Source: Rubrobacter tropicus (lineage in GTDB: Bacteria; Actinomycetota; Rubrobacteria; Rubrobacterales; Rubrobacteraceae). From it: a stretch of DNA of 64,000 bases. Position numbers and translations under genes: made by a program. Positions 1 through 64,000 of this stretch are shown one piece after another. Each line of letters opens with the position of its first letter. Position 1 is the first letter of the stretch. Location: assembly GCF_011492945.1 (NCBI RefSeq), contig NZ_CP045119.1, forward strand, positions 744,001-808,000. The letters run 5' to 3'. Below the pieces are notes generated by a model. It worked only from the letters and a program-made list of their open reading frames with translations, had not been told where the DNA came from and searched no databases.

Positions 1-1
1 G

Positions 2-847
2 AGAACGGTTGCGCCGGGGCGGACTTCGGAGACGCCGGAGTTGTTACCGGGTTATTTCGCGCGAATCGACAAGGGCAGGTTGCTCTCACGGGAGGAGGAG
101 ATGGATCTCGCGCGGAGGGCGCAGGCCGGTGATCTTCGGGCGAGGCAGCGGCTCATCGAGAAGAACCTGAGGCTCGTGGTGAGCGTCGCAAAGAAGTACA
201 GGGGGCAGGGCTTGCCCTTCGAGGACCTCATCCAGGAGGGCAACCTCGGTTTGATGAAGGCCGTCGAGAAGTTCGATCCCGAAAAGGGTTGGAGGCTCTC
301 GACGTACGCGACGTGGTGGATCCGCCAGGGCGTGCAGCGCGCCGTCGCCGACAAGGGAAGGACGATCAGGGTGCCGGTGCACAGGGGCGACAAGGTCCGC
401 AAGATGGCCCGCACCTACAACGAGCTCTCCGCCGAACTGGAGCGGGAGCCCACCGACGAGGAGGTTGCCGGGCGGCTTGAGTGGCCCGTGGAGCAGGTGC
501 GAGATCTGAAGAGCTCCCTGTGGGACGCGACGAGCCTCAACCAGTCGCTCTCCTCAGATGGCGACGGTTCGGAGCTCGGCGAGCTCATCACCGACGAGCG
601 GTCCTCGGATACCGCCGGGGAGGTCATCAGCGAGATCGAGACCGCGGGCCTCGAAGAGGCCATCGGGCGGCTCCCGGAGCGTCACAGGACCGTCCTGATC
701 CGTCGCTACGGCCTCGGCGACGAGGGCGTCTCCACCCTGGCCGAGCTCAGCGACGAACTCGGCATCTCCCGCGAGCGCGTCCGCCAGGTCCAGCGGGAGG
801 CCGAGCGGATGCTCGCCACGAGCGAGTACGGCCGGGCGGCGGCCTAG
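2..847 (+). CDS. RNA polymerase sigma-70 family factor (RpoD-like, probably group 2), 5' end outside window
   Basis: Directs core RNA polymerase to promoters. In order: a region 1.2-like helix ending LLSREEE; region 2 with [24 protein letters not shown] and [10 protein letters not shown] (the -10 recognition and melting helix); a region 3 with RIPV-like [10 protein letters not shown]; and a region 4 helix-turn-helix ending [18 protein letters not shown]. The frame is open to the left edge. The first start inside the window is TTG at 41 (268 residues from there) with no clear ribosome site, so the gene probably begins upstream. Even so it is shorter than a housekeeping RpoD, and region 1.1 is not visible, which suggests an alternative primary-like (group 2) factor. 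A strong hairpin follows the stop. Confidence 0.9.
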
Positions 848-873
848 CGCCCAACGATCTACGACACCGACAC

Positions 874-914
874 GAAGCCGCCACGCGAACAGCGCGTGGC
901 GGCTTCAAGGTTTT
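874..914 (+). terminator. Terminator of the sigma factor gene
   Basis: A perfect 14-bp stem (874-887 with 893-906), loop AACAG, followed by AAGG and TTTT at 911-914. It lies 27 bases after the sigma factor stop codon. Confidence 0.8.
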
Positions 915-993
915 CAGGTTCCAAGGCTTTCAGGGGTGCCCGGTGGAGCGGGGTGCTGGCTTCCAACCCCTCAAAACCTCAAAGCCTCGAGAC
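907..993. repeat. Short-word inverted repeat R1 (8-mer class)
   Basis: Left arm (907-938) is built from words such as AAGG-TTTTCAGG-TTCCAAGG-CTTTCAGG. Right arm (964-993) is built from CCTCAAAA-CCTCAAAG-CCTCGAGA words, roughly the reverse complement. About 25 unique bases separate the arms. It starts where the terminator hairpin ends. Member of the repeat family described in the findings; here the period is nearer 8 than 7. Confidence 0.6.
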
Positions 994-1033
994 CTTCTGC
1001 ACGACGTAGCGAGGTCTCCACGCCAGCCGCTTC

Positions 1034-1067
1034 TATACTAGGAAGCCGCAAAGACTTCGACGAAAGG
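1034..1067 (+). promoter_or_regulatory. -10 box and ribosome site of the TPR gene
   Basis: TATACT at 1034-1039 is a near-consensus -10 box; no good -35 was found. AAAGG at 1063-1067 lies 6 bases before GTG 1074 and decides that start. Confidence 0.5.
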
Positions 1068-1073
1068 TTTTCC

Positions 1074-1397
1074 GTGGAGAACGCGCAGAACAGGATCGAC
1101 TACTTCGAGCGGATGCTGGCGGACAACCCGGAGAACCCGACGGGGCTGCTCGCGCTCGCCAACGAGTACAAGAAGGCCGGGCGCGACGAGGACGAGGCGG
1201 CCGTTCTCAAGAGGTACGTCGAGGCCAACGAGGACGAGGGCAACGCGTACCTGCGCCTGGGCGAGGTGTTGACGAAGTTGGGCCGGGAGGACGAGGCCAG
1301 GGAGGCCTACGGGACGGGCATTCGGCAGGCCGAGAAGTTCGGGCACAGCGGGATGGCCGAGGACCTCAGGCTCGCGCAGGTCCAGCTCGGGAGGTAG
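1074..1397 (+). CDS. Small tetratricopeptide-repeat protein
   Basis: A 107-residue, highly charged helical protein of two to three TPR-like helix pairs (FERMLADNPENPTGLLALANEYKK; then EDEGNAYLRLGEVLTKLGREDEAREAYGTGI, described here as motif A-Y-L-R-L-G...A-R-E-A-Y). It has no signal peptide or membrane segment, so it is a probable cytoplasmic adaptor. GTG 1074 was chosen because AAAGG precedes it by 6 bases. Upstream codons in frame run through the repeat R1 and the -10 box and are unlikely to be coding. Its partner is unknown. It stands alone between the sigma factor and the 2-oxoglutarate dehydrogenase genes. Confidence 0.75.
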   Translation: MENAQNRIDYFERMLADNPENPTGLLALANEYKKAGRDEDEAAVLKRYVEANEDEGNAYLRLGEVLTKLGREDEAREAYGTGIRQAEKFGHSGMAEDLRLAQVQLGR

Positions 1398-1398
1398 G

Positions 1399-1509
1399 CT
1401 TGAGGTTGCAGGTCGCCTGCTCCGCAGGCTCTCAGGCTTCAGGGTTGCGAGGTCGGGACCTGGACCCGCCGACCGAACCTGTAACCTGAAGCCTGTAGCC
1501 TGAAACCCG
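1399..1509. repeat. Short-word inverted repeat R2 (CAGGNNN class)
   Basis: CAGGCTTCAGG at 1433-1443 is a perfect inverted match to CCTGAAGCCTG at 1485-1495. Around it are 7-mers: CCTGTAA, CCTGAAG, CCTGTAG, CCTGAAA on the right and CAGG-rich words on the left. The element begins just after the TPR stop codon. The same 11-mer pair recurs in R6. Confidence 0.75.
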
Positions 1510-1563
1510 GCGTCGCGGCCTCCGTTGGTGGCGGTGTAAGAGAGAGCCCCTCTGGGGTAAAAC

Positions 1564-1587
1564 CATACCTGCCATGTGGGGTATCAT
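1564..1587 (+). promoter_or_regulatory. Possible promoter/operator of the 2-oxoglutarate dehydrogenase operon
   Basis: Between repeat R2 and the E1 gene lies TATCAT (1582-1587), a fair -10 box, overlapped by an inverted repeat ATACC (1565-1569) / GGTAT (1580-1584). No convincing -35. The rest of 1398-1712 apart from R2 shows nothing else recognisable. Confidence 0.3.
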
Positions 1588-1712
1588 AAAGAGGATCAAG
1601 TTGTCTTCTAGCCTTGCCAAAAGTGCTAAGCGGGGGGAGGCGGGGTTGGTGCCCCGTCTCCCCTCATGGACGCCTGGACTTCTCTGAAAAAGCAACGTGA
1701 GGGTGTGATCCT

Positions 1713-4577
1713 GTGGAGAGACAATCGGAGTACCAGTTTTACGGGCCCAACCTGGGCTACGTGCTCGAGTTGTACGAGAGGTATCGCGAAGACCCGAACT
1801 CCGTGGACGAGGGGGCTCGGGAGTTCTTCGAGTCCTGGAGCCCGCCGCGGTCCAACGGGGCGAACGGGAGTGCCGCGACGGCGTCGCGGGATCTCGAGCT
1901 CGACGTCGAGAAGGCCGTCGGGGCCTCCAAGCACGTCAGGCACATCAGGGACTTCGGGCACAGGGCGGCCAAGCTCGACCCGCTGGGCAGCGAGCCGCCC
2001 GGCGACCCGACGCTCGACCCCGAGTTCTACAGGATCACGGACGAAGACCTGGAGCACCTGCCGCCCCTCATCATCGGCGGCCCCATAGCCGAGAAGAGCG
2101 CGACGGCCAGGGAGGCGGTGGAGAAGCTCAGGAACCTCTACTGCAACACGACGGGCTACGACTTCGGCCACGTCCACGACCCGGACGAGCGGTTCTGGCT
2201 CAGGGAGGCCGTCGAATCCGGGCGCTTCTACAAGCGCATGGAGGGCGACGCCGCCAAACGCCTGCTCATGCGCCTGACGCGCATAGACACCTTCGAGAAG
2301 TTCCTGCACAAGTCGTTTCTCGGCCAGAAGCGTTTCTCCGTCGAGGGCAACGACATGGTCGTGCCGATGCTCAACCTGCTCGCCCGCCGGGCCACCGAGG
2401 GCGGCACGCCCGAGATGGTGCTCGGCATGGCCCACCGCGGGCGCCTGAACGTGCTCGCCCACGTGCTGGACAAGTCCTACTCCAGGATCTTCGGCGAGTT
2501 CCAGCAGCCGGATAAGGGCGAGTCCTCCTCCGCCGCGAGCCGTCCGGGCGACGCCTGGGTGGGCGACGTGAAATACCACCTCGGCATCCGGGGCTACCAC
2601 CTGAGCGACGCCGAGGCCGACGAGCAGGTCCTCGTCAACCTCGCGCCGAACCCGAGCCACCTCGAACACGTGAACCCCGTGGTAGAGGGCATGGCCCGCG
2701 CGGCGCAGGAGAAGCGCGACAACCCCGGCCCCCCGGTCAGGGACGAGGAGGCGTCGCTGCCGGTGCTCCTGCACGGCGACGCGGCGTTCCCGGGCGAGGG
2801 CGTCTCGGCCGAGACGCTCAACCTCAGCCGGCTGCCCGGTTACAGGACCGGCGGGACCATCCACATCATCACCAACAACCAGCTCGGGTTCACGACCGAG
2901 CGCCAGGACGCGCGCTCGACCACCTACGCGAGCGATCTCGCCAAGGGGTTCGAGATCCCGGTCGTCCACGTCAACGCCGACGACCCGGAGGCATGCCTGG
3001 CGGCGACCCGGCTGGCCTACGCTTACAGGGAGAGGTTCCACAAGGACTTCCTCATAGACCTGATCGGCTACAGAAGGTTCGGCCACAACGAGGGCGACGA
3101 GCCCGCCTACACGCAGCCGGTGATGTACCAGAAGATCAAAGACCATCCGACGGTGCGCGAGTTGTGGGCCGAAGAGATCGAGGCCAGGGGCGTCATCACG
3201 GCCGAGGAGGCCGAGCAGATGGTCGAGGAGGTCTTCTCCCGCATGGAGGAGGTCCGCCGGAAGCCCAAGGACGAGGTGGGCGACGACGACCTCGAGACCG
3301 AGCAGCCCCGCACCCCCGTCGTGGAGGTCCCCGAGACGGCCGTCCCGGCCGAGAAGCTCGTCGAGCTGAACGCCGCCCTCCTGGAGCGCCCCGAGGGCTT
3401 CACGCCGAACTCCAAGCTCGAGCGGCTCTTCCAGAAGACGCGGGCCAACCTAGGCAACGAGGGGGAGGACAGGATCGACTGGGCCCACGCCGAGGCGCTC
3501 GCCTTCGCCTCGCTGCTCTCCGACGGCGTCCCGATCCGGCTCACGGGCCAGGACTCCGAGCGCGGCACCTTCTCCCAGCGCCACCTCGTCCTGCATGACG
3601 AGAAGGTGGGCGAGGACTACGTCCCGATGCAGAACATCCCGCAGGCCAGGGCCTCCTTCGCCGTCCACAACAGCCCGCTCTCCGAGATAGCCGTGATGGG
3701 CTTCGAGTACGGCTACACGATGAACGCCGACGACGCGCTCGTTTTGTGGGAGGCCCAGTACGGGGACTTCGCGAACGTCGGACAGCCCATGATCGACCAG
3801 TTCATAGTCTCCGGCCAGGCCAAGTGGGGCCAGACCTCGGGCCTGGTAATGCTCCTGCCCCACGGCTACGAGGGGCAGGGCCCGGAGCACTCCAGCGCCA
3901 GGCTGGAGCGTTTCCTGCAGCTCGCGGCGATGGAGAACGTGCGGATCGCGAACCTTACGACCGCCGCCCAGTACTTCCACCTGCTCAGGGCGCACGCGCA
4001 GCTCAAGGAGAACAAGCGCCCGCTCATCATCATGGCGCCCAAGAGCCTGCTCCGGCACCCGATGGCGGGCTCCGGCCTCAAGGATCTCTCCGAGGGGCGT
4101 TTCCGGACAGTGCTCGACGACGAGGAGGCCAGGGGGCGTGCGGAGAACGTCGAGCGCCTGATCCTGTGCTCCGGCAAGTTCTACACGGAGCTCGTGGGGA
4201 GCGATTCCAGGGAGGAGGACGACTCGACCGCGGTGGTCAGGATCGAGCTCCTCTACCCCTGGCCCGAGGAGAGCGTTCGGGAGGTTATCGACGGCTATCC
4301 CAACCTGCGGGAGGTCGCCTGGGCGCAGGAGGAGCCCGCCAACATGGGCGCCTGGAGCTTCGTCCGGCCGCGCCTGGAGGAGCTTCTCGACGGGGAGGCG
4401 CCGCTCCGCTACGTCGGCAAGCCCGCCCGCCCGAGCCCGGCCCAGGGGTCGGCCAGGTACCACAAAGAAGAGCACGCGGCCATCGTGCGCGAGGCCTTCG
4501 AGGAGAACGGGGACGCGGGAAAAGACAAAGAGACCGTGGAGGCCACGCAGGACAGGGCCTCCGCCCCGAGCGCGTAG
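1713..4577 (+). CDS. sucA: 2-oxoglutarate dehydrogenase E1 component
   Basis: Thiamine-diphosphate enzyme that decarboxylates 2-oxoglutarate and passes the succinyl group to the lipoyl arm of E2 in the TCA cycle. It has 954 residues, the usual E1o length. The N-terminal YQFYGPNLGYVLELYERY segment is the E2-docking region. Then come GMAHRGRLNVLAHVL, the cofactor-binding stretch GDAAFPGEGVSAETLNLS followed by NNQLGF, RRFGHNEGDEPAYTQP, and near the C-terminus LLPHGYEGQGPEHSSARLERF. It lacks the N-terminal acyltransferase domain of the mycobacterial Kgd/OdhA fusion, in keeping with a separate E2 34 bases downstream. GTG 1713 is preceded by GTGAGGG. No E3 gene is in the window. Confidence 0.96.
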   Translation: MERQSEYQFYGPNLGYVLELYERYREDPNSVDEGAREFFESWSPPRSNGANGSAATASRDLELDVEKAVGASKHVRHIRDFGHRAAKLDPLGSEPPGDPTLDPEFYRITDEDLEHLPPLIIGGPIAEKSATAREAVEKLRNLYCNTTGYDFGHVHDPDERFWLREAVESGRFYKRMEGDAAKRLLMRLTRIDTFEKFLHKSFLGQKRFSVEGNDMVVPMLNLLARRATEGGTPEMVLGMAHRGRLNVLAHVLDKSYSRIFGEFQQPDKGESSSAASRPGDAWVGDVKYHLGIRGYHLSDAEADEQVLVNLAPNPSHLEHVNPVVEGMARAAQEKRDNPGPPVRDEEASLPVLLHGDAAFPGEGVSAETLNLSRLPGYRTGGTIHIITNNQLGFTTERQDARSTTYASDLAKGFEIPVVHVNADDPEACLAATRLAYAYRERFHKDFLIDLIGYRRFGHNEGDEPAYTQPVMYQKIKDHPTVRELWAEEIEARGVITAEEAEQMVEEVFSRMEEVRRKPKDEVGDDDLETEQPRTPVVEVPETAVPAEKLVELNAALLERPEGFTPNSKLERLFQKTRANLGNEGEDRIDWAHAEALAFASLLSDGVPIRLTGQDSERGTFSQRHLVLHDEKVGEDYVPMQNIPQARASFAVHNSPLSEIAVMGFEYGYTMNADDALVLWEAQYGDFANVGQPMIDQFIVSGQAKWGQTSGLVMLLPHGYEGQGPEHSSARLERFLQLAAMENVRIANLTTAAQYFHLLRAHAQLKENKRPLIIMAPKSLLRHPMAGSGLKDLSEGRFRTVLDDEEARGRAENVERLILCSGKFYTELVGSDSREEDDSTAVVRIELLYPWPEESVREVIDGYPNLREVAWAQEEPANMGAWSFVRPRLEELLDGEAPLRYVGKPARPSPAQGSARYHKEEHAAIVREAFEENGDAGKDKETVEATQDRASAPSA

Positions 4578-4610
4578 GTGGATGAGATCAGAGAGGTAAG
4601 GTGAACCGCC

Positions 4611-5915
4611 TTGGCGGATGAGATACACGTTCCGGAGCTCGGGGAGTCCGTCGCCGACGCGACCGTCGGGCGCTGGTTGAAGCAGGAGGGCGACGCCGTC
4701 TCGGCCGGAGACGCGCTCGTCGAGCTCGAAACGGACAAGATCAACTTCGAGGTGGAGGCCGAACACGACGGCGTCCTCGAGTCCATAGCGAAGGCCGAAG
4801 GCGACACGGTAACGGTCGGCGAGGTCATCGGAACTTTAGGCGAGGGCAACGGCTCGGCGCCGCAGCAGGAGGCCGAGGAAGAAGCCTCCGGCGAAGAAGA
4901 GGCGGCCGGGGAGCAGCCTGAGCCAGAGGCGGAAGCGGAGCAGGAGTCGCAGTCCGCAGCCGAGGAGACGAACGGACACAGGGAGGATGGGGGCGGGCGG
5001 GCCTCGCCCTCCGTGCGGAAGCTGGCCGAGGAGTACGGGGTCCAGCTGGCCGAGGTCTCGGGGTCCGGATCCGGCGGGCGCATAACGCGCGAGGACGTGG
5101 AGCGCCTGATCCGACAGCAGGGCGCGACCTCGGCCCCCGAGAAGCCCGCCGAGCCCGAGCAAGACGGCAAGGCGCAGCAGCCCGCCCCTCAGCCCGCGGC
5201 CCAGAACGGCCGGGCCGACCTCGAAGAGAGGGTCCGCGTCTCGCGCCGCCGCCAGACCATCGCCCAGCGGCTGGTCGAGTCCCAGCAGACCGCCGCGATG
5301 CTCACCACCTTCAACGAGGTGGACATGTCGGCGGTCATGGCCCTGCGCAAGCGGCGCAAGGAGTCCTTCCAGGAGCGTACCGGCGCCCGCCTCGGTTTCA
5401 TGAGCTTCTTCGCCAAGGCCGCCATCGGCGCCCTGAAGGCCTATCCCAAGGTCAACGCCGAGCTTCAGGGCAACGAGCTCGTCCTCAAGCACTACTACGA
5501 CCTCGGGGTCGCCGTCTCGACCGACGAGGGGCTCGTCGTCCCCGTCGTGCGCGACGCCGACCGCAAGAGCTTCGCCGAGATAGAAGGCGGAATAGCAGAT
5601 TTGGCTGTCAAGGCCCGCGAGGGCAAGCTCAAGCTGGAGGACCTCACCGGGGGGACGTTCACCATCACCAACGGCGGCATCTTCGGGAGCCTGCTCTCTA
5701 CCCCGATCCTCACCATGCCGCAAGTCGCGATACTCGGGATGCACAAGATCCAGGAGCGCCCGATGGTCGTCGACGGCGAGGTCCAGGTCCGCCCGATGAT
5801 GTACCTCGCCCTCTCCTACGACCACCGCGTCATAGACGGCGCGGAAGCGGTTGGCTTCCTGGTGCGCATCAAGGAACTCATAGAAGACCCGGAGTCGCTG
5901 CTGCTGGAGGGGTAG
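4611..5915 (+). CDS. sucB: Dihydrolipoyl succinyltransferase, E2 of the 2-oxoglutarate dehydrogenase complex
   Basis: Transfers the acyl group from lipoyl-lysine to CoA and forms the complex core. Domains: one lipoyl domain (1-77) with lipoyl-Lys43 in ETDKINFE; a long Glu/Ala linker; a peripheral-subunit-binding domain (about 130-167, [10 protein letters not shown]...[11 protein letters not shown]); and the acyltransferase core ending in the catalytic [12 protein letters not shown] 4611 is preceded by GAGAGGTAAGG, and the gene sits 34 bases after E1, so one operon is likely. Position next to the E1o gene supports succinyl rather than acetyl specificity; the sequence alone does not separate the two firmly. 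Confidence 0.92.
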
Positions 5916-5936
5916 TAAGGACTAGGTTTAACCTCT

Positions 5937-5961
5937 GGGGGCTCCTTCCGGGGCCCCCTTT
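5937..5961 (+). terminator. Terminator after the E2 gene
   Basis: Nine-bp GC stem 5937-5945 / 5950-5958 (one G-U pair), loop TTCC, then TTT. It ends 3 bases before the convergent vapC stop, so it could serve both strands. Confidence 0.75.
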
Positions 5962-5963
5962 GC

Positions 5964-6362
5964 TTACCCGAAGACTTCCACCTCGGCCCGTATTCCGGGA
6001 GCGCGGGCGAGCTTGGCATCGCGGGTGACGAGGGGAGCTTCGAGCGTCTCGGCGAGCGCGATGTAGGCGGCGTCGTAGGCCGAGATGTTGTCCCGAAGCT
6101 CCCAGACGCGGGGCAGCAGGGCGGTGTGGGGGTAGAGCGAAATGCTCAAGGTTGCGAGCCGACCCAGGGCCAGGCGCGCCCGACCAGGAGAGAGCGAGCC
6201 GTTCAGGGCGTAGCGTCTCAAAACGCTCGCGACTTCGACCTCGAAAAGGTGCGGGGCGTGCAGGTCGTCGCCTGCCCGGCCCATCCTCTCACGGATACGC
6301 GACGCGTCTGCGCCGCGGTTCAGCAGTACGGTCGCCGCCGCCGAAGCATCGAGCACTATCAA
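5964..6362 (-). CDS. vapC: VapC-type PIN-domain ribonuclease toxin
   Basis: Metal-dependent RNase of a type II toxin-antitoxin pair, expected to cut tRNA or other RNA when the antitoxin is lost. The 132 residues form one PIN domain with all four acidic positions: Asp5 (MIVLDASA), Glu43 (VEVASVL), Asp97 (AYDAAY) and Asp115 (LVTRDAKL). The cognate antitoxin is 6 bases upstream on the same strand, the standard vapB-vapC order. All catalytic residues are present, so the toxin looks active. Confidence 0.93.
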   Translation of the reverse strand: MIVLDASAAATVLLNRGADASRIRERMGRAGDDLHAPHLFEVEVASVLRRYALNGSLSPGRARLALGRLATLSISLYPHTALLPRVWELRDNISAYDAAYIALAETLEAPLVTRDAKLARAPGIRAEVEVFG

Positions 6363-6368
6363 GGCTCG

Positions 6369-6617
6369 TTAGCCGAGATCTCGCGGGTCGTCCGCGTCAC
6401 GCATCCGGCGGATCGTCACCTCAGGCGGCTCGTCCACCTCGACCGGCTCGTCACGACTCACCTTCTCAAGCCACTCTCTTATCGTGGGCTTTGCCGCTAC
6501 CTTCTCCACCTCCGAGAGGAGGTAGTCCGAGAGCGTCATGCCTTCTTGCGCCGCCCGGACCTTTAGCTTGCGGTGGAGGTCATCGGGGACGTTCCTGATC
6601 TGGATCATCTTCGTCAT
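6369..6617 (-). CDS. vapB: VapB/FitA-type ribbon-helix-helix antitoxin
   Basis: An 82-residue antitoxin. The N-terminal IQIRNVPDDLHRKLKVRAAQEGMTL.. stretch (about 5-45, given here in part) is an Arc/MetJ-like ribbon-helix-helix DNA-binding domain of the FitA kind. The acidic C-terminal tail is the likely toxin-wrapping region. ATG 6617 was chosen; an alternative ATG three codons later (6608) is possible. There is no Shine-Dalgarno upstream, and a -10-like box ends 5-8 bases before the ATG, so the mRNA may be leaderless. A perfect palindrome upstream is the probable autoregulatory operator. Confidence 0.9.
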   Translation of the reverse strand: MTKMIQIRNVPDDLHRKLKVRAAQEGMTLSDYLLSEVEKVAAKPTIREWLEKVSRDEPVEVDEPPEVTIRRMRDADDPRDLG

Positions 6618-6621
6618 GTGG

Positions 6622-6651
6622 AAAATAGTAACACATGTGCTGCACATGCAA
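6622..6651 (-). promoter_or_regulatory. vapBC promoter with palindromic operator
   Basis: On the minus strand, TTGCAT (6651-6646), an 18-base spacer and TATTTT (6627-6622). Inside the spacer is the perfect palindrome CATGTGCTGCACATG (6634-6648), 7-bp arms around one base. The placement suits repression by the VapB ribbon-helix-helix dimer. Confidence 0.6.
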
Positions 6652-6738
6652 AAAGTTGGGCCGGGCCTGTGCTTCTCTTGTCGCGGCTGATGTCGTAGCG
6701 TACATTGGGTTTTCGGACGGGGATACGTTAGGAGGAGC

Positions 6739-7236
6739 ATGGATCTCAGGGCCGTACAGAAGCCGTTGAAGGACAGGTACAGGAGCGAGCCTGGTTCGTC
6801 CAGGATCACGCTGGAGGCGAAGGCGAGCCAGGAGGACACCCCGATCTCCTGTTCCGTGGACATCGGTCGCGCCGTCTACGAGGCCCAGGCCCACGCGGGC
6901 GTCGGCGGCGCGGGCACGGCCGCCTGTTCGGGGGATCTTCTGCTCGGGGCGCTGGCCGCCTGCGCCCAGGTAACCTGCCAGATGGTCGCCGAAGCGATGG
7001 GCGTTGAGACGGAGCGGATAGAGGTGACGGTGACGGGCGAGATGGACCTCGCCGGAACCTTGGGCATCTCTAGAGACGTGCCGGTGGGTTTCGAGAGCAT
7101 CCGTACCCGTTTCGAGGTGGAGGCGCCCGGGGCGACGGCGGAAGAGTTGGAGGGGCTCAAGAAGAGGACGGAGCAGTACTGCGTCGTGTTCCAGACCCTC
7201 ACGCGGCCGCCGCGGCTCGACACGGAGTGGGCCTAG
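6739..7236 (+). CDS. OsmC/Ohr family protein (peroxide-reductase fold)
   Basis: OsmC-family proteins reduce organic or fatty-acid hydroperoxides with a Cys pair. Here Cys75 (LAACAQVTC) and Cys148 (TEQYCVVFQTL) occupy the expected places in a 165-residue protein; Cys80 is extra. AGGAGG at 6730-6735 fixes ATG 6739. It lies 4 bases before meaB and may be co-transcribed with it. The subfamily (OsmC, Ohr or YhfA-like) and the substrate cannot be decided here. Confidence 0.88.
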   Translation: MDLRAVQKPLKDRYRSEPGSSRITLEAKASQEDTPISCSVDIGRAVYEAQAHAGVGGAGTAACSGDLLLGALAACAQVTCQMVAEAMGVETERIEVTVTGEMDLAGTLGISRDVPVGFESIRTRFEVEAPGATAEELEGLKKRTEQYCVVFQTLTRPPRLDTEWA

Positions 7237-7240
7237 CGGG

Positions 7241-8181
7241 GTGGCGGAGGGCGATCTTGTCGAGAGGTTGCTCTCCGGCGACCGGCGGGCGCTTGCGCGG
7301 GTCATCTCCAAGATAGAGCGAGAAGACCCCGAGACGCCGGGGATTATCGAGGAGATCTACCCGAGGACCGGCAAAGCCCTGACCGTCGGCTTCACGGGGC
7401 CGCCGGGCGTCGGCAAGAGCAGCATAATCGCCAAGCTGATCGAGCTCTACCGCAAGGAAGACAAACGCGTCGGGGTGGTCTCCGTGGACCCTTCGAGCCC
7501 TTTCTCGAAGGGCGCCATCCTCGGGGACCGCATCCGGCTGTCGGACCATTTCCTGGACCCCGGTGTGTTTATCCGGTCCATGGGGAGCCGGGGCATCTCG
7601 GGGGCCTTGCCGGCGGCTCGAGGCTGGCGGCGATGGCGATGGAGGCCGCGGGGATGGACGTGGTGCTCTACGAGACCGTGGGCGTCGGTCAGGGCGAGGT
7701 CGAGGTGGCCTCGGCGGCTGACACGGTCGTGCTGGCGTTGCAGCCCGGGGCCGGGGACGCGGTCCAGGCATTGAAGGCCGGGGTCATGGAGATCGCGGAC
7801 GTCTTTTGCATCAACAAGGCGGACCACCCGAGGGCCAAGGGGGCCGCCTCCGAGGTAAGGTCCATACTGGAGATCGGGCAAGAGCTCGACCCCGACCCCT
7901 GGTTCCCGCCCATCGTCATGACCCGCGGCGACACCGGGGAGGGCGTCGAGGAGTTGAAGGAGGCGATCCACAAACACCGCTCCTACCTGGAGGAGAGCGG
8001 GAAGCTCGAAGACCGCCGCAGGGCCGCGCTCAAGAAGTTCGTGGTCGAGTGGGCGACGGACAGGCTGGAGAAGGAGATGCGCGGGCGCCTCGAACGCGAG
8101 GACACCGAGACCATGGAGAAGGTCTACGGCCGCGAGCTGGACCCGATTGCCGCCTCGGAGAGGATCTTCCGCAAGACGTAG
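7241..8181 (+). pseudogene. meaB: meaB (methylmalonyl-CoA mutase-associated GTPase), frameshifted
   Basis: MeaB/ArgK-type G3E GTPase that protects and reloads adenosylcobalamin mutases. The first part (7241 to about 7600) has the P-loop GPPGVGKSS and VVSVDPSSPFSKGAILGDR. The second part (about 7600-8181) continues in another frame with DVVLYETVGVGQGEVEV, the GTP-specificity motif NKAD and the C-terminal dimer helices. The break is at a run of five G (7600-7604): six G would restore the family sequence SMGSRGISGGLAGGSRLAA. This is either a one-base loss in the organism or a homopolymer sequencing error. The likely partner mutase is at 48,214. GTG 7241 follows the osmC stop by 4 bases. Confidence 0.85.
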
Positions 8182-8205
8182 CTCGCTCGCTTCGCGGGCT
8201 TGTCA

Positions 8206-8221
8206 GCGCGGCGCTCCGCGC
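8206..8221 (+). terminator. Possible terminator after meaB
   Basis: Stem GCGCGG/CCGCGC (8206-8211 / 8216-8221) with loop CGCT, 25 bases after the meaB stop. No T-run follows; repeat R3 begins directly. Confidence 0.35.
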
Positions 8222-8432
8222 CTCGTCAGCATTTCAGCCTGTCAGCAAGTCGTCGGTACACGTTACGCCCCGCGACAACGAAATCGATCCGCAATGCGCT
8301 GCCCTGTCGAGATTTGCGGGGCAAGAAGCTGAAATGCTGAAAGCGAGGACTGCGGAGGCGAAGCCGGGGCAGTCCGAAGCGTGCTGAAAGTGGAGCCCAC
8401 AGGGCGGAACGTGCTGACCAGCGGAGGCGTCA
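8222..8432. repeat. Short-word inverted repeat R3 (TCAGCNN class)
   Basis: CAGCATTTCAGC (8227-8238) is perfectly inverted as GCTGAAATGCTG (8328-8339), with about 90 unique bases between. The right arm continues with GCTGAAAG and GGAGGCGAAGCCGG words, also present in R4, R5 and R8, up to the stop codon of the DUF2256 gene. Confidence 0.75.
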
Positions 8433-8576
8433 GCCGGAGCGTGCTTCCTTCCGGCAGCGGGCGCTGCAGTAGACGACCGACTCCCAGTCGCGCTCCCACT
8501 TCTTGCGCCACCGGAACGACCGCCCGCACACCGGGCAAATCTTCTCGGGAAGGTTCCCTTTCTTTACGCCACGCAC
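8430..8576 (-). CDS. DUF2256 small zinc-ribbon-like protein
   Basis: A 48-residue basic protein read from GTG 8576 to TGA at 8432-8430. It has two Cys pairs, ICPVCGRSF and YCSARCRKE, around [12 protein letters not shown], which is the conserved pattern of DUF2256. The four cysteines probably bind zinc; no function is known. The frame has an upstream TAG three codons before the GTG, so no longer start exists. No clear ribosome site. Its last codons lie inside the repeat R3, and R4 lies upstream, so this gene is framed by repeats. Confidence 0.8.
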
Positions 8577-8647
8577 GGCAGAAGTCTAGACGCCGCGGAC
8601 GCGCACCAGAGTAGTCTCTCTAACGATTCGGAACCACGCCACCAAAA

Positions 8648-8722
8648 AGCTGAAATGCTGACAGGCTGAAAGCGAAGCGTGCTGAAAGCGCAGGCGAAGC
8701 CGGAGCGTGCTGACAGACACGA
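8648..8722. repeat. Short-word repeat R4 (TCAGCNN class, one arm)
   Basis: Successive GCTGAAAT, GCTGACAG, GCTGAAAGCG, GCTGAAAGCG words, then GGCGAAGCCGGAGCG and GCTGACAG. It has the right-arm orientation and no clear left arm of its own; R3 may be its mate, with the DUF2256 gene between them. Confidence 0.65.
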
Positions 8723-8768
8723 TCCCACCAAAAGTCCCTGACGGTTCGGGATGGGTCGGGACAAAACT

Positions 8769-8810
8769 TCCCGGCAAAGTCGGGACAGCGCTCCCATGAC
8801 GGCGGGATAG
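8769..8810. repeat. Palindrome-bearing repeat P, copy 1
   Basis: TCCCGGCAAAGTCGGGA (8769-8785, arms TCCCG/CGGGA) followed by a conserved CCATGACGGCGGGA tail. A second copy is at 11,002-11,043. Both lie in the leader regions of two-component genes. It may be an operator or a dispersed repeat. Confidence 0.5.
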
Positions 8811-8871
8811 AGCGGGCTCTAGAGTACCTTTCAGGTTCCCAGGGCCGCGCGGCCGGCGAGAGGAGATCAGG

Positions 8872-9339
8872 GTGAACGACGAGACCATACTTCTGGTGGA
8901 GGACAACCCCGACGACGAGCTGCTCACCCGACGCGCCTTGAAGAAGAGCGGCATCCCGAACCGGGTGGCCGTCGTTCGCGACGGGGCAGAGGCCCTCGAC
9001 CTGCTGCTCGGGGCCGATGAACTGCCGCGCATGGTGCTGCTCGACCTGAACCTCCCGAAGGTCGACGGGCTCGAGGTGCTGCGCCGGCTGCGGGCCGACG
9101 CGCGCACGAGGAGCCTCCCCGTCGTGGTCCTCATCTCCCGGGAAGGGGAAGGACCACCCGGTGGGGGCGACCACGTCTGGCGGGCCGACGTCTGCATAGA
9201 CAAGGGCGTGGACTACGACGCCTTCCAGCGCGCCGTGCGGCGTCTAAGGGCGCTGCTGTCGGAGGCGAGGCCCCTTGCGTCGGGCCGGACATCGTTCTGG
9301 AACGCCGCGCGCGGCGGGACCGGAGTTCGGACCGCCTGA
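8872..9339 (+). CDS. CheY/Rcp1-like single-domain response regulator
   Basis: A stand-alone receiver domain (155 residues) of the Rcp1 type that usually pairs with phytochrome-like or hybrid kinases. Acidic pair E10-D11 in LLVEDNPDDE; phospho-acceptor Asp in MVLLDLNLPKVDGLEVLRRL; the conserved Lys in CIDKGVD. The usual Thr/Ser switch is in VVVLISREGE. The last 40 residues are low-complexity and basic. GTG 8872 follows GAGAGGAGAT. There is no output domain and no kinase in the same transcript. The peptide gene starts 259 bases later with its own promoter, so a functional link is unproved. Confidence 0.88.
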   Translation: MNDETILLVEDNPDDELLTRRALKKSGIPNRVAVVRDGAEALDLLLGADELPRMVLLDLNLPKVDGLEVLRRLRADARTRSLPVVVLISREGEGPPGGGDHVWRADVCIDKGVDYDAFQRAVRRLRALLSEARPLASGRTSFWNAARGGTGVRTA

Positions 9340-9461
9340 ACGACCGTCGCGCCCATCGAGGGCTCAGACCAGGGCTCGGGTTTCGCCCTCCGGGCGCGAG
9401 CCCGACCGAAAACGCGAACCAGACAGCTTGCGACGGGGCCTGATCCCCGAATGCGCCCGCG

Positions 9462-9530
9462 GTTTGCGGCAAATGTTCCTCGGGGTATGCTGCCGCCCTG
9501 GAGGACGGCGAGGGGCGAGCCGCCGCAAAC
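9462..9530 (+). promoter_or_regulatory. Promoter of the comX-like/comQ-like genes, with a wide inverted repeat
   Basis: TTGCGG (9464-9469), a 16-base spacer and TATGCT (9486-9491) form a plausible promoter. GTTTGCGGC (9462-9470) recurs perfectly inverted as GCCGCAAAC (9522-9530), start-to-start distance 60 bases. The half-sites contain TTGCGG and CCGCAA, the same half-sites as the Bacillus ComA box, but there they are 4 bases apart. A regulatory role is inference. The rest of 9340-9598 shows nothing else. Confidence 0.4.
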
Positions 9531-9598
9531 GGCACCCGTGGCGAACAGATGGTCGGTTGCCGCGAACCCGACAAAGAATCCGAACAGAAAGGAAGCTA

Positions 9599-9871
9599 GT
9601 GGAACGACAGGAAGGAACCGGGGGATACCGGCGGGACGAGGCGCTCATGGCGGTGGCCCGCTTGTCGATAAGCGACGCCGATTTCCTGAGGGGCATGAAA
9701 CGGGACCCGGCGTCCACGCTCTGGCAGTACGGGTTCGCCCTGAGCCCGCAGGAGATGCGAGAAGCGGAGGATTTCCTCGGCAACAGGAGAGACGCCGGAG
9801 ACGACGACATCCGTGAGGACCTGGAGAGGGAGATCCGGGCTTCCGCCGAACGCCGTATCTGGAACAACTAG
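9599..9871 (+). CDS. Candidate ComX-like pheromone/RiPP precursor peptide
   Basis: A 90-residue protein with no match I recognise with certainty. The core ADFLRGMKRDPASTLWQYGF plus ALSPQEMREAE has the pattern 'FL..MK.DP...L..YGF.LS..E' shared by leader peptides of small modified peptides (Franean1_4349 and Nif11-like types) and, loosely, by Bacillus ComX. A charged middle follows, and the C-terminus is AERRIWNN with Trp third from the end, exactly where ComX of B. subtilis (..RQWGD) carries its prenylated Trp. Start GTG 9599 has AAAGGAAG 5 bases upstream. ATG 9647 would give 74 residues. It lies 12 bases before an isoprenyl-transferase gene. It could instead be an ordinary small protein. Confidence 0.5.
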   Translation: MERQEGTGGYRRDEALMAVARLSISDADFLRGMKRDPASTLWQYGFALSPQEMREAEDFLGNRRDAGDDDIREDLEREIRASAERRIWNN

Positions 9872-9883
9872 GTATCCCGCCGC

Positions 9884-10933
9884 GTGGACGCGCGCGGCGA
9901 CGCGCCGGGGGTCGGTGGGGAGCCGGGCGAAGACCTGGAGCCGATGCGCCGTCGGGTCGAGAGGGTCTTCGCGTTCCTGGAGGAGCTCGTCTGTGCGCTC
10001 CCCGTACCCGTGGTTCACAAGGGGTTGCTCCAGGCGCACGTGATAACGGTCGGCGAGGGGGCGATGGCCTACCCCAGGATGGCGGCCGTCCAGGTGCCGC
10101 TTCTGGTCCACGCGGCCGTCACGGGGGACGAGGAGCCGGCCATCCCGGTGGCCGCGGCCTGCACCGCCCTGCACCTGGGAGGGCAGTTGCAGGACGGCAT
10201 CCTGGACGATGAGCTGTCGCCCTTCTGGTATGCACGGGGCACGGGGATCACCACCCTGGCGGCGACCACCCTGTTGGGTTCGCTCCCCCAGCGCTCCATC
10301 GACCGTCTGCGGCTCCAGGGGGCGCCGCCGGACAGGCTCTGGGCGCTTGCCCGCCGGTTCGCGGACGCCCTGCTGGCGGCGATGGCCGGCCAGCACGAGG
10401 ACCTGATCTTCCCCGACCTGAAGGACGTGTCCCTGGAGGAGTGCCTGGCCATGGTGGGGCGCAAGAGCGGCGCCCCGACCGCCCTGCTTGCGAGTTCGGG
10501 CGCGACCCTGGCGACCGGGGACTCTTCCAGGATCGAGGCGTTCGCGGCCTTCGGCCTTTGCTACGGCGTCGCCAAGCAGCTCATAAACGACGTGCACGGC
10601 ATCTGGGGCGAAGCCGCAAGCCAGGACCTCCTGAACGGCAGGCGCCCGTTCCCGGTGGTCCACGCCCTGACCGTCCTGGACGGAGACCGCCGGGAAGAGC
10701 TGCGGGGCCTGCTCGCCCTCTCCCGCGAAACCAAGCGGCGTCACGACGGGGTGAGGGCCATGCTCGAGGCGGCGGGATCCGTCCGGTATACGGCCTCGAT
10801 GGTGTGGCTTCACAGGGAACGGGCCAAAAGACACCTGGCCGTCGCATCACCCCAAGAACCCGCCGGCCGGGAGCTCCGGTCGCTGCTGGATGGCCTGACT
10901 ATCCTGCCCAAAGCCGAGGGTGCCCTGAGGTAA
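9884..10933 (+). CDS. ComQ-like isoprenyl transferase (polyprenyl synthetase fold)
   Basis: All-helical polyprenyl-synthetase fold, 349 residues. The first Asp-rich motif reads QLQDGILDDE rather than DDxxD. The middle has AMAGQHEDLIFPDLKDVSLE, then MVGRKSGAPTALLASSGATL. The second Asp motif is degenerate, QLINDVHGIWG, where chain-elongating synthases have DDxxD. As I recall Bacillus ComQ, it has D-I-M-D-D, GQHDD and a D-Y-H at these three places, so the pattern is closer to ComQ than to FPP/GGPP synthase. That suggests transfer of an isoprenyl group to a peptide Trp. GTG 9884 lacks a good ribosome site; ATG 9944 is an alternative. A plain short-chain prenyl diphosphate synthase remains possible. 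Confidence 0.6.
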   Translation: MDARGDAPGVGGEPGEDLEPMRRRVERVFAFLEELVCALPVPVVHKGLLQAHVITVGEGAMAYPRMAAVQVPLLVHAAVTGDEEPAIPVAAACTALHLGGQLQDGILDDELSPFWYARGTGITTLAATTLLGSLPQRSIDRLRLQGAPPDRLWALARRFADALLAAMAGQHEDLIFPDLKDVSLEECLAMVGRKSGAPTALLASSGATLATGDSSRIEAFAAFGLCYGVAKQLINDVHGIWGEAASQDLLNGRRPFPVVHALTVLDGDRREELRGLLALSRETKRRHDGVRAMLEAAGSVRYTASMVWLHRERAKRHLAVASPQEPAGRELRSLLDGLTILPKAEGALR

Positions 10934-11001
10934 ACACGGCCCCAGACCGGACCCCGCGGCCCCTAGCCGGGACGAGGACCTCGGACGACGGGCGCGCAAT
11001 G

Positions 11002-11043
11002 TCCCGGGCAGATCGGGACACGAGACCCATGACGGCGGGACAG
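11002..11043. repeat. Palindrome-bearing repeat P, copy 2
   Basis: TCCCGGGCAGATCGGGA (11,002-11,018) followed by CCCATGACGGCGGGACAG, nearly the same as 8769-8810. It lies in the 310-base gap between the comQ-like and kinase genes. The rest of that gap (10,934-11,243) has no gene I can support. Confidence 0.5.
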
Positions 11044-11243
11044 CCGGGAAAGTAGGCTTATCCCGATGGTCGTACCAGGTCTCGTGGTTTGGGAGATACG
11101 GCATTGAGACGCGGGAGAAAGAACGAACATACGCCCAGGGGCCACCGCGCCCGGTACGCCGGGGTGCAACGCCGTGGGGGGACTAGAATGCCAGGACGGA
11201 TACGGCGTGTGGGACCTGGCGGTCGGGGCGGCGCGGCTTCGTT

Positions 11244-13532
11244 GTGGGCGAAGCTGCCTGGAAGCGAGGGGTGCGGCGGGTATATGCTGTGGTCGTGAGC
11301 CCCAGGTTCGACAGCCGCGGGGAGCCCGCGGGTAAGCCCGACGCCGTGGCGTCCCGTTCGCCGAACCAGCGCAGGTCCCACCTGACGCTGGTGGGGTGGA
11401 TGGTGTTCGTGGCGTTGAGCGTGGGGCTGCTCCTCGCCAGCATCCCGGCGCACTACGAGGCCCTCACCAACTTTGCCGGCGCCGATGCGGGCCCCGACGT
11501 CTTGCGCGCCAACCTGGAGAAGGCCGGCGTCTCCGTGGAGTTCTACGCCACGTACCTCATCTCCACCGGCGCGGCCGTGGCGGCGGTGTGGGTGGCGGTG
11601 GGCGTCGTTATCCTGCTGCGCAGGCCCGACGACAGGATGGCAATCTTTACCGCCGTGACCCTCGCGACCTGCGCCGTGTTCTTCCTGAACAACGGGCCCC
11701 TGGTGCTGGCGGAAGAGTACCCGGTCGCGTGGCTGCCGGTTCGTCTGATGGCGGTCTTCGGCTCGGTCTCGTTCATGGCGTTCTTGTACCTGTTCCCCAA
11801 CGGCCGGTTCGCGCCGCGCTGGACGCGGTGGCTGGTCCTCTTCTGGCTCGCGCACGAGGCCGGCTACTACCTGTTCCCCGGCACCGTGTTGGACGTCGAG
11901 AGCGCGTCTCCGCTGATCGACTTCGTGCTCGTCTGCACGGTCCTGTTGGTCGGCCTGGGCTCGCAACTCTACCGCTACCGTCGCGTGTCGGGCCCGATCG
12001 GGCGCCAGCAGACCAAGTGGGTGGTCTTCGGGACGGCGTCGAGCCTGCTCGGGGTCATAGCGCTCCAACTGCTCTTCTTTACCTCTCCCACGCTTCTCAA
12101 CTATGGCTCGCCGTACAGCTTCGTGGTGGCGGCGGGCAGCGACGGTTTCACGCTCCTGATCCCGCTGTCGATAGGCGCCGCGATCCTGCGCCGGCGGTTG
12201 TGGGATATCGACATCGTCATCAACCGGGCGCTGGTCTACGGTATCCTCACCGCCGTCGTGGTCGGCGTCTACGTGCTGGTCGTGGGCGGCCTCGGGTCGC
12301 TTCTGCAGGCGCGCGGGAACCTCGCGCTGTCGCTGACGGCCACGGGCCTCGTCGCCGTCCTCTTCGCGCCGCTGCGCGAGCGCCTCCAGCGCGGCGTGAA
12401 CCGCCTGATGTACGGGGAGCGGGACGACCCCTACAGGGTCCTATCGCGCCTCGGGCGGCGCCTGGGGGCCGCGATCGAGCCGGGGACCGTCCTGCCCACC
12501 ATCGTCGAGACGGTGGCCGGGGCGCTCAAGCTGCCCTACGCGGCCATCTCGATCCGGCGCGGCGAACGAGGCTTCGAGGTGGCCGCGGCCCACGGAACCC
12601 CGACGGGCGAGGAGACGGTGTTGCCGCTCACCTACGGCGGCGAGACCCTGGGCCAGCTCCTGCTGGCCCCACGGACCCCGGGGGAGCCCTTCAGCCCGGC
12701 GGACAGGAGCCTGCTCGAGGACCTCGCGAGGAACGCCGAGGTGGCCGTCTACGCCGTGCGACTGACGGACGACCTGCAACGCTCGCGCGAGCGGCTCGTC
12801 ACGGCGGGCGAGGAGGAGCGCCGGCGCCTGCGCCGCGACCTGCACGACGGCCTCGGCCCCACGCTCGCTAGCCTCACTTTAGGCCTCGACGTCTCGCTCA
12901 AGCTGCTCAAGAAGAACCCGGACGAGGCCGAGGAGATGCTCTCGCGCCTGAAGGCCCAGACAAAGGAGGCCGTCGTGGATATCAGGCGGCTGGTCTACGG
13001 GCTCAGGCCCCCCGCCCTCGACGACCTCGGGCTCGTCGCGGCCATCAGGGAGCAGGCGGCGGCCCACGGGCGCCTGCGCGGGGAAGGCGAAGGGGGGAGT
13101 GGGCTCGGCTTCCGGATCGAGGCTCCTGATGAGTTGCCGCCGCTGCCCGCCGCGGTCGAGGTCGCCTGCTACCGCATCGCCCAGGAGGCGATCACGAACG
13201 TCGCCCGCCACGCCCGCGCCTCGCTCTGCCGCGTGCGCCTCTCAGTAGATCCCAACGGCAGGACACTGGGACTTGAGGTCACCGACGACGGGGTCGGCCT
13301 GCCGGACGCCGCCTCGCGCCGGCCCGGCGTCGGCCTCTCGTCCATGCGCGAACGGGCCGAGGAACTCGGCGGGAAGCTCTCCGTCGCCCCCGCGCCGGAG
13401 GGCGGCACCCGCGTCTCCGTGGTCTTCCCGCTCCCCGCCACCGCGGCACAGAAAGATTCGGAGACCGAAGGGCCGCAGGAAGAGGGCGCCCCGGCGCCGG
13501 TTCGCGTCCCCGGCCGGACCCTCGGGGCCTGA
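11244..13532 (+). CDS. Ten-helix membrane sensor histidine kinase (HisKA_3), ComP-like layout
   Basis: Sensor kinase of the NarX/ComP class. N-terminal half: about ten hydrophobic helices (near 47-66, 103-125, 133-149, 165-184, 195-210, 224-242, 259-279, 301-316, 331-354, 360-377), with an extracytoplasmic loop of about 35 residues after the first. Then a GAF-like domain (about 410-505), a HisKA_3 dimerisation helix EEERRRLRRDLHDGLGP with phospho-acceptor His534, and an ATPase domain (EAITNVARHA; DDGVGL; GLSSMRERAEELGG). It overlaps the regulator gene by TGATG. Layout resembles ComP, but such kinases are common in actinobacteria. The start is uncertain: GTG 11,244, 11,289 or 11,295, none with a good ribosome site. 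Confidence 0.85.
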   Translation: MGEAAWKRGVRRVYAVVVSPRFDSRGEPAGKPDAVASRSPNQRRSHLTLVGWMVFVALSVGLLLASIPAHYEALTNFAGADAGPDVLRANLEKAGVSVEFYATYLISTGAAVAAVWVAVGVVILLRRPDDRMAIFTAVTLATCAVFFLNNGPLVLAEEYPVAWLPVRLMAVFGSVSFMAFLYLFPNGRFAPRWTRWLVLFWLAHEAGYYLFPGTVLDVESASPLIDFVLVCTVLLVGLGSQLYRYRRVSGPIGRQQTKWVVFGTASSLLGVIALQLLFFTSPTLLNYGSPYSFVVAAGSDGFTLLIPLSIGAAILRRRLWDIDIVINRALVYGILTAVVVGVYVLVVGGLGSLLQARGNLALSLTATGLVAVLFAPLRERLQRGVNRLMYGERDDPYRVLSRLGRRLGAAIEPGTVLPTIVETVAGALKLPYAAISIRRGERGFEVAAAHGTPTGEETVLPLTYGGETLGQLLLAPRTPGEPFSPADRSLLEDLARNAEVAVYAVRLTDDLQRSRERLVTAGEEERRRLRRDLHDGLGPTLASLTLGLDVSLKLLKKNPDEAEEMLSRLKAQTKEAVVDIRRLVYGLRPPALDDLGLVAAIREQAAAHGRLRGEGEGGSGLGFRIEAPDELPPLPAAVEVACYRIAQEAITNVARHARASLCRVRLSVDPNGRTLGLEVTDDGVGLPDAASRRPGVGLSSMRERAEELGGKLSVAPAPEGGTRVSVVFPLPATAAQKDSETEGPQEEGAPAPVRVPGRTLGA
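11281..11288 (+). promoter_or_regulatory. Possible -10 box of the kinase-regulator pair
   Basis: TATATGCT at 11,281-11,288, just before GTG codons at 11,289 and 11,295 that are in frame with the kinase. If used, the kinase mRNA would be nearly leaderless. No -35 is evident. Confidence 0.3.
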
Positions 13533-14188
13533 TGGTCGAAGTACCCACGATAAAGGTCCTTATAGCCGACGACCACGCGCTCTTCCGGTACGGGGTCAGG
13601 GCCATGCTCGCCTCCGAGGACGACTTCGAGGTGGTGGGCGAGGCCGCGACCGGGGAGGAGGCCGTCGCGCTCTCCGCGGAGCTCGGGCCCGACGTGGTGC
13701 TCATGGACGTGCAGATGCCGGGCATAAACGGCATAGAGGCGACGCGGCGCGTCGTCGAGAAGGATCCCGGGATCGGCGTCGTCGTCGTCACCATGTTCGA
13801 GGAGGACGACTCCGTCTTCGCGGCCATGCGGGCCGGCGCCAGGGGCTACGTGCTAAAAGGGGCCGACGCCGACGAGGTGATAAAGGTGGTGAGGGCCGTC
13901 GCCGGCGGGGAGGCCCACTTCGGGCCCGAGATAGCCAGGCGGCTGATGGGCTTCTTCTCGGCCCCCAAGCCGGAGGCCAGGGAGGTCTTCCCCGAGCTCA
14001 CCGAGCGCGAGCGCGAGGTACTCGATCTCGTGGCGCGGGGCCTCGGGAACCCCGAGATCGCCCGCAGGCTCTACCTGAGCGAGAAGACCGTCCGCAACCA
14101 CGTCTCCCACGTCTTCCTGAAACTGCAGGTAGCCGACCGCTCCCAGGCAATCGTCCGCGCCCGCGAAGCCGGATTGGGCGGCGCGTGA
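13532..14188 (+). CDS. NarL/FixJ-family response regulator, partner of the upstream kinase (ComA-like position)
   Basis: Receiver (about 7-122) with acidic pair D13-D14 in IADDHALFR, phospho-acceptor Asp59 in VVLMDVQMPGINGIEA, Thr in VVVTMFEEDD and Lys in YVLKGADADEV. Then a LuxR-type helix-turn-helix (about 152-215: LTEREREVLDLVARG, NPEIARRLYLSEKTVRNHV). All signalling residues are intact. It starts inside the kinase stop (TGATG), which implies translational coupling and a cognate pair. It occupies the place of comA if the comQXPA comparison holds. Confidence 0.93.
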   Translation: MVEVPTIKVLIADDHALFRYGVRAMLASEDDFEVVGEAATGEEAVALSAELGPDVVLMDVQMPGINGIEATRRVVEKDPGIGVVVVTMFEEDDSVFAAMRAGARGYVLKGADADEVIKVVRAVAGGEAHFGPEIARRLMGFFSAPKPEAREVFPELTEREREVLDLVARGLGNPEIARRLYLSEKTVRNHVSHVFLKLQVADRSQAIVRAREAGLGGA

Positions 14189-14195
14189 GAGCTAG

Positions 14196-14398
14196 TCAGC
14201 CCGCTCCGGCCTGAGGCCTCCGCTCTCGGCACGCGTCGGGCCTGCTTCGCAGCCCCTCGCTTTCAGCAATCAGCTTTCAGCCGTGCAGGGCCCGGCCGGG
14301 CCGCGCACGGCGTGGCGGTTCGGGTACCGGGAGGCGTAGCGTGTACAGACGACCGGCTGACAGGCTGAAAGCGGAGGCGAAGCCGGAGCGGGCTGATG
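14196..14398. repeat. Inverted repeat R5 (TCAGCNN class, long arms)
   Basis: TCAGCCCGCTCCGGC (14,196-14,210) is perfectly inverted as GCCGGAGCGGGCTGA (14,382-14,396). Inside are CTCCGC/GCGGAG, then TTTCAGC-AATCAGC-TTTCAGC (14,260-14,282) against GGCTGACAGGCTGAAAGC (14,355-14,372). The unique centre holds a GC hairpin (GCCCGGCCGGGC near 14,290). It fills the gap between the convergent regulator and oxidoreductase genes. Confidence 0.75.
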
Positions 14399-14422
14399 AG
14401 GCGCGAAGCGCCGGGCCGACAG

Positions 14423-14779
14423 CTACTCCAGATCCACCGCTACAGGCAGGGCCCTTTCCCGCCAGCTCGACAGGCTGCCCGGATTTCTTTCGTACTTCTC
14501 GACCAGCAGGTTACGAGCAAGCTCGTCCTCGTCCGCGTCTTCGACGACGCGGGCCCGACCGTCGATGACCTCTCCGGAGATCCGCAGTGTTACGTCCTGC
14601 CTCTTGCGTAGGTTCTTCACCCAGTCGGATCGGCCACCGCCGCCCGCGAGCATGAAGAGGGTGCGCGTCTTCGGGACGATAGCAAACCAGATCTCGATCT
14701 CGTGCGGGTCGCCCGTTACCCGCCCGACGGTGGTCAGGTAGCAAAAGTCCTCGTTCGCGAGGACGCGGAGATCAGGCAT
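14423..14779 (-). CDS. Small PNPOx-like flavin/F420 oxidoreductase (DUF385/nitroreductase-like)
   Basis: A 118-residue split-barrel protein. VLANEDFCYLTTVGRVTGDP, EIEIWFAIV, RTLFMLAGGGGRSDWVKNLR and VTLRISG match the deazaflavin-dependent nitroreductase family, which binds F420 or FMN and reduces quinones or nitro compounds. The GGGGRSDWVKNL loop is the phosphate-binding signature. ATG 14,779 and its ribosome site lie within repeat R6: the word CCTGAGG supplies GAGG 5 bases upstream. Which cofactor is used cannot be told. Confidence 0.8.
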   Translation of the reverse strand: MPDLRVLANEDFCYLTTVGRVTGDPHEIEIWFAIVPKTRTLFMLAGGGGRSDWVKNLRKRQDVTLRISGEVIDGRARVVEDADEDELARNLLVEKYERNPGSLSSWRERALPVAVDLE

Positions 14780-14888
14780 CAGGCCTCAGGTCGCAGGCTT
14801 CAGGGAGGCTGGGACGAGCCAAAGCGCGCACGACGGAAGCGTTCCGTGATTTCTTACCTGGAACCTGAAGCCTGATGCCCGAAACCTC
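14772..14888. repeat. Short-word inverted repeat R6 (CAGGNNN class), overlapping a start codon
   Basis: 7-mers CAGGCAT, CAGGCCT, CAGGTCG, CAGGCTT on the left; CCTGGAA, CCTGAAG, CCTGATG on the right. CAGGCTTCAGG (14,795-14,805) pairs with CCTGAAGCCTG (14,865-14,875), the same 11-mer pair as R2. The left arm includes the start codon of the minus-strand oxidoreductase. Confidence 0.75.
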
Positions 14889-16476
14889 ACCCTCTCAGCT
14901 CCACGCGCCGGATCTTGCCGCTCGTCGTCTTCGGGAGGTCGTCTATGAACTCGATCTGTCGCGGGTACTTGTACGGGGCCGTGTTCGCCTTGCAATAGTC
15001 CTGGATCTCCTTCTTGAGTTCTTCCGACGGCTCGTGGTCGGCCCCGAGCACCACGAAGGCCTTGACGACGCTGCCGCGGTCTTCGTCGGGGGCGGGCACG
15101 ACGGCGCTCTCTACGACGGCGGGGTGCTCGATGAGCACGCTCTCCACCTCGAAGGGACCGATGCGATAGCCGGCCGAGAGTATGACGTCGTCTGAACGCC
15201 CGACGAACCACAGGTAGCCGTCGGCGTCCCGGTAGGCCCTGTCGCCGGTCAAGTAGTTGCCGTCGAGGAAGACGCCTTCCGTCTCATCGGGCTGTTTCCA
15301 GTACTCTCTGAAGAGGACGGGCGGGCGTCCCGCGAGGGCGATGTCGCCCGGCTCGTCGGGCGGGCACTCGTTGCCTTCCATGTCGACGACCTTCACGTCG
15401 CAGCCGGGGGAGGGTTTGCCCATCGAGCCGGGGCGCACTTCGAGGCCGGGGAAATTGCCGACGAGGAGGGTGTTCTCCGTCTGGCCGTAGCCGTCGTAGA
15501 TCGTGAGGCCGTGCAACTCCTTCCACCGCTCGATGACGGCCGGGTTCAGCGGTTCGCCGGCCGAGACGGCGTGCCTGATGGTCGAGAGGTCCGCCCTTTC
15601 TAGCTCGGGGGTCTTGGTGAGGAGGCGGTATTCGGTTGGGGCCTGGCAGAGAACGGTTATGCCGTACTGTTTGATGAGGTCCAGGCGTTCTGCGGGGTCG
15701 AAGCCGCCCTCGTGGAAGAAGATCTCGGTCCCGAGGCTCCACGGGCCGAGAAAGACGTTCCAGATGCTCTTGGCCCACCCCGTCCCTGATGTACACCACA
15801 GCCTGTCGCCTTCTTGCAAATCGAGCCAGTATTCCGCCTGCATCCTCTTTGCGTGGGTGTAGCCGTGGGTGTGGAGCACGCCCTTGGGGTGCTTGGTGGT
15901 CCCCGAGGTGTAAAGCATGAAGGCCCCATCTTCGGCGGCCGTGTCCTCGGCGGCGAACTCTTCGGGGGCTGCTTCCATGAGCCCCTCGAACGGCTCCCAG
16001 CCGTCCCTGCGCTCCCCCAGGGAGACGAAGTGCTTCAAGCCCGGCGCTTCGCCGCGCATCTTCTCGACCTCGTCTATCCCTTCCGGACCGGAGACGATGG
16101 CCACGGAACCGGAGTGCTCCGCCCGGAACTTCAGGTCGCCCGACCGGAGCTGGGGGGCGCAGGGGATCGCGATGGCGCCGAGCTTGAGGAGGCCGATGAG
16201 TATAGCGTGCCACTCGGGGACCTTGCCGAGAAGGACCATCACCCGGTCGCCGCGGGCCACGCCGAGGGAACGCATGGCGCCCGCGAACCGGTTGGAGAGC
16301 CGGGAGAAATCCGCGAAGCTCAGGCGGCTCTCGCTGCCGTCGTTGCCGAGCCAGATCATGGCCGGGCGATCCTGCCCGGCCCACCCGTCCACGACGTCGC
16401 GGCCGAAGTTGAACCTCTCGGGCGTCCCCCAGTCGTAGCTGGCGCGGGTCTTCTCGTAATCGCCGATGTTCGACAC
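14887..16476 (-). CDS. Acyl-CoA synthetase (AMP-forming, ACSM/medium-chain type)
   Basis: Adenylates a carboxylic acid and forms its CoA thioester. The 529 residues contain the AMP-binding motif LYTSGTTKHPKGVLHTH, the A5 motif YDGYGQTEN, A7 YLTGDRAYRDADGYLWFVGR, the hinge SDDVILSAGYRIGPFEVE and C-terminal KTTSGKIRRVEL with the adenylation Lys. The series resembles acetyl-CoA synthetase and medium-chain ACSM enzymes, but the exact substrate is not readable. ATG 16,476 has GGGAGG upstream. The DNA methyltransferase gene is 70 bases upstream on the same strand. Confidence 0.9.
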   Translation of the reverse strand: MSNIGDYEKTRASYDWGTPERFNFGRDVVDGWAGQDRPAMIWLGNDGSESRLSFADFSRLSNRFAGAMRSLGVARGDRVMVLLGKVPEWHAILIGLLKLGAIAIPCAPQLRSGDLKFRAEHSGSVAIVSGPEGIDEVEKMRGEAPGLKHFVSLGERRDGWEPFEGLMEAAPEEFAAEDTAAEDGAFMLYTSGTTKHPKGVLHTHGYTHAKRMQAEYWLDLQEGDRLWCTSGTGWAKSIWNVFLGPWSLGTEIFFHEGGFDPAERLDLIKQYGITVLCQAPTEYRLLTKTPELERADLSTIRHAVSAGEPLNPAVIERWKELHGLTIYDGYGQTENTLLVGNFPGLEVRPGSMGKPSPGCDVKVVDMEGNECPPDEPGDIALAGRPPVLFREYWKQPDETEGVFLDGNYLTGDRAYRDADGYLWFVGRSDDVILSAGYRIGPFEVESVLIEHPAVVESAVVPAPDEDRGSVVKAFVVLGADHEPSEELKKEIQDYCKANTAPYKYPRQIEFIDDLPKTTSGKIRRVELRG

Positions 16477-16546
16477 GACTCCTCCCTTTCCCCAAAGGCG
16501 GCTTCTCGCGACGCATTTTACTAGAGCGCCGCGAGACGGGCTCCGG

Positions 16547-17506
16547 TCAGCGGACCTCGTCCAGCTCGTAGAAGTCGAAGCCTGCGGACGAACTCCGATC
16601 CCCGCCGCTGAGGACGCGCCGGACCCGTTCTGCGGTCAGGTCGTTGGCGAAGCCAGCCATCTCGACGAGGACGAAGCGGCGGTCCCCGCCGTCCCACGCG
16701 TTCTGTTCCAGTACCGCCTGGGCCGTGGTCCCTGAGCCGGCGAAGCAGTCGAGGACGACGTCGCCGCCGCGCGGGTCCGTCGCCGCTTCGACGATGCGCC
16801 TGACGAGGCGGGTCGGCTTCGGGATGGCGAATAAGTCTTCTCTTTCCGGGAAGAGCGCCTCTAGCTCCCGGCGGGCCTCCTCGCTGTCGCCGAACTCCCC
16901 GGCGGTCCACCAGGTCGTCGGGAGGTTCGCTTCCGGCTTCGGGGCCGCGTTCTTGGCGTGAACCACCACGTAGTTGTGGGTTTTGGACAGGAAGCCGGCA
17001 TTCTGGCCCGGCGAGGGACCTTTGTGCCAGGCGGCGCAGCCGAGAAAGGTCCCGGGTCCGAAGACCTCGTTCATCAGGAGCCTGAGGCGGGGCGCCTCGT
17101 TCTCGCCCATGGTGACGAAGATCCTGCCCTCCGGTGAAAGCAGGTCCCGCAGCAACTCGAGGCGCGGGTACATCATGCAGAGCCATTTGTCGTGGCGGAG
17201 CGGGTCCTCGTCCTCGGCGCCGACCTCGCCGAACCAGCCCTCCGCCGGCGGCTCGTAGAGGCGGTCTTCGTAGGGCCAGCGTTCGCCGGGGGCGTTGTAC
17301 GGCGGGTCTATGAAGACGAGCTTCACCTTCTCCCTGTAGGCGGGAAGGAGGGCGGCGAGAGCGAGAAGGTTGTCGCCGTGGACGATGGTGTTGGCTGGAC
17401 CGGTGCCTGTCAGGGAGAGTTCGGGGGCGCGGCGCAGTGCGCGCGGGGGTATCCCGGTTGCAAGGTCGACCACCTGCTCTTTTCCGATCCAAACGAGTTC
17501 CGGCAA
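16547..17506 (-). CDS. Orphan DNA adenine/cytosine-N4 methyltransferase (beta-class, type III Mod-like)
   Basis: Transfers a methyl group from AdoMet to an exocyclic amino group in DNA. Motif IV (FIDPPYNAPG) is in the N-terminal half and motif I (LDCFAGSGTTAQAV) near the C-terminus, the beta-class order of type III Mod enzymes. At 319 residues it is about half a typical Mod, with a short region between the motifs for target recognition. No res or other nuclease gene is near, so it is probably an orphan or a solitary epigenetic methylase. It is divergent from the ybdK-like gene (85 bases). Confidence 0.87.
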   Translation of the reverse strand: MPELVWIGKEQVVDLATGIPPRALRRAPELSLTGTGPANTIVHGDNLLALAALLPAYREKVKLVFIDPPYNAPGERWPYEDRLYEPPAEGWFGEVGAEDEDPLRHDKWLCMMYPRLELLRDLLSPEGRIFVTMGENEAPRLRLLMNEVFGPGTFLGCAAWHKGPSPGQNAGFLSKTHNYVVVHAKNAAPKPEANLPTTWWTAGEFGDSEEARRELEALFPEREDLFAIPKPTRLVRRIVEAATDPRGGDVVLDCFAGSGTTAQAVLEQNAWDGGDRRFVLVEMAGFANDLTAERVRRVLSGGDRSSSAGFDFYELDEVR

Positions 17507-17590
17507 GCCCTTCCTCTCCGGTCGCGCGGGTAGGGAGTATAGCCGGGCCGGTCGTCCGAAGGGGCGCTCCCAAGCTGCTAGAGTTGCCGC

Positions 17591-18691
17591 ATGGAGACCA
17601 ACTTCGGGGCCTCTGCGCCCTACACGGTAGGGGTCGAGGAAGAGCTGCAGCTCGTCGACCCGGCCTCGCTCGCGCTGACGCCGGGTATCGGGGGCGTGCT
17701 CGCCGCCCGAGACGCCGCCGAGCTCCCGAAGGAGTCGGTCTCGGCAGAGCTCTCGGCTTCCTGCGTGGAGTTACGATCCCCGGCCAGGAATACGGTCGGG
17801 GAGTTGGGGAAGGAGGTCTTTGCTCTGCGGAAGACCGTCAGGAGTCTCGCCGAGGAAGGCGGGATCTGGCTCGCGGCGGCGGGGGCGCATCCGTTCAGCG
17901 ACCCGGTCCTGCAGGAGATCACGGCGGACGACCGCTACAGGCAGGTGGAGGAGCGGATGGGCTGGCCGGCCCGGATGCAGGCGATCTACGGCCTCCACGT
18001 CCACGTGGCCGTCCCGGACGGTGAGACGGCCATAAAGGCGGTCAACGCCCTCTCACGCCACGTCCCGCTCTTTCTGGCCCTCTCGGCCAACTCCCCCTTC
18101 TGGAACGGCGTCGACACGCGCCTCGCCTCGACGCGCGCCAAGGTCTTCGCCCTCGTCCCCCGCTCCGGCCTGCCCCCGGCTTTTCGCGCCTGGGAAGAAT
18201 TCGAGGTCTACGTGGGCAAGCTGGTGGACGCCGGCCTGATCCCGGACTACTCCTGGTGCTGGTGGGACGTCAGGCCGCACCCCAGGCTCGGCACGGTCGA
18301 GCTGCGCGCCCCGGACGTCCAGACGGACCCTGCCCGGACATCGGCCCTCACCGCGCTCGCCCAGTGCCTGGTCGCGAGCGCCGACGAACACCAGCCCGAG
18401 GCCCCGCTCTTCACCGAAGAGAATAAGTGGAGCGCCACCCGCCACGGCCTCGACGCAACCCTCCACGACTTCTCGACGGGCCACGCCACACCGGCCCGCA
18501 AGCTGGCCCGGACCCTCGTGCGGAGCCTGGCCCCCGTCTCCCAGGACCTCGGGTGCGAAGCGGAGCTCGAAGGAATCCTGCAGATAGTAGAAGCCGGAAA
18601 CGGCGCCCAAAAGCAGCGCCGCGTCCACAACAGGCGCGGCTCTCTGGAGGACGTGGTGAGATACCTGGTTGAAGCGACTTGCGGAGGTTGA
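17591..18691 (+). CDS. ybdK: YbdK-type carboxylate-amine ligase (glutamate-cysteine ligase 2 family)
   Basis: ATP-dependent ligase of the GCS2 family with weak glutamate-cysteine ligase activity in known members; the physiological substrate is uncertain. The N-terminal TVGVEEELQLVDP signature carries the Glu triad. Further along are AELSASCVELRSP, AIYGLHVHVAVPD, LSANSPFW and WWDVRPHPRLGTVELRAPD. Length 366 matches the family. ATG 17,591. The stop codon lies inside a long hairpin (18,674-18,707). Confidence 0.9.
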   Translation: METNFGASAPYTVGVEEELQLVDPASLALTPGIGGVLAARDAAELPKESVSAELSASCVELRSPARNTVGELGKEVFALRKTVRSLAEEGGIWLAAAGAHPFSDPVLQEITADDRYRQVEERMGWPARMQAIYGLHVHVAVPDGETAIKAVNALSRHVPLFLALSANSPFWNGVDTRLASTRAKVFALVPRSGLPPAFRAWEEFEVYVGKLVDAGLIPDYSWCWWDVRPHPRLGTVELRAPDVQTDPARTSALTALAQCLVASADEHQPEAPLFTEENKWSATRHGLDATLHDFSTGHATPARKLARTLVRSLAPVSQDLGCEAELEGILQIVEAGNGAQKQRRVHNRRGSLEDVVRYLVEATCGG

Positions 18692-18707
18692 TACCTCCGC
18701 AAGTCGC
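18674..18707 (+). terminator. Long hairpin spanning the ybdK stop codon
   Basis: A 15-bp perfect stem (18,674-18,688 with 18,693-18,707) and a 4-base loop. The stop codon TGA (18,689-18,691) is in the loop. No T-run follows: the 14-bp tandem array starts at 18,708. Confidence 0.6.
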
Positions 18708-18946
18708 GCTATCAGCGGTCAGCTATCAGCGGTCAGCTATCAGCGGTCAGCTATCAGCGGTCAGCTATCAGCGGTCAGCTATCAGCGGTCAGCTATCAGC
18801 GGTCAGCTATCAGCGGTCAGCTATCAGCGGTCAGCTATCAGCGGTCAGCTATCAGCGGTCAGCTATCAGCGGTCAGCTATCAGCGGTCAGCTATCAGCGG
18901 TCAGCTATCAGCGGTCAGCCAAGAGCAAAAAGCTGAAAGCTGACCG
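18708..18946. repeat. R7: 15 perfect copies of a 14-bp unit plus an inverted right arm
   Basis: GCTATCAGCGGTCA is repeated 15 times without a mismatch from 18,708 to 18,917; each unit is two 7-mers, TCAGCTA and TCAGCGG when read in another phase. After AAGAGCAAAA comes a right arm AGCTGAAAGCTGACCGC (about 18,930-18,946), inverted relative to the array. The array lies between convergent genes and is flanked by two long hairpins. Because 14 is not a multiple of 3, it reads open in all frames as a 14-residue periodic peptide; this is not a gene. Confidence 0.95.
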
Positions 18947-18947
18947 C

Positions 18948-18980
18948 GCGGGTCGAAGAGGCGTCGCCTCTTCGACCCGC
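18948..18980 (-). terminator. Long hairpin after the flavoprotein gene
   Basis: A 14-bp perfect stem (18,948-18,961 / 18,967-18,980), loop CGTCG, one base before the minus-strand stop codon at 18,982. It probably ends the flavoprotein transcript. Confidence 0.65.
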
Positions 18981-18981
18981 C

Positions 18982-20289
18982 CTAATGCCCGAGACTTGAT
19001 TCTGCGGCGATTCTTCCGAAGACCACGGCCGCGGCGAGGCCGCTCGTGTACCCGCCGGTCGAGACCCCGCCGACCTCGACCCCGGCCGCGTAGAGGCCTG
19101 GAATGGGTCCGCCGTCTTCCAGGCGCAGTACCCCGCAGCGCTCGTCTACCGCGAGCCCGCCCACCGTGTGCGTTATCGTCGGCGCGACCTCCACGGCCAC
19201 AAACGGCGGCACGCGGGCGGGCGCGGCCGGCCCGGTCCTCGGCGGGGAGAGTTCGTCGCCCCTTCCGTCCGCGACGGCCTGGTTGTATTCGCGCAGCGTG
19301 CGGAGGGTAATATCGCGGGGGAGCCCGTGTTTCGCGAGGGCTTCCGCCAGTTCTTCGAGGGTCGGGGTTTCGAGGACGGTGCCGCCGGCGCGTTTGGCGG
19401 CCTCGACCATCTCGCCCGCGGTTCGTTCGCGTACCCGGCCTTCGAGGCCGGCCGCGTCGAGGACGTACCAGGCGCGGAGGCCGGGTTGGCGGGCCGTGGT
19501 GCGGGTCAGGGCCGTCTCCGACCAGTCGGCGCCCTCGTCGGCGTAGCGTTCGCCCCTGGTGTTGATCGCGACGGCGTGGCGGCCGTAGAGTTGGGAGACC
19601 TCCACGAACTCCGCGGGGGAGAACTCCGCCGGGGGGGCCGGCAGGTTGCGGCCGTAGAATTCGTCCATACCCGCGCTAGTCCGCGCCCCGACGGCCTGCG
19701 CGGCGAGGAAACCGTCCCCCGTGCTCCTGGGATGCGACCGCAGCCGCATCCTGCCGGGCCCCCCGATTATGTGGCGGCTGACCAGCTCCGGGTTGCCCGC
19801 GAAGCCACCGGAGGACAGGATCGCGGCGTCCGCCGCAAGCTCGTCTCCGTGGTTCGTTCGCGTGCCGGTCACGCGGCCTGAGGTATCGTTCAGGAGCCCG
19901 TCGAGCGCGGTATTCGGTAGGATCTCGCCGCCGAGGTCCGCGATGCGCCTCGCGAGCGCGCCGACCGTCCCCTCCGGGTCGAGGCGGGCGCCGAACGTGA
20001 GCGGGTTGCCCGTCTCGCGCGAGAGGACGGGGCAGCCCTGCCTCTCAAGCCAGCCTATGTAGGGTTCCAGGCGTTCGAGGATTAGGTTCTGGAGGCCGGG
20101 ATCTCCGCCCGGCGCCTCCCGGCGGAAGGTCGGCAGGTCCCTGTAGGACCAGGCGTAGCCGCTGGAAAGGAGGAAGGACCCGCCGGGCAGGCCGCCCTTC
20201 TCGAGCAGCGTCGTCCGCGCGCCGAGCTCTACGGCTCTCAGGGCTGCGGTGAAGCCGGCGAGCCCGCCGCCGGCGACGATGACGCGCAT
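18982..20289 (-). CDS. FAD-dependent oxidoreductase of the fumarate reductase/tricarballylate dehydrogenase type
   Basis: 435-residue flavoprotein. The N-terminal Rossmann motif VIVAGGGLAGFTAALRAVELG with a following Glu (LLEKGGLPGGS) binds FAD. FAGNPELVSRH, NTRGERYADEG, and the C-terminal THTVGGLAVDE and GLYAAGVEVGGVSTGGYTSG are typical of the FAD_binding_2 family, including fumarate reductases, 3-ketosteroid dehydrogenases and tricarballylate dehydrogenase. No signal peptide or heme domain. It is 9 bases downstream of the VOC gene, so the two are probably one operon. The substrate is not known. Confidence 0.85.
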   Translation of the reverse strand: MRVIVAGGGLAGFTAALRAVELGARTTLLEKGGLPGGSFLLSSGYAWSYRDLPTFRREAPGGDPGLQNLILERLEPYIGWLERQGCPVLSRETGNPLTFGARLDPEGTVGALARRIADLGGEILPNTALDGLLNDTSGRVTGTRTNHGDELAADAAILSSGGFAGNPELVSRHIIGGPGRMRLRSHPRSTGDGFLAAQAVGARTSAGMDEFYGRNLPAPPAEFSPAEFVEVSQLYGRHAVAINTRGERYADEGADWSETALTRTTARQPGLRAWYVLDAAGLEGRVRERTAGEMVEAAKRAGGTVLETPTLEELAEALAKHGLPRDITLRTLREYNQAVADGRGDELSPPRTGPAAPARVPPFVAVEVAPTITHTVGGLAVDERCGVLRLEDGGPIPGLYAAGVEVGGVSTGGYTSGLAAAVVFGRIAAESSLGH

Positions 20290-20298
20290 CGGGCGGTT

Positions 20299-20985
20299 CT
20301 AAGTCAGGGAGAAGGTGGGCTTGTGCTCGACGTACTCGACGCTCACGCCCTCCGGGCCGCGGACGAAGACCGCGAGGGTGTTCGGACCCTCGACGAAGTC
20401 CTGGACCTCCAGCCCCCGCTCCTCGGCCTCCCTGCGATGGTCCTCGGCGGAATCCACGAGGCAACCTACGTGAAACAGCATGCCCCCGCTCCCGGGAGCA
20501 CGTTCGGCCAGGCGCAGCCGGTACTCTCCGGCCCCGAGCGTCCTCGAGTCCTCACCGGGGGCGAAGCCCATCTCGAGGAAACCGCGCGCGGAGGCTTCCG
20601 GGTCCGCCGAGCGCAGCACGAAACCTTCGAGGTCGTAGTCCGTGAAATCTCCCTCGCCGGGGACCAGGGCCAGCGGGAGGTTTTCGGGGCCGGTGAAGAC
20701 GAAGCCGGGGCCCTGGCGTTCGGGGTTGGTTTCGGATGGGAGCTTCGCTGCGGCGGATTCCGGGTCGGCCACGCGGAGGTTTATGCGTTCTATGGGGTCG
20801 GGGGAGGGGGCGCCTGTCGGGGCGTCGAAGAGGGTGAGCTTGCCGACCCTGCCCCCCGCGCCGACGAGGGTGTAGCGGTCGGTGTGGTCAACGACGTGGA
20901 AGCCGAGGTTGGAGGTCAGGAAATCGGCGGCGGAGGCGCGGTCGTCCATGTAGAGGGCGATGTGATCCAGCTTCTTCACTTTCAT
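20299..20985 (-). CDS. VOC (glyoxalase/dioxygenase superfamily) protein
   Basis: 228 residues forming two VOC half-barrels: VKKLDHIALYMDDRASAADF...LTLFD, and GFVLRSADPEASARGF...VSVEYVEH. His8 (LDHIA), His in LFHVGCL and Glu in VSVEYVEH are the likely metal ligands. Such proteins act as isomerases, lyases or extradiol dioxygenases. ATG 20,985 was chosen for GGGGAG 8 bases upstream. The flavoprotein follows after 9 bases, so both may serve one catabolic step. Confidence 0.8.
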   Translation of the reverse strand: MKVKKLDHIALYMDDRASAADFLTSNLGFHVVDHTDRYTLVGAGGRVGKLTLFDAPTGAPSPDPIERINLRVADPESAAAKLPSETNPERQGPGFVFTGPENLPLALVPGEGDFTDYDLEGFVLRSADPEASARGFLEMGFAPGEDSRTLGAGEYRLRLAERAPGSGGMLFHVGCLVDSAEDHRREAEERGLEVQDFVEGPNTLAVFVRGPEGVSVEYVEHKPTFSLT

Positions 20986-21126
20986 GGGTTTCTCCCCTGT
21001 ACTGGAAGCGGTAGTCCGCCGAAAAGATAGCATGTAGAAGCGCCCCCGGCGCGCGCGTTCGGCCGCACGCGAAGCTCTCGGAGGGCTTAAACTGTGGTCG
21101 TTGGTTTCTACGTCGGAGGAAGTCCT

Positions 21127-22302
21127 TTGGAGAGGGTTGTGGTTCTCGGGGCGTCGCGGACGCCGTTCGGGAGGTTCGGCGGGGCGTTGGCCTCTTTAGG
21201 CGCGCCGGAGCTTGGCGGGGTGGCGATCCGGGAGGCCGTGGACCGCTCCGGCGTGGAGAGTGCGGAGTTGCAGCACTCCCTGTTCGGGATCGTGGTGCAG
21301 GCCGGGGTCGGCCAGATCCCGAGCCGGCAGGCGAACCACCACGCAGGCCTTCCCTTCACGCTCACGACCGAGACGCTCAACCAGGTCTGCGCCTCGGGCC
21401 TCAGGAGCGCGACCCTGGCGGAGACCATGATCCGGGCCGGCGATTACGACGTCGTCCTCGCCGGCGGCATGGAGAGCATGTCCAACGCCCCTTATCTCTT
21501 GCCCAAAGCCCGCTGGGGCGCGCGCATGGGGGATACGCCGGCCTACGACTCGATGATGCACGACGGCTTGCTCGACGCCTTCGAGCACGTGAACATGGTC
21601 CGCTTCGGCACCGACGGGGCGAAGAAGTTCGGCATCTCCCGCGAGGACCAGGACGAATGGGCGCTCCGCAGTCATCAGCGCGCCGCCGCGGCCACGGACG
21701 AGGGACGGTTGGCCGACGAGATCGTCGGCGTCAAGGTGTCGGGCAAGAAGGGACAGACGTCCTACGTAGAGCACGACGAGCCGATCCGGCGCGACACCAC
21801 CATCGAGAAGCTTTCTTCCCTGAAACCGATCGACGAGGGGGGCACCGTGACCGCCGGCAACGCGCCCGGCGTCACCGACGGCGCGGGCGCGCTGGTCCTG
21901 GCCGGTGAGTCCTTTGCAAAGAGGCGCGGTCTCGAACCGCTCGGGACCATAGTCGCCCACGCCAAGATCGCCGAGCAGCCGCCGAACCTGCTTACGGTCC
22001 CCGGCAACGCGGGCAAGCTCGCGCTCGAGAAGGCCGGCTGGAAGTCTGAGGACCTAGACCTGGTCGAGATCAACGAGGCGTTCGCGGGCGTGGCTATCCA
22101 CTCGACACGAATCCTGGACGTTGACCCCGATAGGGTCAACGTCAACGGCGGGGCGCTGGCGCTCGGGCATCCCGTCGGGGCAAGCGGCGCCCGTATCCTG
22201 GCGACGCTGCTGTACGAGTTGCGGCGCAGGGGAGGCGGCAGGGGACTCGCGGCGATCTGCTCGGGCGGAGGGCAGGGCGACGCTGTGCTGGTGGAGGCGT
22301 GA
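21127..22302 (+). CDS. Acetyl-CoA C-acetyltransferase (thiolase)
   Basis: Thiolase of about 391 residues that condenses or cleaves acyl-CoA and acetyl-CoA. Nucleophile Cys88 in NQVCASGLRSA; GGMESMSNAPYLL; NEAFAG; the catalytic His in GHPVGASGAR; and the second Cys in AICSGGGQGDA. TTG 21,127 has GGAGGA 6 bases upstream and gives the normal N-terminus ERVVVLGASRTPFG; starts further upstream lack support. It fits beta-oxidation or the end of isoleucine degradation. A hairpin with TTT follows the stop. Confidence 0.93.
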   Translation: MERVVVLGASRTPFGRFGGALASLGAPELGGVAIREAVDRSGVESAELQHSLFGIVVQAGVGQIPSRQANHHAGLPFTLTTETLNQVCASGLRSATLAETMIRAGDYDVVLAGGMESMSNAPYLLPKARWGARMGDTPAYDSMMHDGLLDAFEHVNMVRFGTDGAKKFGISREDQDEWALRSHQRAAAATDEGRLADEIVGVKVSGKKGQTSYVEHDEPIRRDTTIEKLSSLKPIDEGGTVTAGNAPGVTDGAGALVLAGESFAKRRGLEPLGTIVAHAKIAEQPPNLLTVPGNAGKLALEKAGWKSEDLDLVEINEAFAGVAIHSTRILDVDPDRVNVNGGALALGHPVGASGARILATLLYELRRRGGGRGLAAICSGGGQGDAVLVEA

Positions 22303-22338
22303 GGCGGTCGGCAGGGCGGCGGGTTTGTTCGGTATAGG

Positions 22339-22359
22339 GGCGCTTCGCGAAGCGCCTTT
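22339..22359 (+). terminator. Terminator of the thiolase gene
   Basis: Perfect 18-base palindrome GGCGCTTCGCGAAGCGCC (22,339-22,356) followed by TTT, 36 bases after the thiolase stop. Confidence 0.7.
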
Positions 22360-22391
22360 ACGGTGTCGGGAAAGGACGAGGAGGTTCAGGG

Positions 22392-22871
22392 ATGGGCGAT
22401 GGCAACGGAGAGAGGGCTGACAACCCGGGCGTGGTCGCGCCGCCGCCCCTGATCTTCGCGGGCGGCCTGGCCGCCGGACTGCTCACGAACCGGCTCCGCC
22501 CGACGCCGTTCCTGCCCCGGGGTCTTTCGCGCGCCCTGGGCTGGCCGCTCGTGGTCGCCGGTCTCGCGCTGGGGCTCTGGGGCTTTCGCGAGATGCGCCG
22601 GGCCGGGACGAACGTCGACCCTTATCACCCCACGACGGCCATCGTGGACAGGGGGCCTTACGGGTTCACGCGCAACCCGCTCTACGTCGGGATGACCCTC
22701 ATATACTCGGGCCTCAGCGCCAGGGCCAACGCTCTTCCGGCCGCGCTGTTGCTCCCGGCCGTACTTCACGTCGTGGACCGCGGCGTCGTAAAACGGGAGG
22801 AGCGGTACCTGGAGGGCAAGTTCGGGGACGAGTACCTCCGCTACAAGGGGCGGGTGCGGCGTTGGATCTGA
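22392..22871 (+). CDS. Membrane methyltransferase of the isoprenylcysteine carboxyl methyltransferase (ICMT/PEMT) family
   Basis: 159 residues with three to four hydrophobic helices. The C-terminal half carries the family core GPYGFTRNPLYVGMTL (AdoMet-binding RNPxY), then EERYLEGKFGDEYLRYKGRV. Bacterial members methylate lipids or small molecules; few are characterised, and no prenylated-cysteine substrate is implied. ATG 22,392 follows GAGGAGGTT. The next gene begins at TTG 22,862, inside this gene's last codons. Confidence 0.85.
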   Translation: MGDGNGERADNPGVVAPPPLIFAGGLAAGLLTNRLRPTPFLPRGLSRALGWPLVVAGLALGLWGFREMRRAGTNVDPYHPTTAIVDRGPYGFTRNPLYVGMTLIYSGLSARANALPAALLLPAVLHVVDRGVVKREERYLEGKFGDEYLRYKGRVRRWI

Positions 22872-23410
22872 ACCAGAAAAACGGCCCCTTGCTTCCGCAC
22901 GGGGACGTCCTGCCGCAGCTGGCTTCCTCCGCCTGGGTTGCGCCGGGGGCCTTCGTTATCGGGGACGTGAAGCTTGGCGACGAATCGAGCGTCTGGTACG
23001 GGGCCGTGCTGCGCGGCGACACGGAGCCGATCCGGATCGGGGCCCGGACCAACGTCCAGGACGGTTGCGTCCTGCACGCCGACCCCGGTTTTCCCGCGGT
23101 CGTCGGCGAGGGGTGCGTGATCGGGCACAACGCCGTGGTCCACGGGTGCGAGGTGGGTGACGGGTGCCTGGTGGGAATGGGCGCCACGATCCTGAACGGC
23201 GCGAAGATCGGCGCCGGCTCCATTGTGGCCGCCGGCGCGATGGTCCCGGAGAACCGGGAATTCCCTCCCCGAAGCCTGATCGTCGGCCTCCCGGCCAAAC
23301 GCGCCGGAGAAGTCACCGGGGAACAAGCCACAGATATAGAACGCGGCGCCCGCGAGTACGTCGAACGGGCCGCCGCGCATCGGCGCTCCTTGCACGATAG
23401 GGACGTATAG
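22862..23410 (+). CDS. Gamma-class carbonic anhydrase family protein
   Basis: Left-handed parallel beta-helix of hexapeptide repeats; 182 residues. The three zinc His ligands fit VLHADPG, IGHNAVVHG (two His); GAVLRGDTEPIRIG and NVQDGCVLH are the family landmarks. Members hydrate CO2 or act as transferases with the same fold. TTG 22,862 overlaps the end of the preceding gene by 10 bases, which suggests coupling. A repeat (R8) begins right after TAG. Confidence 0.88.
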   Translation: MDLNQKNGPLLPHGDVLPQLASSAWVAPGAFVIGDVKLGDESSVWYGAVLRGDTEPIRIGARTNVQDGCVLHADPGFPAVVGEGCVIGHNAVVHGCEVGDGCLVGMGATILNGAKIGAGSIVAAGAMVPENREFPPRSLIVGLPAKRAGEVTGEQATDIERGAREYVERAAAHRRSLHDRDV

Positions 23411-23505
23411 AGCTTTCAGCTTTCAGCCATCAGCTATCAGCAAGAACAAGAAGCTGAAAGCTGAAAGCGTAGGCGAAGCCGGAGCGGGCTGACGGCTGAC
23501 AGCTC
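23411..23505. repeat. Inverted repeat R8 (TCAGCNN class)
   Basis: GCTTTCAGCTTTCAGC (23,412-23,427) is perfectly inverted as GCTGAAAGCTGAAAGC (23,453-23,468). The left arm adds CATCAGC-TATCAGC; the right arm adds GGCGAAGCCGGAGCG, GGGCTGACGGCTGACAGC. It fills the space between two convergent genes. Confidence 0.8.
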
Positions 23506-23510
23506 GGATC

Positions 23511-23530
23511 GCGGGGGCTTTGGCCCCCGC
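23511..23530 (-). terminator. Hairpin after the exported-protein gene
   Basis: Stem GCGGGGGC/GCCCCCGC (23,511-23,518 / 23,523-23,530), loop TTTG, 8 bases past the minus-strand stop codon. Confidence 0.55.
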
Positions 23531-23538
23531 AACCCGCC

Positions 23539-24324
23539 CTAGCTCTCCCTCCTGCCCTGGACGGAGAAGAGTCCCGTCTGTTTCTTGTTGACGCCGCGTC
23601 CCCCGACGTTCGGGCCTTGTATGCGGAAGAAGTTGGTGCCCCTCGGGCTGCCGACGACCTTGTGGGGGATCGTGGGGTTGCCGAGGAAGTTGGGCGGCGC
23701 TTTCGGCCCCACCCTCGGGTCCCACCTCAGGAAGCCCCGGAAGACCCGGCTCCGAAGGGCCAGGCCGAACCTGCAGGGCGTGGCGGCGCAGCCGACGTCG
23801 CTCGAGATCCGCAGCTCTCCTTTCGCGTCCGTTCTGGCCCTTAGCCGGCCGTAGGGGTGGGTGACCGTGTACACGGTCCCCGGCCTCAGGTTGTTCGCCC
23901 GGACGCGTATCCGCCCGAAGCTTATCTGGGAGTTCGCCCCCGCGTTGGCGTAGGCGGCCTCGACCGCCAGGACCAGCCTGGCCTGGCCCGCGCGGTTGAA
24001 GCCCACCCGGGCCATCTGGGCTTCGGCGTTCCACCAGAACGCCTCACCGTTCGGGGGCCTCATGCCTTCCCGCGTCGCCAGGCAGAGCGGGGGGCCGGCG
24101 AGGCACAGGCCCAGGCGCGTGCCCCTGGCGTCCTGGTACCAGATCGGGAACCCCTTGTCGCCGCGCTGGATCGACATCGCCCGCCTGTCCACGGCCGCCC
24201 CCGCGTCTGGAACCTGCGCCACAGACATGGTCAGCAGGGCGAGCAGGAGCCCGGCGAGCAACGCGGCGACGGGCGCCGCCGACGCGTACTCCTTCTCTGC
24301 ATGCCCTCCGTGCTGGCGCTTCAT
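23539..24324 (-). CDS. Exported protein of unknown function
   Basis: 261 residues, not recognised. A hydrophobic stretch (about 18-36, VAALLAGLLLALLTMSVAQ) followed by DAGAA suggests a signal peptide with cleavage near residue 44. The mature part has about 200 residues of beta-rich sequence with Cys pairs (LCLAGPPLCLA; VGCAATPCRF) that may form disulfides outside the cell. The C-terminal third contains NFFRIQGPNVGGRG. ATG 24,324 follows GAGGAGAGGAGAG, a strong ribosome site. No neighbour hints at a role. Confidence 0.7.
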   Translation of the reverse strand: MKRQHGGHAEKEYASAAPVAALLAGLLLALLTMSVAQVPDAGAAVDRRAMSIQRGDKGFPIWYQDARGTRLGLCLAGPPLCLATREGMRPPNGEAFWWNAEAQMARVGFNRAGQARLVLAVEAAYANAGANSQISFGRIRVRANNLRPGTVYTVTHPYGRLRARTDAKGELRISSDVGCAATPCRFGLALRSRVFRGFLRWDPRVGPKAPPNFLGNPTIPHKVVGSPRGTNFFRIQGPNVGGRGVNKKQTGLFSVQGRRES

Positions 24325-24750
24325 CGTCTCTCCTCTCCTCGTCGAGTACGGCTTCGCACCGTGGCCGGTATTCCCGCGCGTCTTCGCCGTGAAAGGGCGG
24401 CCGGACCCTCGGATACCCGGTTGCGCCGATGCGTCCTGCGGTTTCTCTGGAGCCGACGCAGCCGAAAGTTACTTCGGACGATCAGAGCCACCCGGAAGCC
24501 ACTTCCCCTCTGCGCCCCCCGTTTACCGTGAAGGTACGTCGCCCACCCGCCCCCTTTCCTGCCGGTGATGAGACAAATGAATCTTGGCCCTAAGAGAGGC
24601 CAACGCCATCGTACCGATGCACCGTTTATTACTAGCCCAATTTGGCTAGATCCTCGATACGGATCGCCCTGGACCCGGCTGGGCGACGAAGACGACCGGG
24701 CGCTCGGGGTTGGGTCGACGACTAGCTTGCGGGGAGAGCACCGCGGGCGG
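24325..24750. other. Intergenic region with two hairpins, no gene seen
   Basis: Leader of the exported-protein gene and 3' flank of the lipoprotein gene. A less GC-rich patch at 24,570-24,660 holds TTGGCC/GGCCAA (24,584-24,589 / 24,598-24,603) and CTAGCC/GGCTAG (24,632-24,637 / 24,644-24,649, loop CAATTT). These could be a terminator of the lipoprotein gene or a promoter/operator of the exported-protein gene. No riboswitch signature was recognised. Confidence 0.3.
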
Positions 24751-25437
24751 CTACCTGGTGTTGCGGGTGCCACGCTCCCTGACGTAGCCGAGGTGGACAT
24801 GTTTATCGTGGAGGTCCAGCTGGTCTTTGTCCAGGATCCAACCCTCCTCGTAGCCGAAGCCAAGCTCTTCGGTCCACTCTTCGGGGCCGATGATCTGGTC
24901 CGGCCTTTGATCGGCGGGAAGGTCCGCGAGGATTCCGCCGACGTCGAGGACTTCCGGGCTCGACCCGTTGCCCTCGACGGGCTCGCCGTCGACGTACCGG
25001 ATGTCCGCGGCCCGGCCGAAGTAATGCGTGTTGGGCAGGCCGCCGGCCTCGCCGTAGCCGTCGGGGATGCGCGGGCCGTCTTCCACGCCCTGGATAAAAA
25101 AGTGGCCCTCCTTGAAGACGTCCACGCAGATGGCGTGCTCCTGCGAGATCCTTTGCAGGGTCGTCACGAGGCGGGGGTCCACCACGCCGCGCCTGAGATC
25201 CTCCGCCGCATCGCCCGAAGCCCCGAAGTCCGGGTTACGCAGGAGCTTGCGGACGGCCGGACCACCGCGCCCGTCGTCGGGACCGAGAAAACTCGGGTCC
25301 AGAAGACCCCGACCGAGGCCGGGAGGACAGGCGGGATTCCACGTAGCCCGGTCCAGGCCGTCCGGCGGACTGCAGGATGCGGCAAGAAACACCGCCGCCA
25401 GTATCACGACGGCCGTCAGAGTGCGTACTACCTTCAC
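24751..25437 (-). CDS. Lipoprotein with a D-Ala-D-Ala peptidase-like (M15/hedgehog) metal site
   Basis: 228 residues. The N-terminal hydrophobic stretch VVILAAVFLAASC ends in a possible lipobox Cys22. The C-terminal half has His138 and Asp145 in NTHYFGRAADI and His213/His215 in KHVHLGY, the SxHxxGxAxD...HxH pattern of M15-type peptidases, so zinc-dependent cleavage of cell-wall peptides is plausible. DLRRGVVDPRLVTTLQRIS and the segment HAICVDVFKEGHFF match the same fold. Start GTG 25,437 has a weak ribosome site. No partner gene is adjacent. Confidence 0.7.
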   Translation of the reverse strand: MKVVRTLTAVVILAAVFLAASCSPPDGLDRATWNPACPPGLGRGLLDPSFLGPDDGRGGPAVRKLLRNPDFGASGDAAEDLRRGVVDPRLVTTLQRISQEHAICVDVFKEGHFFIQGVEDGPRIPDGYGEAGGLPNTHYFGRAADIRYVDGEPVEGNGSSPEVLDVGGILADLPADQRPDQIIGPEEWTEELGFGYEEGWILDKDQLDLHDKHVHLGYVRERGTRNTR

Positions 25438-25504
25438 CCGATCATTCTACGTCGCGACTCCTGATGCGGCGGATTGCGGGTGGGGGCGTTTCGCGATGCC
25501 CCGT

Positions 25505-28500
25505 TCAGCCGGCCGGTGACCCGGCCTTCTCGATTGGGGAGGACGGCACGAGGTTTCGGACCTCCCTGAGCGCCACCGACAGCGTCGCGAGGTCGAAGGC
25601 GCCGCTGGCGTTTATGTCCGAGAGGACGTGGAGGTTACGGTCCACCGCGCCGTCGTTGGCCGAGATCCAGGCCTCGATGCGGTCTTGCACCGGTGCCTCC
25701 TCCGGGGTGTCCCTGAGGACGGCGGCGGTGAGGGCCGCCTGGAGGCCGTAGACGTCGTCGCGGAGGGCGGCGCGGGCGAGGGCGCGCCAGCGGTTGTCGC
25801 GGGGGAGGGCCTCGATGTGGTGGCGGAGCCAGTGGATCCTGAGCCGGTCCCCGAGCGCGAAGTACACCTCCGCGGCCGTCCCCGGCCGCTCCCCGGCCGC
25901 GACGGCGACGTCCACCACGTCGAGCGCGCTGAACATGGCCCCGAAGGTCGCCACCCTATGGGCCAGGTCCGCCGGCGTGCCGGCCTCGACTAGCCGTTCG
26001 GTCTCCTCCTCGACGCCCCGCTTCTCGCCGTCGATCATGTAACCGTGGATGTTGCTCGCCAGGCCCGGTGCCTCCTCCCGGAAGTACGAGACCGTCCCCG
26101 AGACGTCCAGCGGCGGGCGGCGGTTGCGCAGGAGCCAGCGGGTCGAGCGCTCGACGAGCCTGCGCCACTCCAGGAGCATCCCCGTCTGGGTGGCGGCCTC
26201 GACCTCGTCGTCCAATCCCTCTATCTCCCCCCAGGTTTTGCGCAGGTCGAAGACCTCCATGGCGGCGGTGAAGGCGCGCGAGATCTCCGCCGGGGTGGCC
26301 CCCGTCTCCTCGCCGAGCCTGAAGACGAAGGAGGGGCCCGCCTTGTTAACGAGCTCGTTGGCCACGCGGGTCGCAACGATCTCGCGCCGCAGCCGGTGCT
26401 CTTCCAGGCGGCCGCCGAACCGTTCGCGCAAGGGCTCCGGAAAGTACCGCGCGAGCTCCGCGGAGATGTACGGGTCCTCGGGGAGGTCCGAGCCCAGGAG
26501 TTGCTTGTAGAGCGTGATCTTGGCGTAAGAGACCAGGATCGCGAACTCCGGCGCCGTGAGCCCCCCGCCCTCCGAACGCCGCTCCGCGAGCGTCTCGTCC
26601 GAAGGCAGGAACTCGAGCTCGCGGTTGAGCGCGCCCGACTGCTCCAGGTGCCTGATGTACCTGACGTGGACGTCCACCATCGGATGGGCGAGGGCCAGGG
26701 CGTTGCTTATCGCGAGGGTCTGATCGTAGTTGTCCCTGAGGACCAGGCGGCCCACCTCTTCGGTCATGCTGGCCAGAAGTTCGTTGCGCTGCTTCTGGGT
26801 CATGTCGCCGCTCTTTACGATGGTGTCCAGCAGGATCTTGATGTTCACCTCGTGGTCCGAGCAGTCCACCCCGGCCGAGTTGTCTATGGCGTCCATGTAG
26901 ATCCTGCCGCCCGAAAGCGCGTACTCGATGCGCCCCCTCTGCGTGAACCCCAGGTTCCCGCCCTCGCCGACCACCCGGCACCGCAAATCTTTTCCATCCA
27001 CCCGCAAGGAATCGTTGGTCCTGTCGCCGACCTCGGCGTTGCCCTCGGTGCTGGCCTTGACGTAGGTCCCTATTCCACCGTTCCAGAGCAGGTCGACCTC
27101 CGCCCCGAGCAGGCCGCGTATGAGCTCGTTGGGGGTCAACGATTCGGCCTCCGTGCCGAGCAGCTCCTTGACCTGCGGGGAGAGCGGTATGGACTTGGCG
27201 GTTCTCGGGAAGACGCCGCCGCCCTCGGAGATGAGTTCGGCGTCGTAGTCGGCCCACGTCGAGCGCTGCAGCCCGAAGAGGCGCCCGCGTTCCGCGAAGC
27301 TCGCCCCGGGGTCGGGGTCGGGGTCGAGAAAGACGTGGAGGTGGTTGAAGGCCGCGACGAGCTTCGTGTGCCGGCTCAAGATCATACCGTTGCCGAAGAC
27401 GTCGCCCGACATGTCGCCGATGCCGACTACCGTGAAGTCCTCTTCCTGGACGTTCTTGCCGAGCTCGCGGAAGTGGCGCTTGACCGACTCCCAGGCGCCC
27501 CTGGCCGTGATGCCCATCTCCTTGTGGTCGTAGCCTACGGAGCCGCCGGAGGCGAAGGCGTCGCCGAGCCAGAACCCGTACTCGGCCGAGATGCCGTTGG
27601 CGATGTCCGAGAAGGTCGCGGTGCCCTTGTCCGCCGCCACGACGAGGTAGGGGTCGTCATCGTCGTAGCGGGTTACGTCCGGGGGCGGAACCACTTCGCC
27701 GTCAGCCAGGTTGTCCGTGAGATCCAACATGCCGCAGATGAGCGTGCGGTAGCAGGCTATTACCTCCTTCTGGAGGGCTTCGCGGCCCCCTCCCGCCGGC
27801 GGGCGTTTGACGACGAAGCCGCCCTTGGCGCCGACCGGGACTATGACGGCGTTCTTGACCATCTGGGCCTTCATGAGGCCGAGGACTTCCGTGCGGAAAT
27901 CCTCGCGGCGGTCGGACCAGCGGATGCCGCCGCGGGCCACTTCGCCGCCGCGCAGGTGGACGCCCTCGGCGCGGGGGGAGTAGACGAAGATCTCGAACCT
28001 CGGACGCGGCAGCGGCAGGATCGGTATCCCCCGCGGGTCGAACTTGAACGAGAGGTGTACCTTGGGCTCCCCGCCGTCGTCCGTCTGGTAGTAGTTGGTC
28101 CGAACCGTAGCGAGCGTCACGTCGAGGAAGTTGCGCAGGATGCGGTCCTCGTCCAGGCTCACAACCTCGTCCAGCGCCTCTTCCAACTCCCCTTTCAGGC
28201 GCTCCGTTTCGCGTTGCGCCCCACCCGCGTTCCTCGGGTCGAAGCGGGTCTGGAAGAGGTCCACGAGGAGTCTTGCTACGTGGGGGTTGGCGAAGAGCGT
28301 GTCCTCCATGTAGGCCTGGGAGAAGGTCGTGCCGGCCTGGCGGAGGTACTTGCAGTAGGCGCGGAGGATAGTTACCTGGCGCCAGGTGAGGCGGGCGCGG
28401 AGGACGAGGCGGTTGAAGCCGTCGTTCTCGACCAGGCCGCGGTAGGCGCGGGCGAAGGCGTCTTGGAAGATCTCACGCACCTCGCCCGTCTGGAACTCGC

Positions 28501-30355
28501 CGCGGGACTCGTCGACGAGGCCGAAGTCGTAGATCCAGACCGGCGGAGAACCGAGGGGCTCGACCTTGTGCGGCCTCTCGTCCACGACCTCGACCCCCAT
28601 GTCTTCCAGAAGGGGGAGGACTGTGGAGAGGGAGATCTGATCCCCCGAGCGGAAGAGCTTGAACCCGAGGAACTCGTCCGGTTCCTCTATCGGGTGATAC
28701 AGGCTCATCTCCAGGTCTTCCTCGGAGGCGAGCTCCTCGATCCTCCTGATGTCCGTGACGGCCGTCCTGGCGAGAAAACCCGCCCGGTAACCCGCCGGAA
28801 AAGCCTCGCGGTACTTCTGGAAGAGCTCGTTGCCGCGCTCTTCTCCGACGCCTTCTATGAGGGCGTCGTACAGGTTGTCAGACCACGAGCGGGTGGTCTC
28901 GGCGAGCCGCTCCTCGATGTCCTCGGCGTCGTAGTCCGGCACGTTCCCGGGGTCCACGTAGACTATGAAGTGCAGCCGCGCCAGCACCGACTCCGAGAGC
29001 CTGACGTCGAAGGCCGAGCCCACGCCGCCCAGAGAGTCTTTGAGGATCTTCTGCATCCTGCGCCTGACTTCGGTGTCGTAGTGGTCCCGGGGGACGTAGA
29101 CGAGGCAGGAGAAGAAGCGCCCGTAGGTGTCGCGGCGGACGAAGAGGCGGGTCCGCTGGCGCTCCTGCAGGTGGAGGATGCCCATGGCGATATCGAAGAG
29201 CTCTTCTTTGGAGATCTGGAACAGCTCGTCTCTGGGGTAGGTCTCGAGGATCTCGACGAGGTCCTTCTCGTTGTGGCTCCCCTTCGGGAACCCGGACCTC
29301 TCCATTACGTGCCGCACCTTGCGCCTGACGATGGGCATCTCGAAGACGCTCATGCTGTAGGCCGAGAACGTGTAGAGACCCAAGAACCGCCGCTCGCCCG
29401 TGACGTTGCCTTTATCGTCGAACTTCTTTATGCCGACGTAGTCCATGTAGGAGGGGCGGTGGACGGTGGAGCGGGAGTTCGCCTTGGTGAGGTTGAGGAG
29501 GTTTGGCCTGCGGGCTAGCCGGCGCACCTCGGGGGGCAGTTTGGCGAAGCTGTGGGAGTGGGGTTTGCGGCCGGTCTCGCGCAGGATGCCGAGTCCCGTG
29601 TTCTCCACGCTCATCAGGGCGTCTTCGCCGTTCTCTGTGATCAGGTCGTACTCCCGGTAGCCGAGGAAGGTGAAGTTGTCGTCCGAGATCCAGGCCAGGA
29701 AAGCCCGAACCTCGGCGAGGTCGTCCTCGTCCAGCGGTGGGGGATTCTCCTCGAACCCCGAGATGACATCCCCGACCCGCTCCGTCATCGACGGCCAGTC
29801 CTCGACGGCGGCCCGCACCTGCGAGAGCACGCGCCCCGTGCAGGCGCGAAGCTCTTCGAGGACCTCGGGCTCCGTCTGCCGGTCCACTTCGACGTGGATC
29901 ACGGACTCCGAAACCGCGTCCTCGTCCTCCGCCCCCGACGGCAGCACTTCCAAAAGCCTGCCCTCGTCGTCGCGGCGGACCTTCATTATTGGGTGGAGCA
30001 TCAGGTGGATGCCGTAGCCGCGGGCGTTGACCTCCATTCGGGTCGAGTCGACGAGGAACGGCATGTCGTCGGTGACGATCTCGAGCGCCGTGTGGGTGGA
30101 CTGCCACCCGTGCTCCTCGAAGTGCGGGTTGTACACCCTGACCTTAGCCTCGCCCGGCGTTCTCTGGTACGCGAACCCGAAGTGGGCCATCGCGGCTCCG
30201 TAGAGGTCGATGGGGGAGCGGCCGTCGAGGTCCTCGCGCGGGATCCAGGCAAAGAACTGCCGCGCGAACTCCTCGGCCTGCGCCCCCCGGTCCTCGGGCA
30301 TGTGCTCCCGAACCCTGTCCACGACCCTGTCGAGAAGTTCGTCCTTGGCAAGCAT
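25505..30355 (-). CDS. NAD-dependent glutamate dehydrogenase, 180-kDa type
   Basis: Oxidatively deaminates glutamate to 2-oxoglutarate and ammonia with NAD+. At 1,616 residues it is the large bacterial class. The N-terminal half (to about 700) contains ACT-like regulatory domains (LEIVTDDMPFLVDSTRMEVN). The catalytic half has GGIRWSDRREDFRTEVLGL, VPVGAKGGFV, VVAADKGTATFSDIAN, GYDHKEMGITARGAWESVKRHF (in part), DMSGDVFGNGM and ELLWNGGIG-like LLWNGGIGTYV. ATG 30,355 has GGGGAG 7 bases upstream; the GTG two codons earlier is too close to it. It feeds the 2-oxoglutarate dehydrogenase in this window. Confidence 0.95.
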   Translation of the reverse strand: MLAKDELLDRVVDRVREHMPEDRGAQAEEFARQFFAWIPREDLDGRSPIDLYGAAMAHFGFAYQRTPGEAKVRVYNPHFEEHGWQSTHTALEIVTDDMPFLVDSTRMEVNARGYGIHLMLHPIMKVRRDDEGRLLEVLPSGAEDEDAVSESVIHVEVDRQTEPEVLEELRACTGRVLSQVRAAVEDWPSMTERVGDVISGFEENPPPLDEDDLAEVRAFLAWISDDNFTFLGYREYDLITENGEDALMSVENTGLGILRETGRKPHSHSFAKLPPEVRRLARRPNLLNLTKANSRSTVHRPSYMDYVGIKKFDDKGNVTGERRFLGLYTFSAYSMSVFEMPIVRRKVRHVMERSGFPKGSHNEKDLVEILETYPRDELFQISKEELFDIAMGILHLQERQRTRLFVRRDTYGRFFSCLVYVPRDHYDTEVRRRMQKILKDSLGGVGSAFDVRLSESVLARLHFIVYVDPGNVPDYDAEDIEERLAETTRSWSDNLYDALIEGVGEERGNELFQKYREAFPAGYRAGFLARTAVTDIRRIEELASEEDLEMSLYHPIEEPDEFLGFKLFRSGDQISLSTVLPLLEDMGVEVVDERPHKVEPLGSPPVWIYDFGLVDESRGEFQTGEVREIFQDAFARAYRGLVENDGFNRLVLRARLTWRQVTILRAYCKYLRQAGTTFSQAYMEDTLFANPHVARLLVDLFQTRFDPRNAGGAQRETERLKGELEEALDEVVSLDEDRILRNFLDVTLATVRTNYYQTDDGGEPKVHLSFKFDPRGIPILPLPRPRFEIFVYSPRAEGVHLRGGEVARGGIRWSDRREDFRTEVLGLMKAQMVKNAVIVPVGAKGGFVVKRPPAGGGREALQKEVIACYRTLICGMLDLTDNLADGEVVPPPDVTRYDDDDPYLVVAADKGTATFSDIANGISAEYGFWLGDAFASGGSVGYDHKEMGITARGAWESVKRHFRELGKNVQEEDFTVVGIGDMSGDVFGNGMILSRHTKLVAAFNHLHVFLDPDPDPGASFAERGRLFGLQRSTWADYDAELISEGGGVFPRTAKSIPLSPQVKELLGTEAESLTPNELIRGLLGAEVDLLWNGGIGTYVKASTEGNAEVGDRTNDSLRVDGKDLRCRVVGEGGNLGFTQRGRIEYALSGGRIYMDAIDNSAGVDCSDHEVNIKILLDTIVKSGDMTQKQRNELLASMTEEVGRLVLRDNYDQTLAISNALALAHPMVDVHVRYIRHLEQSGALNRELEFLPSDETLAERRSEGGGLTAPEFAILVSYAKITLYKQLLGSDLPEDPYISAELARYFPEPLRERFGGRLEEHRLRREIVATRVANELVNKAGPSFVFRLGEETGATPAEISRAFTAAMEVFDLRKTWGEIEGLDDEVEAATQTGMLLEWRRLVERSTRWLLRNRRPPLDVSGTVSYFREEAPGLASNIHGYMIDGEKRGVEEETERLVEAGTPADLAHRVATFGAMFSALDVVDVAVAAGERPGTAAEVYFALGDRLRIHWLRHHIEALPRDNRWRALARAALRDDVYGLQAALTAAVLRDTPEEAPVQDRIEAWISANDGAVDRNLHVLSDINASGAFDLATLSVALREVRNLVPSSPIEKAGSPAG

Positions 30356-30505
30356 CGCCACGCTCCCCGTCGCGTTTCCTTTCCACCGGGACCATTCTAG
30401 CCCAACCCCGAATCCGGGGGCTCGCGACCGCCGCGGAAGGTCGGGTTGACCGAGGCGGGAAGATTCGTCGGCCGCCTCGCGACGGCCGCGATTCCGAGCG
30501 GGCGT

Positions 30506-31573
30506 CTACGAGCGAGCCCCGGAACCTCGCGTCGCCCCGTGGAGGATCTCCCGCAGCCCCCTTCCGTGATCCTCCAACCATCGTACGCGAGAGACCTCTT
30601 GGGCGGTCTTCCTTGTATGGCCGGGCGACAGCGCCCGGTCTTCGATCATCGAGCGGTACTTGCCGAGCGCCCTCTTCAGCGGCCTCGCCTGCAACACGGC
30701 GGGCAGCGCCTCGATCTCGGCAGGCTCTAGCGGGTTGACCTCCTGGTAGGCATCGAGAAAGCGCGAAACGACTTCGAGGTCCAGGGGCACCTTGAAGCTA
30801 GGAGAACCGGGATCGCCCCACACCTTGCCGAAATCGTGTAGCGCGATGGCGAGATCCACGACTCTGGCCTCGCGGCGTGCGCTGTCGAAGTCCAACATGG
30901 CGACGAGACGATCACCCCTATACAAGGTGCTCCCGCGTCGACAACCGCCGTGGATGATGAGTTTCGGCAGGTCCGGGTAGAGCAGGTCGAGGAGGCTAAG
31001 GACCGCCTCGCCCCTTCTCAGGACATGGGGTAACGAAGCCAGTAGATCCGGGACCCGGGAGTGGTGGTCGCCGTATCGGGCCATGAAGTCGCCTATCACC
31101 TCGGGAGAGAACGTCCCAGTAAGCCGCTCGCGCAAGGTCTCGCTCAGAAACGGTTCCCGGGACCGTGGGGGAGACGACTCGAAAGAGACGACAATCTGAT
31201 GGTACCTGGCCAGCGTGCGGGCCGCTTCCCGAAGGTGTTCGACGTTACCGGCCCGATACTGGGACCCCTTCACGAAGACGGAGGCGCTGTAAAGACCCCC
31301 GTTCACGGCGACGGACGTACCCCCGCCTACGCAGGGGACGAACCTGGGGGCCGGGAAACCGTTGCGGCGCAGATAATCCACCAGCGCGTGCTCGAAGCGC
31401 ACTTCGTCTGACGTTCTCGAGGGGTGAGAGCGCCTGAAGATGTACTCGCCGCCGTCGGTGACGACACGATAGTGCCGGCTCTTGCCCGCCGGAAGCAACT
31501 CGACCGACCGCCACGGCCTAAGGTCGTAAGCCTCCGTGAGGGCGTCCACGGGTAGATCTTCTCTCGCAAACAA
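30506..31573 (-). CDS. APH-fold protein lacking kinase catalytic residues (3' gene of cluster)
   Basis: 355-residue aminoglycoside phosphotransferase/choline kinase fold. A nucleotide-binding N-lobe (YRVVTDGGEYIFRRSHPS) and the C-lobe are recognisable. The catalytic loop reads IIHGGCRRGSTLY where active members have HGDxHxxN: the base Asp is Gly and the metal Asn is Ser. The second metal motif LDFDSARRE is kept. It is therefore a probable pseudokinase or has a changed mechanism. It lies 10 bases after a second degenerate APH protein, last in the nine-gene cluster. TTG/ATG choice at the start is not certain; 31,573 is used. Confidence 0.75.
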   Translation of the reverse strand: MFAREDLPVDALTEAYDLRPWRSVELLPAGKSRHYRVVTDGGEYIFRRSHPSRTSDEVRFEHALVDYLRRNGFPAPRFVPCVGGGTSVAVNGGLYSASVFVKGSQYRAGNVEHLREAARTLARYHQIVVSFESSPPRSREPFLSETLRERLTGTFSPEVIGDFMARYGDHHSRVPDLLASLPHVLRRGEAVLSLLDLLYPDLPKLIIHGGCRRGSTLYRGDRLVAMLDFDSARREARVVDLAIALHDFGKVWGDPGSPSFKVPLDLEVVSRFLDAYQEVNPLEPAEIEALPAVLQARPLKRALGKYRSMIEDRALSPGHTRKTAQEVSRVRWLEDHGRGLREILHGATRGSGARS

Positions 31574-31583
31574 GACGCGCCTC

Positions 31584-32603
31584 CTAGATGACGAACCGGC
31601 CTCCGAGCACGTCCTCGAACTCCGAGTGGTAGAACGCCACGATACGGTCGAACTCGGGTTCGCCGGTCTGGTCGTCCTTCATCTCGCCGTTCAGGCCGTG
31701 CAGGATAAAACGCGCCCAGTGAAAGGACAGGTTGGCCAGGTACGAGCGATCCGGCACCGCCGAGACGTAGGTCTCCAGGAACGCCCGGGTCGGAGCATCT
31801 GCGGGCTCCACGGAGCCCGCGTACTTGAGCACCGACTTCCTCAGGCGAACGAGAAACTCGACCACGTCGTAGGAGGGATCGTAGGGTCGGCTCCTGTCCA
31901 TGTCGATCACCGTCACCGACGGGCCGCCGACGAAGACGTGGATCGGCCGGTACTGGCCGTGGCCCTGCACCAGAAGCCCGTCCACGGTGTCTTCGGCCAT
32001 CCTCTCCATCCTCCGGATCATCCCGTCGGCGGTCTCGAGGTGTCCGGGGCTCCTGGTCATAACCTTGGCCAGGCGCCGGGCCACGGAGAGCAACTCGCTG
32101 GACGCCGCCAGCGAGCGGGGTTTGCCGATCCGCACGGGCGAGGAGTGCAGCCTGGCCAGCCAGCGGGCCGACTCCACCGCGCCGGAGAACAGGGCATCCC
32201 GATCGCCCCCGATGAAATCCGATACCGCCGGGCCCTCGGCCCCCTTCGTCAGAAGCATCCCGTACTCCGGGACGACGTCGAGCGGCTCGGCCACCTGGTA
32301 GCGTTCGCCTGGACCGAAGCCGGCGGCGCGAAGGGTCTTCAGCTTCTCGTAGATAAGCGGGGCGCCCTCGTCGTCCGGGCGGTAGAACTTGGCGAACACC
32401 TTCTGGCCGCCGAGGCCGATCTCGAGCGTCGCGGCGCCCGTGCCGTCGAGTTGGAGCACCCGCGTCTCCCAGCCACCACCGTTCACCCCGTCGTCCGGGA
32501 AGTGCGGCCGGATCCGAGAGTTTAGAAACCCCGGCTGCTTCACCATCTCGATACGCCGGCTCAGATCCTGCTTGATCTCTTTGGAAGACATTTCAAGGGT
32601 CAT
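31584..32603 (-). CDS. APH-fold protein, second degenerate copy
   Basis: 339 residues with the same fold as its neighbours. The catalytic loop is VQGHGQYRPIHVFV: Asp of HGD is Gln and the downstream Asn is His, while the metal motif VIDMDRS is kept. The N-lobe beta-strand with Lys (VFAKFYRPD) is present. ATG 32,603 was chosen because GGGAGG is 5 bases upstream; ATG 32,615 overlaps the previous gene's stop (TGATG) and is an alternative. Expected to be catalytically impaired; it may bind the same ligand as the intact paralogue or form a complex with it. Confidence 0.75.
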   Translation of the reverse strand: MTLEMSSKEIKQDLSRRIEMVKQPGFLNSRIRPHFPDDGVNGGGWETRVLQLDGTGAATLEIGLGGQKVFAKFYRPDDEGAPLIYEKLKTLRAAGFGPGERYQVAEPLDVVPEYGMLLTKGAEGPAVSDFIGGDRDALFSGAVESARWLARLHSSPVRIGKPRSLAASSELLSVARRLAKVMTRSPGHLETADGMIRRMERMAEDTVDGLLVQGHGQYRPIHVFVGGPSVTVIDMDRSRPYDPSYDVVEFLVRLRKSVLKYAGSVEPADAPTRAFLETYVSAVPDRSYLANLSFHWARFILHGLNGEMKDDQTGEPEFDRIVAFYHSEFEDVLGGRFVI

Positions 32604-32614
32604 TCGGCCTCCCA

Positions 32615-33679
32615 TCAGGCTTCGCTTTCGCGCCTCGACAACCGGGACTCGCCGCGCTCCGCTTCCGGGGAGTCGTGCGCTTTGCCCAGCCATCTTTCGC
32701 ATTCGTCGAGCCAGGCGGGCAGCAGGCGCGCGTTCTTGGCGGGGTCCAGAAAGATCTTGTGCTTCAGTACCTCCATAAACGTCCGGGCCACGAAGACGGG
32801 CATCGCCGCGAGCGCCCCCGGGGGGGCGAGGCGGGCGTACTCCTCCAAAAAAGCGGCGTTCCAAGGTCCTATCGCCTCGAACGAACCCGCGCGCGCGCAG
32901 GACATGGTCATGCTCTGCCCGACGAAGTGGCCCAGATCGCGCGCGGGGTGCGCCAGGGCGAAGCGGTCGAAATCTATGACGGTCACCCGGTCGCGCAGCA
33001 CGTACACGTTCTTGGGTTGGAAGTCGCCGTGGGTGGGGACCACCCGGCGCGGGTCGAGCGCCTTCAACGAGGAGATTATGTGCTCGGTGAAGTCCTCCAC
33101 CCGCCGCGCGTGCGGTGGGCAGATCTGCATGAGCATCTCCTTGTAGGCGCGGAGTTTGGACTCCTCGAAGTCGGGCGGTAGGACGGGAGCGTCCGTTACG
33201 CCGGTAGCGTGCAACTTCGCCAGCCAGCGCGCCGTCAGCCTCACCGCCCCCCGGGCCTCGCCGGGGTTGTCTATGTAGTCGTAGAGGGCCTTCCCCTCCG
33301 CCTGGCTCTGGAGCAAGAGCCTCATCTCTGGTAGGTAGGCTATGGGTTCGGGGATGGTCAGCCGATCGGGCTCGGCGAAGCCCTCCGACCAGAGCCGGTT
33401 CATGAAACCGAAGGTCTCGGCCCCGTCGTAGCGGTAGTATCCCTTGCCGATGATCACCGCCCGGAACGGGGCGCCCCTCTCCCGGTCGAAGCCGGTTACG
33501 GTGTAGCGCAGGATGGGGCGCGACATGGAGGTCTTGATCACCCCCGCCCGGTAGCTCCGTACGGTCTTGCCGTCCCGAGAGAGGGCCGAGACCGGCGGGT
33601 TCATCAGCTTCTCGGCCAGCGAACGTTCCGCCATCGTCTTGGCTTCATCCACCGAACCGCCCGTCCTGCCTGCCACCAA
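32615..33679 (-). CDS. APH-family phosphotransferase (catalytic residues intact)
   Basis: 354-residue small-molecule kinase of the APH/choline-kinase/maltokinase fold. The catalytic loop THGDFQPKNVYV and the metal motif VIDFDRFALAHPARDLGHF are canonical. The N-lobe has YTVTGFDRERGAPFRAVIIGKG. The substrate is not readable; the maltokinase precedent and the glucan enzymes at the head of the cluster make a sugar possible. Overlaps or abuts the next gene. Of the three APH proteins here only this one looks active. Confidence 0.85.
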   Translation of the reverse strand: MVAGRTGGSVDEAKTMAERSLAEKLMNPPVSALSRDGKTVRSYRAGVIKTSMSRPILRYTVTGFDRERGAPFRAVIIGKGYYRYDGAETFGFMNRLWSEGFAEPDRLTIPEPIAYLPEMRLLLQSQAEGKALYDYIDNPGEARGAVRLTARWLAKLHATGVTDAPVLPPDFEESKLRAYKEMLMQICPPHARRVEDFTEHIISSLKALDPRRVVPTHGDFQPKNVYVLRDRVTVIDFDRFALAHPARDLGHFVGQSMTMSCARAGSFEAIGPWNAAFLEEYARLAPPGALAAMPVFVARTFMEVLKHKIFLDPAKNARLLPAWLDECERWLGKAHDSPEAERGESRLSRRESEA

Positions 33680-33746
33680 AATCTCCTCGCAAGCGATTCC
33701 CGGCGGGTGCGCGACACGAGAGCGGGTCGCGCACCCGCCTCAAGGC

Positions 33747-35417
33747 CTACCTGACGTCTCTCGTTCGCACGGCCCACAATGCCTCGCCGGCGGAGGGGTT
33801 GGAAGCCGCGAAGTACAGCAACCTGCGGGCATCGATCAACTCGCTCGGATCCGAGCCGGCCGGTCCGGGTTCTATGTCCAGAAGCAGCCTCGTGCCGGCC
33901 TCCGTGCCGTTGCTCCCCCACACCTCGATGCCGTGCTGGCCGTCGTCGGCCGTGAAGAGCAGCCTTCCATCGAACTCCGTCAACTGGTCCGGGCCCGAAT
34001 CGGCCGGGCCGGGGTTGACGTCTTTGACCATGACGGTGCCGCCGGCCGTGCCGTCGCTCTTCCACAGCTCTAGACCGTTGGTCCCGTCGTTGGCGCTCAG
34101 GAAGAGCGTTCTGCCCACCGCTACCAGGTTGGCCGTGTCCGAAGCCCTGATTTCGGAGCTGGGGTTGATGTCCTTTACCAGGGTAGTGCTACCCGCCGTG
34201 CCGCCCGTCTTCCACAGCTCGACGCCGTTGGTCCCGTCGTTGGCCGTCAAGAAGATTTGCCCGTTCACGACCGTGAAGTCGTCGACGAACGAGCTCCCGG
34301 CGCAGCTCTTCGCCCTCTTGCAGGCGGTGGTGGTGGGGCCTGGGGGGGTGGTGGGGTTGATGTCCTTTACCAGGGTGGTGCCGCCGGCCGTGCCGTCGGT
34401 CTTCCACAGCTCTAGACCGTTGGTCCCGTCGTTGGCCCTGAAGTAGAGCGTGTCGCCCACGGCGAACAGCTTCTCGACCTCCGCGCTGCGGGTGTCGGCG
34501 CCGGTGGTGTCGTTGGGGTTGGAGTTGCCGGGGATGGTGTTGATGTCCTTGACCATGACGGTGCCCCCGGCCGTGCCGTTGCTCTTCCACAGTTCGACGC
34601 CGTGTACGCCGTCGTCGGCCGCGAAGAACACCGTCTTGCCCATGGCCGTCAGCGTATCGGGATGGCTCCAGCCCATGGGGATGCCGCACTGGTTCTGCGG
34701 GCAGCGGGCCCCGGGGGGGGCGTCGGGGTTTATGTCCTTCACGAGGGTGGTGCCCCTCTGCGTGCCGTCGGTCTTCCACAGCTCCTCGCCGTGGTCCGCG
34801 TCCCAGGCCCTGAAGAACGTAGTTTTTGCGCTTACCGGCTCGAAGTCTTCGGCCCCCGAAGAGCCCGAGCCGGGAACAATGTCCTTGACGAGGACGGTGC
34901 CCCTATTTGAGCCGTCGCTCTTCCAGAGCTCCTCGCCGTTGCTGGCGGTGGTGGCCGCAAAGTAGATCCACCTCTTCGTGAGCATCACCTTGTCGGGGGC
35001 CGACGAGTTGGGCACCTCCACGTCGTTGATCACCAGGCGGCCGGGATCTATGTCCCTGACCAGCTCGGTGGTCTGCGCCGTGCCGTTGCTCCTCCACAGC
35101 TCCTCGCCGAAGTCCGGGTGGTTGGCCGAGAACAGCAGCCTTCCCCTGAGGTTCATGAGGTGATTGGGTTCCGAACCGGTCGCGCCGGGGTAGATGTCCT
35201 CTACGAGAAACGGTCTTGGGGAGGGAGGACCGGGCTGGGCGGTCTGCGCGGAGGCCAGGTTGGTTAGGACCAGCAGCATGGCCGCCAGCACGACGCTGCC
35301 GGCCAGCGCGACGCCGATACGCCGGCCGCCGGGCCGGGAGGGGGATGGCTTGTCCGGGGTCTCCGGCGCGCCGCTGCCACGCGGGCCGCGGCGCACGAAG
35401 GTGGCGATGTAGCTCAT
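33747..35417 (-). CDS. Secreted ELWxxDGT-repeat beta-propeller protein
   Basis: 556 residues. One hydrophobic segment (about 34-58, ending LASAQ) is a signal peptide or anchor. The rest is eight repeats of about 50-70 residues, each with E-L-W-K-[ST]-[DN]-G-T..GT.LVKDI (examples EELWKTDGTQRGTTLVKDI and LELWKSDGTAGGTVMVKDV), the ELWxxDGT family, predicted to form a beta-propeller on the cell surface. The function of this family is unknown. The stop of the upstream phosphatase-like gene is immediately adjacent, so it is in the same transcript. Confidence 0.85.
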   Translation of the reverse strand: MSYIATFVRRGPRGSGAPETPDKPSPSRPGGRRIGVALAGSVVLAAMLLVLTNLASAQTAQPGPPSPRPFLVEDIYPGATGSEPNHLMNLRGRLLFSANHPDFGEELWRSNGTAQTTELVRDIDPGRLVINDVEVPNSSAPDKVMLTKRWIYFAATTASNGEELWKSDGSNRGTVLVKDIVPGSGSSGAEDFEPVSAKTTFFRAWDADHGEELWKTDGTQRGTTLVKDINPDAPPGARCPQNQCGIPMGWSHPDTLTAMGKTVFFAADDGVHGVELWKSNGTAGGTVMVKDINTIPGNSNPNDTTGADTRSAEVEKLFAVGDTLYFRANDGTNGLELWKTDGTAGGTTLVKDINPTTPPGPTTTACKRAKSCAGSSFVDDFTVVNGQIFLTANDGTNGVELWKTGGTAGSTTLVKDINPSSEIRASDTANLVAVGRTLFLSANDGTNGLELWKSDGTAGGTVMVKDVNPGPADSGPDQLTEFDGRLLFTADDGQHGIEVWGSNGTEAGTRLLLDIEPGPAGSDPSELIDARRLLYFAASNPSAGEALWAVRTRDVR

Positions 35418-36869
35418 TTAGACGCTCCTTTGTGCCGGTTTGGTGGGACGCACTTCATTGCCGTGAGATCGCGGGGGTACCTCCTGTTTGCCGAGTAGCC
35501 CGACGGGATGACCTTCCATTCCTCCGGGCGCGGGGACGCCCATCAACTCCAGGACGGTCGGGGCAACGTCCAGGATGCTCGCGCCCTCCACCCTCCGGGC
35601 GTACCTACGCGTTGGGTCGTAGAGGACGAAGATGCCGTCCATCGAGTGCACCGAGTCGTCGGGGCCGGTGTCGTTCTCGGAGAGGTAGAGCCCGCCGTGG
35701 CCGACGGTCCCCGCCGAGCGCCAGTCGAGGTCGTCGAAGTAGACCATGAGGTCCGGCGGGTTGCCGAGGGCGGCGGGGTAGAGCTCCTCCGGGCGGAACA
35801 CAGCCACCCGCATCCGCTCCCCGTCCGGGCGCTTTATCGTCCGAAGCTCCTCCGCCAGCTCCTCGCGCGCCTCTTCGTAGCGGCCACCGGGGATGACACC
35901 CCGCGGCTCGCGCCCCTCCAGGTTGAGGAAGATGCGGGCGTAGTAGCCGCCCCAGCCCCAGGCCCTGGTGTTGTCCCAGTCCACGGAGGCACCGTCCAGC
36001 GCGACGGCGCCCTCTGGCGCCTGATCCAACTTCAAGTAGCCCCGCTCGATGAGCCACTCGTTTATGCAGAAGGCGCCGCGCATGGCCTTGGAGCCGTGGT
36101 CGGAGACGACGAGGAAGACCGCGTCGTCCAGGAGTTCGAGCAGCTCTCCGAGGCGACGGTCGATCAGGCGGTAGTACTCGTCGGCGACGCGCTCGTAGGG
36201 GTTGTTCGGGACGTACCTGGGGTGCCCGGGGTCGAAGAACTTCCAGAAGGCATGGCCCAGGCGGTCCACCCCTATCTCCACCAACATGAAGAAGTCCCAC
36301 GGCTTCGTGGTCGCCAGGTGGCGCACCACGTCGAAGCGCTTCTCGGTCATTTCAAAGAGCTTCTCGCGCAGGGTCTCGCGGTCCTCCACGCGGAACTTCA
36401 CGTCGAAGAGGTACTCCCCGACCAGGCCCTCTATCTCCCGGCGGAGATCCGCGGGGTGGGTGTACCGCTCGGCGTTCGGCGGGGTGAGGAAGCACGAGAC
36501 GCTCCAGCCCTTGAGCGGTTTTGGCGGGTAGGCGGGGGGCACCCCGATCAGGCACGACCGCTTCCCGTGGCGCGCCAGAACGTCCCAGATCCGGGGCAGG
36601 CGAACGGAGTAGGAGTTCGGGGTCCAGGCTTCGGCGTAGGAGTGGCCCTTGCGGTGCCGGAAGCCGTAGAGGCCCAGCCGTCCCGGGCTCGCGCTCGTGG
36701 ACATCACCTGCCAGGCCGGGACGGTGATCGGGGGGTCGCAGCTGCGCAGCGGGCCGTGGAGGCCGGCCTCCACCATCGCCCTGAGGTTCGGCATGTGCTC
36801 CAGCATCCGTCCGAAGAGCAGCTCCGGCGGGGCGGAGTCGAGCCCTACGACGATCACGCGTCGGGACAC
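35418..36869 (-). CDS. Alkaline-phosphatase-superfamily phosphodiesterase/phosphatase
   Basis: 483 residues of the type I phosphodiesterase/nucleotide pyrophosphatase branch. The metal Asp in VIVVGLDSAPPELL, the likely Thr nucleophile in DPPITVPAWQVMSTS, the DRLGHAFW segment and LVVSDHGSKAMRG with the second metal site are all present. No signal peptide, so it is probably cytoplasmic. Such enzymes hydrolyse phosphodiester or phosphonate bonds, and some actinobacterial relatives are annotated as hydrolases of polysaccharide or lipid precursors. It is 24 bases downstream of a sulfatase-like gene. Confidence 0.85.
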   Translation of the reverse strand: MSRRVIVVGLDSAPPELLFGRMLEHMPNLRAMVEAGLHGPLRSCDPPITVPAWQVMSTSASPGRLGLYGFRHRKGHSYAEAWTPNSYSVRLPRIWDVLARHGKRSCLIGVPPAYPPKPLKGWSVSCFLTPPNAERYTHPADLRREIEGLVGEYLFDVKFRVEDRETLREKLFEMTEKRFDVVRHLATTKPWDFFMLVEIGVDRLGHAFWKFFDPGHPRYVPNNPYERVADEYYRLIDRRLGELLELLDDAVFLVVSDHGSKAMRGAFCINEWLIERGYLKLDQAPEGAVALDGASVDWDNTRAWGWGGYYARIFLNLEGREPRGVIPGGRYEEAREELAEELRTIKRPDGERMRVAVFRPEELYPAALGNPPDLMVYFDDLDWRSAGTVGHGGLYLSENDTGPDDSVHSMDGIFVLYDPTRRYARRVEGASILDVAPTVLELMGVPAPGGMEGHPVGLLGKQEVPPRSHGNEVRPTKPAQRSV

Positions 36870-36893
36870 GGTACCTCCTTTAGATCCGGCTCG

Positions 36894-38663
36894 TCATTCG
36901 ACGTAGCCCATCAGCCGGAGCTGCTCCATGGTCTCCGGGTCCACGTCCACGTCGCCCGTGGTCGTGCGGCTCCGTCCTTCGAGGGACTCCGTCCAGAGGG
37001 CGAGCGTCTCTTCGAGCTGCTGGGCCACGTCCGGGCGCTCGTCGACGATGTTTCGGGCCTCGAGCGGGTCGTTCTCGATATCGTAGAGCTCCCGGCCTAC
37101 CTCGATGAAGTCGCCGGCTAGCACCCGCTCAACCGGGCTCTCCCGCCTCTCCTCGCGGTTCCCGTTTTTCAACGCCCGCACCTTCACGTTGCCGTCGATC
37201 AGGACGTCCATGCCCAACACGGTTACGGAGCGCAGCCCGGCGCCCAGGTCCCGGGCCTCCTCTATGGGCCCCCATATCTTCGACTTCCCCCCGGCGGCCT
37301 TGCGCCGTATCTTCGTGGCCGTGCGAAGGCCGTCGGGGCCCGTGGCGAAGTCGACGGTGACGTGGTCTCCCGCCTCGAGCGCTCCGAGGGAGAGCGCGCT
37401 GCCGTCGTTCGTGACGAACCGGGTGGCCCCGTCGACCTCGAACGCGATGCCCATAACCGTCACCGACCCGTCGGCCTCTTCGACGCCGTCCACCACCCCG
37501 CTCAGCGTCGGCTCGTCCTCCGGGTCTTCTATCAGTACCTTGGTCGCCATGAACCGCCCGCCCCGGATCGGCTGCCCCTTGACCGCGACACAGACGCCAG
37601 GGCGCAGGTCGTCCGGGGAGCCGGTGCGCGTCTCTTCCAGGAGGTAGTCCTGCACGTACTGGTGCCTCCGGGTGGTCACCGACTGCCCGTACCGGTGCGG
37701 CTTGAGGTACTCGGAGAAGGCCGCGCCGCCGTCGGCCTCTTCGCCCCGGATAAGGGGCAGTATGCTCCTGCCTGGCACGTCGGCCGGCGGGCACCCCAAC
37801 TGTTCCAGGACGGTGGGGAAGAAGTCTATGCACTGGACCGGCTCGTAGACTTCTTCGCCGGCGAACGCGCCCCCCGGCAGGCGTACGATGAGCGGGACGT
37901 TGAGCGTCTCCCGGTAGAGGGTGCGGCCGTGGGAGAGCATGCCGCCGTGCTCCCCGAGCTCCTCGCCGTGGTCGGCGCTGACGATGATCAGGGTCTCCTC
38001 CAGCGTCCGCGCCCTCTTCAGGGCGCGGACGACCCGCCCGATGTGCTCGTCGGCGCGCCGTACGGCGGCGGCGTAGTAGTTCATAAGCTCCTGGCTGCTC
38101 TCCTCGACCAGCGAGAGGTCCAACCCCGTGTCGAGCCGGGCTGGTATCGTCCCCGCCGGCATTGGGTTGTGGACGTCCATGAAGTGCGCGTAGCAGAAGG
38201 AACTCTCCGGCCGTTCGGCCAGCAGCCACCGCTCGAAGTCTTCGGCGGCGACGGCCCCGTCGCTGGTGGAGCGCCACATGTTGTGGGTGAAACCCCGGGT
38301 GATGCCGAACAGGGGCTTGAGGTTGGCGTTGCCACCGACGAAGGCGGTGGCGTGCCCGGCGGCGGTGACGAGCTCGGCCAGCGTGGGGATCGAGGGGTCG
38401 AGGGTTCGGGTACGGAGCCTGCCCTCCCTCGTCCTGTTCCACTTGCCGCCGAGGCCGGTCTGGCTGGGGTAGAGGCCCGTCATGATGGAGGCGGTAGACG
38501 GCCGCGTCCAGGACGCCTGGCTTACGGCGTTCCTGAACAGGACGCCCTCCCCGGCAAGGGCGTCCGCGTTGGGCGTGCCCCTGTCTTCGCCCGCGTAGCA
38601 GCCGAGGTGGTCGGCCCTCAACGCGTCGACGAGAATCAGCAGTGCGTGTGTCATCCGTCGCAT
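36894..38663 (-). CDS. Sulfatase-fold protein with Thr in place of the formylglycine Cys and two inserted DUF5666-like domains
   Basis: 589 residues. The sulfatase fold is clear: LILVDALRADHLGCY (metal Asp), SADHGEELGEHGGMLSHG and LPLIRGEE, with the C-terminal LYDIENDPLEARNIV tail. But the active-site CxPSR is TRPST (Thr53), so it cannot make formylglycine; a Thr nucleophile would suit a phosphodiesterase or phosphotransferase. Between the core and the tail (about 370-520) are two OB-like segments (GVVDGVEEADGSVTVMGIAF; the second ends NVKVRAL), which resemble DUF5666. That architecture is unusual. ATG 38,663 is 9 bases downstream of the ABC exporter. Confidence 0.8.
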   Translation of the reverse strand: MRRMTHALLILVDALRADHLGCYAGEDRGTPNADALAGEGVLFRNAVSQASWTRPSTASIMTGLYPSQTGLGGKWNRTREGRLRTRTLDPSIPTLAELVTAAGHATAFVGGNANLKPLFGITRGFTHNMWRSTSDGAVAAEDFERWLLAERPESSFCYAHFMDVHNPMPAGTIPARLDTGLDLSLVEESSQELMNYYAAAVRRADEHIGRVVRALKRARTLEETLIIVSADHGEELGEHGGMLSHGRTLYRETLNVPLIVRLPGGAFAGEEVYEPVQCIDFFPTVLEQLGCPPADVPGRSILPLIRGEEADGGAAFSEYLKPHRYGQSVTTRRHQYVQDYLLEETRTGSPDDLRPGVCVAVKGQPIRGGRFMATKVLIEDPEDEPTLSGVVDGVEEADGSVTVMGIAFEVDGATRFVTNDGSALSLGALEAGDHVTVDFATGPDGLRTATKIRRKAAGGKSKIWGPIEEARDLGAGLRSVTVLGMDVLIDGNVKVRALKNGNREERRESPVERVLAGDFIEVGRELYDIENDPLEARNIVDERPDVAQQLEETLALWTESLEGRSRTTTGDVDVDPETMEQLRLMGYVE

Positions 38664-38671
38664 CCTCCTCC

Positions 38672-40498
38672 TTATCGGCCAGCGTCCCCGCCCGCCACGG
38701 TCTGCAGCTGGAACGCCCGCGCGTACGCTCCGTCTCTGGCCATCAGTTCCTCGTGCGTGCCCTCCTCGACGATGACGCCGCCGTCTAGGACGCAGATCCT
38801 GTCGGCCCTGCTCACGGTCGAGAGCTTGTGCGCGATCATGAGCGTCGTGCGCCCGCCCATCAGCCGCTCCAACGCGCGCACCACTATCCCCTCCGACGCA
38901 GCGTCGAGCCCGGCGGTGGGTTCGTCCAGGATGAGAACGGGGGCGTCGCGGATAACCGCGCGCGCGATGGCTATGCGCTGTCGCTGGCCCCCCGAGAGGG
39001 TCCCTCCCCGCTCCCCGACCACCGTGTCGTAGCCTTTCGGCAGTTTCTCGATGAACTCGTCGCAGTAGGCGACGCGGGCGGCCTCCCGGATCTCCTCGAA
39101 GGTCGCGCCGGGTCTGCCGTAGGCGATGTTCTCCCTGATGGTGGTCTGGAAGAGCAACGACTCCTGGAGGACGACGCTGATCTGGTCCAGCAGGGACTCA
39201 GGCTTGTACTCGCGGATGTCGCGGCCGTCGACGAGCACGGCGCCCGCCTGGGGGTCGTAGAGGCGCAGGATCAGGCTCGCCAGCGTGCTCTTGCCGGCGC
39301 CGGTGGCCCCGACTATCGCCATCGCCTCCCCCGGCTCGATCTTCAGGTTTATGTCTCGCAGCACCGGCCGTTCCGGTTCGTAGCCGAAGGAGACGCCTTC
39401 GAACCGGATCCCCCCCCGAAGACGCGGCGCGGTCTTGGCCCCCGGGCGTTCCTCTACGGCGGGCCGCTCGTCGAAGACTTCCACTATCCTCTCTACCCTC
39501 ACCATGACCCTCGCGAGCTTCGCCCACAACCTCGAGAGGGTGTTCAGCGGGCTCTGCAGGTCGCGCATGTACTGGATAAAGACGACGAGCGTACCGGCGG
39601 TGAGGGCGCCGGCGAGCACCTGGTAGGAGCCGAAGACCACGAGTGCGGCCAGGCCGGTCGCCGACAGGATGGTGGTCGCCCACGAGAAGCGGGCCTCCAG
39701 CCGCGCCACGTTCACGTTGCCCTCGGCCATCTCGCCGGTCTGCTCCTCGAACCTGCGGTTCGCGAACCTCTCCCGGCCGAATGCCTTCACCACCCGGATC
39801 GAGGAGATCGTCTCCTGCGCCAGGGAGGTGACGTCGCCCTCCCTCTGGCGGACCCGGACCTCCTCGTCCCTGATGCGTCGTCTGAAGTACGCGGAGGCGA
39901 GCACTACGAGGGGGGCCCACGCCGCGGCGATGAGGCCGAGCCTCCAGTCTATGACGAGCATCACGGTGAGCATGCCGGCGAACTGCAGCACGCTGCTTAT
40001 CCCGTCCACCAGCAGCTTGTCCGTCACCAGCTCCTGCACCTTGGTGACGTCCGTGGTGACGCGCGTGATCATGTCCCCGGTCCGCTGCCGGTCGTGGAAC
40101 GCGAGCGAGAGCCGCTGCATGTGGTCGAAGAGGGCGCGCCGCAGGCTGAACGCCACCCTCTGGCTGGTGGCCGAGAGGAAGAACTCCTTGAGGTAGGTGA
40201 ACAGGCCTTGCAGCACGGCGATGCCCACTATGGCGCCCCCGATGGCGAGGATGATCGTGGTGGGCGAGGTGGTCCGCGGGCCGGCCTGACCGACCTGCAG
40301 GACGTTGTCTATGAGGAACTTGAGCGGCCAGGGCTTGAGCAGCGCGACGAGGCTGGTCGCCACGACACCGACGAACGCCGGGACGAACCCGCGCCAGTGG
40401 GGCCGGATGAACGGGAGAAAGGTCCGAAGGGCCTTGAGCGTGACCGCCTCCTCACCCGTCCCGGTCTGCCCGAAGCGGCCGAACTTGCCCCTAAACAT
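38672..40498 (-). CDS. ABC exporter, fused permease and ATPase (half-transporter)
   Basis: 608 residues: six transmembrane helices in the first 330 residues, then an ATPase with Walker A GATGAGKST, the signature LSGGQRQRIAIARA and Walker B VLILDEPTAGLD. This is the type IV exporter fold of MsbA/LmrA and probably works as a homodimer to export a lipid, glycoconjugate or peptide. ATG 40,498 overlaps the upstream stop (TGATG) and is preceded by GGAGGGGAAAGG. The cluster gives a polysaccharide-related cargo as the first guess. Confidence 0.92.
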   Translation of the reverse strand: MFRGKFGRFGQTGTGEEAVTLKALRTFLPFIRPHWRGFVPAFVGVVATSLVALLKPWPLKFLIDNVLQVGQAGPRTTSPTTIILAIGGAIVGIAVLQGLFTYLKEFFLSATSQRVAFSLRRALFDHMQRLSLAFHDRQRTGDMITRVTTDVTKVQELVTDKLLVDGISSVLQFAGMLTVMLVIDWRLGLIAAAWAPLVVLASAYFRRRIRDEEVRVRQREGDVTSLAQETISSIRVVKAFGRERFANRRFEEQTGEMAEGNVNVARLEARFSWATTILSATGLAALVVFGSYQVLAGALTAGTLVVFIQYMRDLQSPLNTLSRLWAKLARVMVRVERIVEVFDERPAVEERPGAKTAPRLRGGIRFEGVSFGYEPERPVLRDINLKIEPGEAMAIVGATGAGKSTLASLILRLYDPQAGAVLVDGRDIREYKPESLLDQISVVLQESLLFQTTIRENIAYGRPGATFEEIREAARVAYCDEFIEKLPKGYDTVVGERGGTLSGGQRQRIAIARAVIRDAPVLILDEPTAGLDAASEGIVVRALERLMGGRTTLMIAHKLSTVSRADRICVLDGGVIVEEGTHEELMARDGAYARAFQLQTVAGGDAGR

Positions 40499-41358
40499 CA
40501 CCTTTCCCCTCCGCCACCCGGCGCGGCCGGTTCCCTCCGGCTCGGGCGGACGGGTCCGACCGGCCTGGAGACGGCGCGGCCTCGCCGCGCGCCGGTATGC
40601 TCCGCCTCCTCGCCGACCTCGTGGAGGACGTCCATGCCCTCCCTGAGGAGCGCGCGGCAGCCCTCGTCGTCGATCTCCCCGCAGCCCAGGAGCAGGTGGA
40701 AGTGCTCGGAGTTCGCCCGCGCGCGGACGTTGAGGCCGTGGCCGACCTCGGGGGAGGCGGGCTCTCCCCAGCGGGTGTCCTCGTCGTGGGCGAGGGCGAG
40801 CCACACGGCCACGTCGCCGTTGCGGGCGCCCTGCCGGCGCTCCCCGCCGGACGTGGCGCTCAGGCCGCTGCGCCCCCACCTCAGAAGCCGGTAGTAGTCC
40901 GGGGAGAGGCACGCCTCCGTCTCGATGGCGCCGAAACCCTCGGGCAGGCGGTAGCAGACGAGCAGGGCGGGGCCGTCCGGGGAGAGGAGCACGGTCTTCC
41001 TGGCGCCGCGCATGCGGCTGCCGGCCTGCACGTTGGTCATCTCCACGAAGGCGTGCGAGTCCACGTCCACCAGGGAGGTTTGGTAGCGGTCGTGCTCGAA
41101 GCCGACGTCCGCCAGGGCGCCGGGGTGGTTCGCCGGTCGGTCCATGTAGCGGTTGATCTCTTCCTGGAAGTTCCAGTCGTCCGTGGGGTTGCCCACCACC
41201 AGGGCGCCCCCCCGCGGGCCGCGGGTAAACAGGTAGATCAGGCGCCCACCCTGCCGGGGGGAAAGGACGGCGTAGAGGCCGTCGTTGCGCAGGATCAACT
41301 CCCTGCCGCCGTCGCGGTCGAGGTCGGTCATCTTCAGCGATGCCCGCGGCCCCCTCAT
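40498..41358 (-). CDS. Probable beta-sandwich partner of the GH57 protein
   Basis: 286 residues, not recognised with certainty. Beta-rich sequence (ELILRNDGLYAVLSPRQGGR, then YLFTRGPRGGALVVGN) is like the C-terminal beta-sandwich (DUF1926-type) domains that follow GH57 catalytic barrels. Here it is a separate gene whose ATG 41,358 overlaps the stop of the GT5-GH57 gene (ATGA). Translational coupling suggests a complex with that protein. The basic C-terminal tail (RRGRAVSRPVGP) is low-complexity. Confidence 0.6.
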   Translation of the reverse strand: MRGPRASLKMTDLDRDGGRELILRNDGLYAVLSPRQGGRLIYLFTRGPRGGALVVGNPTDDWNFQEEINRYMDRPANHPGALADVGFEHDRYQTSLVDVDSHAFVEMTNVQAGSRMRGARKTVLLSPDGPALLVCYRLPEGFGAIETEACLSPDYYRLLRWGRSGLSATSGGERRQGARNGDVAVWLALAHDEDTRWGEPASPEVGHGLNVRARANSEHFHLLLGCGEIDDEGCRALLREGMDVLHEVGEEAEHTGARRGRAVSRPVGPVRPSRREPAAPGGGGER

Positions 41359-44099
41359 CTGGCGAACCACCTCGCGGCGTCGCTTATCACCTGGCAGGTC
41401 CGGGAGTGGCTCGCCACCGCCTTCGCCCAGGGCGCCGGACCGAAGCCCTCGTCGGTGTCCTCGTGCCAGGCGGTCTCGTAGGTGGAGGCCATGAGGTGTT
41501 TCCAGGCCAGATCGAGGAGCCGCCCGTCCGCGCCCGTCTGTTGCGCGGAGCGCACGGCACTCCGGGCGTCGGTCAGGTGTCCCTTGTAGGAGGACCACGC
41601 GGGGTCCTCCCACCAGCCAAGATAATCCTCCCTGGCCCGCCAGTCCCTGGCCAGCTCGAAGAAGGAGCCGCCCTCCAGCTCTCTCTCTTCTTCGGCGGGG
41701 TGGTCGGAGAGCCAGCCGCCGAGGCGCACGGGGACGACGTCCTCCCTGGAGGAGATCCAGCGCAGGAAGGCCTCGTACCGTCCCAGGGCGCTCGAGTCCC
41801 ACCCGCCGATGCCGGCGGTGTTCTCCAAATCGTCGGCGTAGACGAGCAGCGTGTGGTCGTCGCCTCTCTGGGCGAGCGACTCGACCGTCTTCTCCAGGTA
41901 GCGCCAGTGCTCGGGGAACAGGGGCGGTACCCAGTAGCGCAGGTTGGCCGACATGGGCACCATCGTCAGGCCGTTGGCGCCGGAGATCCTGTAGGCTCTG
42001 TGGGTCTCGACGGGGCCGAGCACGTCCTTCGACCGCCTCTTGCGGCCGTTGCGCGAGGCGGATACCGAGGCGTATGGTCCCGCGGAGTCGAAGCGCGCCC
42101 TCGGGCTCTCCTCGTAGGAGCCGTTGGTGGGGTACAGCAGCCGGTCGTCGAGCAGGACGTAACGGTAGCCGCCGTTCTCCAGCCGGCCGCTCGTCAGGAC
42201 GGGGGCCAGGCTGGAGGTGTCCCACACCCGCTCCGGGACCCAGCAGACCTTTACCTCCCCCGGCGGGCAGCCCAGGTGGTGCTCGTAGAGCCACAGGAAC
42301 TCGTCGAGCTGGCGCAGGTTGAAGGAGGGCGGGAACACGGGCATCACGTTCTCCGCGTAGGTGCCGCCTATCAGGTAGACGAGGTCCTTCTCCCGCAGGT
42401 CCCTGACCATCCTTAGGAGCCACGGGGAGTACCAGGCGAGCGTCTCGACGAGGGTGCCGCTGATGTGGAGGTTGGCCGGTATGCCGTACTTCTCGTGCAG
42501 CCGCAGGGCCGCGGCGTAGCCCTCCGCCAGCTCGCCGATCCCCTCCCGGTTGTCGTAGCCGTCGGTGAGCAGGTACTGGTTGGCGTGGTGCACGAGCGCC
42601 AGGGGCACGGGCCTGACGGTCCGCGACTCTTCCGCGCTCAGGGTCCGCGTCCCGGCGGGCGCCGCTTCGGCTGCCGGGACGCTCGCCCGGCTCCCCGAGA
42701 GGGCTCGCGCGTACAGCCTCTCGTACTCACCGACGGCCCTCTCCCACGAGAAGTTCGCGGTCATGCACCGCTTCTGCAGGTCCAGCCACTCCACCCGGCG
42801 TCCGTACGCCTGCAGGGCTCTGCCCACCGTCTTTACCAGGTAGCGGGGGGAGCGGCGGGCGAAGTTGAACCCCAGTCCGTCCGACGGCCGCCGGTCGTAG
42901 TCCGGGATGGTCTCGGCCAGGCCGCCGGTACGTCTGACGACGGGCACGGTGCCGTAGCGAAGGGCGATCAGCGGCCCGAGGCCGCAGGGCTCGAAGGCGG
43001 AGGGCGCGAGGAAGAGGTCCGACCCGGCGTACACCTGCCTCGCCAGTGCTTCGTCGGGGGTGGCGTGGTACGCGACCGCGCCGGGGAGGCGCGTGGCAGC
43101 CTCCTCCAGCGCCCGCTCGTAGTGCTCGTCGCCCCTGCCCATCACCACGAGCTGGGCCCCCAGGGCCGCCACCTCGTCCACGGCCGCGCAGAGGAGGTCC
43201 AAGCCTTTCTGGTCCACCAGCCGGGCCACCATCCCCAGGAGCGGGAGGTCCGTGGCGACCCTTAGCCCGCTCTTGCGTTGAAGCTCCGCCTTGCAGATCC
43301 GCTTGCGCTCCAGGGAGGACTCGTCGTAGCGCGCGGCGATGCGCGGGTCGGTGCGGGGGTCGAAGTCCTCGTAGTCCACGCCGTTCAGGATGCCGTGGAC
43401 GTCCCCGCTTCGGGCGCGGAGCAGGCCGTCCATCCCCATCCCGTGCCTGACGGTGAGTATTTCTTCCAGGTAGCGCCGGCTGACGGTGTTTACTACGTCC
43501 GCGTAGGCGATGCCCCGGGCCAGCATGCTCCCCTCGCCGTCCATGCCGACGAGCGCCTGGGTCTCCGGACCGAAGTGACCCTGGTAGGCGAGGTTGTGGA
43601 TCGTGAACACGGTCCTCGTCCGGCCGAACGCGGCCCCGTGGCGCCCGTGACGGAGGTACTGGGGTACCAGCCCGGCGTGCCAGTCGTTGCAGTGCAGGAC
43701 GTCGGGCCTCCACCCCGACCGCGCGACGAACTCCACCACGGCCCTGGAGAAGAAGATGAAGGGGGCCACGTCGTCGTCTTCGTAGCCGCCATAGACCGCC
43801 TCCCGGTCGAAGTATCCTTCACCACCCACCGAGTAGACGTCGACGCCCCGATGCCTGCCGTGATGCGCGAAGGTCGCCCTCTCCGTCCCCGTCCCCATGG
43901 GAACCCCGAACGAGAGCAGGGGCACCCCGGCCCCCACGCAAGAGTATCCCGGCAACACAAGCTTTACGTCGTGACCGGAGCGGGCGAGGGCCTTGGGCAG
44001 CGAAGCCCCCACGTCGGCGAGGCCGCCTACTTTGATGAAGGGATAGGCTTCGGCGATGGCGAACACGATCCTCAAGCGCTCGCTGATCACCCTATTCAC
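41355..44099 (-). CDS. Glycogen synthase (GT5)-GH57 fusion protein
   Basis: 914 residues. Residues 1-470 are a GT5 starch/glycogen synthase: the ADP-glucose site FIKVGGLADVGASLP, TIHNLAYQG, ILNGVDYEDFDP, VARLVDQKG and PSAFEPCGLGPLIALRYGTVP. A 30-residue linker leads to a GH57 domain (about 498-914): LVHHANQYLL, GGTYAENVMPVFPP, the nucleophile region CWVPERVWD (Glu623) and the acid/base region VYADDLENTAG (Asp756 or 757). So one chain may both extend and trim or branch alpha-glucan. GTG/ATG at 44,099 follows an AT-rich regulatory stretch. First gene of the nine-gene cluster. Confidence 0.88.
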   Translation of the reverse strand: MNRVISERLRIVFAIAEAYPFIKVGGLADVGASLPKALARSGHDVKLVLPGYSCVGAGVPLLSFGVPMGTGTERATFAHHGRHRGVDVYSVGGEGYFDREAVYGGYEDDDVAPFIFFSRAVVEFVARSGWRPDVLHCNDWHAGLVPQYLRHGRHGAAFGRTRTVFTIHNLAYQGHFGPETQALVGMDGEGSMLARGIAYADVVNTVSRRYLEEILTVRHGMGMDGLLRARSGDVHGILNGVDYEDFDPRTDPRIAARYDESSLERKRICKAELQRKSGLRVATDLPLLGMVARLVDQKGLDLLCAAVDEVAALGAQLVVMGRGDEHYERALEEAATRLPGAVAYHATPDEALARQVYAGSDLFLAPSAFEPCGLGPLIALRYGTVPVVRRTGGLAETIPDYDRRPSDGLGFNFARRSPRYLVKTVGRALQAYGRRVEWLDLQKRCMTANFSWERAVGEYERLYARALSGSRASVPAAEAAPAGTRTLSAEESRTVRPVPLALVHHANQYLLTDGYDNREGIGELAEGYAAALRLHEKYGIPANLHISGTLVETLAWYSPWLLRMVRDLREKDLVYLIGGTYAENVMPVFPPSFNLRQLDEFLWLYEHHLGCPPGEVKVCWVPERVWDTSSLAPVLTSGRLENGGYRYVLLDDRLLYPTNGSYEESPRARFDSAGPYASVSASRNGRKRRSKDVLGPVETHRAYRISGANGLTMVPMSANLRYWVPPLFPEHWRYLEKTVESLAQRGDDHTLLVYADDLENTAGIGGWDSSALGRYEAFLRWISSREDVVPVRLGGWLSDHPAEEERELEGGSFFELARDWRAREDYLGWWEDPAWSSYKGHLTDARSAVRSAQQTGADGRLLDLAWKHLMASTYETAWHEDTDEGFGPAPWAKAVASHSRTCQVISDAARWFAR

Positions 44100-44334
44100 T
44101 CCCCTTCCTCGGGAAGGGTTCCGAGCCCGGACGGCCCGTGCCTACCGCACGGATCGCGGGGCCGCTACGATACCTCCCTCTCCCGGCAAGGCCCCCGTAT
44201 GCGCCGACCGCCCCGCGTGTCCCCCGGGTGCCGAGATCGGCACGTACAGCGCCCCAGTCCCGAGCCGGTCCGCCCGGGATCGTGCCTGCCGAAGGATTCC
44301 AGGTCGATAAAGCAGCCTGTGAGCACATGGCGTA

Positions 44335-44460
44335 CCCCTACGTAAGCCTTCCCTTATCCCACCTTACGGGAGTTAACCCGCATTTAACTTTGCGTGGACG
44401 GGACGCTAACAAAATCCATTACGGCGGTAAATCGGTAATATTACATAGCCCATTTGGGGG
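44335..44460 (-). promoter_or_regulatory. AT-rich regulatory patch upstream of the GT5-GH57 cluster
   Basis: In the 427-base gap between the cluster and the regulator gene, an AT-rich patch stands out: tandem CGGTAAAT-CGGTAATA (44,425-44,440), the perfect palindrome GTAATATTAC (44,435-44,444) and TTAACT/GTTAAC elements at 44,370-44,390. It is likely to hold the promoter and operator of the minus-strand cluster; exact -35/-10 boxes are not clear. The rest of 44,100-44,334 shows no gene. Confidence 0.45.
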
Positions 44461-44526
44461 GTACACTTCTGCGGAGAGTTGGTCCTGTTGGCGCACGCTG
44501 GGGGGTACTTGCGAGGCCCCCGGCGC

Positions 44527-45192
44527 TCACCCCTCGTCGATGGAGAAAGGGCGTATACGCACGATCCCGAAGCGCACGGCGTGGACGACGGCTTGAAGTT
44601 GCGAGGTCACGCCGAGCTTGCGGAGGATGCTCGCCACGTGGGTGTGCACGGTTCGCTCGCTCATTCCGAGGCGGGCCGCGATATCCCGGGTCTCGAAGCC
44701 GTCGGCCAGCGCCTGCAGTATTTCGCGCTCGCGCGGGGTCAGGCGTTCGACCCCCGAGCGCCTGACCAACTCTCGGAACCTCTCGCTCAAACGGAGGAGC
44801 CTGGCGGTCTCCGGCAACGAGTTCAGCGCCTGACTTTTCAGGAGGCGCCGCACCGCTTCGACTATCTCTTGCGCCCTCGAAGACTTGTGCATGACGCCGT
44901 CCGCACCGCCTGCGACAGCCGCGCCGTGTCGCACGGGATCGGTCTCCGCCGTGAGCACCAGGATCGCCGCCGAAGGGTTGGCCTTTCGCAACTCGTGCAC
45001 GAGGCCTGTTGCGCTCCCGTCAGGCAGCGTAAGCTCCACCACGGCCGCGTCGAAACCGTCGCCAAGCATCTCGCATGCCTCGGCGAGAGACCCCGCCTGG
45101 CCCGTGACCTCCAGGTCCGGCTCTTGATTCAAGAACAGAGCCAGCGCCTCCCGAAGGACCGCGTGGTCGTCAACTATTAGTACCCGCGCCAC
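44527..45192 (-). CDS. NarL-type response regulator with Glu at the phospho-acceptor position
   Basis: 221 residues. The receiver starts VLIVDDHAVLREAL (both acidic residues present), but the phospho-acceptor strand reads AAVVELTLPDGSA, with Glu53 where Asp is expected. Lys in MHKSSRA and Thr in LVLTAETD are kept. Output: a LuxR-type helix-turn-helix (LTPREREILQALADG; RDIAARLGMSERTVHTHVA). Glu may mimic permanent phosphorylation, so the protein may be constitutively active or kinase-independent. No kinase is adjacent. GTG 45,192 gives the normal N-terminus. It lies directly upstream of, and on the same strand as, the GT5-GH57 cluster. Confidence 0.85.
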   Translation of the reverse strand: MARVLIVDDHAVLREALALFLNQEPDLEVTGQAGSLAEACEMLGDGFDAAVVELTLPDGSATGLVHELRKANPSAAILVLTAETDPVRHGAAVAGGADGVMHKSSRAQEIVEAVRRLLKSQALNSLPETARLLRLSERFRELVRRSGVERLTPREREILQALADGFETRDIAARLGMSERTVHTHVASILRKLGVTSQLQAVVHAVRFGIVRIRPFSIDEG

Positions 45193-45745
45193 GACCGTGC
45201 TCTTCGTCTTTGGCAAGGGCCGAAAGCCTTGCTTCCTCCGGACGCGCGTGGATCGGTCGGCGAAACAGCGGAGGAGGAGCCGCAACGCACGGCCGCGAGC
45301 CCGCACTCGAATGGGGGACCTTCTCGATGATGCTCGTGGTCGGCAAGGGCTTAGACTCCCTCGTACCACGGCCAGGCGGTCATCCGCATGACAACAGAGA
45401 CCGCCAAACCGCCCCGGCTTCCGTATCGTGCTCCGCCGGTTGTCCCGCCGGCGGACGTCAAACCGTATCGTGTCCGAACCTTAACACAAATGCGACAAGG
45501 TTTGTCGGATTTCGTTCTGGCGTCGACCGTAGGCGGAGCACGGTTTGTACGGGCGGGGTGCACATTGCCAAAGAGTCAGAGGAAGGTTCGAGGTGCAGGT
45601 CGTTCGGGGCAACCTCCTCGTGGTGGCGAAGCCGGTTCCCCTCGGACGCGTCGCGGGTCGATCTGCGCGCAGCCGGGCATGATGGTGCGGAGCATCCACC
45701 GGGCTTACTATACGTTCGGGAGACGGGCACGAGGTATTGGAGCGT
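45193..45745. other. 553-base divergent intergenic region
   Basis: Separates the regulator (minus) from acyl-CoA dehydrogenase (plus). TACTAT at 45,706-45,711, 35 bases before the ATG, is a possible -10 box for the latter. A moderately AT-rich stretch at 45,470-45,560 may be the regulator promoter. Frames that stay open here have no coding character, and I support no gene. Confidence 0.35.
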
Positions 45746-46933
45746 ATGGACTTCGGATTGGGCAGGGAGCAACGGGAGTTAAAGGATCGGGCGACGGAGT
45801 TCGCCGACCGGGAGGTAGCTCCGCGGGCCGCGGGGTTGGACTTGGAAGACAGGGTCCCGTTCGAAACGCTGGAAAAGCTCTCGGAGATGGGCTTCATGGG
45901 TCTCTGCGTGCCAGTGGAGTACGGCGGGGCAGGCCTGGACTTCCTCTCTTACTGCCTCCTGATCGAGGAACTCAGCCGGGCCGACGCCGGCGTCGGGGTA
46001 ACGCTCGCGGTCCATACGAGCGCGGGAACTTTGCCGATCCTGCTCTTCGGCACGGAGGAACAGAAGGCGAAGTGGGTGCCGCCGCTCGCACGCGGCGAGA
46101 GGATCGGCTCCTTCGCCTTGACCGAGCCTTCGACGGGCTCCGACGCCGCCGCGATCGAGACGAAGTCAGAGAAGGTCGAGGGCGGGTACAGGATCAGCGG
46201 CCACAAACAGTGGATCACGAACGGCCGCATAGCCGGCACCACGATCCTCTTCGCCCGCGCCCCCAAAGGCGTTACCGCGTTCATAGTCCCGATGGACGCC
46301 GAAGGTATCTCTTTCGGCAAGCACGCGAAGAAGATGGGCGTCATCTCCGCTACCACAGACGACCTGCTGCTCGACAATGTCTTCGTGCCCGAGGAAGACC
46401 GGTTGGGAGAAGAAGGTAAGGGGCTGGGGGTGGCGCTTGGGACGCTGGACCCTGGCAGGATCGGGATAGCGGCCCAGGCGGTCGGTATCGCCGAGGCCGC
46501 CTTCAGGTACGCGGCGGGCTACGCCGCGAGGCGCACGACTTTCGGCAAGCCCATAGGGGAGCACCAGGCGATAGCTTTCAAGCTCGCGGACATGCAGACG
46601 AAGATCCGGGCCGCCAGGCTGCTGGTCCACGAGGCCGCGTGGATGAAGGACCAGGGGATGCGCGTAACCGAAGCGGGCGCCAGGGCGAAACTCTACGCTT
46701 CGCAGGTCGCGAACGAGGTGACGAACGACGCGTTGCAGGTACTTGGGGGGTACGGGTACATGAAGGACGAGAGCCCTGTCGAGAGGTATTACCGGGACGC
46801 CAGGGTTACGGAGATCTACGAGGGTACAAGTGAGATCCAACGCCTCGTCATCTCCCGCGCCATCCTGCGCGAGCAGAACGAGCCTCTGGAGGAACCGGGC
46901 GGGGTCGAAGGCTCGCGGACCGTCGTCGGGTGA
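45746..46933 (+). CDS. Acyl-CoA dehydrogenase
   Basis: 395-residue FAD enzyme that introduces an alpha,beta double bond into acyl-CoA and passes electrons to ETF. FALTEPSTGSDAAAI and KQWITNG are the FAD/substrate landmarks; the C-terminal EIYEGTSEIQRLVISR holds the Glu catalytic base; QVLGGYGYM is typical. ATG 45,746 gives the normal N-terminus MDFGLGREQ; TTG 45,737 is an alternative. Chain-length and branch specificity (butyryl, isovaleryl or other) are not decided; nearby branched-chain genes make a short branched substrate likely. Confidence 0.92.
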   Translation: MDFGLGREQRELKDRATEFADREVAPRAAGLDLEDRVPFETLEKLSEMGFMGLCVPVEYGGAGLDFLSYCLLIEELSRADAGVGVTLAVHTSAGTLPILLFGTEEQKAKWVPPLARGERIGSFALTEPSTGSDAAAIETKSEKVEGGYRISGHKQWITNGRIAGTTILFARAPKGVTAFIVPMDAEGISFGKHAKKMGVISATTDDLLLDNVFVPEEDRLGEEGKGLGVALGTLDPGRIGIAAQAVGIAEAAFRYAAGYAARRTTFGKPIGEHQAIAFKLADMQTKIRAARLLVHEAAWMKDQGMRVTEAGARAKLYASQVANEVTNDALQVLGGYGYMKDESPVERYYRDARVTEIYEGTSEIQRLVISRAILREQNEPLEEPGGVEGSRTVVG

Positions 46934-48138
46934 GGGCCGGCCGCATCCGGGGTGGTGGGAGGGCGCTCGGAGGTCTCGGGACATTGCTTCTGGTCCTCGG
47001 TTCGGCGGGTTGGCTCGCGGCGTGCGGCGGGTGGTTTCGCGGCGTGCGGCGGGTGCCCGTGCTCAGCGATGTCGGGGGACAACAGGACTCTCTTGATGAA
47101 TACCCGTCGGTCTCGGTGGTCCTGGCGGCGCGGGACGAGGGGGCGGAGGTGGGGGAGGCCGTGCGCTCTGTCCTGGAGCAGGACTACCCGGGACGGCTGG
47201 AGGTAGTGGCCGTTGACGACCGCTCGACCGACCGCACGGGCGAGATCTTCACCGAGCTCGCGGCCGAATATCCTGAAAGTCTCAAGCCGCTGCGGGTGGA
47301 CTGTCTACCCGAAGGTTGGCTCGGAAAGAACCACGCGCTCTACCTCGGGGCAAAGCAGGCCGAAGGCGAGTGGCTGCTCTTCACGGACGCGGACGTCCGC
47401 TTCGCGCCAGGGTGCGTGGGCGACGCGGTCCGGTACGCCCTGCGGGAGAGACTCGACCACCTTACCCTCTCGCCGGAGCTGATCTCGCGCGGCGTGGCCT
47501 TGAAGAGCTTCGTGGCGGCCTTCGTGCTCGTCTTCGAGGTCACCCAAAGGCCGTGGCGGGCCGCGGACCCCGGGGCGAAGGAGGCCGTCGGCGTGGGGTC
47601 TTTCAACCTGCTGAAGCGCGAAGCCTACCTTGCGTCCGGGACCCACCGGGCCATCCGTCTGCGCCCCGACGACGACATGAGGCTGGCCCGGATGCTCAAG
47701 GAGGCAGGGTTCTCCCAGGGCGTCGCCTACGGCACCGGGTCCATCAGCGTCGAGTGGCACCGGAGCCTCGCCGGCGCCGTCCGGGGACTAGAGAAGAGCA
47801 TCTTTCCCGGACTGGACTACAGGCTATCGACGGCCCTGGTGGCATCCTTTGTGCTCTTCCTGATCAACGTGGCGCCTTTCTTCGGGACGCTCTTCGCGCG
47901 CCGCCCGGCCGTGAGGGCGATCTGCTTTGCCGACGTGCTGGCCGTGGTTGCCATGTACGTTTACGGGCCGAGGATCTCAGGCTCGAAGCTCTCGCCCCTC
48001 TACGCGGCGCTCCATCCCTTCGGGGCCGGCGCCCTTATCTACGCCACGCTCAGGTCTGCCGCCGTGACGCTGGCGAGGGGCGGCGTCGAGTGGCGGGACA
48101 CCTTCTATCCCCTGGACCTCCTGAAGAACGCCCCGTAA
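46930..48138 (+). CDS. Membrane-bound family 2 glycosyltransferase (HpnB/CrtQ-like)
   Basis: 402 residues. An N-terminal hydrophobic helix (about 12-32), a GT-A domain with VSVVLAARDEGAEV, VVAVDDRSTDRT, FTDADVRFAPG (metal DxD) and RPDDDMRLARMLKEAG (catalytic base), then two or more C-terminal transmembrane helices. This is the layout of hopanoid-associated HpnB and of carotenoid glycosyltransferases such as CrtQ, so the acceptor may be a lipid at the membrane. GTG 46,930 overlaps the acyl-CoA dehydrogenase stop (GTGA), though the link may be only translational. Confidence 0.85.
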   Translation: MRAGRIRGGGRALGGLGTLLLVLGSAGWLAACGGWFRGVRRVPVLSDVGGQQDSLDEYPSVSVVLAARDEGAEVGEAVRSVLEQDYPGRLEVVAVDDRSTDRTGEIFTELAAEYPESLKPLRVDCLPEGWLGKNHALYLGAKQAEGEWLLFTDADVRFAPGCVGDAVRYALRERLDHLTLSPELISRGVALKSFVAAFVLVFEVTQRPWRAADPGAKEAVGVGSFNLLKREAYLASGTHRAIRLRPDDDMRLARMLKEAGFSQGVAYGTGSISVEWHRSLAGAVRGLEKSIFPGLDYRLSTALVASFVLFLINVAPFFGTLFARRPAVRAICFADVLAVVAMYVYGPRISGSKLSPLYAALHPFGAGALIYATLRSAAVTLARGGVEWRDTFYPLDLLKNAP

Positions 48139-48167
48139 GGCCCCGCGCCACGGACCCCGCCGGACGC

Positions 48168-48207
48168 TATGCTACAGTTCGAGCATAGGGACGAGAGGAC
48201 GGAGGAG
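48168..48207 (+). promoter_or_regulatory. -10 box and ribosome site of the acyl-CoA mutase gene
   Basis: TATGCT (48,168-48,173) is a probable -10 box; the ATG inside it is therefore unlikely to be the start. GGAGGAG (48,201-48,207) stands 6 bases before TTG 48,214. Confidence 0.5.
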
Positions 48208-48213
48208 CACGTC

Positions 48214-49857
48214 TTGGATACCAGGAAGAGCGCCAAAGACCGCTGGGAAGAGGCCTACTCGAAAGCGCCGGAACGCGACGCCGAGTTCTCGACCATGTCG
48301 GGCGTCCCGATCAAACCGCTCTACACCCCGGAAGACGTGGAGGGCGACTACGACGAGAAGATCGGCTACCCCGGAGAGTATCCTTACACCCGCGGTGTCT
48401 ACCCGAACATGTACCGGGGACGCCTGTGGACCGTGCGCCAGTTCGCCGGCTACGGGGACCCGGAAGAGACCAACAAGCGCTTCAAGTACCTGCTCGAACA
48501 CGGCCAGAACGGCCTCTCCGTCGCCTTCGACATGCCCACCCTGATGGGGCTGGATTCGGATTCGCCCCTATCTCTGGGTGAAGTTGGAACAGAAGGCGTT
48601 GCCGTGGACTCTCTGGAGGACATGGAGAGGCTCTTCGACGGGATACCGATGGGCGAGATCTCGACCTCCATGACCATCAACGCCCCCGCCATGGTCCTGC
48701 TCGCGATGTACGTAGTCGCCGCCGAGAAGCAGGGCGTCTCGCCCGACCAACTCGCCGGCACCAACCAGAACGACATCCTCAAGGAGTACATAGCCCAGAA
48801 GGAGTGGCTCTTCCCGCCCCACCCTTCCATGCGCGTCTTCAAGGACATGCTCGTCTACGCCACGGAACACATGCCCAAGTGGAACACCGTGAGCATAAGC
48901 GGCTACCACATCCGCGAGGCCGGGAGCACGGCGGCGCAGGAGCTCGCCTTCACCCTCGCGGATGGGTTCGCCTACATAGACGCCGGGATAGAGGCCGGCC
49001 TCCACGTCGACGACTTCGCGCCGCGCTTCAGCTTCTTCTTCAACTCGCACGTGGACTTCTTCGAGGAGATCTGCAAGTTCCGGGCCGCGAGACGCATCTG
49101 GGCGACGGTGCTCCGGGAGAAGTACGGCGCCGAGGACGAGAAGAGCCTGCTGATGCGCTTCCACACCCAGACCGCGGGCGTCTCCCTCACGGCCCAGGAG
49201 CCGTACAACAACGTTGCCCGTACCGCCTTCGAGGCCCTCGCCGCCATCCTCGGCGGCACCCAGAGCCTCCACACCAACTCCCTGGACGAGGCGCTCGCGC
49301 TGCCGACGGAAGAGGCCGTGCGGATAGCGGTAAGGACCCAGCAGATAGCGGCCCTGGAGACCGGGGTGACGAACACCATAGACCCGTTGGGCGGCTCGTA
49401 TTTCGTCGAGGCCTTGACCGACGAGTTGGAGCGGCAGGCCTACGAGTATTTTCGTCAGATAGACGAGATGGGGGGCATGATCGAGGCCATAGAGGCGGGC
49501 TTCCCTATGCGCGAGATAGCCGAGGCCTCCGCCCGCTACCAGCGCGAGCTAGAAGAGAAGAAGCGCCACATGGTAAACGTCACCATCTACGAGCCTGAAG
49601 TAGAGCAGGACGTAGAGACCCACCGCATAGACCCCGAGATCTCCCAGAGACAGTTGGACCGTCTCAAAGAACTCAAGGGGAAGCGGGACAACGACCTCGT
49701 AGAGAAGTGTCTGGAAGAGCTCAAAGAAACGTGCCGGGGCGAAGGGAACACGATGTACCCGATCATCGAGGCCGTGCGGGCCTACGCGACGGTCGGGGAG
49801 ATAAGCCACGCGATGCAGGAGGTCTTCGGCCCCTACCGCGAGACGCCGGTGATTTGA
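48214..49857 (+). CDS. Methylmalonyl-CoA mutase-type large subunit (catalytic chain without B12 domain)
   Basis: 547 residues: the substrate-binding TIM barrel of adenosylcobalamin acyl-CoA mutases, without the B12-binding domain (DxHxxG is absent), which must be a separate small subunit outside the window. Landmarks: [20 protein letters not shown] with Tyr at the place associated with methylmalonyl-CoA, [84 protein letters not shown] (in part). 2-hydroxyisobutyryl- or isobutyryl-CoA mutase is the alternative. TTG 48,214 has a good ribosome site. MeaB for such enzymes is at 7,241. Confidence 0.9.
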
Positions 49858-49892
49858 GAGCATTTCAGCTTGTCAGCCGGTCAGCTTTGTGA
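49858..49892. repeat. Short-word repeat R9 (TCAGCNN class, one arm)
   Basis: TTTCAGC-TTGTCAGC-CGGTCAGC-TTTG words directly after the mutase stop codon. Only the left-arm orientation is present; a right arm was not found before the next gene. Confidence 0.6.
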
Positions 49893-49916
49893 GCAGCAAG
49901 GAAGGGTTTTCCGGGG

Positions 49917-50477
49917 ATGATTCGCGTGGTCGAAGAGTCGGCCGCCCGCCTGGCCGAGTACGGCACGGTGCCTATAGCTTTCTGGGTCCGGTCTCGCTTC
50001 CGCGTGGAACCTGTCCGCGGCGGCCTGGCTCTCGTCGAGGAGCGAGTAGCACCTTACCTCAAAGATTACGACAGCATTCGGGGCGAGGGACCGTCGTGCT
50101 GGTCGGATACCTTCGATCTCTCGCGTTGGGCCGTCCTATCTGCCTTCGAGGGGTCGCGCCGGGTCGGTGGCGCGGTCGTCGCGTGGAATACGCCCGCTGT
50201 TCACATGCTCGAAGGACGTAATGACCTGGCCGTTCTCTGGGACCTGCGGGTCCACCCGGAGCATCGAGGTCTTGGTATCGGCCACCGGCTGTTCGATAGC
50301 GCCGTCGCCTGGGCCCGCGGGCGACGGTGTCGTTCGTTCAAAGTCGAAACACAGAACGTCAACGTACCGGCGTGCCGGTTCTACGCGCGGCGCGGCTGCG
50401 AACTCGGGGTCATAGACTTCCACGCGTACGGCGACGTTTCCGACGAGGTCCAACTCTTGTGGCACATGGACTTGTGA
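49917..50477 (+). CDS. GNAT-family N-acetyltransferase
   Basis: 186 residues. The acetyl-CoA site LWDLRVHPEHRGLGIGHRLFD (V-x-x-x-x-R-G-x-G-x-G/A) and the following VETQNVNVPACRFYARRGCELG are typical of GNAT enzymes; the N-Q-x-N-V-P-A-x-x-x-Y segment recalls streptothricin-type acetyltransferases. Substrate unknown. ATG 49,917 with AAGGAAGGG 10 bases upstream. The thioesterase gene follows at once, possibly coupled through GTGA at 50,474. Confidence 0.87.
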   Translation: MIRVVEESAARLAEYGTVPIAFWVRSRFRVEPVRGGLALVEERVAPYLKDYDSIRGEGPSCWSDTFDLSRWAVLSAFEGSRRVGGAVVAWNTPAVHMLEGRNDLAVLWDLRVHPEHRGLGIGHRLFDSAVAWARGRRCRSFKVETQNVNVPACRFYARRGCELGVIDFHAYGDVSDEVQLLWHMDL

Positions 50478-50500
50478 AGGATCGAGGCGGCAAGTACGGC

Positions 50501-50974
50501 ATGGACGAGGGCGTAGGACAGCCGGAGGGATCGTCTGAGAGACGCGATCCGCTCGAACGGGTGCGCACAAGCTTCGAGAGGCAAGGGCTCATGCGACTGC
50601 TCGGTGCCAGGGTCCTGGAGGTGGGGGAGGGATCTTGCACCATCGAAGTTCCTTTTAGCGACGAGGTTACGCAGCAGGAGCGGTACTTTCACGGGGCCGT
50701 GATCGGCGCGGTCGGGGACAACGCGGGCGGGTATGCCGCCCTTACCCTGGCCCCGCCGGACCGGGAGGTCTTGACCGTCGAGTACAAGGTGAATTTTCTC
50801 GCGCCGGCTTTCGGCGAGAAGCTCGTCGCCCGCGGGGAGGTCGTGACGGCGGGCCGCAGGCTCTTCGTCTGCAAGGCCGACGTCTCGGCGGTGGGCGGGA
50901 ACGGGGAGCGAATCTGCGCGACCGTGCTCCAGACCGTCTCCCTCTCGCCAATAACCGCCCGAACATCACGCTAA
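50501..50974 (+). CDS. PaaI-like hotdog-fold thioesterase
   Basis: 157 residues. The hotdog signature is VTQQERYFHGAVIGAVGDNAGG (the HG.. and D/N residues of the active site) followed by VEYKVNFLAPA and the C-terminal AEVSA-like KADVSAVGGN. Hydrolyses acyl- or aryl-acyl-CoA esters. ATG 50,501 with GAGGCGG 10 bases upstream is chosen; GTG 50,474 overlapping the acetyltransferase stop is an alternative. A hairpin follows. Confidence 0.85.
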   Translation: MDEGVGQPEGSSERRDPLERVRTSFERQGLMRLLGARVLEVGEGSCTIEVPFSDEVTQQERYFHGAVIGAVGDNAGGYAALTLAPPDREVLTVEYKVNFLAPAFGEKLVARGEVVTAGRRLFVCKADVSAVGGNGERICATVLQTVSLSPITARTSR

Positions 50975-50976
50975 AG

Positions 50977-50997
50977 ACACCGGCATCCCGCCGGTGT
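50977..50997 (+). terminator. Terminator after the thioesterase gene
   Basis: Stem ACACCGGC/GCCGGTGT (50,977-50,984 / 50,990-50,997), loop ATCCC, then a T-rich stretch (ACACTTCATTTGTTACTT). Confidence 0.65.
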
Positions 50998-51047
50998 ACA
51001 CTTCATTTGTTACTTATATATCAAAAAATTCCGGAAGGAGGCCTGGC

Positions 51048-51341
51048 GTGCACGCGAGGGTTGTTGACCTCAGGATGAGGCCTGTGGAGACGAGGGATAT
51101 GGTGCGTGTGTACCGGGAAGAGGTGGTGCCCGCGGCCAGGAAGCAGGGAGGGTTCAAGGGGGCGATACTTCTGACGGACCCGGAGACGGGGATCGGCATC
51201 TCCATCACCCTCTGGGAGACGGCGGCCGAGCGGGAGGCGGCGGTTGACGGCGGCTTCTACGACGAGAAGATAGAAAAGTTCGCGGCCCTGCTGACCGAGA
51301 CGCCCGTCCGCAGGCACTACGACGTAAGCATGGTGGTCTGA
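51048..51341 (+). CDS. Small dimeric alpha-beta barrel protein (antibiotic biosynthesis monooxygenase-like)
   Basis: 97 residues: ARVVDLRMRPVETRDMVRVY, then KQGGFKGAILLTDPETGIGISITLWETAAERE and a C-terminal RRHYDVSMVV strand, the ferredoxin-like ABM/EthD half-barrel. The family includes heme-degrading and quinone-forming monooxygenases, but many are structural or unknown. GTG 51,048 has GGAAGGAGG 6-7 bases upstream. The region just before it is AT-rich (TTGTTACTTATATATC) and is a likely promoter. Confidence 0.75.
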   Translation: MHARVVDLRMRPVETRDMVRVYREEVVPAARKQGGFKGAILLTDPETGIGISITLWETAAEREAAVDGGFYDEKIEKFAALLTETPVRRHYDVSMVV

Positions 51342-51565
51342 AGCGAGGCTTGCGGACGGAGTTGGGGCGGGAGCCCGTCGAGCCGCTCCTTCATCCTGTA
51401 GGGTCGCCCGACGTTCACCATCACGAGGTGATCCGACCTCGCCGGCATCGCCGGCTCCTCCACGTCCCGCGCTATCCGGGCGGCGACGTTGTCCCACGAA
51501 CGCCAGGTGCCGGACGGCGTTCCCGGTAGCCCCCGCGCCGCGAGGCTCTCCACTGCCTCTTCCAT
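51317..51565 (-). pseudogene. Possible remnant of an AraC-family regulator N-terminal domain
   Basis: An 82-residue minus-strand frame overlapping the end of the previous gene by 25 bases. GTPSGTWRSWDNVAARIARD and PARSDHLVMVNVGRPYRMKE resemble the start of AraC-type cupin domains (the 'DH..v.l..p...e.r.dG' stretch). The sequence then stops after about 60 matching residues, with no helix-turn-helix domain. It is either a decayed gene or chance similarity. The rest of 51,342-51,741 holds only the leader of the E1alpha gene. Confidence 0.3.
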
Positions 51566-51741
51566 GCGCCAGTGCGCCAGATTGTGTCGGAAAGGACGGC
51601 CGGGCGCATCCCTCAAACGGGTGATGTTCCGGCCGAAGACGCCCCGGGTTCGCGGCCCGGAGCATGTTCGTCTGGTAGCATTAACGTTCGAGGAGCTCTC
51701 CGCTCCGGTGCTGGGGAAAGCGCGATGAGGAGGTCTCTACT

Positions 51742-52746
51742 GTGGCTATTGGGGAGACCCGGACCGAACACGAGGTGCTTGGCCTGGGCGAGGAAGATCT
51801 ACGAAAGATGTACCGTTACATGTTGCTCGCCCGGAGGACCGACGAGCGGTCCTGGATCCTGAACCGTCAGGGCAAGGCCGCGTTCGTCATCTCCTGCCAG
51901 GGCCAGGAGGCGGCCCAGGTAGGCGCCGCCTACAACCTCCGCCCCGGCCACGACTACGTCTACCCGTACTACAGGGATCACGGCATAGTGATGACCCTCG
52001 GCATGACCCCCCGCGACGAGCTTCTCGCACTCCTGGGCAGGAGAGAAGACCCCAACAGCGGCGGACGCCAGATGCCCGGACACTTTAGCAGTCGCGAGCT
52101 GAACATAGTCACGGCTTCGGCGCCCATCGGCGTCCAGTACCCGCAGGCGGCCGGCACGGCGCTCGCCTTCAAGATGCGCGGCGAGGACGGGGTCGTGCTG
52201 GCGTGCGGCGGCGAGGCGTCCACGAGCGGCGGCGACTGGCACGAGGCCATGAACCTCGCAGGCATCCACGACCTGCCCGTGGTCTTCATGATCGAGAACA
52301 ACGTCTACGCCATCTCCGTCCCCGAGAAATTTCAGGTGGCGGGCTCCATCGCGGGCCGCGCCGAAGGCTACGGTTTTCCCGGCGTTGCCGTCGACGGCAA
52401 CGACGTCCTCGCAGTCTACGAGGCCGCCAGGGAGGCGGTGGCGCGGGCGCGCCGGGGGGAAGGCCCGACGCTCATCGAGGCGAGGACGTACCGGATGACG
52501 GCCCACTCCTCCGACGACGACGACCGGCGTTACAGGGAGCGGGAGGAGATCGAAGCCTGGAGGCTGAAAGACCCCATCACCCGCTTCGAGAAGTATTTGC
52601 TGGAGCACGGCGTCCTCGACGAATTCCAGAGGGACGAGCTTGACGAGGAGGTGAAGGCTGAGGTCAAAGAGGCTTCTGCCTACGCGGAGAACGCGCCCTT
52701 CGCCGACCCCGACGAGGGGTTCGCCGGCGTCTACGCGGAGGTGTAG
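51742..52746 (+). CDS. bkdA: 2-oxoacid (branched-chain) dehydrogenase E1 alpha subunit
   Basis: Thiamine-diphosphate subunit that decarboxylates branched-chain 2-oxoacids. 334 residues: YRYMLLARRTDERSWILNRQG, YPYYRDHG, GGRQMPGHF, then the TPP site CGGEASTSGGDWHEAMNLAG ending IENNVYAISVP (the usual GDG is GEA here). A phosphorylation-loop-like YRMTAHSSDDD follows. GTG 51,742 with AGGAGG about 9 bases upstream. First gene of an E1alpha-E1beta-E2 operon with gaps of 3 and 13 bases. Pyruvate as substrate cannot be excluded, but the BCKDH-like sequence and the leucine dehydrogenase in the window favour branched-chain acids. Confidence 0.9.
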   Translation: MAIGETRTEHEVLGLGEEDLRKMYRYMLLARRTDERSWILNRQGKAAFVISCQGQEAAQVGAAYNLRPGHDYVYPYYRDHGIVMTLGMTPRDELLALLGRREDPNSGGRQMPGHFSSRELNIVTASAPIGVQYPQAAGTALAFKMRGEDGVVLACGGEASTSGGDWHEAMNLAGIHDLPVVFMIENNVYAISVPEKFQVAGSIAGRAEGYGFPGVAVDGNDVLAVYEAAREAVARARRGEGPTLIEARTYRMTAHSSDDDDRRYREREEIEAWRLKDPITRFEKYLLEHGVLDEFQRDELDEEVKAEVKEASAYAENAPFADPDEGFAGVYAEV

Positions 52747-52749
52747 GAG

Positions 52750-53736
52750 ATGGCCACGAAGAGCCTGCTCCAGGCCATCCACGACGGCCTCGCCGAGGAG
52801 ATGCGGGCGGACGAAACGGTGATGGTGATGGGCGAGGACGTTGGGCGGGCCGGGGGCGTCTTCAGGGTAACGCAGGGGTTGCAGGAGGAGTTCGGGGAGG
52901 CGCGGGTCTTCGACACGCCGCTCGCGGAGAGCCTGATCGTGGGCTCCGCGATAGGCCTCTCGGTCAACGGGATGCGGCCCGTCGCGGAGATCCAGTTCGC
53001 GGACTTCATACCGCCGGCCTTCGACCAGATCGTCAACGAGGCGGCCCTGTTCTACTACCGCTCCAACGGCGCCTACAACGCCCCCATAACCATCCGCGCC
53101 CCCTACGGCGTCGTCCCCGGCGGCGCGTTGTTCCACTCCCAGTCCGTTGAGGCGTACTTCTGCAACACCCCCGGTCTGAAAGTGGTGGCCCCGACCTTCC
53201 CGGCCGACGCCAAGGGCGCGTTGAAAAGCGCCATCCGGGACCCGAACCCCGTCCTCTTTCTGGAGCACAAGAAATCCTACCGGCTACTCAAGGGCGAGGT
53301 GCCGGACGAGGACTACGCCGTTCCGCTGGACCGGGCGAGGGTGCATAGGGAGGGAACGGATCTCACCGTTATCTCCTACGGGTTGATGCTCAACGACGTC
53401 TCGCGGGCGGCGGAGAAGATCTCCGTCGAGCACGGCATCGAGACGGAGGTGGTCGAGCCGATCTCGCTCTACCCGTTGGACAAAGAAACGATCCTGCGTT
53501 CCGCGAAGAAGACCGGCAAGACCCTCGTCGTCTCCGAGGCGAACCTCGAAGGCTCGGTGTCGGGCGAGATCTCGGCGCTCGTCGCCGAGCACGCCTTCGA
53601 GTGGCTCGACGGCCCGGTAAGAAGGATCGGCGGCCCAAACAGCCCGGCGGCGCCTTTCGCCAAGCCCTTGACCGACGCCTTCGTCCCCTCGGCGGAGAAG
53701 GTCGAGGCCGCCATGCTTGACCTGGCGCGCTACTAG
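52750..53736 (+). CDS. bkdB: 2-oxoacid (branched-chain) dehydrogenase E1 beta subunit
   Basis: 328-residue partner of E1alpha; supplies the C-terminal transketolase domain and part of the TPP site. VMVMGEDVGRAGGVFRVTQGL, DTPLAESLIVGSAIGLSVNG, AEIQFADFI, RAPYGVVPGGALFHSQSVEA and FLEHKKSYR are characteristic. ATG 52,750 is 3 bases after the E1alpha stop. Gene symbols here follow common practice and are tentative. Confidence 0.93.
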   Translation: MATKSLLQAIHDGLAEEMRADETVMVMGEDVGRAGGVFRVTQGLQEEFGEARVFDTPLAESLIVGSAIGLSVNGMRPVAEIQFADFIPPAFDQIVNEAALFYYRSNGAYNAPITIRAPYGVVPGGALFHSQSVEAYFCNTPGLKVVAPTFPADAKGALKSAIRDPNPVLFLEHKKSYRLLKGEVPDEDYAVPLDRARVHREGTDLTVISYGLMLNDVSRAAEKISVEHGIETEVVEPISLYPLDKETILRSAKKTGKTLVVSEANLEGSVSGEISALVAEHAFEWLDGPVRRIGGPNSPAAPFAKPLTDAFVPSAEKVEAAMLDLARY

Positions 53737-53749
53737 GTAGGGGGAAGAG

Positions 53750-55075
53750 ATGGCCGAACCGATAACGATGCCCCAACTGGGGGAGAGCGTCACCGAGGGC
53801 ACCATAACGCGCTGGCTCAAGGCCGAGGGGGAAGAGGTCGAGCAGGACGAGCCGATCGCGGAGGTGGAGACTGACAAGGTCAACACCGAGCTGCCGTCGC
53901 CGCTGGCCGGAAAGCTTCAGAGACTGCTCGTCTCCGAGGGGACCACGGTTGACGTGGGGACCGAGATCGCGCTGGTCGCCACCGGCGGCGAGGAACCTAT
54001 CGAAACTCCCCCACGCGAGAACGCAGTGGCCGAATCTCCCACGGAAGAGTTCCCGGCCGCCGGGACAGAGGCCCAGCCCGTCGCGTCGGCGGCCAGGCCC
54101 GCCGCGGAGGCCCGGACGGCGGCTGGAGGAGACGGCAACGGTCGGGCTTCCGCGAGTGCCGAGGAACTCAGGCTGCGGCGGTCTTCTCCCGTCGTGCGCA
54201 GGCTCGCGGCCGAGCACGGGGTCGAGATCTCCTCCATCTCAGGCACCGGCACCGGCGGCCGGGTGACGAAGAAGGATATTGAGGTCTTCCTGGAAGAGCA
54301 CGAGGCGGCGCCCGAGATGGCTGCGCAACCGGCGCCCACCACGCCGGAAGCCGCGCCGCGGCGCGCGACCGTCCACGATGGGGATAGGGTGGAAGATGTG
54401 ACGGGCATCCGGCGGGCCATCGCCAACCGGATGGCGTTGAGCAAGCGGGAGATCCCGCACGCCTGGACCCTCGTCGAAGTGGACGTGACGGGCCTGGCCG
54501 CGTTGCGCGAGAAGGAGAAGGCCGCCTTCCTGGAGCGGGAGGGCGTGAAGCTCACGTACCTGCCGTTCATCGTGAAAGCGGCAGTCGAGGCGCTCGGGGA
54601 GAACCCCGTTCTGAACTCCGTCTGGGACGGGGACAGGATAGTACTACGGAAAAAGATAAACGTGGGGATCGCGGTAGATCTGGACGGCGCCCTCATCGTC
54701 CCCGTCGTCCCCGACGCCGACGAGCTCAACATTACCGGCCTCGCCCGCCGCGTAGACGCCGCGGTCAAACGTGCGAGAGCGGGCAAACTCGGCACGGAGG
54801 ACGTCTCCGGCGGGACCTTCACCGTCAACAACCCTGGCTCTCTGGGCAGCGTAGCGTCCACACCAATCATCAATCATCCGCAGGCCGCCATCCTGCAGGC
54901 CGAGGCGATAGTCAAGCGCCCGGTCGTCTTAGACGACGCCATCGCCATCCGCAGCATGATGAACCTCGAGGTCTCTTTCGACCATCGCATCCTCGACGGC
55001 GGCGCGGCGCTCAAGTTCTTGAATGCGGTGAAGCGGCGGTTGGAGGGCTATGGGCCGGAGGATGGCGTCGGCTAA
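53750..55075 (+). CDS. bkdC: Dihydrolipoyl acyltransferase, E2 of the branched-chain complex
   Basis: 441 residues: a lipoyl domain with Lys43 in ETDKVNTE, an Ala/Glu/Pro linker, a subunit-binding domain (about 140-178, SPVVRRLAAEHGVEI...GRVTKKDIEVFL) and the catalytic core ending SFDHRILDGG. Its genome context (13 bases after E1beta) assigns it to this complex; the second E2 in the window, at 4,611, belongs to 2-oxoglutarate dehydrogenase. GGGGAAGAG precedes ATG 53,750. E3 is not here and may be shared. Confidence 0.92.
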   Translation: MAEPITMPQLGESVTEGTITRWLKAEGEEVEQDEPIAEVETDKVNTELPSPLAGKLQRLLVSEGTTVDVGTEIALVATGGEEPIETPPRENAVAESPTEEFPAAGTEAQPVASAARPAAEARTAAGGDGNGRASASAEELRLRRSSPVVRRLAAEHGVEISSISGTGTGGRVTKKDIEVFLEEHEAAPEMAAQPAPTTPEAAPRRATVHDGDRVEDVTGIRRAIANRMALSKREIPHAWTLVEVDVTGLAALREKEKAAFLEREGVKLTYLPFIVKAAVEALGENPVLNSVWDGDRIVLRKKINVGIAVDLDGALIVPVVPDADELNITGLARRVDAAVKRARAGKLGTEDVSGGTFTVNNPGSLGSVASTPIINHPQAAILQAEAIVKRPVVLDDAIAIRSMMNLEVSFDHRILDGGAALKFLNAVKRRLEGYGPEDGVG

Positions 55076-55252
55076 CGGGCAAGGCGCGCCGGCGGAGGGG
55101 GAAACGATACAAGGGGATCGGAAGACCGCCGACTAGCGAGGGCCCGTGCGAGACGCGCCGCCAGACTTTTCCGGGGATCTGTCGAGGGACCTGTGGCCGG
55201 GTTGTCCGGGTGATTAGATCGGCTCGATCCCTACGCCTGGCACGTAAAATCC

Positions 55253-55291
55253 TTGACGGGCTTTCCCCGAACGGCTAGCCTCCGGGGCATG
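55253..55291 (+). promoter_or_regulatory. Promoter of the LysE gene, probably leaderless
   Basis: TTGACG (55,253-55,258), a 17-base spacer and TAGCCT (55,276-55,281). The ATG at 55,289 lies 7 bases after the -10 box, where transcription should start, and no ribosome site precedes it. The rest of 55,076-55,252 shows nothing. Confidence 0.6.
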
Positions 55292-55903
55292 TCCGTCGAG
55301 TTCTTGTTGACGTCGCTCGTCGTGGTCCTCATCCCGGGCACCGGGGTTGTCTACACGATCTCGAGCTCGATCGGCGGTGGCCGGCGGCGCGGGTTGTTCG
55401 CGGCCGTCGGCTGTACGTTGGGCATCGTCCCCCACATGCTGGCGGCCATGCTCGGCCTGTCCGGGATCATGCAGGCCGGGTCGGTCGTGTTCGAGGTGGT
55501 CCGATACGCGGGGGTCGCCTACCTCCTCTTCATGGGCTTCTCGATGATCCGCGACGCCGGTGACCTACGTTTGGACGGCGAGGCCGCCCCGGTCGAACCC
55601 ATGAACCTGGTCGTGCGGCGCGCGATCCTTTTGAACGTCTTGAACCCGAAGCTCACCCTGTTCTTCTTCGCCTTTCTGCCGCAGTTCCTCGACGCTTCGC
55701 CGGGCCTGCTCGACGCGAGGCTGATCTGGCTCGGAGGGGTCTTCATGCTCATGACCCTCGCCGTGTTCGCCGTCTACGCGCTCGCGAGCGCCGCCCTTCG
55801 TGACCTCGTGCTCTCGGCGCCCGTTGCCCGCCGGTGGGTCGAGCGCGCGCTCGGCGCGTTCCTGATAGGGTTCGCCGCCAAACTCGCCCTCACAAACCGG
55901 TGA
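55289..55903 (+). CDS. LysE/RhtB-family amino-acid exporter
   Basis: 204 residues with six hydrophobic helices. The N-terminal VLIPGTGVVYTISSSIGGGRRRGL is the family signature (P-G-P/T..), and ILLNVLNPKLTLFFFAFLPQF is the second landmark. These proteins export amino acids or their analogues by proton exchange. ATG 55,289 was chosen because the strong promoter ends 7 bases before it. Confidence 0.9.
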   Translation: MSVEFLLTSLVVVLIPGTGVVYTISSSIGGGRRRGLFAAVGCTLGIVPHMLAAMLGLSGIMQAGSVVFEVVRYAGVAYLLFMGFSMIRDAGDLRLDGEAAPVEPMNLVVRRAILLNVLNPKLTLFFFAFLPQFLDASPGLLDARLIWLGGVFMLMTLAVFAVYALASAALRDLVLSAPVARRWVERALGAFLIGFAAKLALTNR

Positions 55904-56249
55904 GCCCCAAAACCCGGGGTTGCCCGCCGACTAGAGGTTCGGTCGGCAGGCGCGGACAAACCATGCACGAAAGCGCGCCACGCCATCAAGCCGATCGAGC
56001 GGGACGGTTGGCGATTGGTCAGAACGCGGGGCAGTCACCGACAACACAAGAACCCTGACAGCTCTGCAAATTGCTGTGAGTAGCCGGTCCGCACAAGCGG
56101 CATGAGAAGGTCCCAGGCTGCCCGGTCCGGCCTCCGCTTGTGGCCCGCGTGGGCCGTTGCTAATCTGCACCGGGGAACAGGCTGATGGGAGCAGGCGGTT
56201 TTGGAGGAGGTTGTCTCGAACGCTACTGATGCGCGCGCGACGATAACGG
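55904..56249. other. 346-base intergenic region, nothing recognised
   Basis: Between the LysE and M20 genes. No hairpin terminator, promoter pair or small gene that I can support; short open frames lack coding character. Confidence 0.3.
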
Positions 56250-57530
56250 TTGGTCGGAGGTCCACCTGCCTGGACCGGATCGGCGTTTAGTCCTTTGCGC
56301 GAGCCCGGAGATCTGCTAGAGAAGGTCTGGGAGCTTATCGACCGTGAGGAGCCGGTCCGTCTGGCCCGGGAGCTGGTCCGCATCCCGAGCGTCTACCGGC
56401 CCGAAGACCCGGCCGGCAACGAGGAGGCCGCCGCCCGGTTCGTTGCCGAGTACCTGGAAGGGGCCGGCTTCGAGGTGCGGACAGAGGAGGTCGCGCCGGG
56501 GCGGCCGAACGTGTGGGCCGTGTGGGAGGGGGATCTCCCGGGCAAGACCCTTCTCTTCGAGGCTCACACGGACGTGGTGACGGAGGGGGTGGCGGAGGAT
56601 TGGGAACATCCGCCTTTCGCGGCGGAGCGGGAAGGGGGGCGCCTCTACGGCCGGGGGTCTTGCGACACGAAGGGGAATTTGGCGGCGGCTGTGGTCGCCG
56701 TACGCGCGATCAAGGACTCGGGCGTCTCTTTTCCGGGCAGGTTGGTACTCTGCCACCCCGTCGACGAAGAGGGAATGATGGCGGGGATCAAGGCGTTCGT
56801 CGAGGGCGGGCACGCTTCCGGGGTGGATGCGGCCGTGATCTGCGAGCCCGAGGAAAACCAGCTCTGCGTCAGGCAGAAGGGCGCTCTGCGCGTAGAGGTC
56901 ACGGTGCGGGGGAGGATGGCCCACGGGGCGATGCCCCTCAGCGGCGTGAACCCGGTGACGCGGGCCGCCCGGTTCGTGGTGGCGGTCGAGGAGTTGGAGC
57001 GGGAGGAGATCGGGCGCTGCGGCGAAGATCCGTTCGTCGGCTACCCTAGCCTGACGCCGACGATCCTGATGGGCCCCGAGTTCGGGGAGCCCCAGATCAA
57101 CGTGGTCCCCGCTAGCGCCTACGTCGCCCTCGACATCCGCACCACCCCCGCCCAGTCGCACGGGGAGTTGGTCGGCAAGCTCGAAGGGATCTTGAAGCGC
57201 CTCGCCGACGAGGACCCGGACTTCGACGCGACGCTTGAGGTGATCGAGGAGCGCCCGCCCACCGAAACCCCAAAGGACGAGCCCCTCGTCCGGGCCACGG
57301 CCGCCGCCTACCGGAGGCTGACCGGCGCGGAACCCCGCTACAACGGCGTGCCGGGCGCGACAGACGGCACGTTTCTGCACGCGTGGGCCGGCATTCCCAT
57401 AATCACGACGGGGGCCGGAGACCGCGAGATCCCGCACCACAAGGACGAATGGGTGGACGAGGAGGAGCTCTTCACGGCCTGCAAGCTCTACGCCGCCACC
57501 GCCATGTACTACGCCTACGGAGAGGACTGA
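56250..57530 (+). CDS. M20-family metallopeptidase/deacylase (ArgE/DapE-like)
   Basis: Two-zinc hydrolase of about 411-426 residues. Metal ligands: His in LLFEAHTDVV, Asp in YGRGSCDTKGNLAAA, the Glu pair in CHPVDEEGMMAG, a further acid in ICEPEENQL and His in IPHHKDEWV. The dimerisation domain begins RVEVTVRGRMAHGAMP. Substrates in this family are N-acyl amino acids or small peptides (acetylornithine, succinyl-diaminopimelate). The start is uncertain: TTG 56,250 or TTG 56,295, neither with a ribosome site. The SDR gene starts 2 bases after the stop, so they form an operon. Confidence 0.88.
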   Translation: MVGGPPAWTGSAFSPLREPGDLLEKVWELIDREEPVRLARELVRIPSVYRPEDPAGNEEAAARFVAEYLEGAGFEVRTEEVAPGRPNVWAVWEGDLPGKTLLFEAHTDVVTEGVAEDWEHPPFAAEREGGRLYGRGSCDTKGNLAAAVVAVRAIKDSGVSFPGRLVLCHPVDEEGMMAGIKAFVEGGHASGVDAAVICEPEENQLCVRQKGALRVEVTVRGRMAHGAMPLSGVNPVTRAARFVVAVEELEREEIGRCGEDPFVGYPSLTPTILMGPEFGEPQINVVPASAYVALDIRTTPAQSHGELVGKLEGILKRLADEDPDFDATLEVIEERPPTETPKDEPLVRATAAAYRRLTGAEPRYNGVPGATDGTFLHAWAGIPIITTGAGDREIPHHKDEWVDEEELFTACKLYAATAMYYAYGED

Positions 57531-57532
57531 AG

Positions 57533-58315
57533 ATGTTCGACTACCGCTCGATGTTCGATTTGACGGGAAAGACGGCGCTCGTCGTCGGGGCCGGCAGCGG
57601 CATAGGGGAGGCGAGCGCCCAGGGGCTCGCCGCCTTCGGGGCCGAGGTGTACGCGGCCGACGTGAATGCCGAGGCGGCCGAGGCTACTGCCGACGGCATC
57701 ATGGAAAACGGTGGGAAGGCCATAGCCATCGGGCTGGACATGCTCGATTCCAAGAGCGTCGCGGCGGTGGCGGAAGGTATAGGGACGCCCGACGTGCTCG
57801 TCAGCACGCCGAGCGTCAACGTCAGGAAGCCGGTGTTGGAGATCACGGACGAAGAGTTCGACAGGATAGTGGACCTGAACCTCAAGGGCACTTTCCGGCT
57901 CGTACGGCAGTTCGGGCGGGGCATGGCGGAGCGCGGCTCGGGCAGCATCATCGCGTTCTCGAGCATCCGGGCGCAGGTCGTCGAGCCGGGGCAGGGCGTC
58001 TACGCGGCCACGAAGTCGGGGACGGTCCAGATGCTGCGGGCCCTGGCAGCCGAGCTCGGGCCCAGCGGGGTGCGGGTCAACGCGATAGCCCCCGGTGTGG
58101 TCGAGACGCCGCTCACGGCCCAGATCAAGGACAGCCCCGACTGGTACGGCTCGTACGCCGAAAAGAGCATCCTCGGCCGGTGGGCCCAGCCGCACGAGAT
58201 GGTCGGCATGGTCGTCTACCTGGCCTCCGAGGCCGCCTCCTACGTCACCGGCGGCTTCATGCTCGTCGACGGCGGCTGGACCGCCGCAGACGGGCGCTTC
58301 ACGCCACCGCTGTAG
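57533..58315 (+). CDS. Short-chain dehydrogenase/reductase
   Basis: 260-residue NAD(P)-dependent oxidoreductase. Cofactor site GAGSGIGEASAQG; Asp after beta-2 (YAADVNAEA) suggests NAD preference; catalytic Ser in IIAFSSIRAQ, with YAATKSG giving Tyr and Lys; C-terminal GRWAQPHEM and GGFMLVDGGWTA are classic. ATG 57,533 is 2 bases after the M20 gene, with GGAGAGGA upstream. Substrate unknown. Confidence 0.92.
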   Translation: MFDYRSMFDLTGKTALVVGAGSGIGEASAQGLAAFGAEVYAADVNAEAAEATADGIMENGGKAIAIGLDMLDSKSVAAVAEGIGTPDVLVSTPSVNVRKPVLEITDEEFDRIVDLNLKGTFRLVRQFGRGMAERGSGSIIAFSSIRAQVVEPGQGVYAATKSGTVQMLRALAAELGPSGVRVNAIAPGVVETPLTAQIKDSPDWYGSYAEKSILGRWAQPHEMVGMVVYLASEAASYVTGGFMLVDGGWTAADGRFTPPL

Positions 58316-58335
58316 CGGTTCGCTTCGCGAACCGC
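58315..58335 (+). terminator. Terminator of the M20-SDR operon
   Basis: Nine-bp stem GCGGTTCGC/GCGAACCGC (58,315-58,323 / 58,327-58,335) that begins in the stop codon, loop TTC. Repeat R10 starts at once. Confidence 0.6.
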
Positions 58336-58500
58336 GCTTTCAGCTTTTGGCTATCAGCGGTCAGCTTCTTTGTTGCTGGAGAGGCTTGGTTTCGTCAGAG
58401 AACCGGACAAACGTGGTGGCTCCGCGGGGCGACGTGGGCGTTTGTCCAGTCTCTCCACCTCAGGAGGAAGCCGAAAGCCGACCGCTGATAGCTGACGGCG
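58336..58500. repeat. Inverted repeat R10 (TCAGCNN class) with a nested hairpin
   Basis: Left arm 58,336-58,368 contains CTATCAGCGGTCAGC; right arm 58,467-58,500 contains GACCGCTGATAGCTG. The centre has its own nested pairing: GGAGAG/CTCTCC and CGGACAAACG/CGTTTGTCC-type words at about 58,378-58,459. The whole could fold as one long imperfect hairpin. It lies between the SDR terminator and the ECF transporter leader. Confidence 0.7.
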
Positions 58501-58546
58501 CGCCGAAGGCGCCACCCGTTTGACAGCGAAAGCACGGGTGCGGATA

Positions 58547-58592
58547 CTTCGGCCGATGATGACATCCGGCCGAAGCCCGGAGAAGGAGAAGG
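58547..58592 (+). promoter_or_regulatory. Leader hairpin and ribosome site of the ECF operon
   Basis: CTTCGGCCG/CGGCCGAAG (about 58,548-58,576) form a 9-bp stem just ahead of AGAAGGAGAAGG (58,581-58,592), which serves GTG 58,599. It might regulate translation. I could not match it to a known riboswitch. Confidence 0.35.
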
Positions 58593-58598
58593 TGATCG

Positions 58599-59213
58599 GT
58601 GGCGAGCCCCGGCAGAGATAGAGGCAGTTCCATATTCGACTTCAGCACGCGGGAGATCGTGATATCCGGGATCATCGGCGGCGTCGCCCTCTTCCTGGGC
58701 GCGACCCGGCTTGGCCTGATACCCGTTCCTATACCCTTCGTCGGGAACGCCACCCTGCTTCACATACCGGCCGTCCTCGGGGGGGCGCTGGAAGGCCCCG
58801 TAGTCGGCCTGCTCGCCGGCGCGATATTCGGCGCTTTCTCCTTCTTGTACGCCGAAGTGCCCCTGTTCAGGGACCCCATCGTCGCCTTCGTGCCCCGGCT
58901 GCTTATCGGCGTCGTGGCCTGGATGGTCTTCGCCAGCCTGAGGCGGTGGAACATAGACTTCGCCTCCGTCGCCGCCGGGCTCGCCGGATCGCTGACCAAT
59001 TCCATAGGCGTATTGGGATTGGGGCTCATACTGCCAATAGGCCCCGAGGCCTACCTGCCGGTAGAGGCGGTGGTTGCGAGCCTGCCGCAGGTGATCATCG
59101 AGGCGATCCTCGCGGCCATCGTCACGGTCGTGGTCGTACGCGGCGTCCTGCTCGTCCGCAGCGGCCGGACGACGGCGTCTGAGACGGGTTCCGACGAAGA
59201 GCGGCGCTATTAG
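58599..59213 (+). CDS. ECF transporter substrate-binding (S) component
   Basis: 204-residue membrane protein with five to six hydrophobic helices (IVISGIIGGVALFLGATRLG; the IPAVLGGALEGPVVGLLAG segment; LLIGVVAWMVFAS; IEAILAAIVTVVVVRG). The motif ATLLHIPAVLGG and the small size fit the S component of energy-coupling-factor transporters, which bind a vitamin or metal. It is followed directly by both ATPases and the T protein, so this is a dedicated (group I) system. The substrate is not evident. Confidence 0.85.
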   Translation: MASPGRDRGSSIFDFSTREIVISGIIGGVALFLGATRLGLIPVPIPFVGNATLLHIPAVLGGALEGPVVGLLAGAIFGAFSFLYAEVPLFRDPIVAFVPRLLIGVVAWMVFASLRRWNIDFASVAAGLAGSLTNSIGVLGLGLILPIGPEAYLPVEAVVASLPQVIIEAILAAIVTVVVVRGVLLVRSGRTTASETGSDEERRY

Positions 59214-59231
59214 AGGGACGTTCGCGACGCC

Positions 59232-60092
59232 GTGATCGAGATCGAGGGCGTCTCCTTCTCCTACCGCACGGGCGAGGAAGACGCGGTCAGGGCCCTGCGG
59301 GATCTGGACCTGCGAATCGAGCCGGGGCAGTTCGTCACCATCATCGGGCACAACGGCTCCGGGAAGAGCACGCTCGTCAAGCTTCTGACCGCGATCCAGT
59401 ACCCGACCGAGGGCGAGATCCGGATAGACGGCGTCCCCGTGGACGAGGCGAACCGGTGGGAGATCCGCCGCAAGGTCTCCGTGGTCTTCCAGGACCCCGA
59501 CGACCAGCTCGTGATGAACCGCGTCGAGGACGACGTGGCGTTCGGGCCAGAGAACCTGGGGCTGCCCAGGGGGGAGATTGCGGAGAGGGTCGAGGCCTCG
59601 CTCGGGGCTCTCGGGTTGGAGGAGATCCGGGGGCGCCTGATCGAGGACCTCTCCTCGGGACAGAAGCAGCGGGTCGCGATAGCGGGGGCGCTTGCGATGA
59701 GGCCGCGCTTTTTGATCCTGGACGAGCCGACCTCGCTCCTCCCCGTCCCCGTCGCGATGCGCCTGGTCGCCACGATCCGGGACCTGAACCGCCGCGAGAA
59801 CATGGGCGTCTTGCACGTCACCCACTCGATGTACGAGGCCGCCCTCTTCGACCGGGTCGTGGTGATGGACTCGGGGCGCATGGTCCTGGACGGACCCCCG
59901 AAGGAGGTCTTCCGCCACGTCGAGCGCCTGCGCGAAGTAGGCCTCGACGTCCCCCTCGCCGCCAGCCTCGCCCACCGCCTCCGCGCCCGCGGCATCCCCC
60001 TGAACGGCGACGTCCTGAACGAAGAGGACCTTCGCACCGCCATAGCGGGACTCGGGGATGCGAGCCGTCGCGCCGCCGGATCGTCGGGATGA
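59232..60092 (+). CDS. ecfA1: ECF transporter ATPase A
   Basis: 286-residue ABC ATPase that powers the ECF module. Walker A GHNGSGKST, Q-loop FQDPDDQLV typical of EcfA, signature LSSGQKQRVAIAG, Walker B LILDEPT. After Walker B the usual SGLD (D-loop) is replaced by SLLPVPVAM, so the D-loop Asp is missing; hydrolysis at its site may be weak, as in asymmetric ABC pairs. It begins 18 bases after the S gene and its stop overlaps the next ATG (ATGA). Confidence 0.9.
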   Translation: MIEIEGVSFSYRTGEEDAVRALRDLDLRIEPGQFVTIIGHNGSGKSTLVKLLTAIQYPTEGEIRIDGVPVDEANRWEIRRKVSVVFQDPDDQLVMNRVEDDVAFGPENLGLPRGEIAERVEASLGALGLEEIRGRLIEDLSSGQKQRVAIAGALAMRPRFLILDEPTSLLPVPVAMRLVATIRDLNRRENMGVLHVTHSMYEAALFDRVVVMDSGRMVLDGPPKEVFRHVERLREVGLDVPLAASLAHRLRARGIPLNGDVLNEEDLRTAIAGLGDASRRAAGSSG

Positions 60093-60967
60093 CGCGCTCT
60101 GACGGAGACCGCCCGATCCTGGAGTTGCGGAACTTCGGCCACACGTACCTGGAGGGGACGCCGCGGGCGAGCGAGGCCGTCAGGGACGTGTCGTTCGAGG
60201 TCGGGCGCGGCGAGCGGGTCGGGATCGTGGGCGCAACCCAGTCGGGCAAGTCGACGATCGTCGACTCCTTCGCCCACCTCTTGCGCGTGAAGCCCGGGCA
60301 GGTCTTCTACGAGGGGGAGGACGTCGCGGCCCCCGGCTACGACCGGGCGCGGCTCAGGCGGGAGGTCGGCATCGTCTTCCAGCGGCCCGACTCCCAGATC
60401 ATAGAAGACGTGGTCGGCGCCGACGTGGCCTTCGGACCGACCGCGGCCGGGCTCCCGGCCGCCGAGACCCGCGGGCGCGTCGAGGAGAGCCTGAACACTT
60501 TAGGGCTCCCGTACCCGGAGTACCGGCTGCGCTACGTCCACGCCCTCTCGGGCGGCCAGCGCCGGCGGGTCGCCATAGCGGGCGTCCTCGCCATGCGCAC
60601 CCCGGTTTTGGTCCTCGACGAGCCGATGGCCGGCCTCGACCCGCGCGGCAGGCGCGAGCTGCTGGAGCTCCTGGTCCGGCTGCAGGAGGACAGGGACCTG
60701 ACCCTCATCGTCTGCTCCGCCAGCCTCACGGACGCGAGCCTCCTCTGCGACCGCCTCGTCGTCCTGGACGCTGGCACGGTCGCCATGGACGGTCCGGTGC
60801 GCGAGGTCTTGCGCGAGGCCGACCGCCTGGCTGAACTCGACGTAACGCTGCCCGAGCCCGTCGTCGGGGCGCGGGAGATGAAGAAACTGTTCCCGGATTT
60901 CCCCACGGACGTCCTGACGGAGGACGAGCTTGAGGCGGAGCTCGTGAAGAGGCTCGGTGTGGCGTAG
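60089..60967 (+). CDS. ecfA2: ECF transporter ATPase A'
   Basis: 292-residue ABC ATPase, heterodimer partner of the preceding one. Walker A GATQSGKST, Q-loop FQRPDSQII, signature LSGGQRRRVAIAG, Walker B VLVLDEPMAGLDPRG with a normal D-loop. A long C-terminal segment with FPDFPTDVLTEDEL follows. ATG 60,089 overlaps the A gene stop; the T gene overlaps by one base. Confidence 0.92.
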   Translation: MTRSDGDRPILELRNFGHTYLEGTPRASEAVRDVSFEVGRGERVGIVGATQSGKSTIVDSFAHLLRVKPGQVFYEGEDVAAPGYDRARLRREVGIVFQRPDSQIIEDVVGADVAFGPTAAGLPAAETRGRVEESLNTLGLPYPEYRLRYVHALSGGQRRRVAIAGVLAMRTPVLVLDEPMAGLDPRGRRELLELLVRLQEDRDLTLIVCSASLTDASLLCDRLVVLDAGTVAMDGPVREVLREADRLAELDVTLPEPVVGAREMKKLFPDFPTDVLTEDELEAELVKRLGVA

Positions 60968-61773
60968 TGCTGGAGTTGCAGCGCAACGTCATCTTCGGCC
61001 AGTACGTGGACACGGGCTCGTTCGTCCACCGGATGGACGCGCGGGTAAAGCTCGTCATCACGTTCATCTTTATAGTGGCGTCGTTCTTTGTCGACGACTT
61101 TCTCGGTTTCGGGTTGGCGTTCTTGCTTCTCGGCGTGTTCCAGGTATCTTCGCGCATCCCCGCTGGTTACCTGTTGCGCGGGTCCGCGTTCTTCTTCGGC
61201 TTCCTGCTCTTTATCCTCGTCTTCCAGGTCCTCTTCTACCCCGGTGAGTCGTCGGGATATCTGTGGCGGTGGGGCATACTCTCCGTCTCGACCGAGGGGC
61301 TCTACGCCGCCGGCATCCTGGGCCTGCGCGTGGTCTTCCTGTACTACGTCACCACGATGCTGATGCTGACGACCTCCCTCGTCGACCTCACCAACGGCCT
61401 GGAGCTTCTCTTCCGTCCCCTGCAACGGCTCCGCTTGCCCGTCAACGAGCTGGTGCTGGTTTTCGTGATCGCCATAAAGTTCGTCCCGATCTTCATAGAA
61501 GAGGTCGAACGCCTCGCCAGGGCCCAGACCGCCCGCGGCGTCCCCTTCGACGAGGGCGGCGCCGTAACCCGCGCCCGCCGCATCGGACGCCTCCTCGTCC
61601 CCATCTTTATCAGCGGCTTCGCCCGCGCCGACACGCTAACCACGGCCATGAATACGCGCTCCTACCGCGGCGGCCAGAACCGCACCAAGTTCCGCGTGAT
61701 GAAGGCCACCGCGGGCGACTGGGCGATTCTGGTTCTCGTCACCGCCTGGATGGTCGCCGCATGGACTTTGTAG
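60967..61773 (+). CDS. ecfT: ECF transporter transmembrane T component
   Basis: 268 residues with five to six helices. The two coupling helices end in the conserved Ala-Arg-Gly motifs that dock into the ATPases: AQTARGVPF and MNTRSYRGG. SFVHRMDARVKLV near the N-terminus is typical. GTG 60,967 overlaps the A' stop (TAGTG). The repeat R11 starts immediately after the stop. Confidence 0.92.
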   Translation: MLELQRNVIFGQYVDTGSFVHRMDARVKLVITFIFIVASFFVDDFLGFGLAFLLLGVFQVSSRIPAGYLLRGSAFFFGFLLFILVFQVLFYPGESSGYLWRWGILSVSTEGLYAAGILGLRVVFLYYVTTMLMLTTSLVDLTNGLELLFRPLQRLRLPVNELVLVFVIAIKFVPIFIEEVERLARAQTARGVPFDEGGAVTRARRIGRLLVPIFISGFARADTLTTAMNTRSYRGGQNRTKFRVMKATAGDWAILVLVTAWMVAAWTL

Positions 61774-61927
61774 CTGTCAGCTTTCGGCCATCAGCTTTCA
61801 GCAATAACATTGTCGGTGTGCCACCCTGGTGCGGGAGGGCAGTCTCTCAATACCGAGCAAAGCATCCGCGGTGAACCCTGGTGTCATACCGAGAAGCTGA
61901 AAGCTGACCGCTGATGGCCGAAAGCTC
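61773..61927. repeat. Inverted repeat R11 (TCAGCNN class), stop codon to stop codon
   Basis: AGCTTTCGGCCATCAGC (61,779-61,795) is perfectly inverted as GCTGATGGCCGAAAGCT (61,910-61,926). Further 7-mers TTTCAGC and GCTGAAA flank the 90-base centre. It fills the whole space between the convergent ecfT and dehydrogenase stop codons. Confidence 0.85.
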
Positions 61928-63033
61928 TAGATCGTCTCCCGCCGGCGCTGTAGTTGGCCGTACGGGTGGCCCGTGTGCAACCGCTCCATCGAGCTTATGG
62001 CCGCTATGCGTTCGAGGGCTAAGGTGTCGGCGGCGACGTTGGTCGGGACGCCGTCGCGTTTGGAGATGGCGATGATCTTGCGGATGCGGTCCTCTATGCG
62101 CATAACCCTCTTGGTGGCTCGGCGTTCGTTGTAGCCTTCTAACTCGTCGGCGACGTTTATGAGGCCGCCGGCGTTTATTACGTAGTCGGGTGCGTAGAGG
62201 ATGCCGCGCTCTGCCAAAGCTTCGCCGTGACGCGCCTCGTGCAAGACGTTGTTGGCGCTGCCGGCGACGATCCGGCACCCGAGTCTCGGAATAGTATCGT
62301 CGTTCACCGTGGCGCCGAGGGCGCAGGGTGCGTAGACGTCGCAGGCCAAGGCCAGGATCTCATCCGGCTCCACGGCCTTCGCGCCGAACATCCGCACCAC
62401 CCGCTCGACGGCCGAGGCGTTCACGTCTGTGACGATCAGGCGCGCACCGGCCTCGTGGAGCAGCCGGCAAAGGTGATACCCCACGTGCCCCACGCCCTGC
62501 ACGGCCACCGTCCGGCCGGCGAGCGAGTCGTCGCCGAAGACCTCCTCCACGCACGCCCGCATCCCCTGCAAAACGCCGAGCGCCGTGAAGGGCGATGGGT
62601 CCCCCGATCCCCCGCGCGTAACGTCCACCCCGACGACGTGCCCGGTCTCGACCCGGATAAAGTTGGCGTCCTCCGTCGAAGTGCCGACGTCCTCGGCGAC
62701 GATGTAGCGGCCGCCGAGCGTCTCGATGTACCGGCCGAAGGAGCGGAAGAGCGCCTCGGTCTTGTCCGTGCGCGGGTCGCCGATTATTACCGACTTGCCG
62801 CCCCCGAGGTTGAGCCCGCTGGCCGCGGCCTTGTAGGTCATCCCCCTCGCCAGGCGCAGCACGTCTACTATGGCCTCATCCTCCGAAGCATAGGGGTACA
62901 TGCGGCAGCCGCCCAGCGCCGGACCAAGCGTGGTGTCGTGGACGGCTATGATGGCGCGCAGCCCCGTCGCCTTGTCGTGGCAGAAGACCAGCTGCTCGTA
63001 ACGGTACTCCGCTAGCTTCTCGAAAATTTGCAT
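61927..63033 (-). CDS. Leucine/amino-acid dehydrogenase (Glu/Leu/Phe/Val family)
   Basis: NAD-dependent oxidative deaminase, 368 residues. Substrate and catalytic Lys regions: [36 protein letters not shown] (in part), with Lys in each; VAEDVGTST; coenzyme site [22 protein letters not shown] followed by Asp (VTDVNA), so NAD is preferred; [13 protein letters not shown] at the end. The sequence favours leucine/valine dehydrogenase over phenylalanine dehydrogenase. It would deliver the 2-oxo acids used by the branched-chain dehydrogenase. GAGAGGGAGAGG precedes ATG 63,033. Confidence 0.9.
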
Positions 63034-63119
63034 GTCCTCTCCCTCTCAAGCCGGTGCGATGAGCCGGAACCACATATTACTATGCAGTGCGTCTACCTCT
63101 AATACCGAAATCCTTCAGC

Positions 63120-63148
63120 TTGCTGCAGGAAAAGGCAGAGATTATGAT
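63120..63148 (+). promoter_or_regulatory. Promoter of the DUF3644 gene
   Basis: TTGCTG (63,120-63,125), 17-base spacer, TATGAT (63,143-63,148), in AT-rich DNA unlike the preceding genes. Start of transcription expected near 63,155. Confidence 0.6.
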
Positions 63149-63200
63149 ACGGAAACTCGGATAACCGTTTTCCTTGAATCCATGTACGTGCGAGGTGTAG

Positions 63201-64000
63201 GTGCGGCTTCGAAAAGGAAAAACTAAGACTACTCTTCAATCAGCAATCGACGCAGCGCTATTAGCTGTAGAGATCTACAACAAGCCAAGGACAACATTCA
63301 GGAGCGAAGCCTATATTGCAATGATGGTCATCGCATGGACAAGGCTCTTTCACGCACACTTCAACGTCACCATCGGGGACCGTTACTACTATAAAGATAA
63401 GAATGGCGCCAGGTATCAAAAAATTGACGGAGAAAAGAAAGCTTGGGAGCTCGCGACGTGTATGTCCGAGTATGGCAGTCTAAGTGAGCCAGTCACGAAG
63501 AACTTGCAATTCTTTATCAAGTTGCGCAATAAGATTGAACATCGCCACATCGATAAGAGAGAAGTTGACACCTTGATCTTCGGAGAGTGCCAAGCACTAC
63601 TCTACAATTTCGAGACTACGTTAATACAACTGTTTGGTAAGGAGTATGCACTCAACGAGGCCTTAGTCTATAGCCTTCAACTATCGCATCTGCGCACTTC
63701 CGAGCAAGAGGCAGCCAGCAAAGCGGCTTTATCTAAAGATCTGAAGAACATCGTTAACTATGTGAATCAATATCGTTCGACTCTTTCTGATGAAATATTT
63801 CAGTCACAAGAGTACAGTATTAGGCTGTTGCAGATCCCGAAAATTTCGAACACTAATCGGTCTGACCTAGCTGTAGAGTTCGTCCGTTGGGATAAGTTAT
63901 CTGAGGGAGATAGAGAGGCCTTCGAGAAGATCACCGCAATAATCAAAGACAAGAGCCTAAGATTAGAAGGCATCAATGTAGGCAAGCTCAAACCGAGCGA
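63201..64000 (+). CDS. DUF3644 protein with HEPN-like Rx4H motif (3' end outside window)
   Basis: At least 266 residues, open to the right edge with no stop. SAIDAALLAVEIYNKPRTTF and FRSEAYIAMMVIAWTRLFHA match the N-terminal part of DUF3644, and FFIKLRNKIEHRHIDKREVD contains RNKIEH, an R-x4-H motif like the catalytic site of HEPN ribonucleases. A role in RNA cleavage or defence is inferred. GTG 63,201 follows an in-frame TAG; GAGG lies 5 bases before it. Base composition is far more AT-rich than elsewhere in the window, pointing to horizontal acquisition. Confidence 0.75.
   Translation, partial: MRLRKGKTKTTLQSAIDAALLAVEIYNKPRTTFRSEAYIAMMVIAWTRLFHAHFNVTIGDRYYYKDKNGARYQKIDGEKKAWELATCMSEYGSLSEPVTKNLQFFIKLRNKIEHRHIDKREVDTLIFGECQALLYNFETTLIQLFGKEYALNEALVYSLQLSHLRTSEQEAASKAALSKDLKNIVNYVNQYRSTLSDEIFQSQEYSIRLLQIPKISNTNRSDLAVEFVRWDKLSEGDREAFEKITAIIKDKSLRLEGINVGKLKPS

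Follow-up and report, generated by a model that had tools for sequence, protein, structure and literature searches.

Among described systems, the closest to the locus considered here is PalP-PalX-PalQ of Paenibacillus, not Com. In Paenibacillus alvei, PalQ, a Trp prenyltransferase of the isoprenoid-synthase fold, adds a prenyl group to PalX, an NHLP precursor (core DNVRRFFW), at its C-terminal Trp, and the kinase PalP is encoded adjacent to them (PMC10853753). According to a review, the trans-IDS-like peptide prenyltransferases include ComQ, PalQ and the P domain of ChrPC, and in these enzymes the second Asp motif has been repurposed for Trp recognition, with a conserved Gln ahead of it (PMC13290415). 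NHLP leaders are folded helical domains bound by RiPP enzymes (PMC12455567).

The locus lies in a 64-kb stretch of DNA (the window) from the soil actinobacterium Rubrobacter tropicus, at positions 744001-808000 on the larger of its contigs; the genome falls in the Rubrobacter group. The original prediction had read it as a ComQXPA-like signalling locus and did not name Pal. ORF calls upheld its four genes on the plus strand, together with their coordinates and the motifs of the synthase, and the sequence confirmed a Trp third from the end of the peptide (RRIWNN). The features are the following.

8872..9339, plus strand: single-domain response regulator, receiver only (Pfam Response_reg, 1.1e-13)
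9599..9871, plus strand: 90-aa precursor-like peptide with an NHLP/Os1348-clan leader and a short variable tail, ASAERRIWNN (NF038399 match; alignments with orthologues and with other Rubrobacter NHLP-clan peptides)
9632..9779, plus strand: leader domain of the peptide, about residues 12-60, predicted helical (conserved residues; pLDDT up to 82)
9860..9862, plus strand: Trp codon TGG, third from the C-terminus, proposed prenyl acceptor in R. tropicus (sequence)
9884..10933, plus strand: polyprenyl-synthetase-fold protein, proposed peptide prenyltransferase (Pfam PF00348, 1.9e-11; degenerate motifs; own clade, 100/100)
11002..11043, plus strand: dispersed repeat in the synthase-kinase gap (also at 8769-8810, 76%)
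11244..13532, plus strand: membrane-bound histidine kinase (HisKA_3, GAF) whose link to the pair is uncertain (Pfam)
13532..14188, plus strand: NarL-type response regulator paired with the kinase (Response_reg, 1.3e-27; GerE, 4e-19)

The peptide ORF starts with GTG at 9599 and ends with TAG at 9869-9871, and the synthase ORF (349 aa, GTG 9884 to 10933) begins 12 bases past that stop. The 3' end of the kinase gene and the 5' end of the regulator gene overlap by one base; between synthase and kinase there is a 310-base gap holding the dispersed repeat. The kinase, described earlier as a ten-helix HisKA_3 protein, does combine HisKA_3 and HATPase_c with GAF, although we counted at least eight hydrophobic segments and ten are not clear.

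In NCBIfam, the 90-aa peptide matches NF038399 ('Os1348 family NHLP clan') with E=1.6e-5, under the curated cut-off, and its three homologues do so with E values of 3.1e-6, 3.0e-4 and 1.1e-6, likewise under it. The NHLP-clan leader is present in all four peptides, with weak but consistent scores. Better-scoring Rubrobacter NHLP-clan peptides align with the 90-aa peptide across the leader, in which D26, F29, D36, L41, G45, L48 and E52 are conserved among orthologues, and the PalX-type leader of P. cellulosilyticus matches it in register (profile, E=6e-4). No Pfam match to ComX (PF05952) was found for the peptide or anywhere in its own genome, and a profile comparison against four real ComX sequences returned nothing. 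Judged by its sequence, the peptide is an NHLP-clan (Os1348-type) RiPP precursor and not ComX. AlphaFold gave low-confidence models both for the synthase alone (pLDDT 37) and for peptide and synthase read through the TAG stop (pLDDT 46); within the latter, pLDDT of about 80 (up to 82) was reached in the leader part only.

Orthologues of the synthase were found at only three other loci: in G018 and G023, both of the same genus (also L041 and L040), and on the 3-kb contig L039, whose bin carries the label Pyrinomonadaceae. Widening the search to the phylum of that bin brought no more. At all four loci, an NHLP-clan peptide is encoded just upstream of the synthase, so the synteny that the original prediction depended on was found without exception. 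Among the homologues, dN/dS is about 0.55 for the peptide and 0.2-0.4 for the synthase, values that indicate purifying selection maintaining both genes. Because of this and because a homologous peptide gene precedes every one of the four known orthologous synthases, the sequences identify the peptide as a real gene. Nor does the pairing merely follow from such peptides being common, since a sample of 396 genomes of the phylum returned 30 other Os1348-type loci, and none of them had a polyprenyl-synthase ORF within 1.5 kb. On these comparisons, the conserved unit is the two-gene peptide-synthase pair.

The tails of the four peptides are another matter. R. tropicus has RRIWNN and G018 a Trp cluster, GWWRWRVH, whereas the G023 and L039 peptides stop about ten residues sooner, at LTERHR and LTDAHR, with no Trp in the tail. 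The C-terminal Trp that the original prediction relied on is thus found in two of the four homologues, and the alignment shows no tail residue common to all. A coding extension of the two short peptides past their stops was considered and rejected, as the intergenic DNA of the two has out-of-frame gaps.

In chain-elongating synthases, the GGKxxR motif, the RR following FARM (the first Asp motif), the Phe and first Asp of SARM (the second) and the TGK loop bind IPP and diphosphate. The R. tropicus enzyme has DGILDD (104-109), GQHED (169-173) and NDVH (235-238) as its motifs, and in its whole group of four orthologues, the chain-elongation hallmarks (GGKxxR, DDxxD-RR, FQxxDD, TGK loop) are lost or altered: GGKxxR, the RR and the TGK loop are missing, the SARM has no Phe before its Gln, and its first Asp is replaced by Asn. 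The compared IDS rows retain these elements, and the same losses recur in four real ComQ proteins, taken from database records of plasmid-borne com loci. Invariant among the four orthologues are D104, D108, K194, Q232 and D236. Q232 occupies the position of the conserved Gln named in the review, but it does not discriminate a peptide prenyltransferase, because the chain-elongating synthases compared carry the same Gln. This motif comparison, a matter of sequence, is the strongest clue on what the enzyme may do.

The profiles place the enzyme nearer to actinobacterial synthases than to ComQ. Its score is 183 against actinobacterial IDS and 103 against ComQ, so the comparison of ComQ with FPP/GGPP synthases favoured the latter side. 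The best library match, and the nearest enzyme family by sequence, is the family 2 encapsulin cargo polyprenyl transferase (NF041169, 2e-32), from which the Rubrobacter enzyme differs in lying far under the cut-off (112.8 vs 450 bits) and in having lost the IPP site; no encapsulin gene was noticed near it. In the tree, the four orthologues form one clade (100/100) on a very long branch, and the AU test did not reject a union of this clade with ComQ (p 0.48). Such affinities would suit a chain-elongating polyprenyl synthase of the ordinary kind, if divergent, that happens to follow an unrelated small ORF. We consider this very unlikely: all five tested elements that bind IPP or diphosphate are lost in all four orthologues, and the peptide gene, which purifying selection maintains, adjoins the synthase every time.

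With ComQXPA of Bacillus and its relatives (PMC4008528), the Rubrobacter locus shares an enzyme of the polyprenyl-synthetase fold in which the same IPP-site elements are lost and the second motif reads QxxND, a peptide that in R. tropicus and G018 has Trp near its C-terminus, and a HisKA_3 kinase with a NarL-type regulator. It differs in the order of its genes (X-Q-P-A), in a peptide that is not ComX, in an enzyme nearer by profile to actinobacterial synthases, in a kinase sensor part that gave no significant match to ComP, and in a kinase-regulator pair that is separable from the rest. Membership in ComQXPA is not supported, given a peptide with no detectable relation to ComX and with an NHLP-clan leader, and given the two profile scores. 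The more specific claim that the transferase modifies the peptide fared better, since all tested elongation-substrate elements are lost as in ComQ; it stands as the best reading, although not as that of a ComQXPA member.

The comparison with Pal benefits from a further locus. Using a made-up NHLP query that ended in the published core DNVRRFFW, we located in P. cellulosilyticus (L145) an unannotated PalXQ-type locus that stands on its own evidence, with a PalQ-like gene, five NHLP precursors and a divergent HisKA kinase. Four of the precursors end in NVRK-[YF]-x-W-x and one in EPFIWT, with Trp next to the last residue. The PalQ-like protein has Asp 89 and Asp 93 of the first motif as published, and its Q203, D206 and D210 are the published Q197, D200 and D204. 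In Tolypothrix, a PalQ-like gene adjoins one whose annotation is Os1348 family NHLP clan protein and whose product has a single Trp, in the C-terminal part; thus, as far as sequence can tell, Os1348-type peptides do occur beside such enzymes.

Pal loci (P. alvei and L145) and the Rubrobacter locus have in common an NHLP-clan precursor, an adjacent isoprenoid-synthase-fold enzyme, a histidine kinase nearby, a Trp among the last residues of the precursor and the D-x-x-x-D spacing of the first motif. However, Pfam polyprenyl_synt matches the Rubrobacter enzyme and not the PalQ type, and the latter keeps D206 and D210, where the former has N235 and, at the fifth place, G or D. The precursors of the PalQ type are of the TIGR03793 NHLP type (5e-23), unlike the Os1348-type peptide of Rubrobacter with its match under the cut-off, and carry Trp last or next to last, not third from the end and absent in two orthologues. 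The kinase is HisKA in L145 and HisKA_3 in Rubrobacter. Compared with two PalQ-like proteins as stand-ins for PalQ, the Rubrobacter enzyme had no detectable relation (profile E 0.19, BLASTP E 0.003), and none was detectable between ComQ and the PalQ-like group either. These comparisons suggest that the enzyme belongs outside both the ComQ and PalQ families; the architecture would then be common to Pal and the Rubrobacter pair and the enzymes different. By its sequences, the R. tropicus locus is not ComQXPA and, by enzyme descent, not a member of PalXQ. The Os1348/PosA RiPPs of Pseudomonas (PMC7726476, PMC12636437) share the leader family NF038399 with it, but are modified by HEXXH and MNIO-nitroreductase enzymes and have no prenyltransferase.

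Overall, the interpretation that seems best to us, at a probability of roughly 60%, is that the two genes encode a peptide-prenylating pair, probably a new and separately derived variant of peptide prenylation. The enzyme would be a descendant of a chain-elongating prenyl diphosphate synthase that lost the site for its acceptor, IPP, and retained, in its first Asp motif, the first and the last Asp with which to bind the Mg-prenyl-diphosphate. The folded helical leader might dock on the adjacent enzyme and present the short variable tail, to which a prenyl group would be moved from GPP, FPP or GGPP; in R. tropicus, the acceptor is most likely Trp-88. Removal of the leader by an unlinked protease would then yield a prenylated peptide, either a signal or a membrane-active RiPP. 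The P. cellulosilyticus and Tolypothrix pairings add two further natural cases in support. The main problems are the Trp missing from two of the four tails and the separable kinase; leader matches under the cut-off and the lack of a detectable relation to PalQ also count against it, and an informal look over the ORF list and the neighbour contexts showed neither a protease nor an exporter next to the pair.

The absence of a tail residue conserved across the four loci would equally fit an enzyme that prenylates or cyclises a small molecule, the small protein being a helper or regulator and not a substrate. Ord1, which has a related fold and farnesylates free Trp (PMC13290415), would be one model for this and a terpene synthase another. 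On L039, the divergent neighbour of the pair is similar to terpene cyclases of class II (drimenol synthase, E=2.7e-7), which would fit this explanation; no homologue of it was found in Rubrobacter genomes, and the 64-kb window holds no terpene-pathway context around the transferase. We nevertheless think this explanation unlikely, considering that the clan of the leader is one of RiPP precursors, that PalX-PalQ and Tolypothrix offer precedents and that the tails vary like RiPP cores.

Whether a prenylated product would leave the cell and be detected by the kinase encoded downstream, with phosphorylation of the regulator by that kinase as the outcome, is a separate question. In R. tropicus, the kinase-regulator pair lies directly 3' of the synthase on the same strand, and in G018 an 88% identical kinase stands at a contig end, the contig ends being compatible with the same gene order. 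In G023, a stand-alone membrane module that is 41% identical to the sensor part of the kinase adjoins the pair in divergent orientation, and PalX-PalQ loci also adjoin a kinase, though HisKA and not HisKA_3. The single-domain regulator upstream of the pair recurs in G018, and a homologue of it precedes the kinase in G005 (L017 and L105 contexts). However, what comes after it in G005 is a kinase-regulator pair orthologous to that of R. tropicus (61%/83%), the peptide and the synthase being absent from the interval, and in G028 such a pair likewise occurs alone. Conversely, the short L039 contig carries the pair but no kinase. The genome of R. tropicus encodes three further paralogous kinases of the same type, and the 310-base gap with its repeat and the missing ComP similarity also speak against a single signalling unit. 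The claim that the kinase senses the peptide thus keeps the adjacency seen here and is weakened by the orthologous kinase-regulator pairs that occur without the peptide. Sensing of the product is possible, if unproven, and a full ComQXPA-like signalling locus appears improbable to us.

The cyclase-like gene adjoining the L039 pair also brings to mind ChrPC, in which the prenyl chain is the target of a cyclase domain (PMC13290415), a parallel that favours the peptide-prenylating reading. It is tempting to suppose that a chain-elongating synthase was recruited to peptide prenylation separately in Actinomycetota, distinct from ComQ and PalQ, with an Os1348-type leader, a product sensed by the adjacent HisKA_3 kinase and, in L039, a class II cyclase that further cyclises the prenyl chain; we regard this whole combination as doubtful. 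If the peptide-prenylating pair is real, isoprenoid-synthase-fold enzymes would have become peptide prenyltransferases more than once, each recruitment losing the IPP site and being paired with a leader-bearing peptide. Prenylated RiPPs could then be sought by a rule at the sequence level, an enzyme from an actinobacterium would be at hand in which to learn acceptor preference, and there would be a case on which to test if neighbouring kinases respond to the product of such pairs.

No relatives were found in viral_contigs or plasmids. The G023 module has a slightly lower GC content (0.58 vs 0.62) and adjoins two tRNA genes, which hints at its mobility.

The PalQ-like genes, the other synthase-like and NHLP-clan genes, and the remaining features are as follows:

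L145 (NZ_CP054613.1 2690746-2696802), 700-5123: unannotated PalXQ-type locus of Paenibacillus cellulosilyticus
L147 (NZ_CP050446.1 1-1115): unannotated PalQ-like ORF on a plasmid of Tolypothrix sp. PCC 7910
L073, 4333-5280: polyprenyl-synthetase-like gene on an Acaryochloris plasmid
L020, 7706-8038; L023, 8371-8703; and relatives: second NHLP-clan peptide of Rubrobacter genomes
L039, 231-1175, minus strand: class II terpene-cyclase-like gene with a DLDDTA motif
Window, 7241-8181: MeaB/ArgK-like GTPase, apparently split, identified by eye
Window, 8769-8810 and 11002-11043: copies, 76% identical, of a GC-rich dispersed repeat

The Paenibacillus locus is composed of a PalQ-like gene, five NHLP precursors, all with Trp as the penultimate residue, and a divergent kinase. 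The Tolypothrix ORF seems to cross the start of its record and is followed, after about 30 bases, by an NHLP peptide of the Os1348 family with a single Trp.

The Acaryochloris gene has degenerate motifs, similar in kind to those of ComQ, and precedes a small hypothetical protein. The second NHLP-clan peptide, with a tail rich in Gly/Pro/Arg, adjoins a methyltransferase-like gene in an arrangement that recurs across Rubrobacter genomes. In L039 (a contig binned as Pyrinomonadaceae), the cyclase-like gene lies divergently beside the orthologous peptide-synthase pair; no homologue of it was found among the Rubrobacter genomes searched.

Within the window, the GTPase appears as two overlapping ORFs in differing frames (7241-7774 and 7633-8181), and therefore a frameshift or an assembly error is suggested. 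The GC-rich copies, both intergenic, flank the window's own peptide-synthase pair on either side. ORF translations at 18669-18936 contain a short tandem repeat, SAVSYQRSAISGQL, and a related stretch resembling CAGCTTTCAGC lies near 14262-14284.
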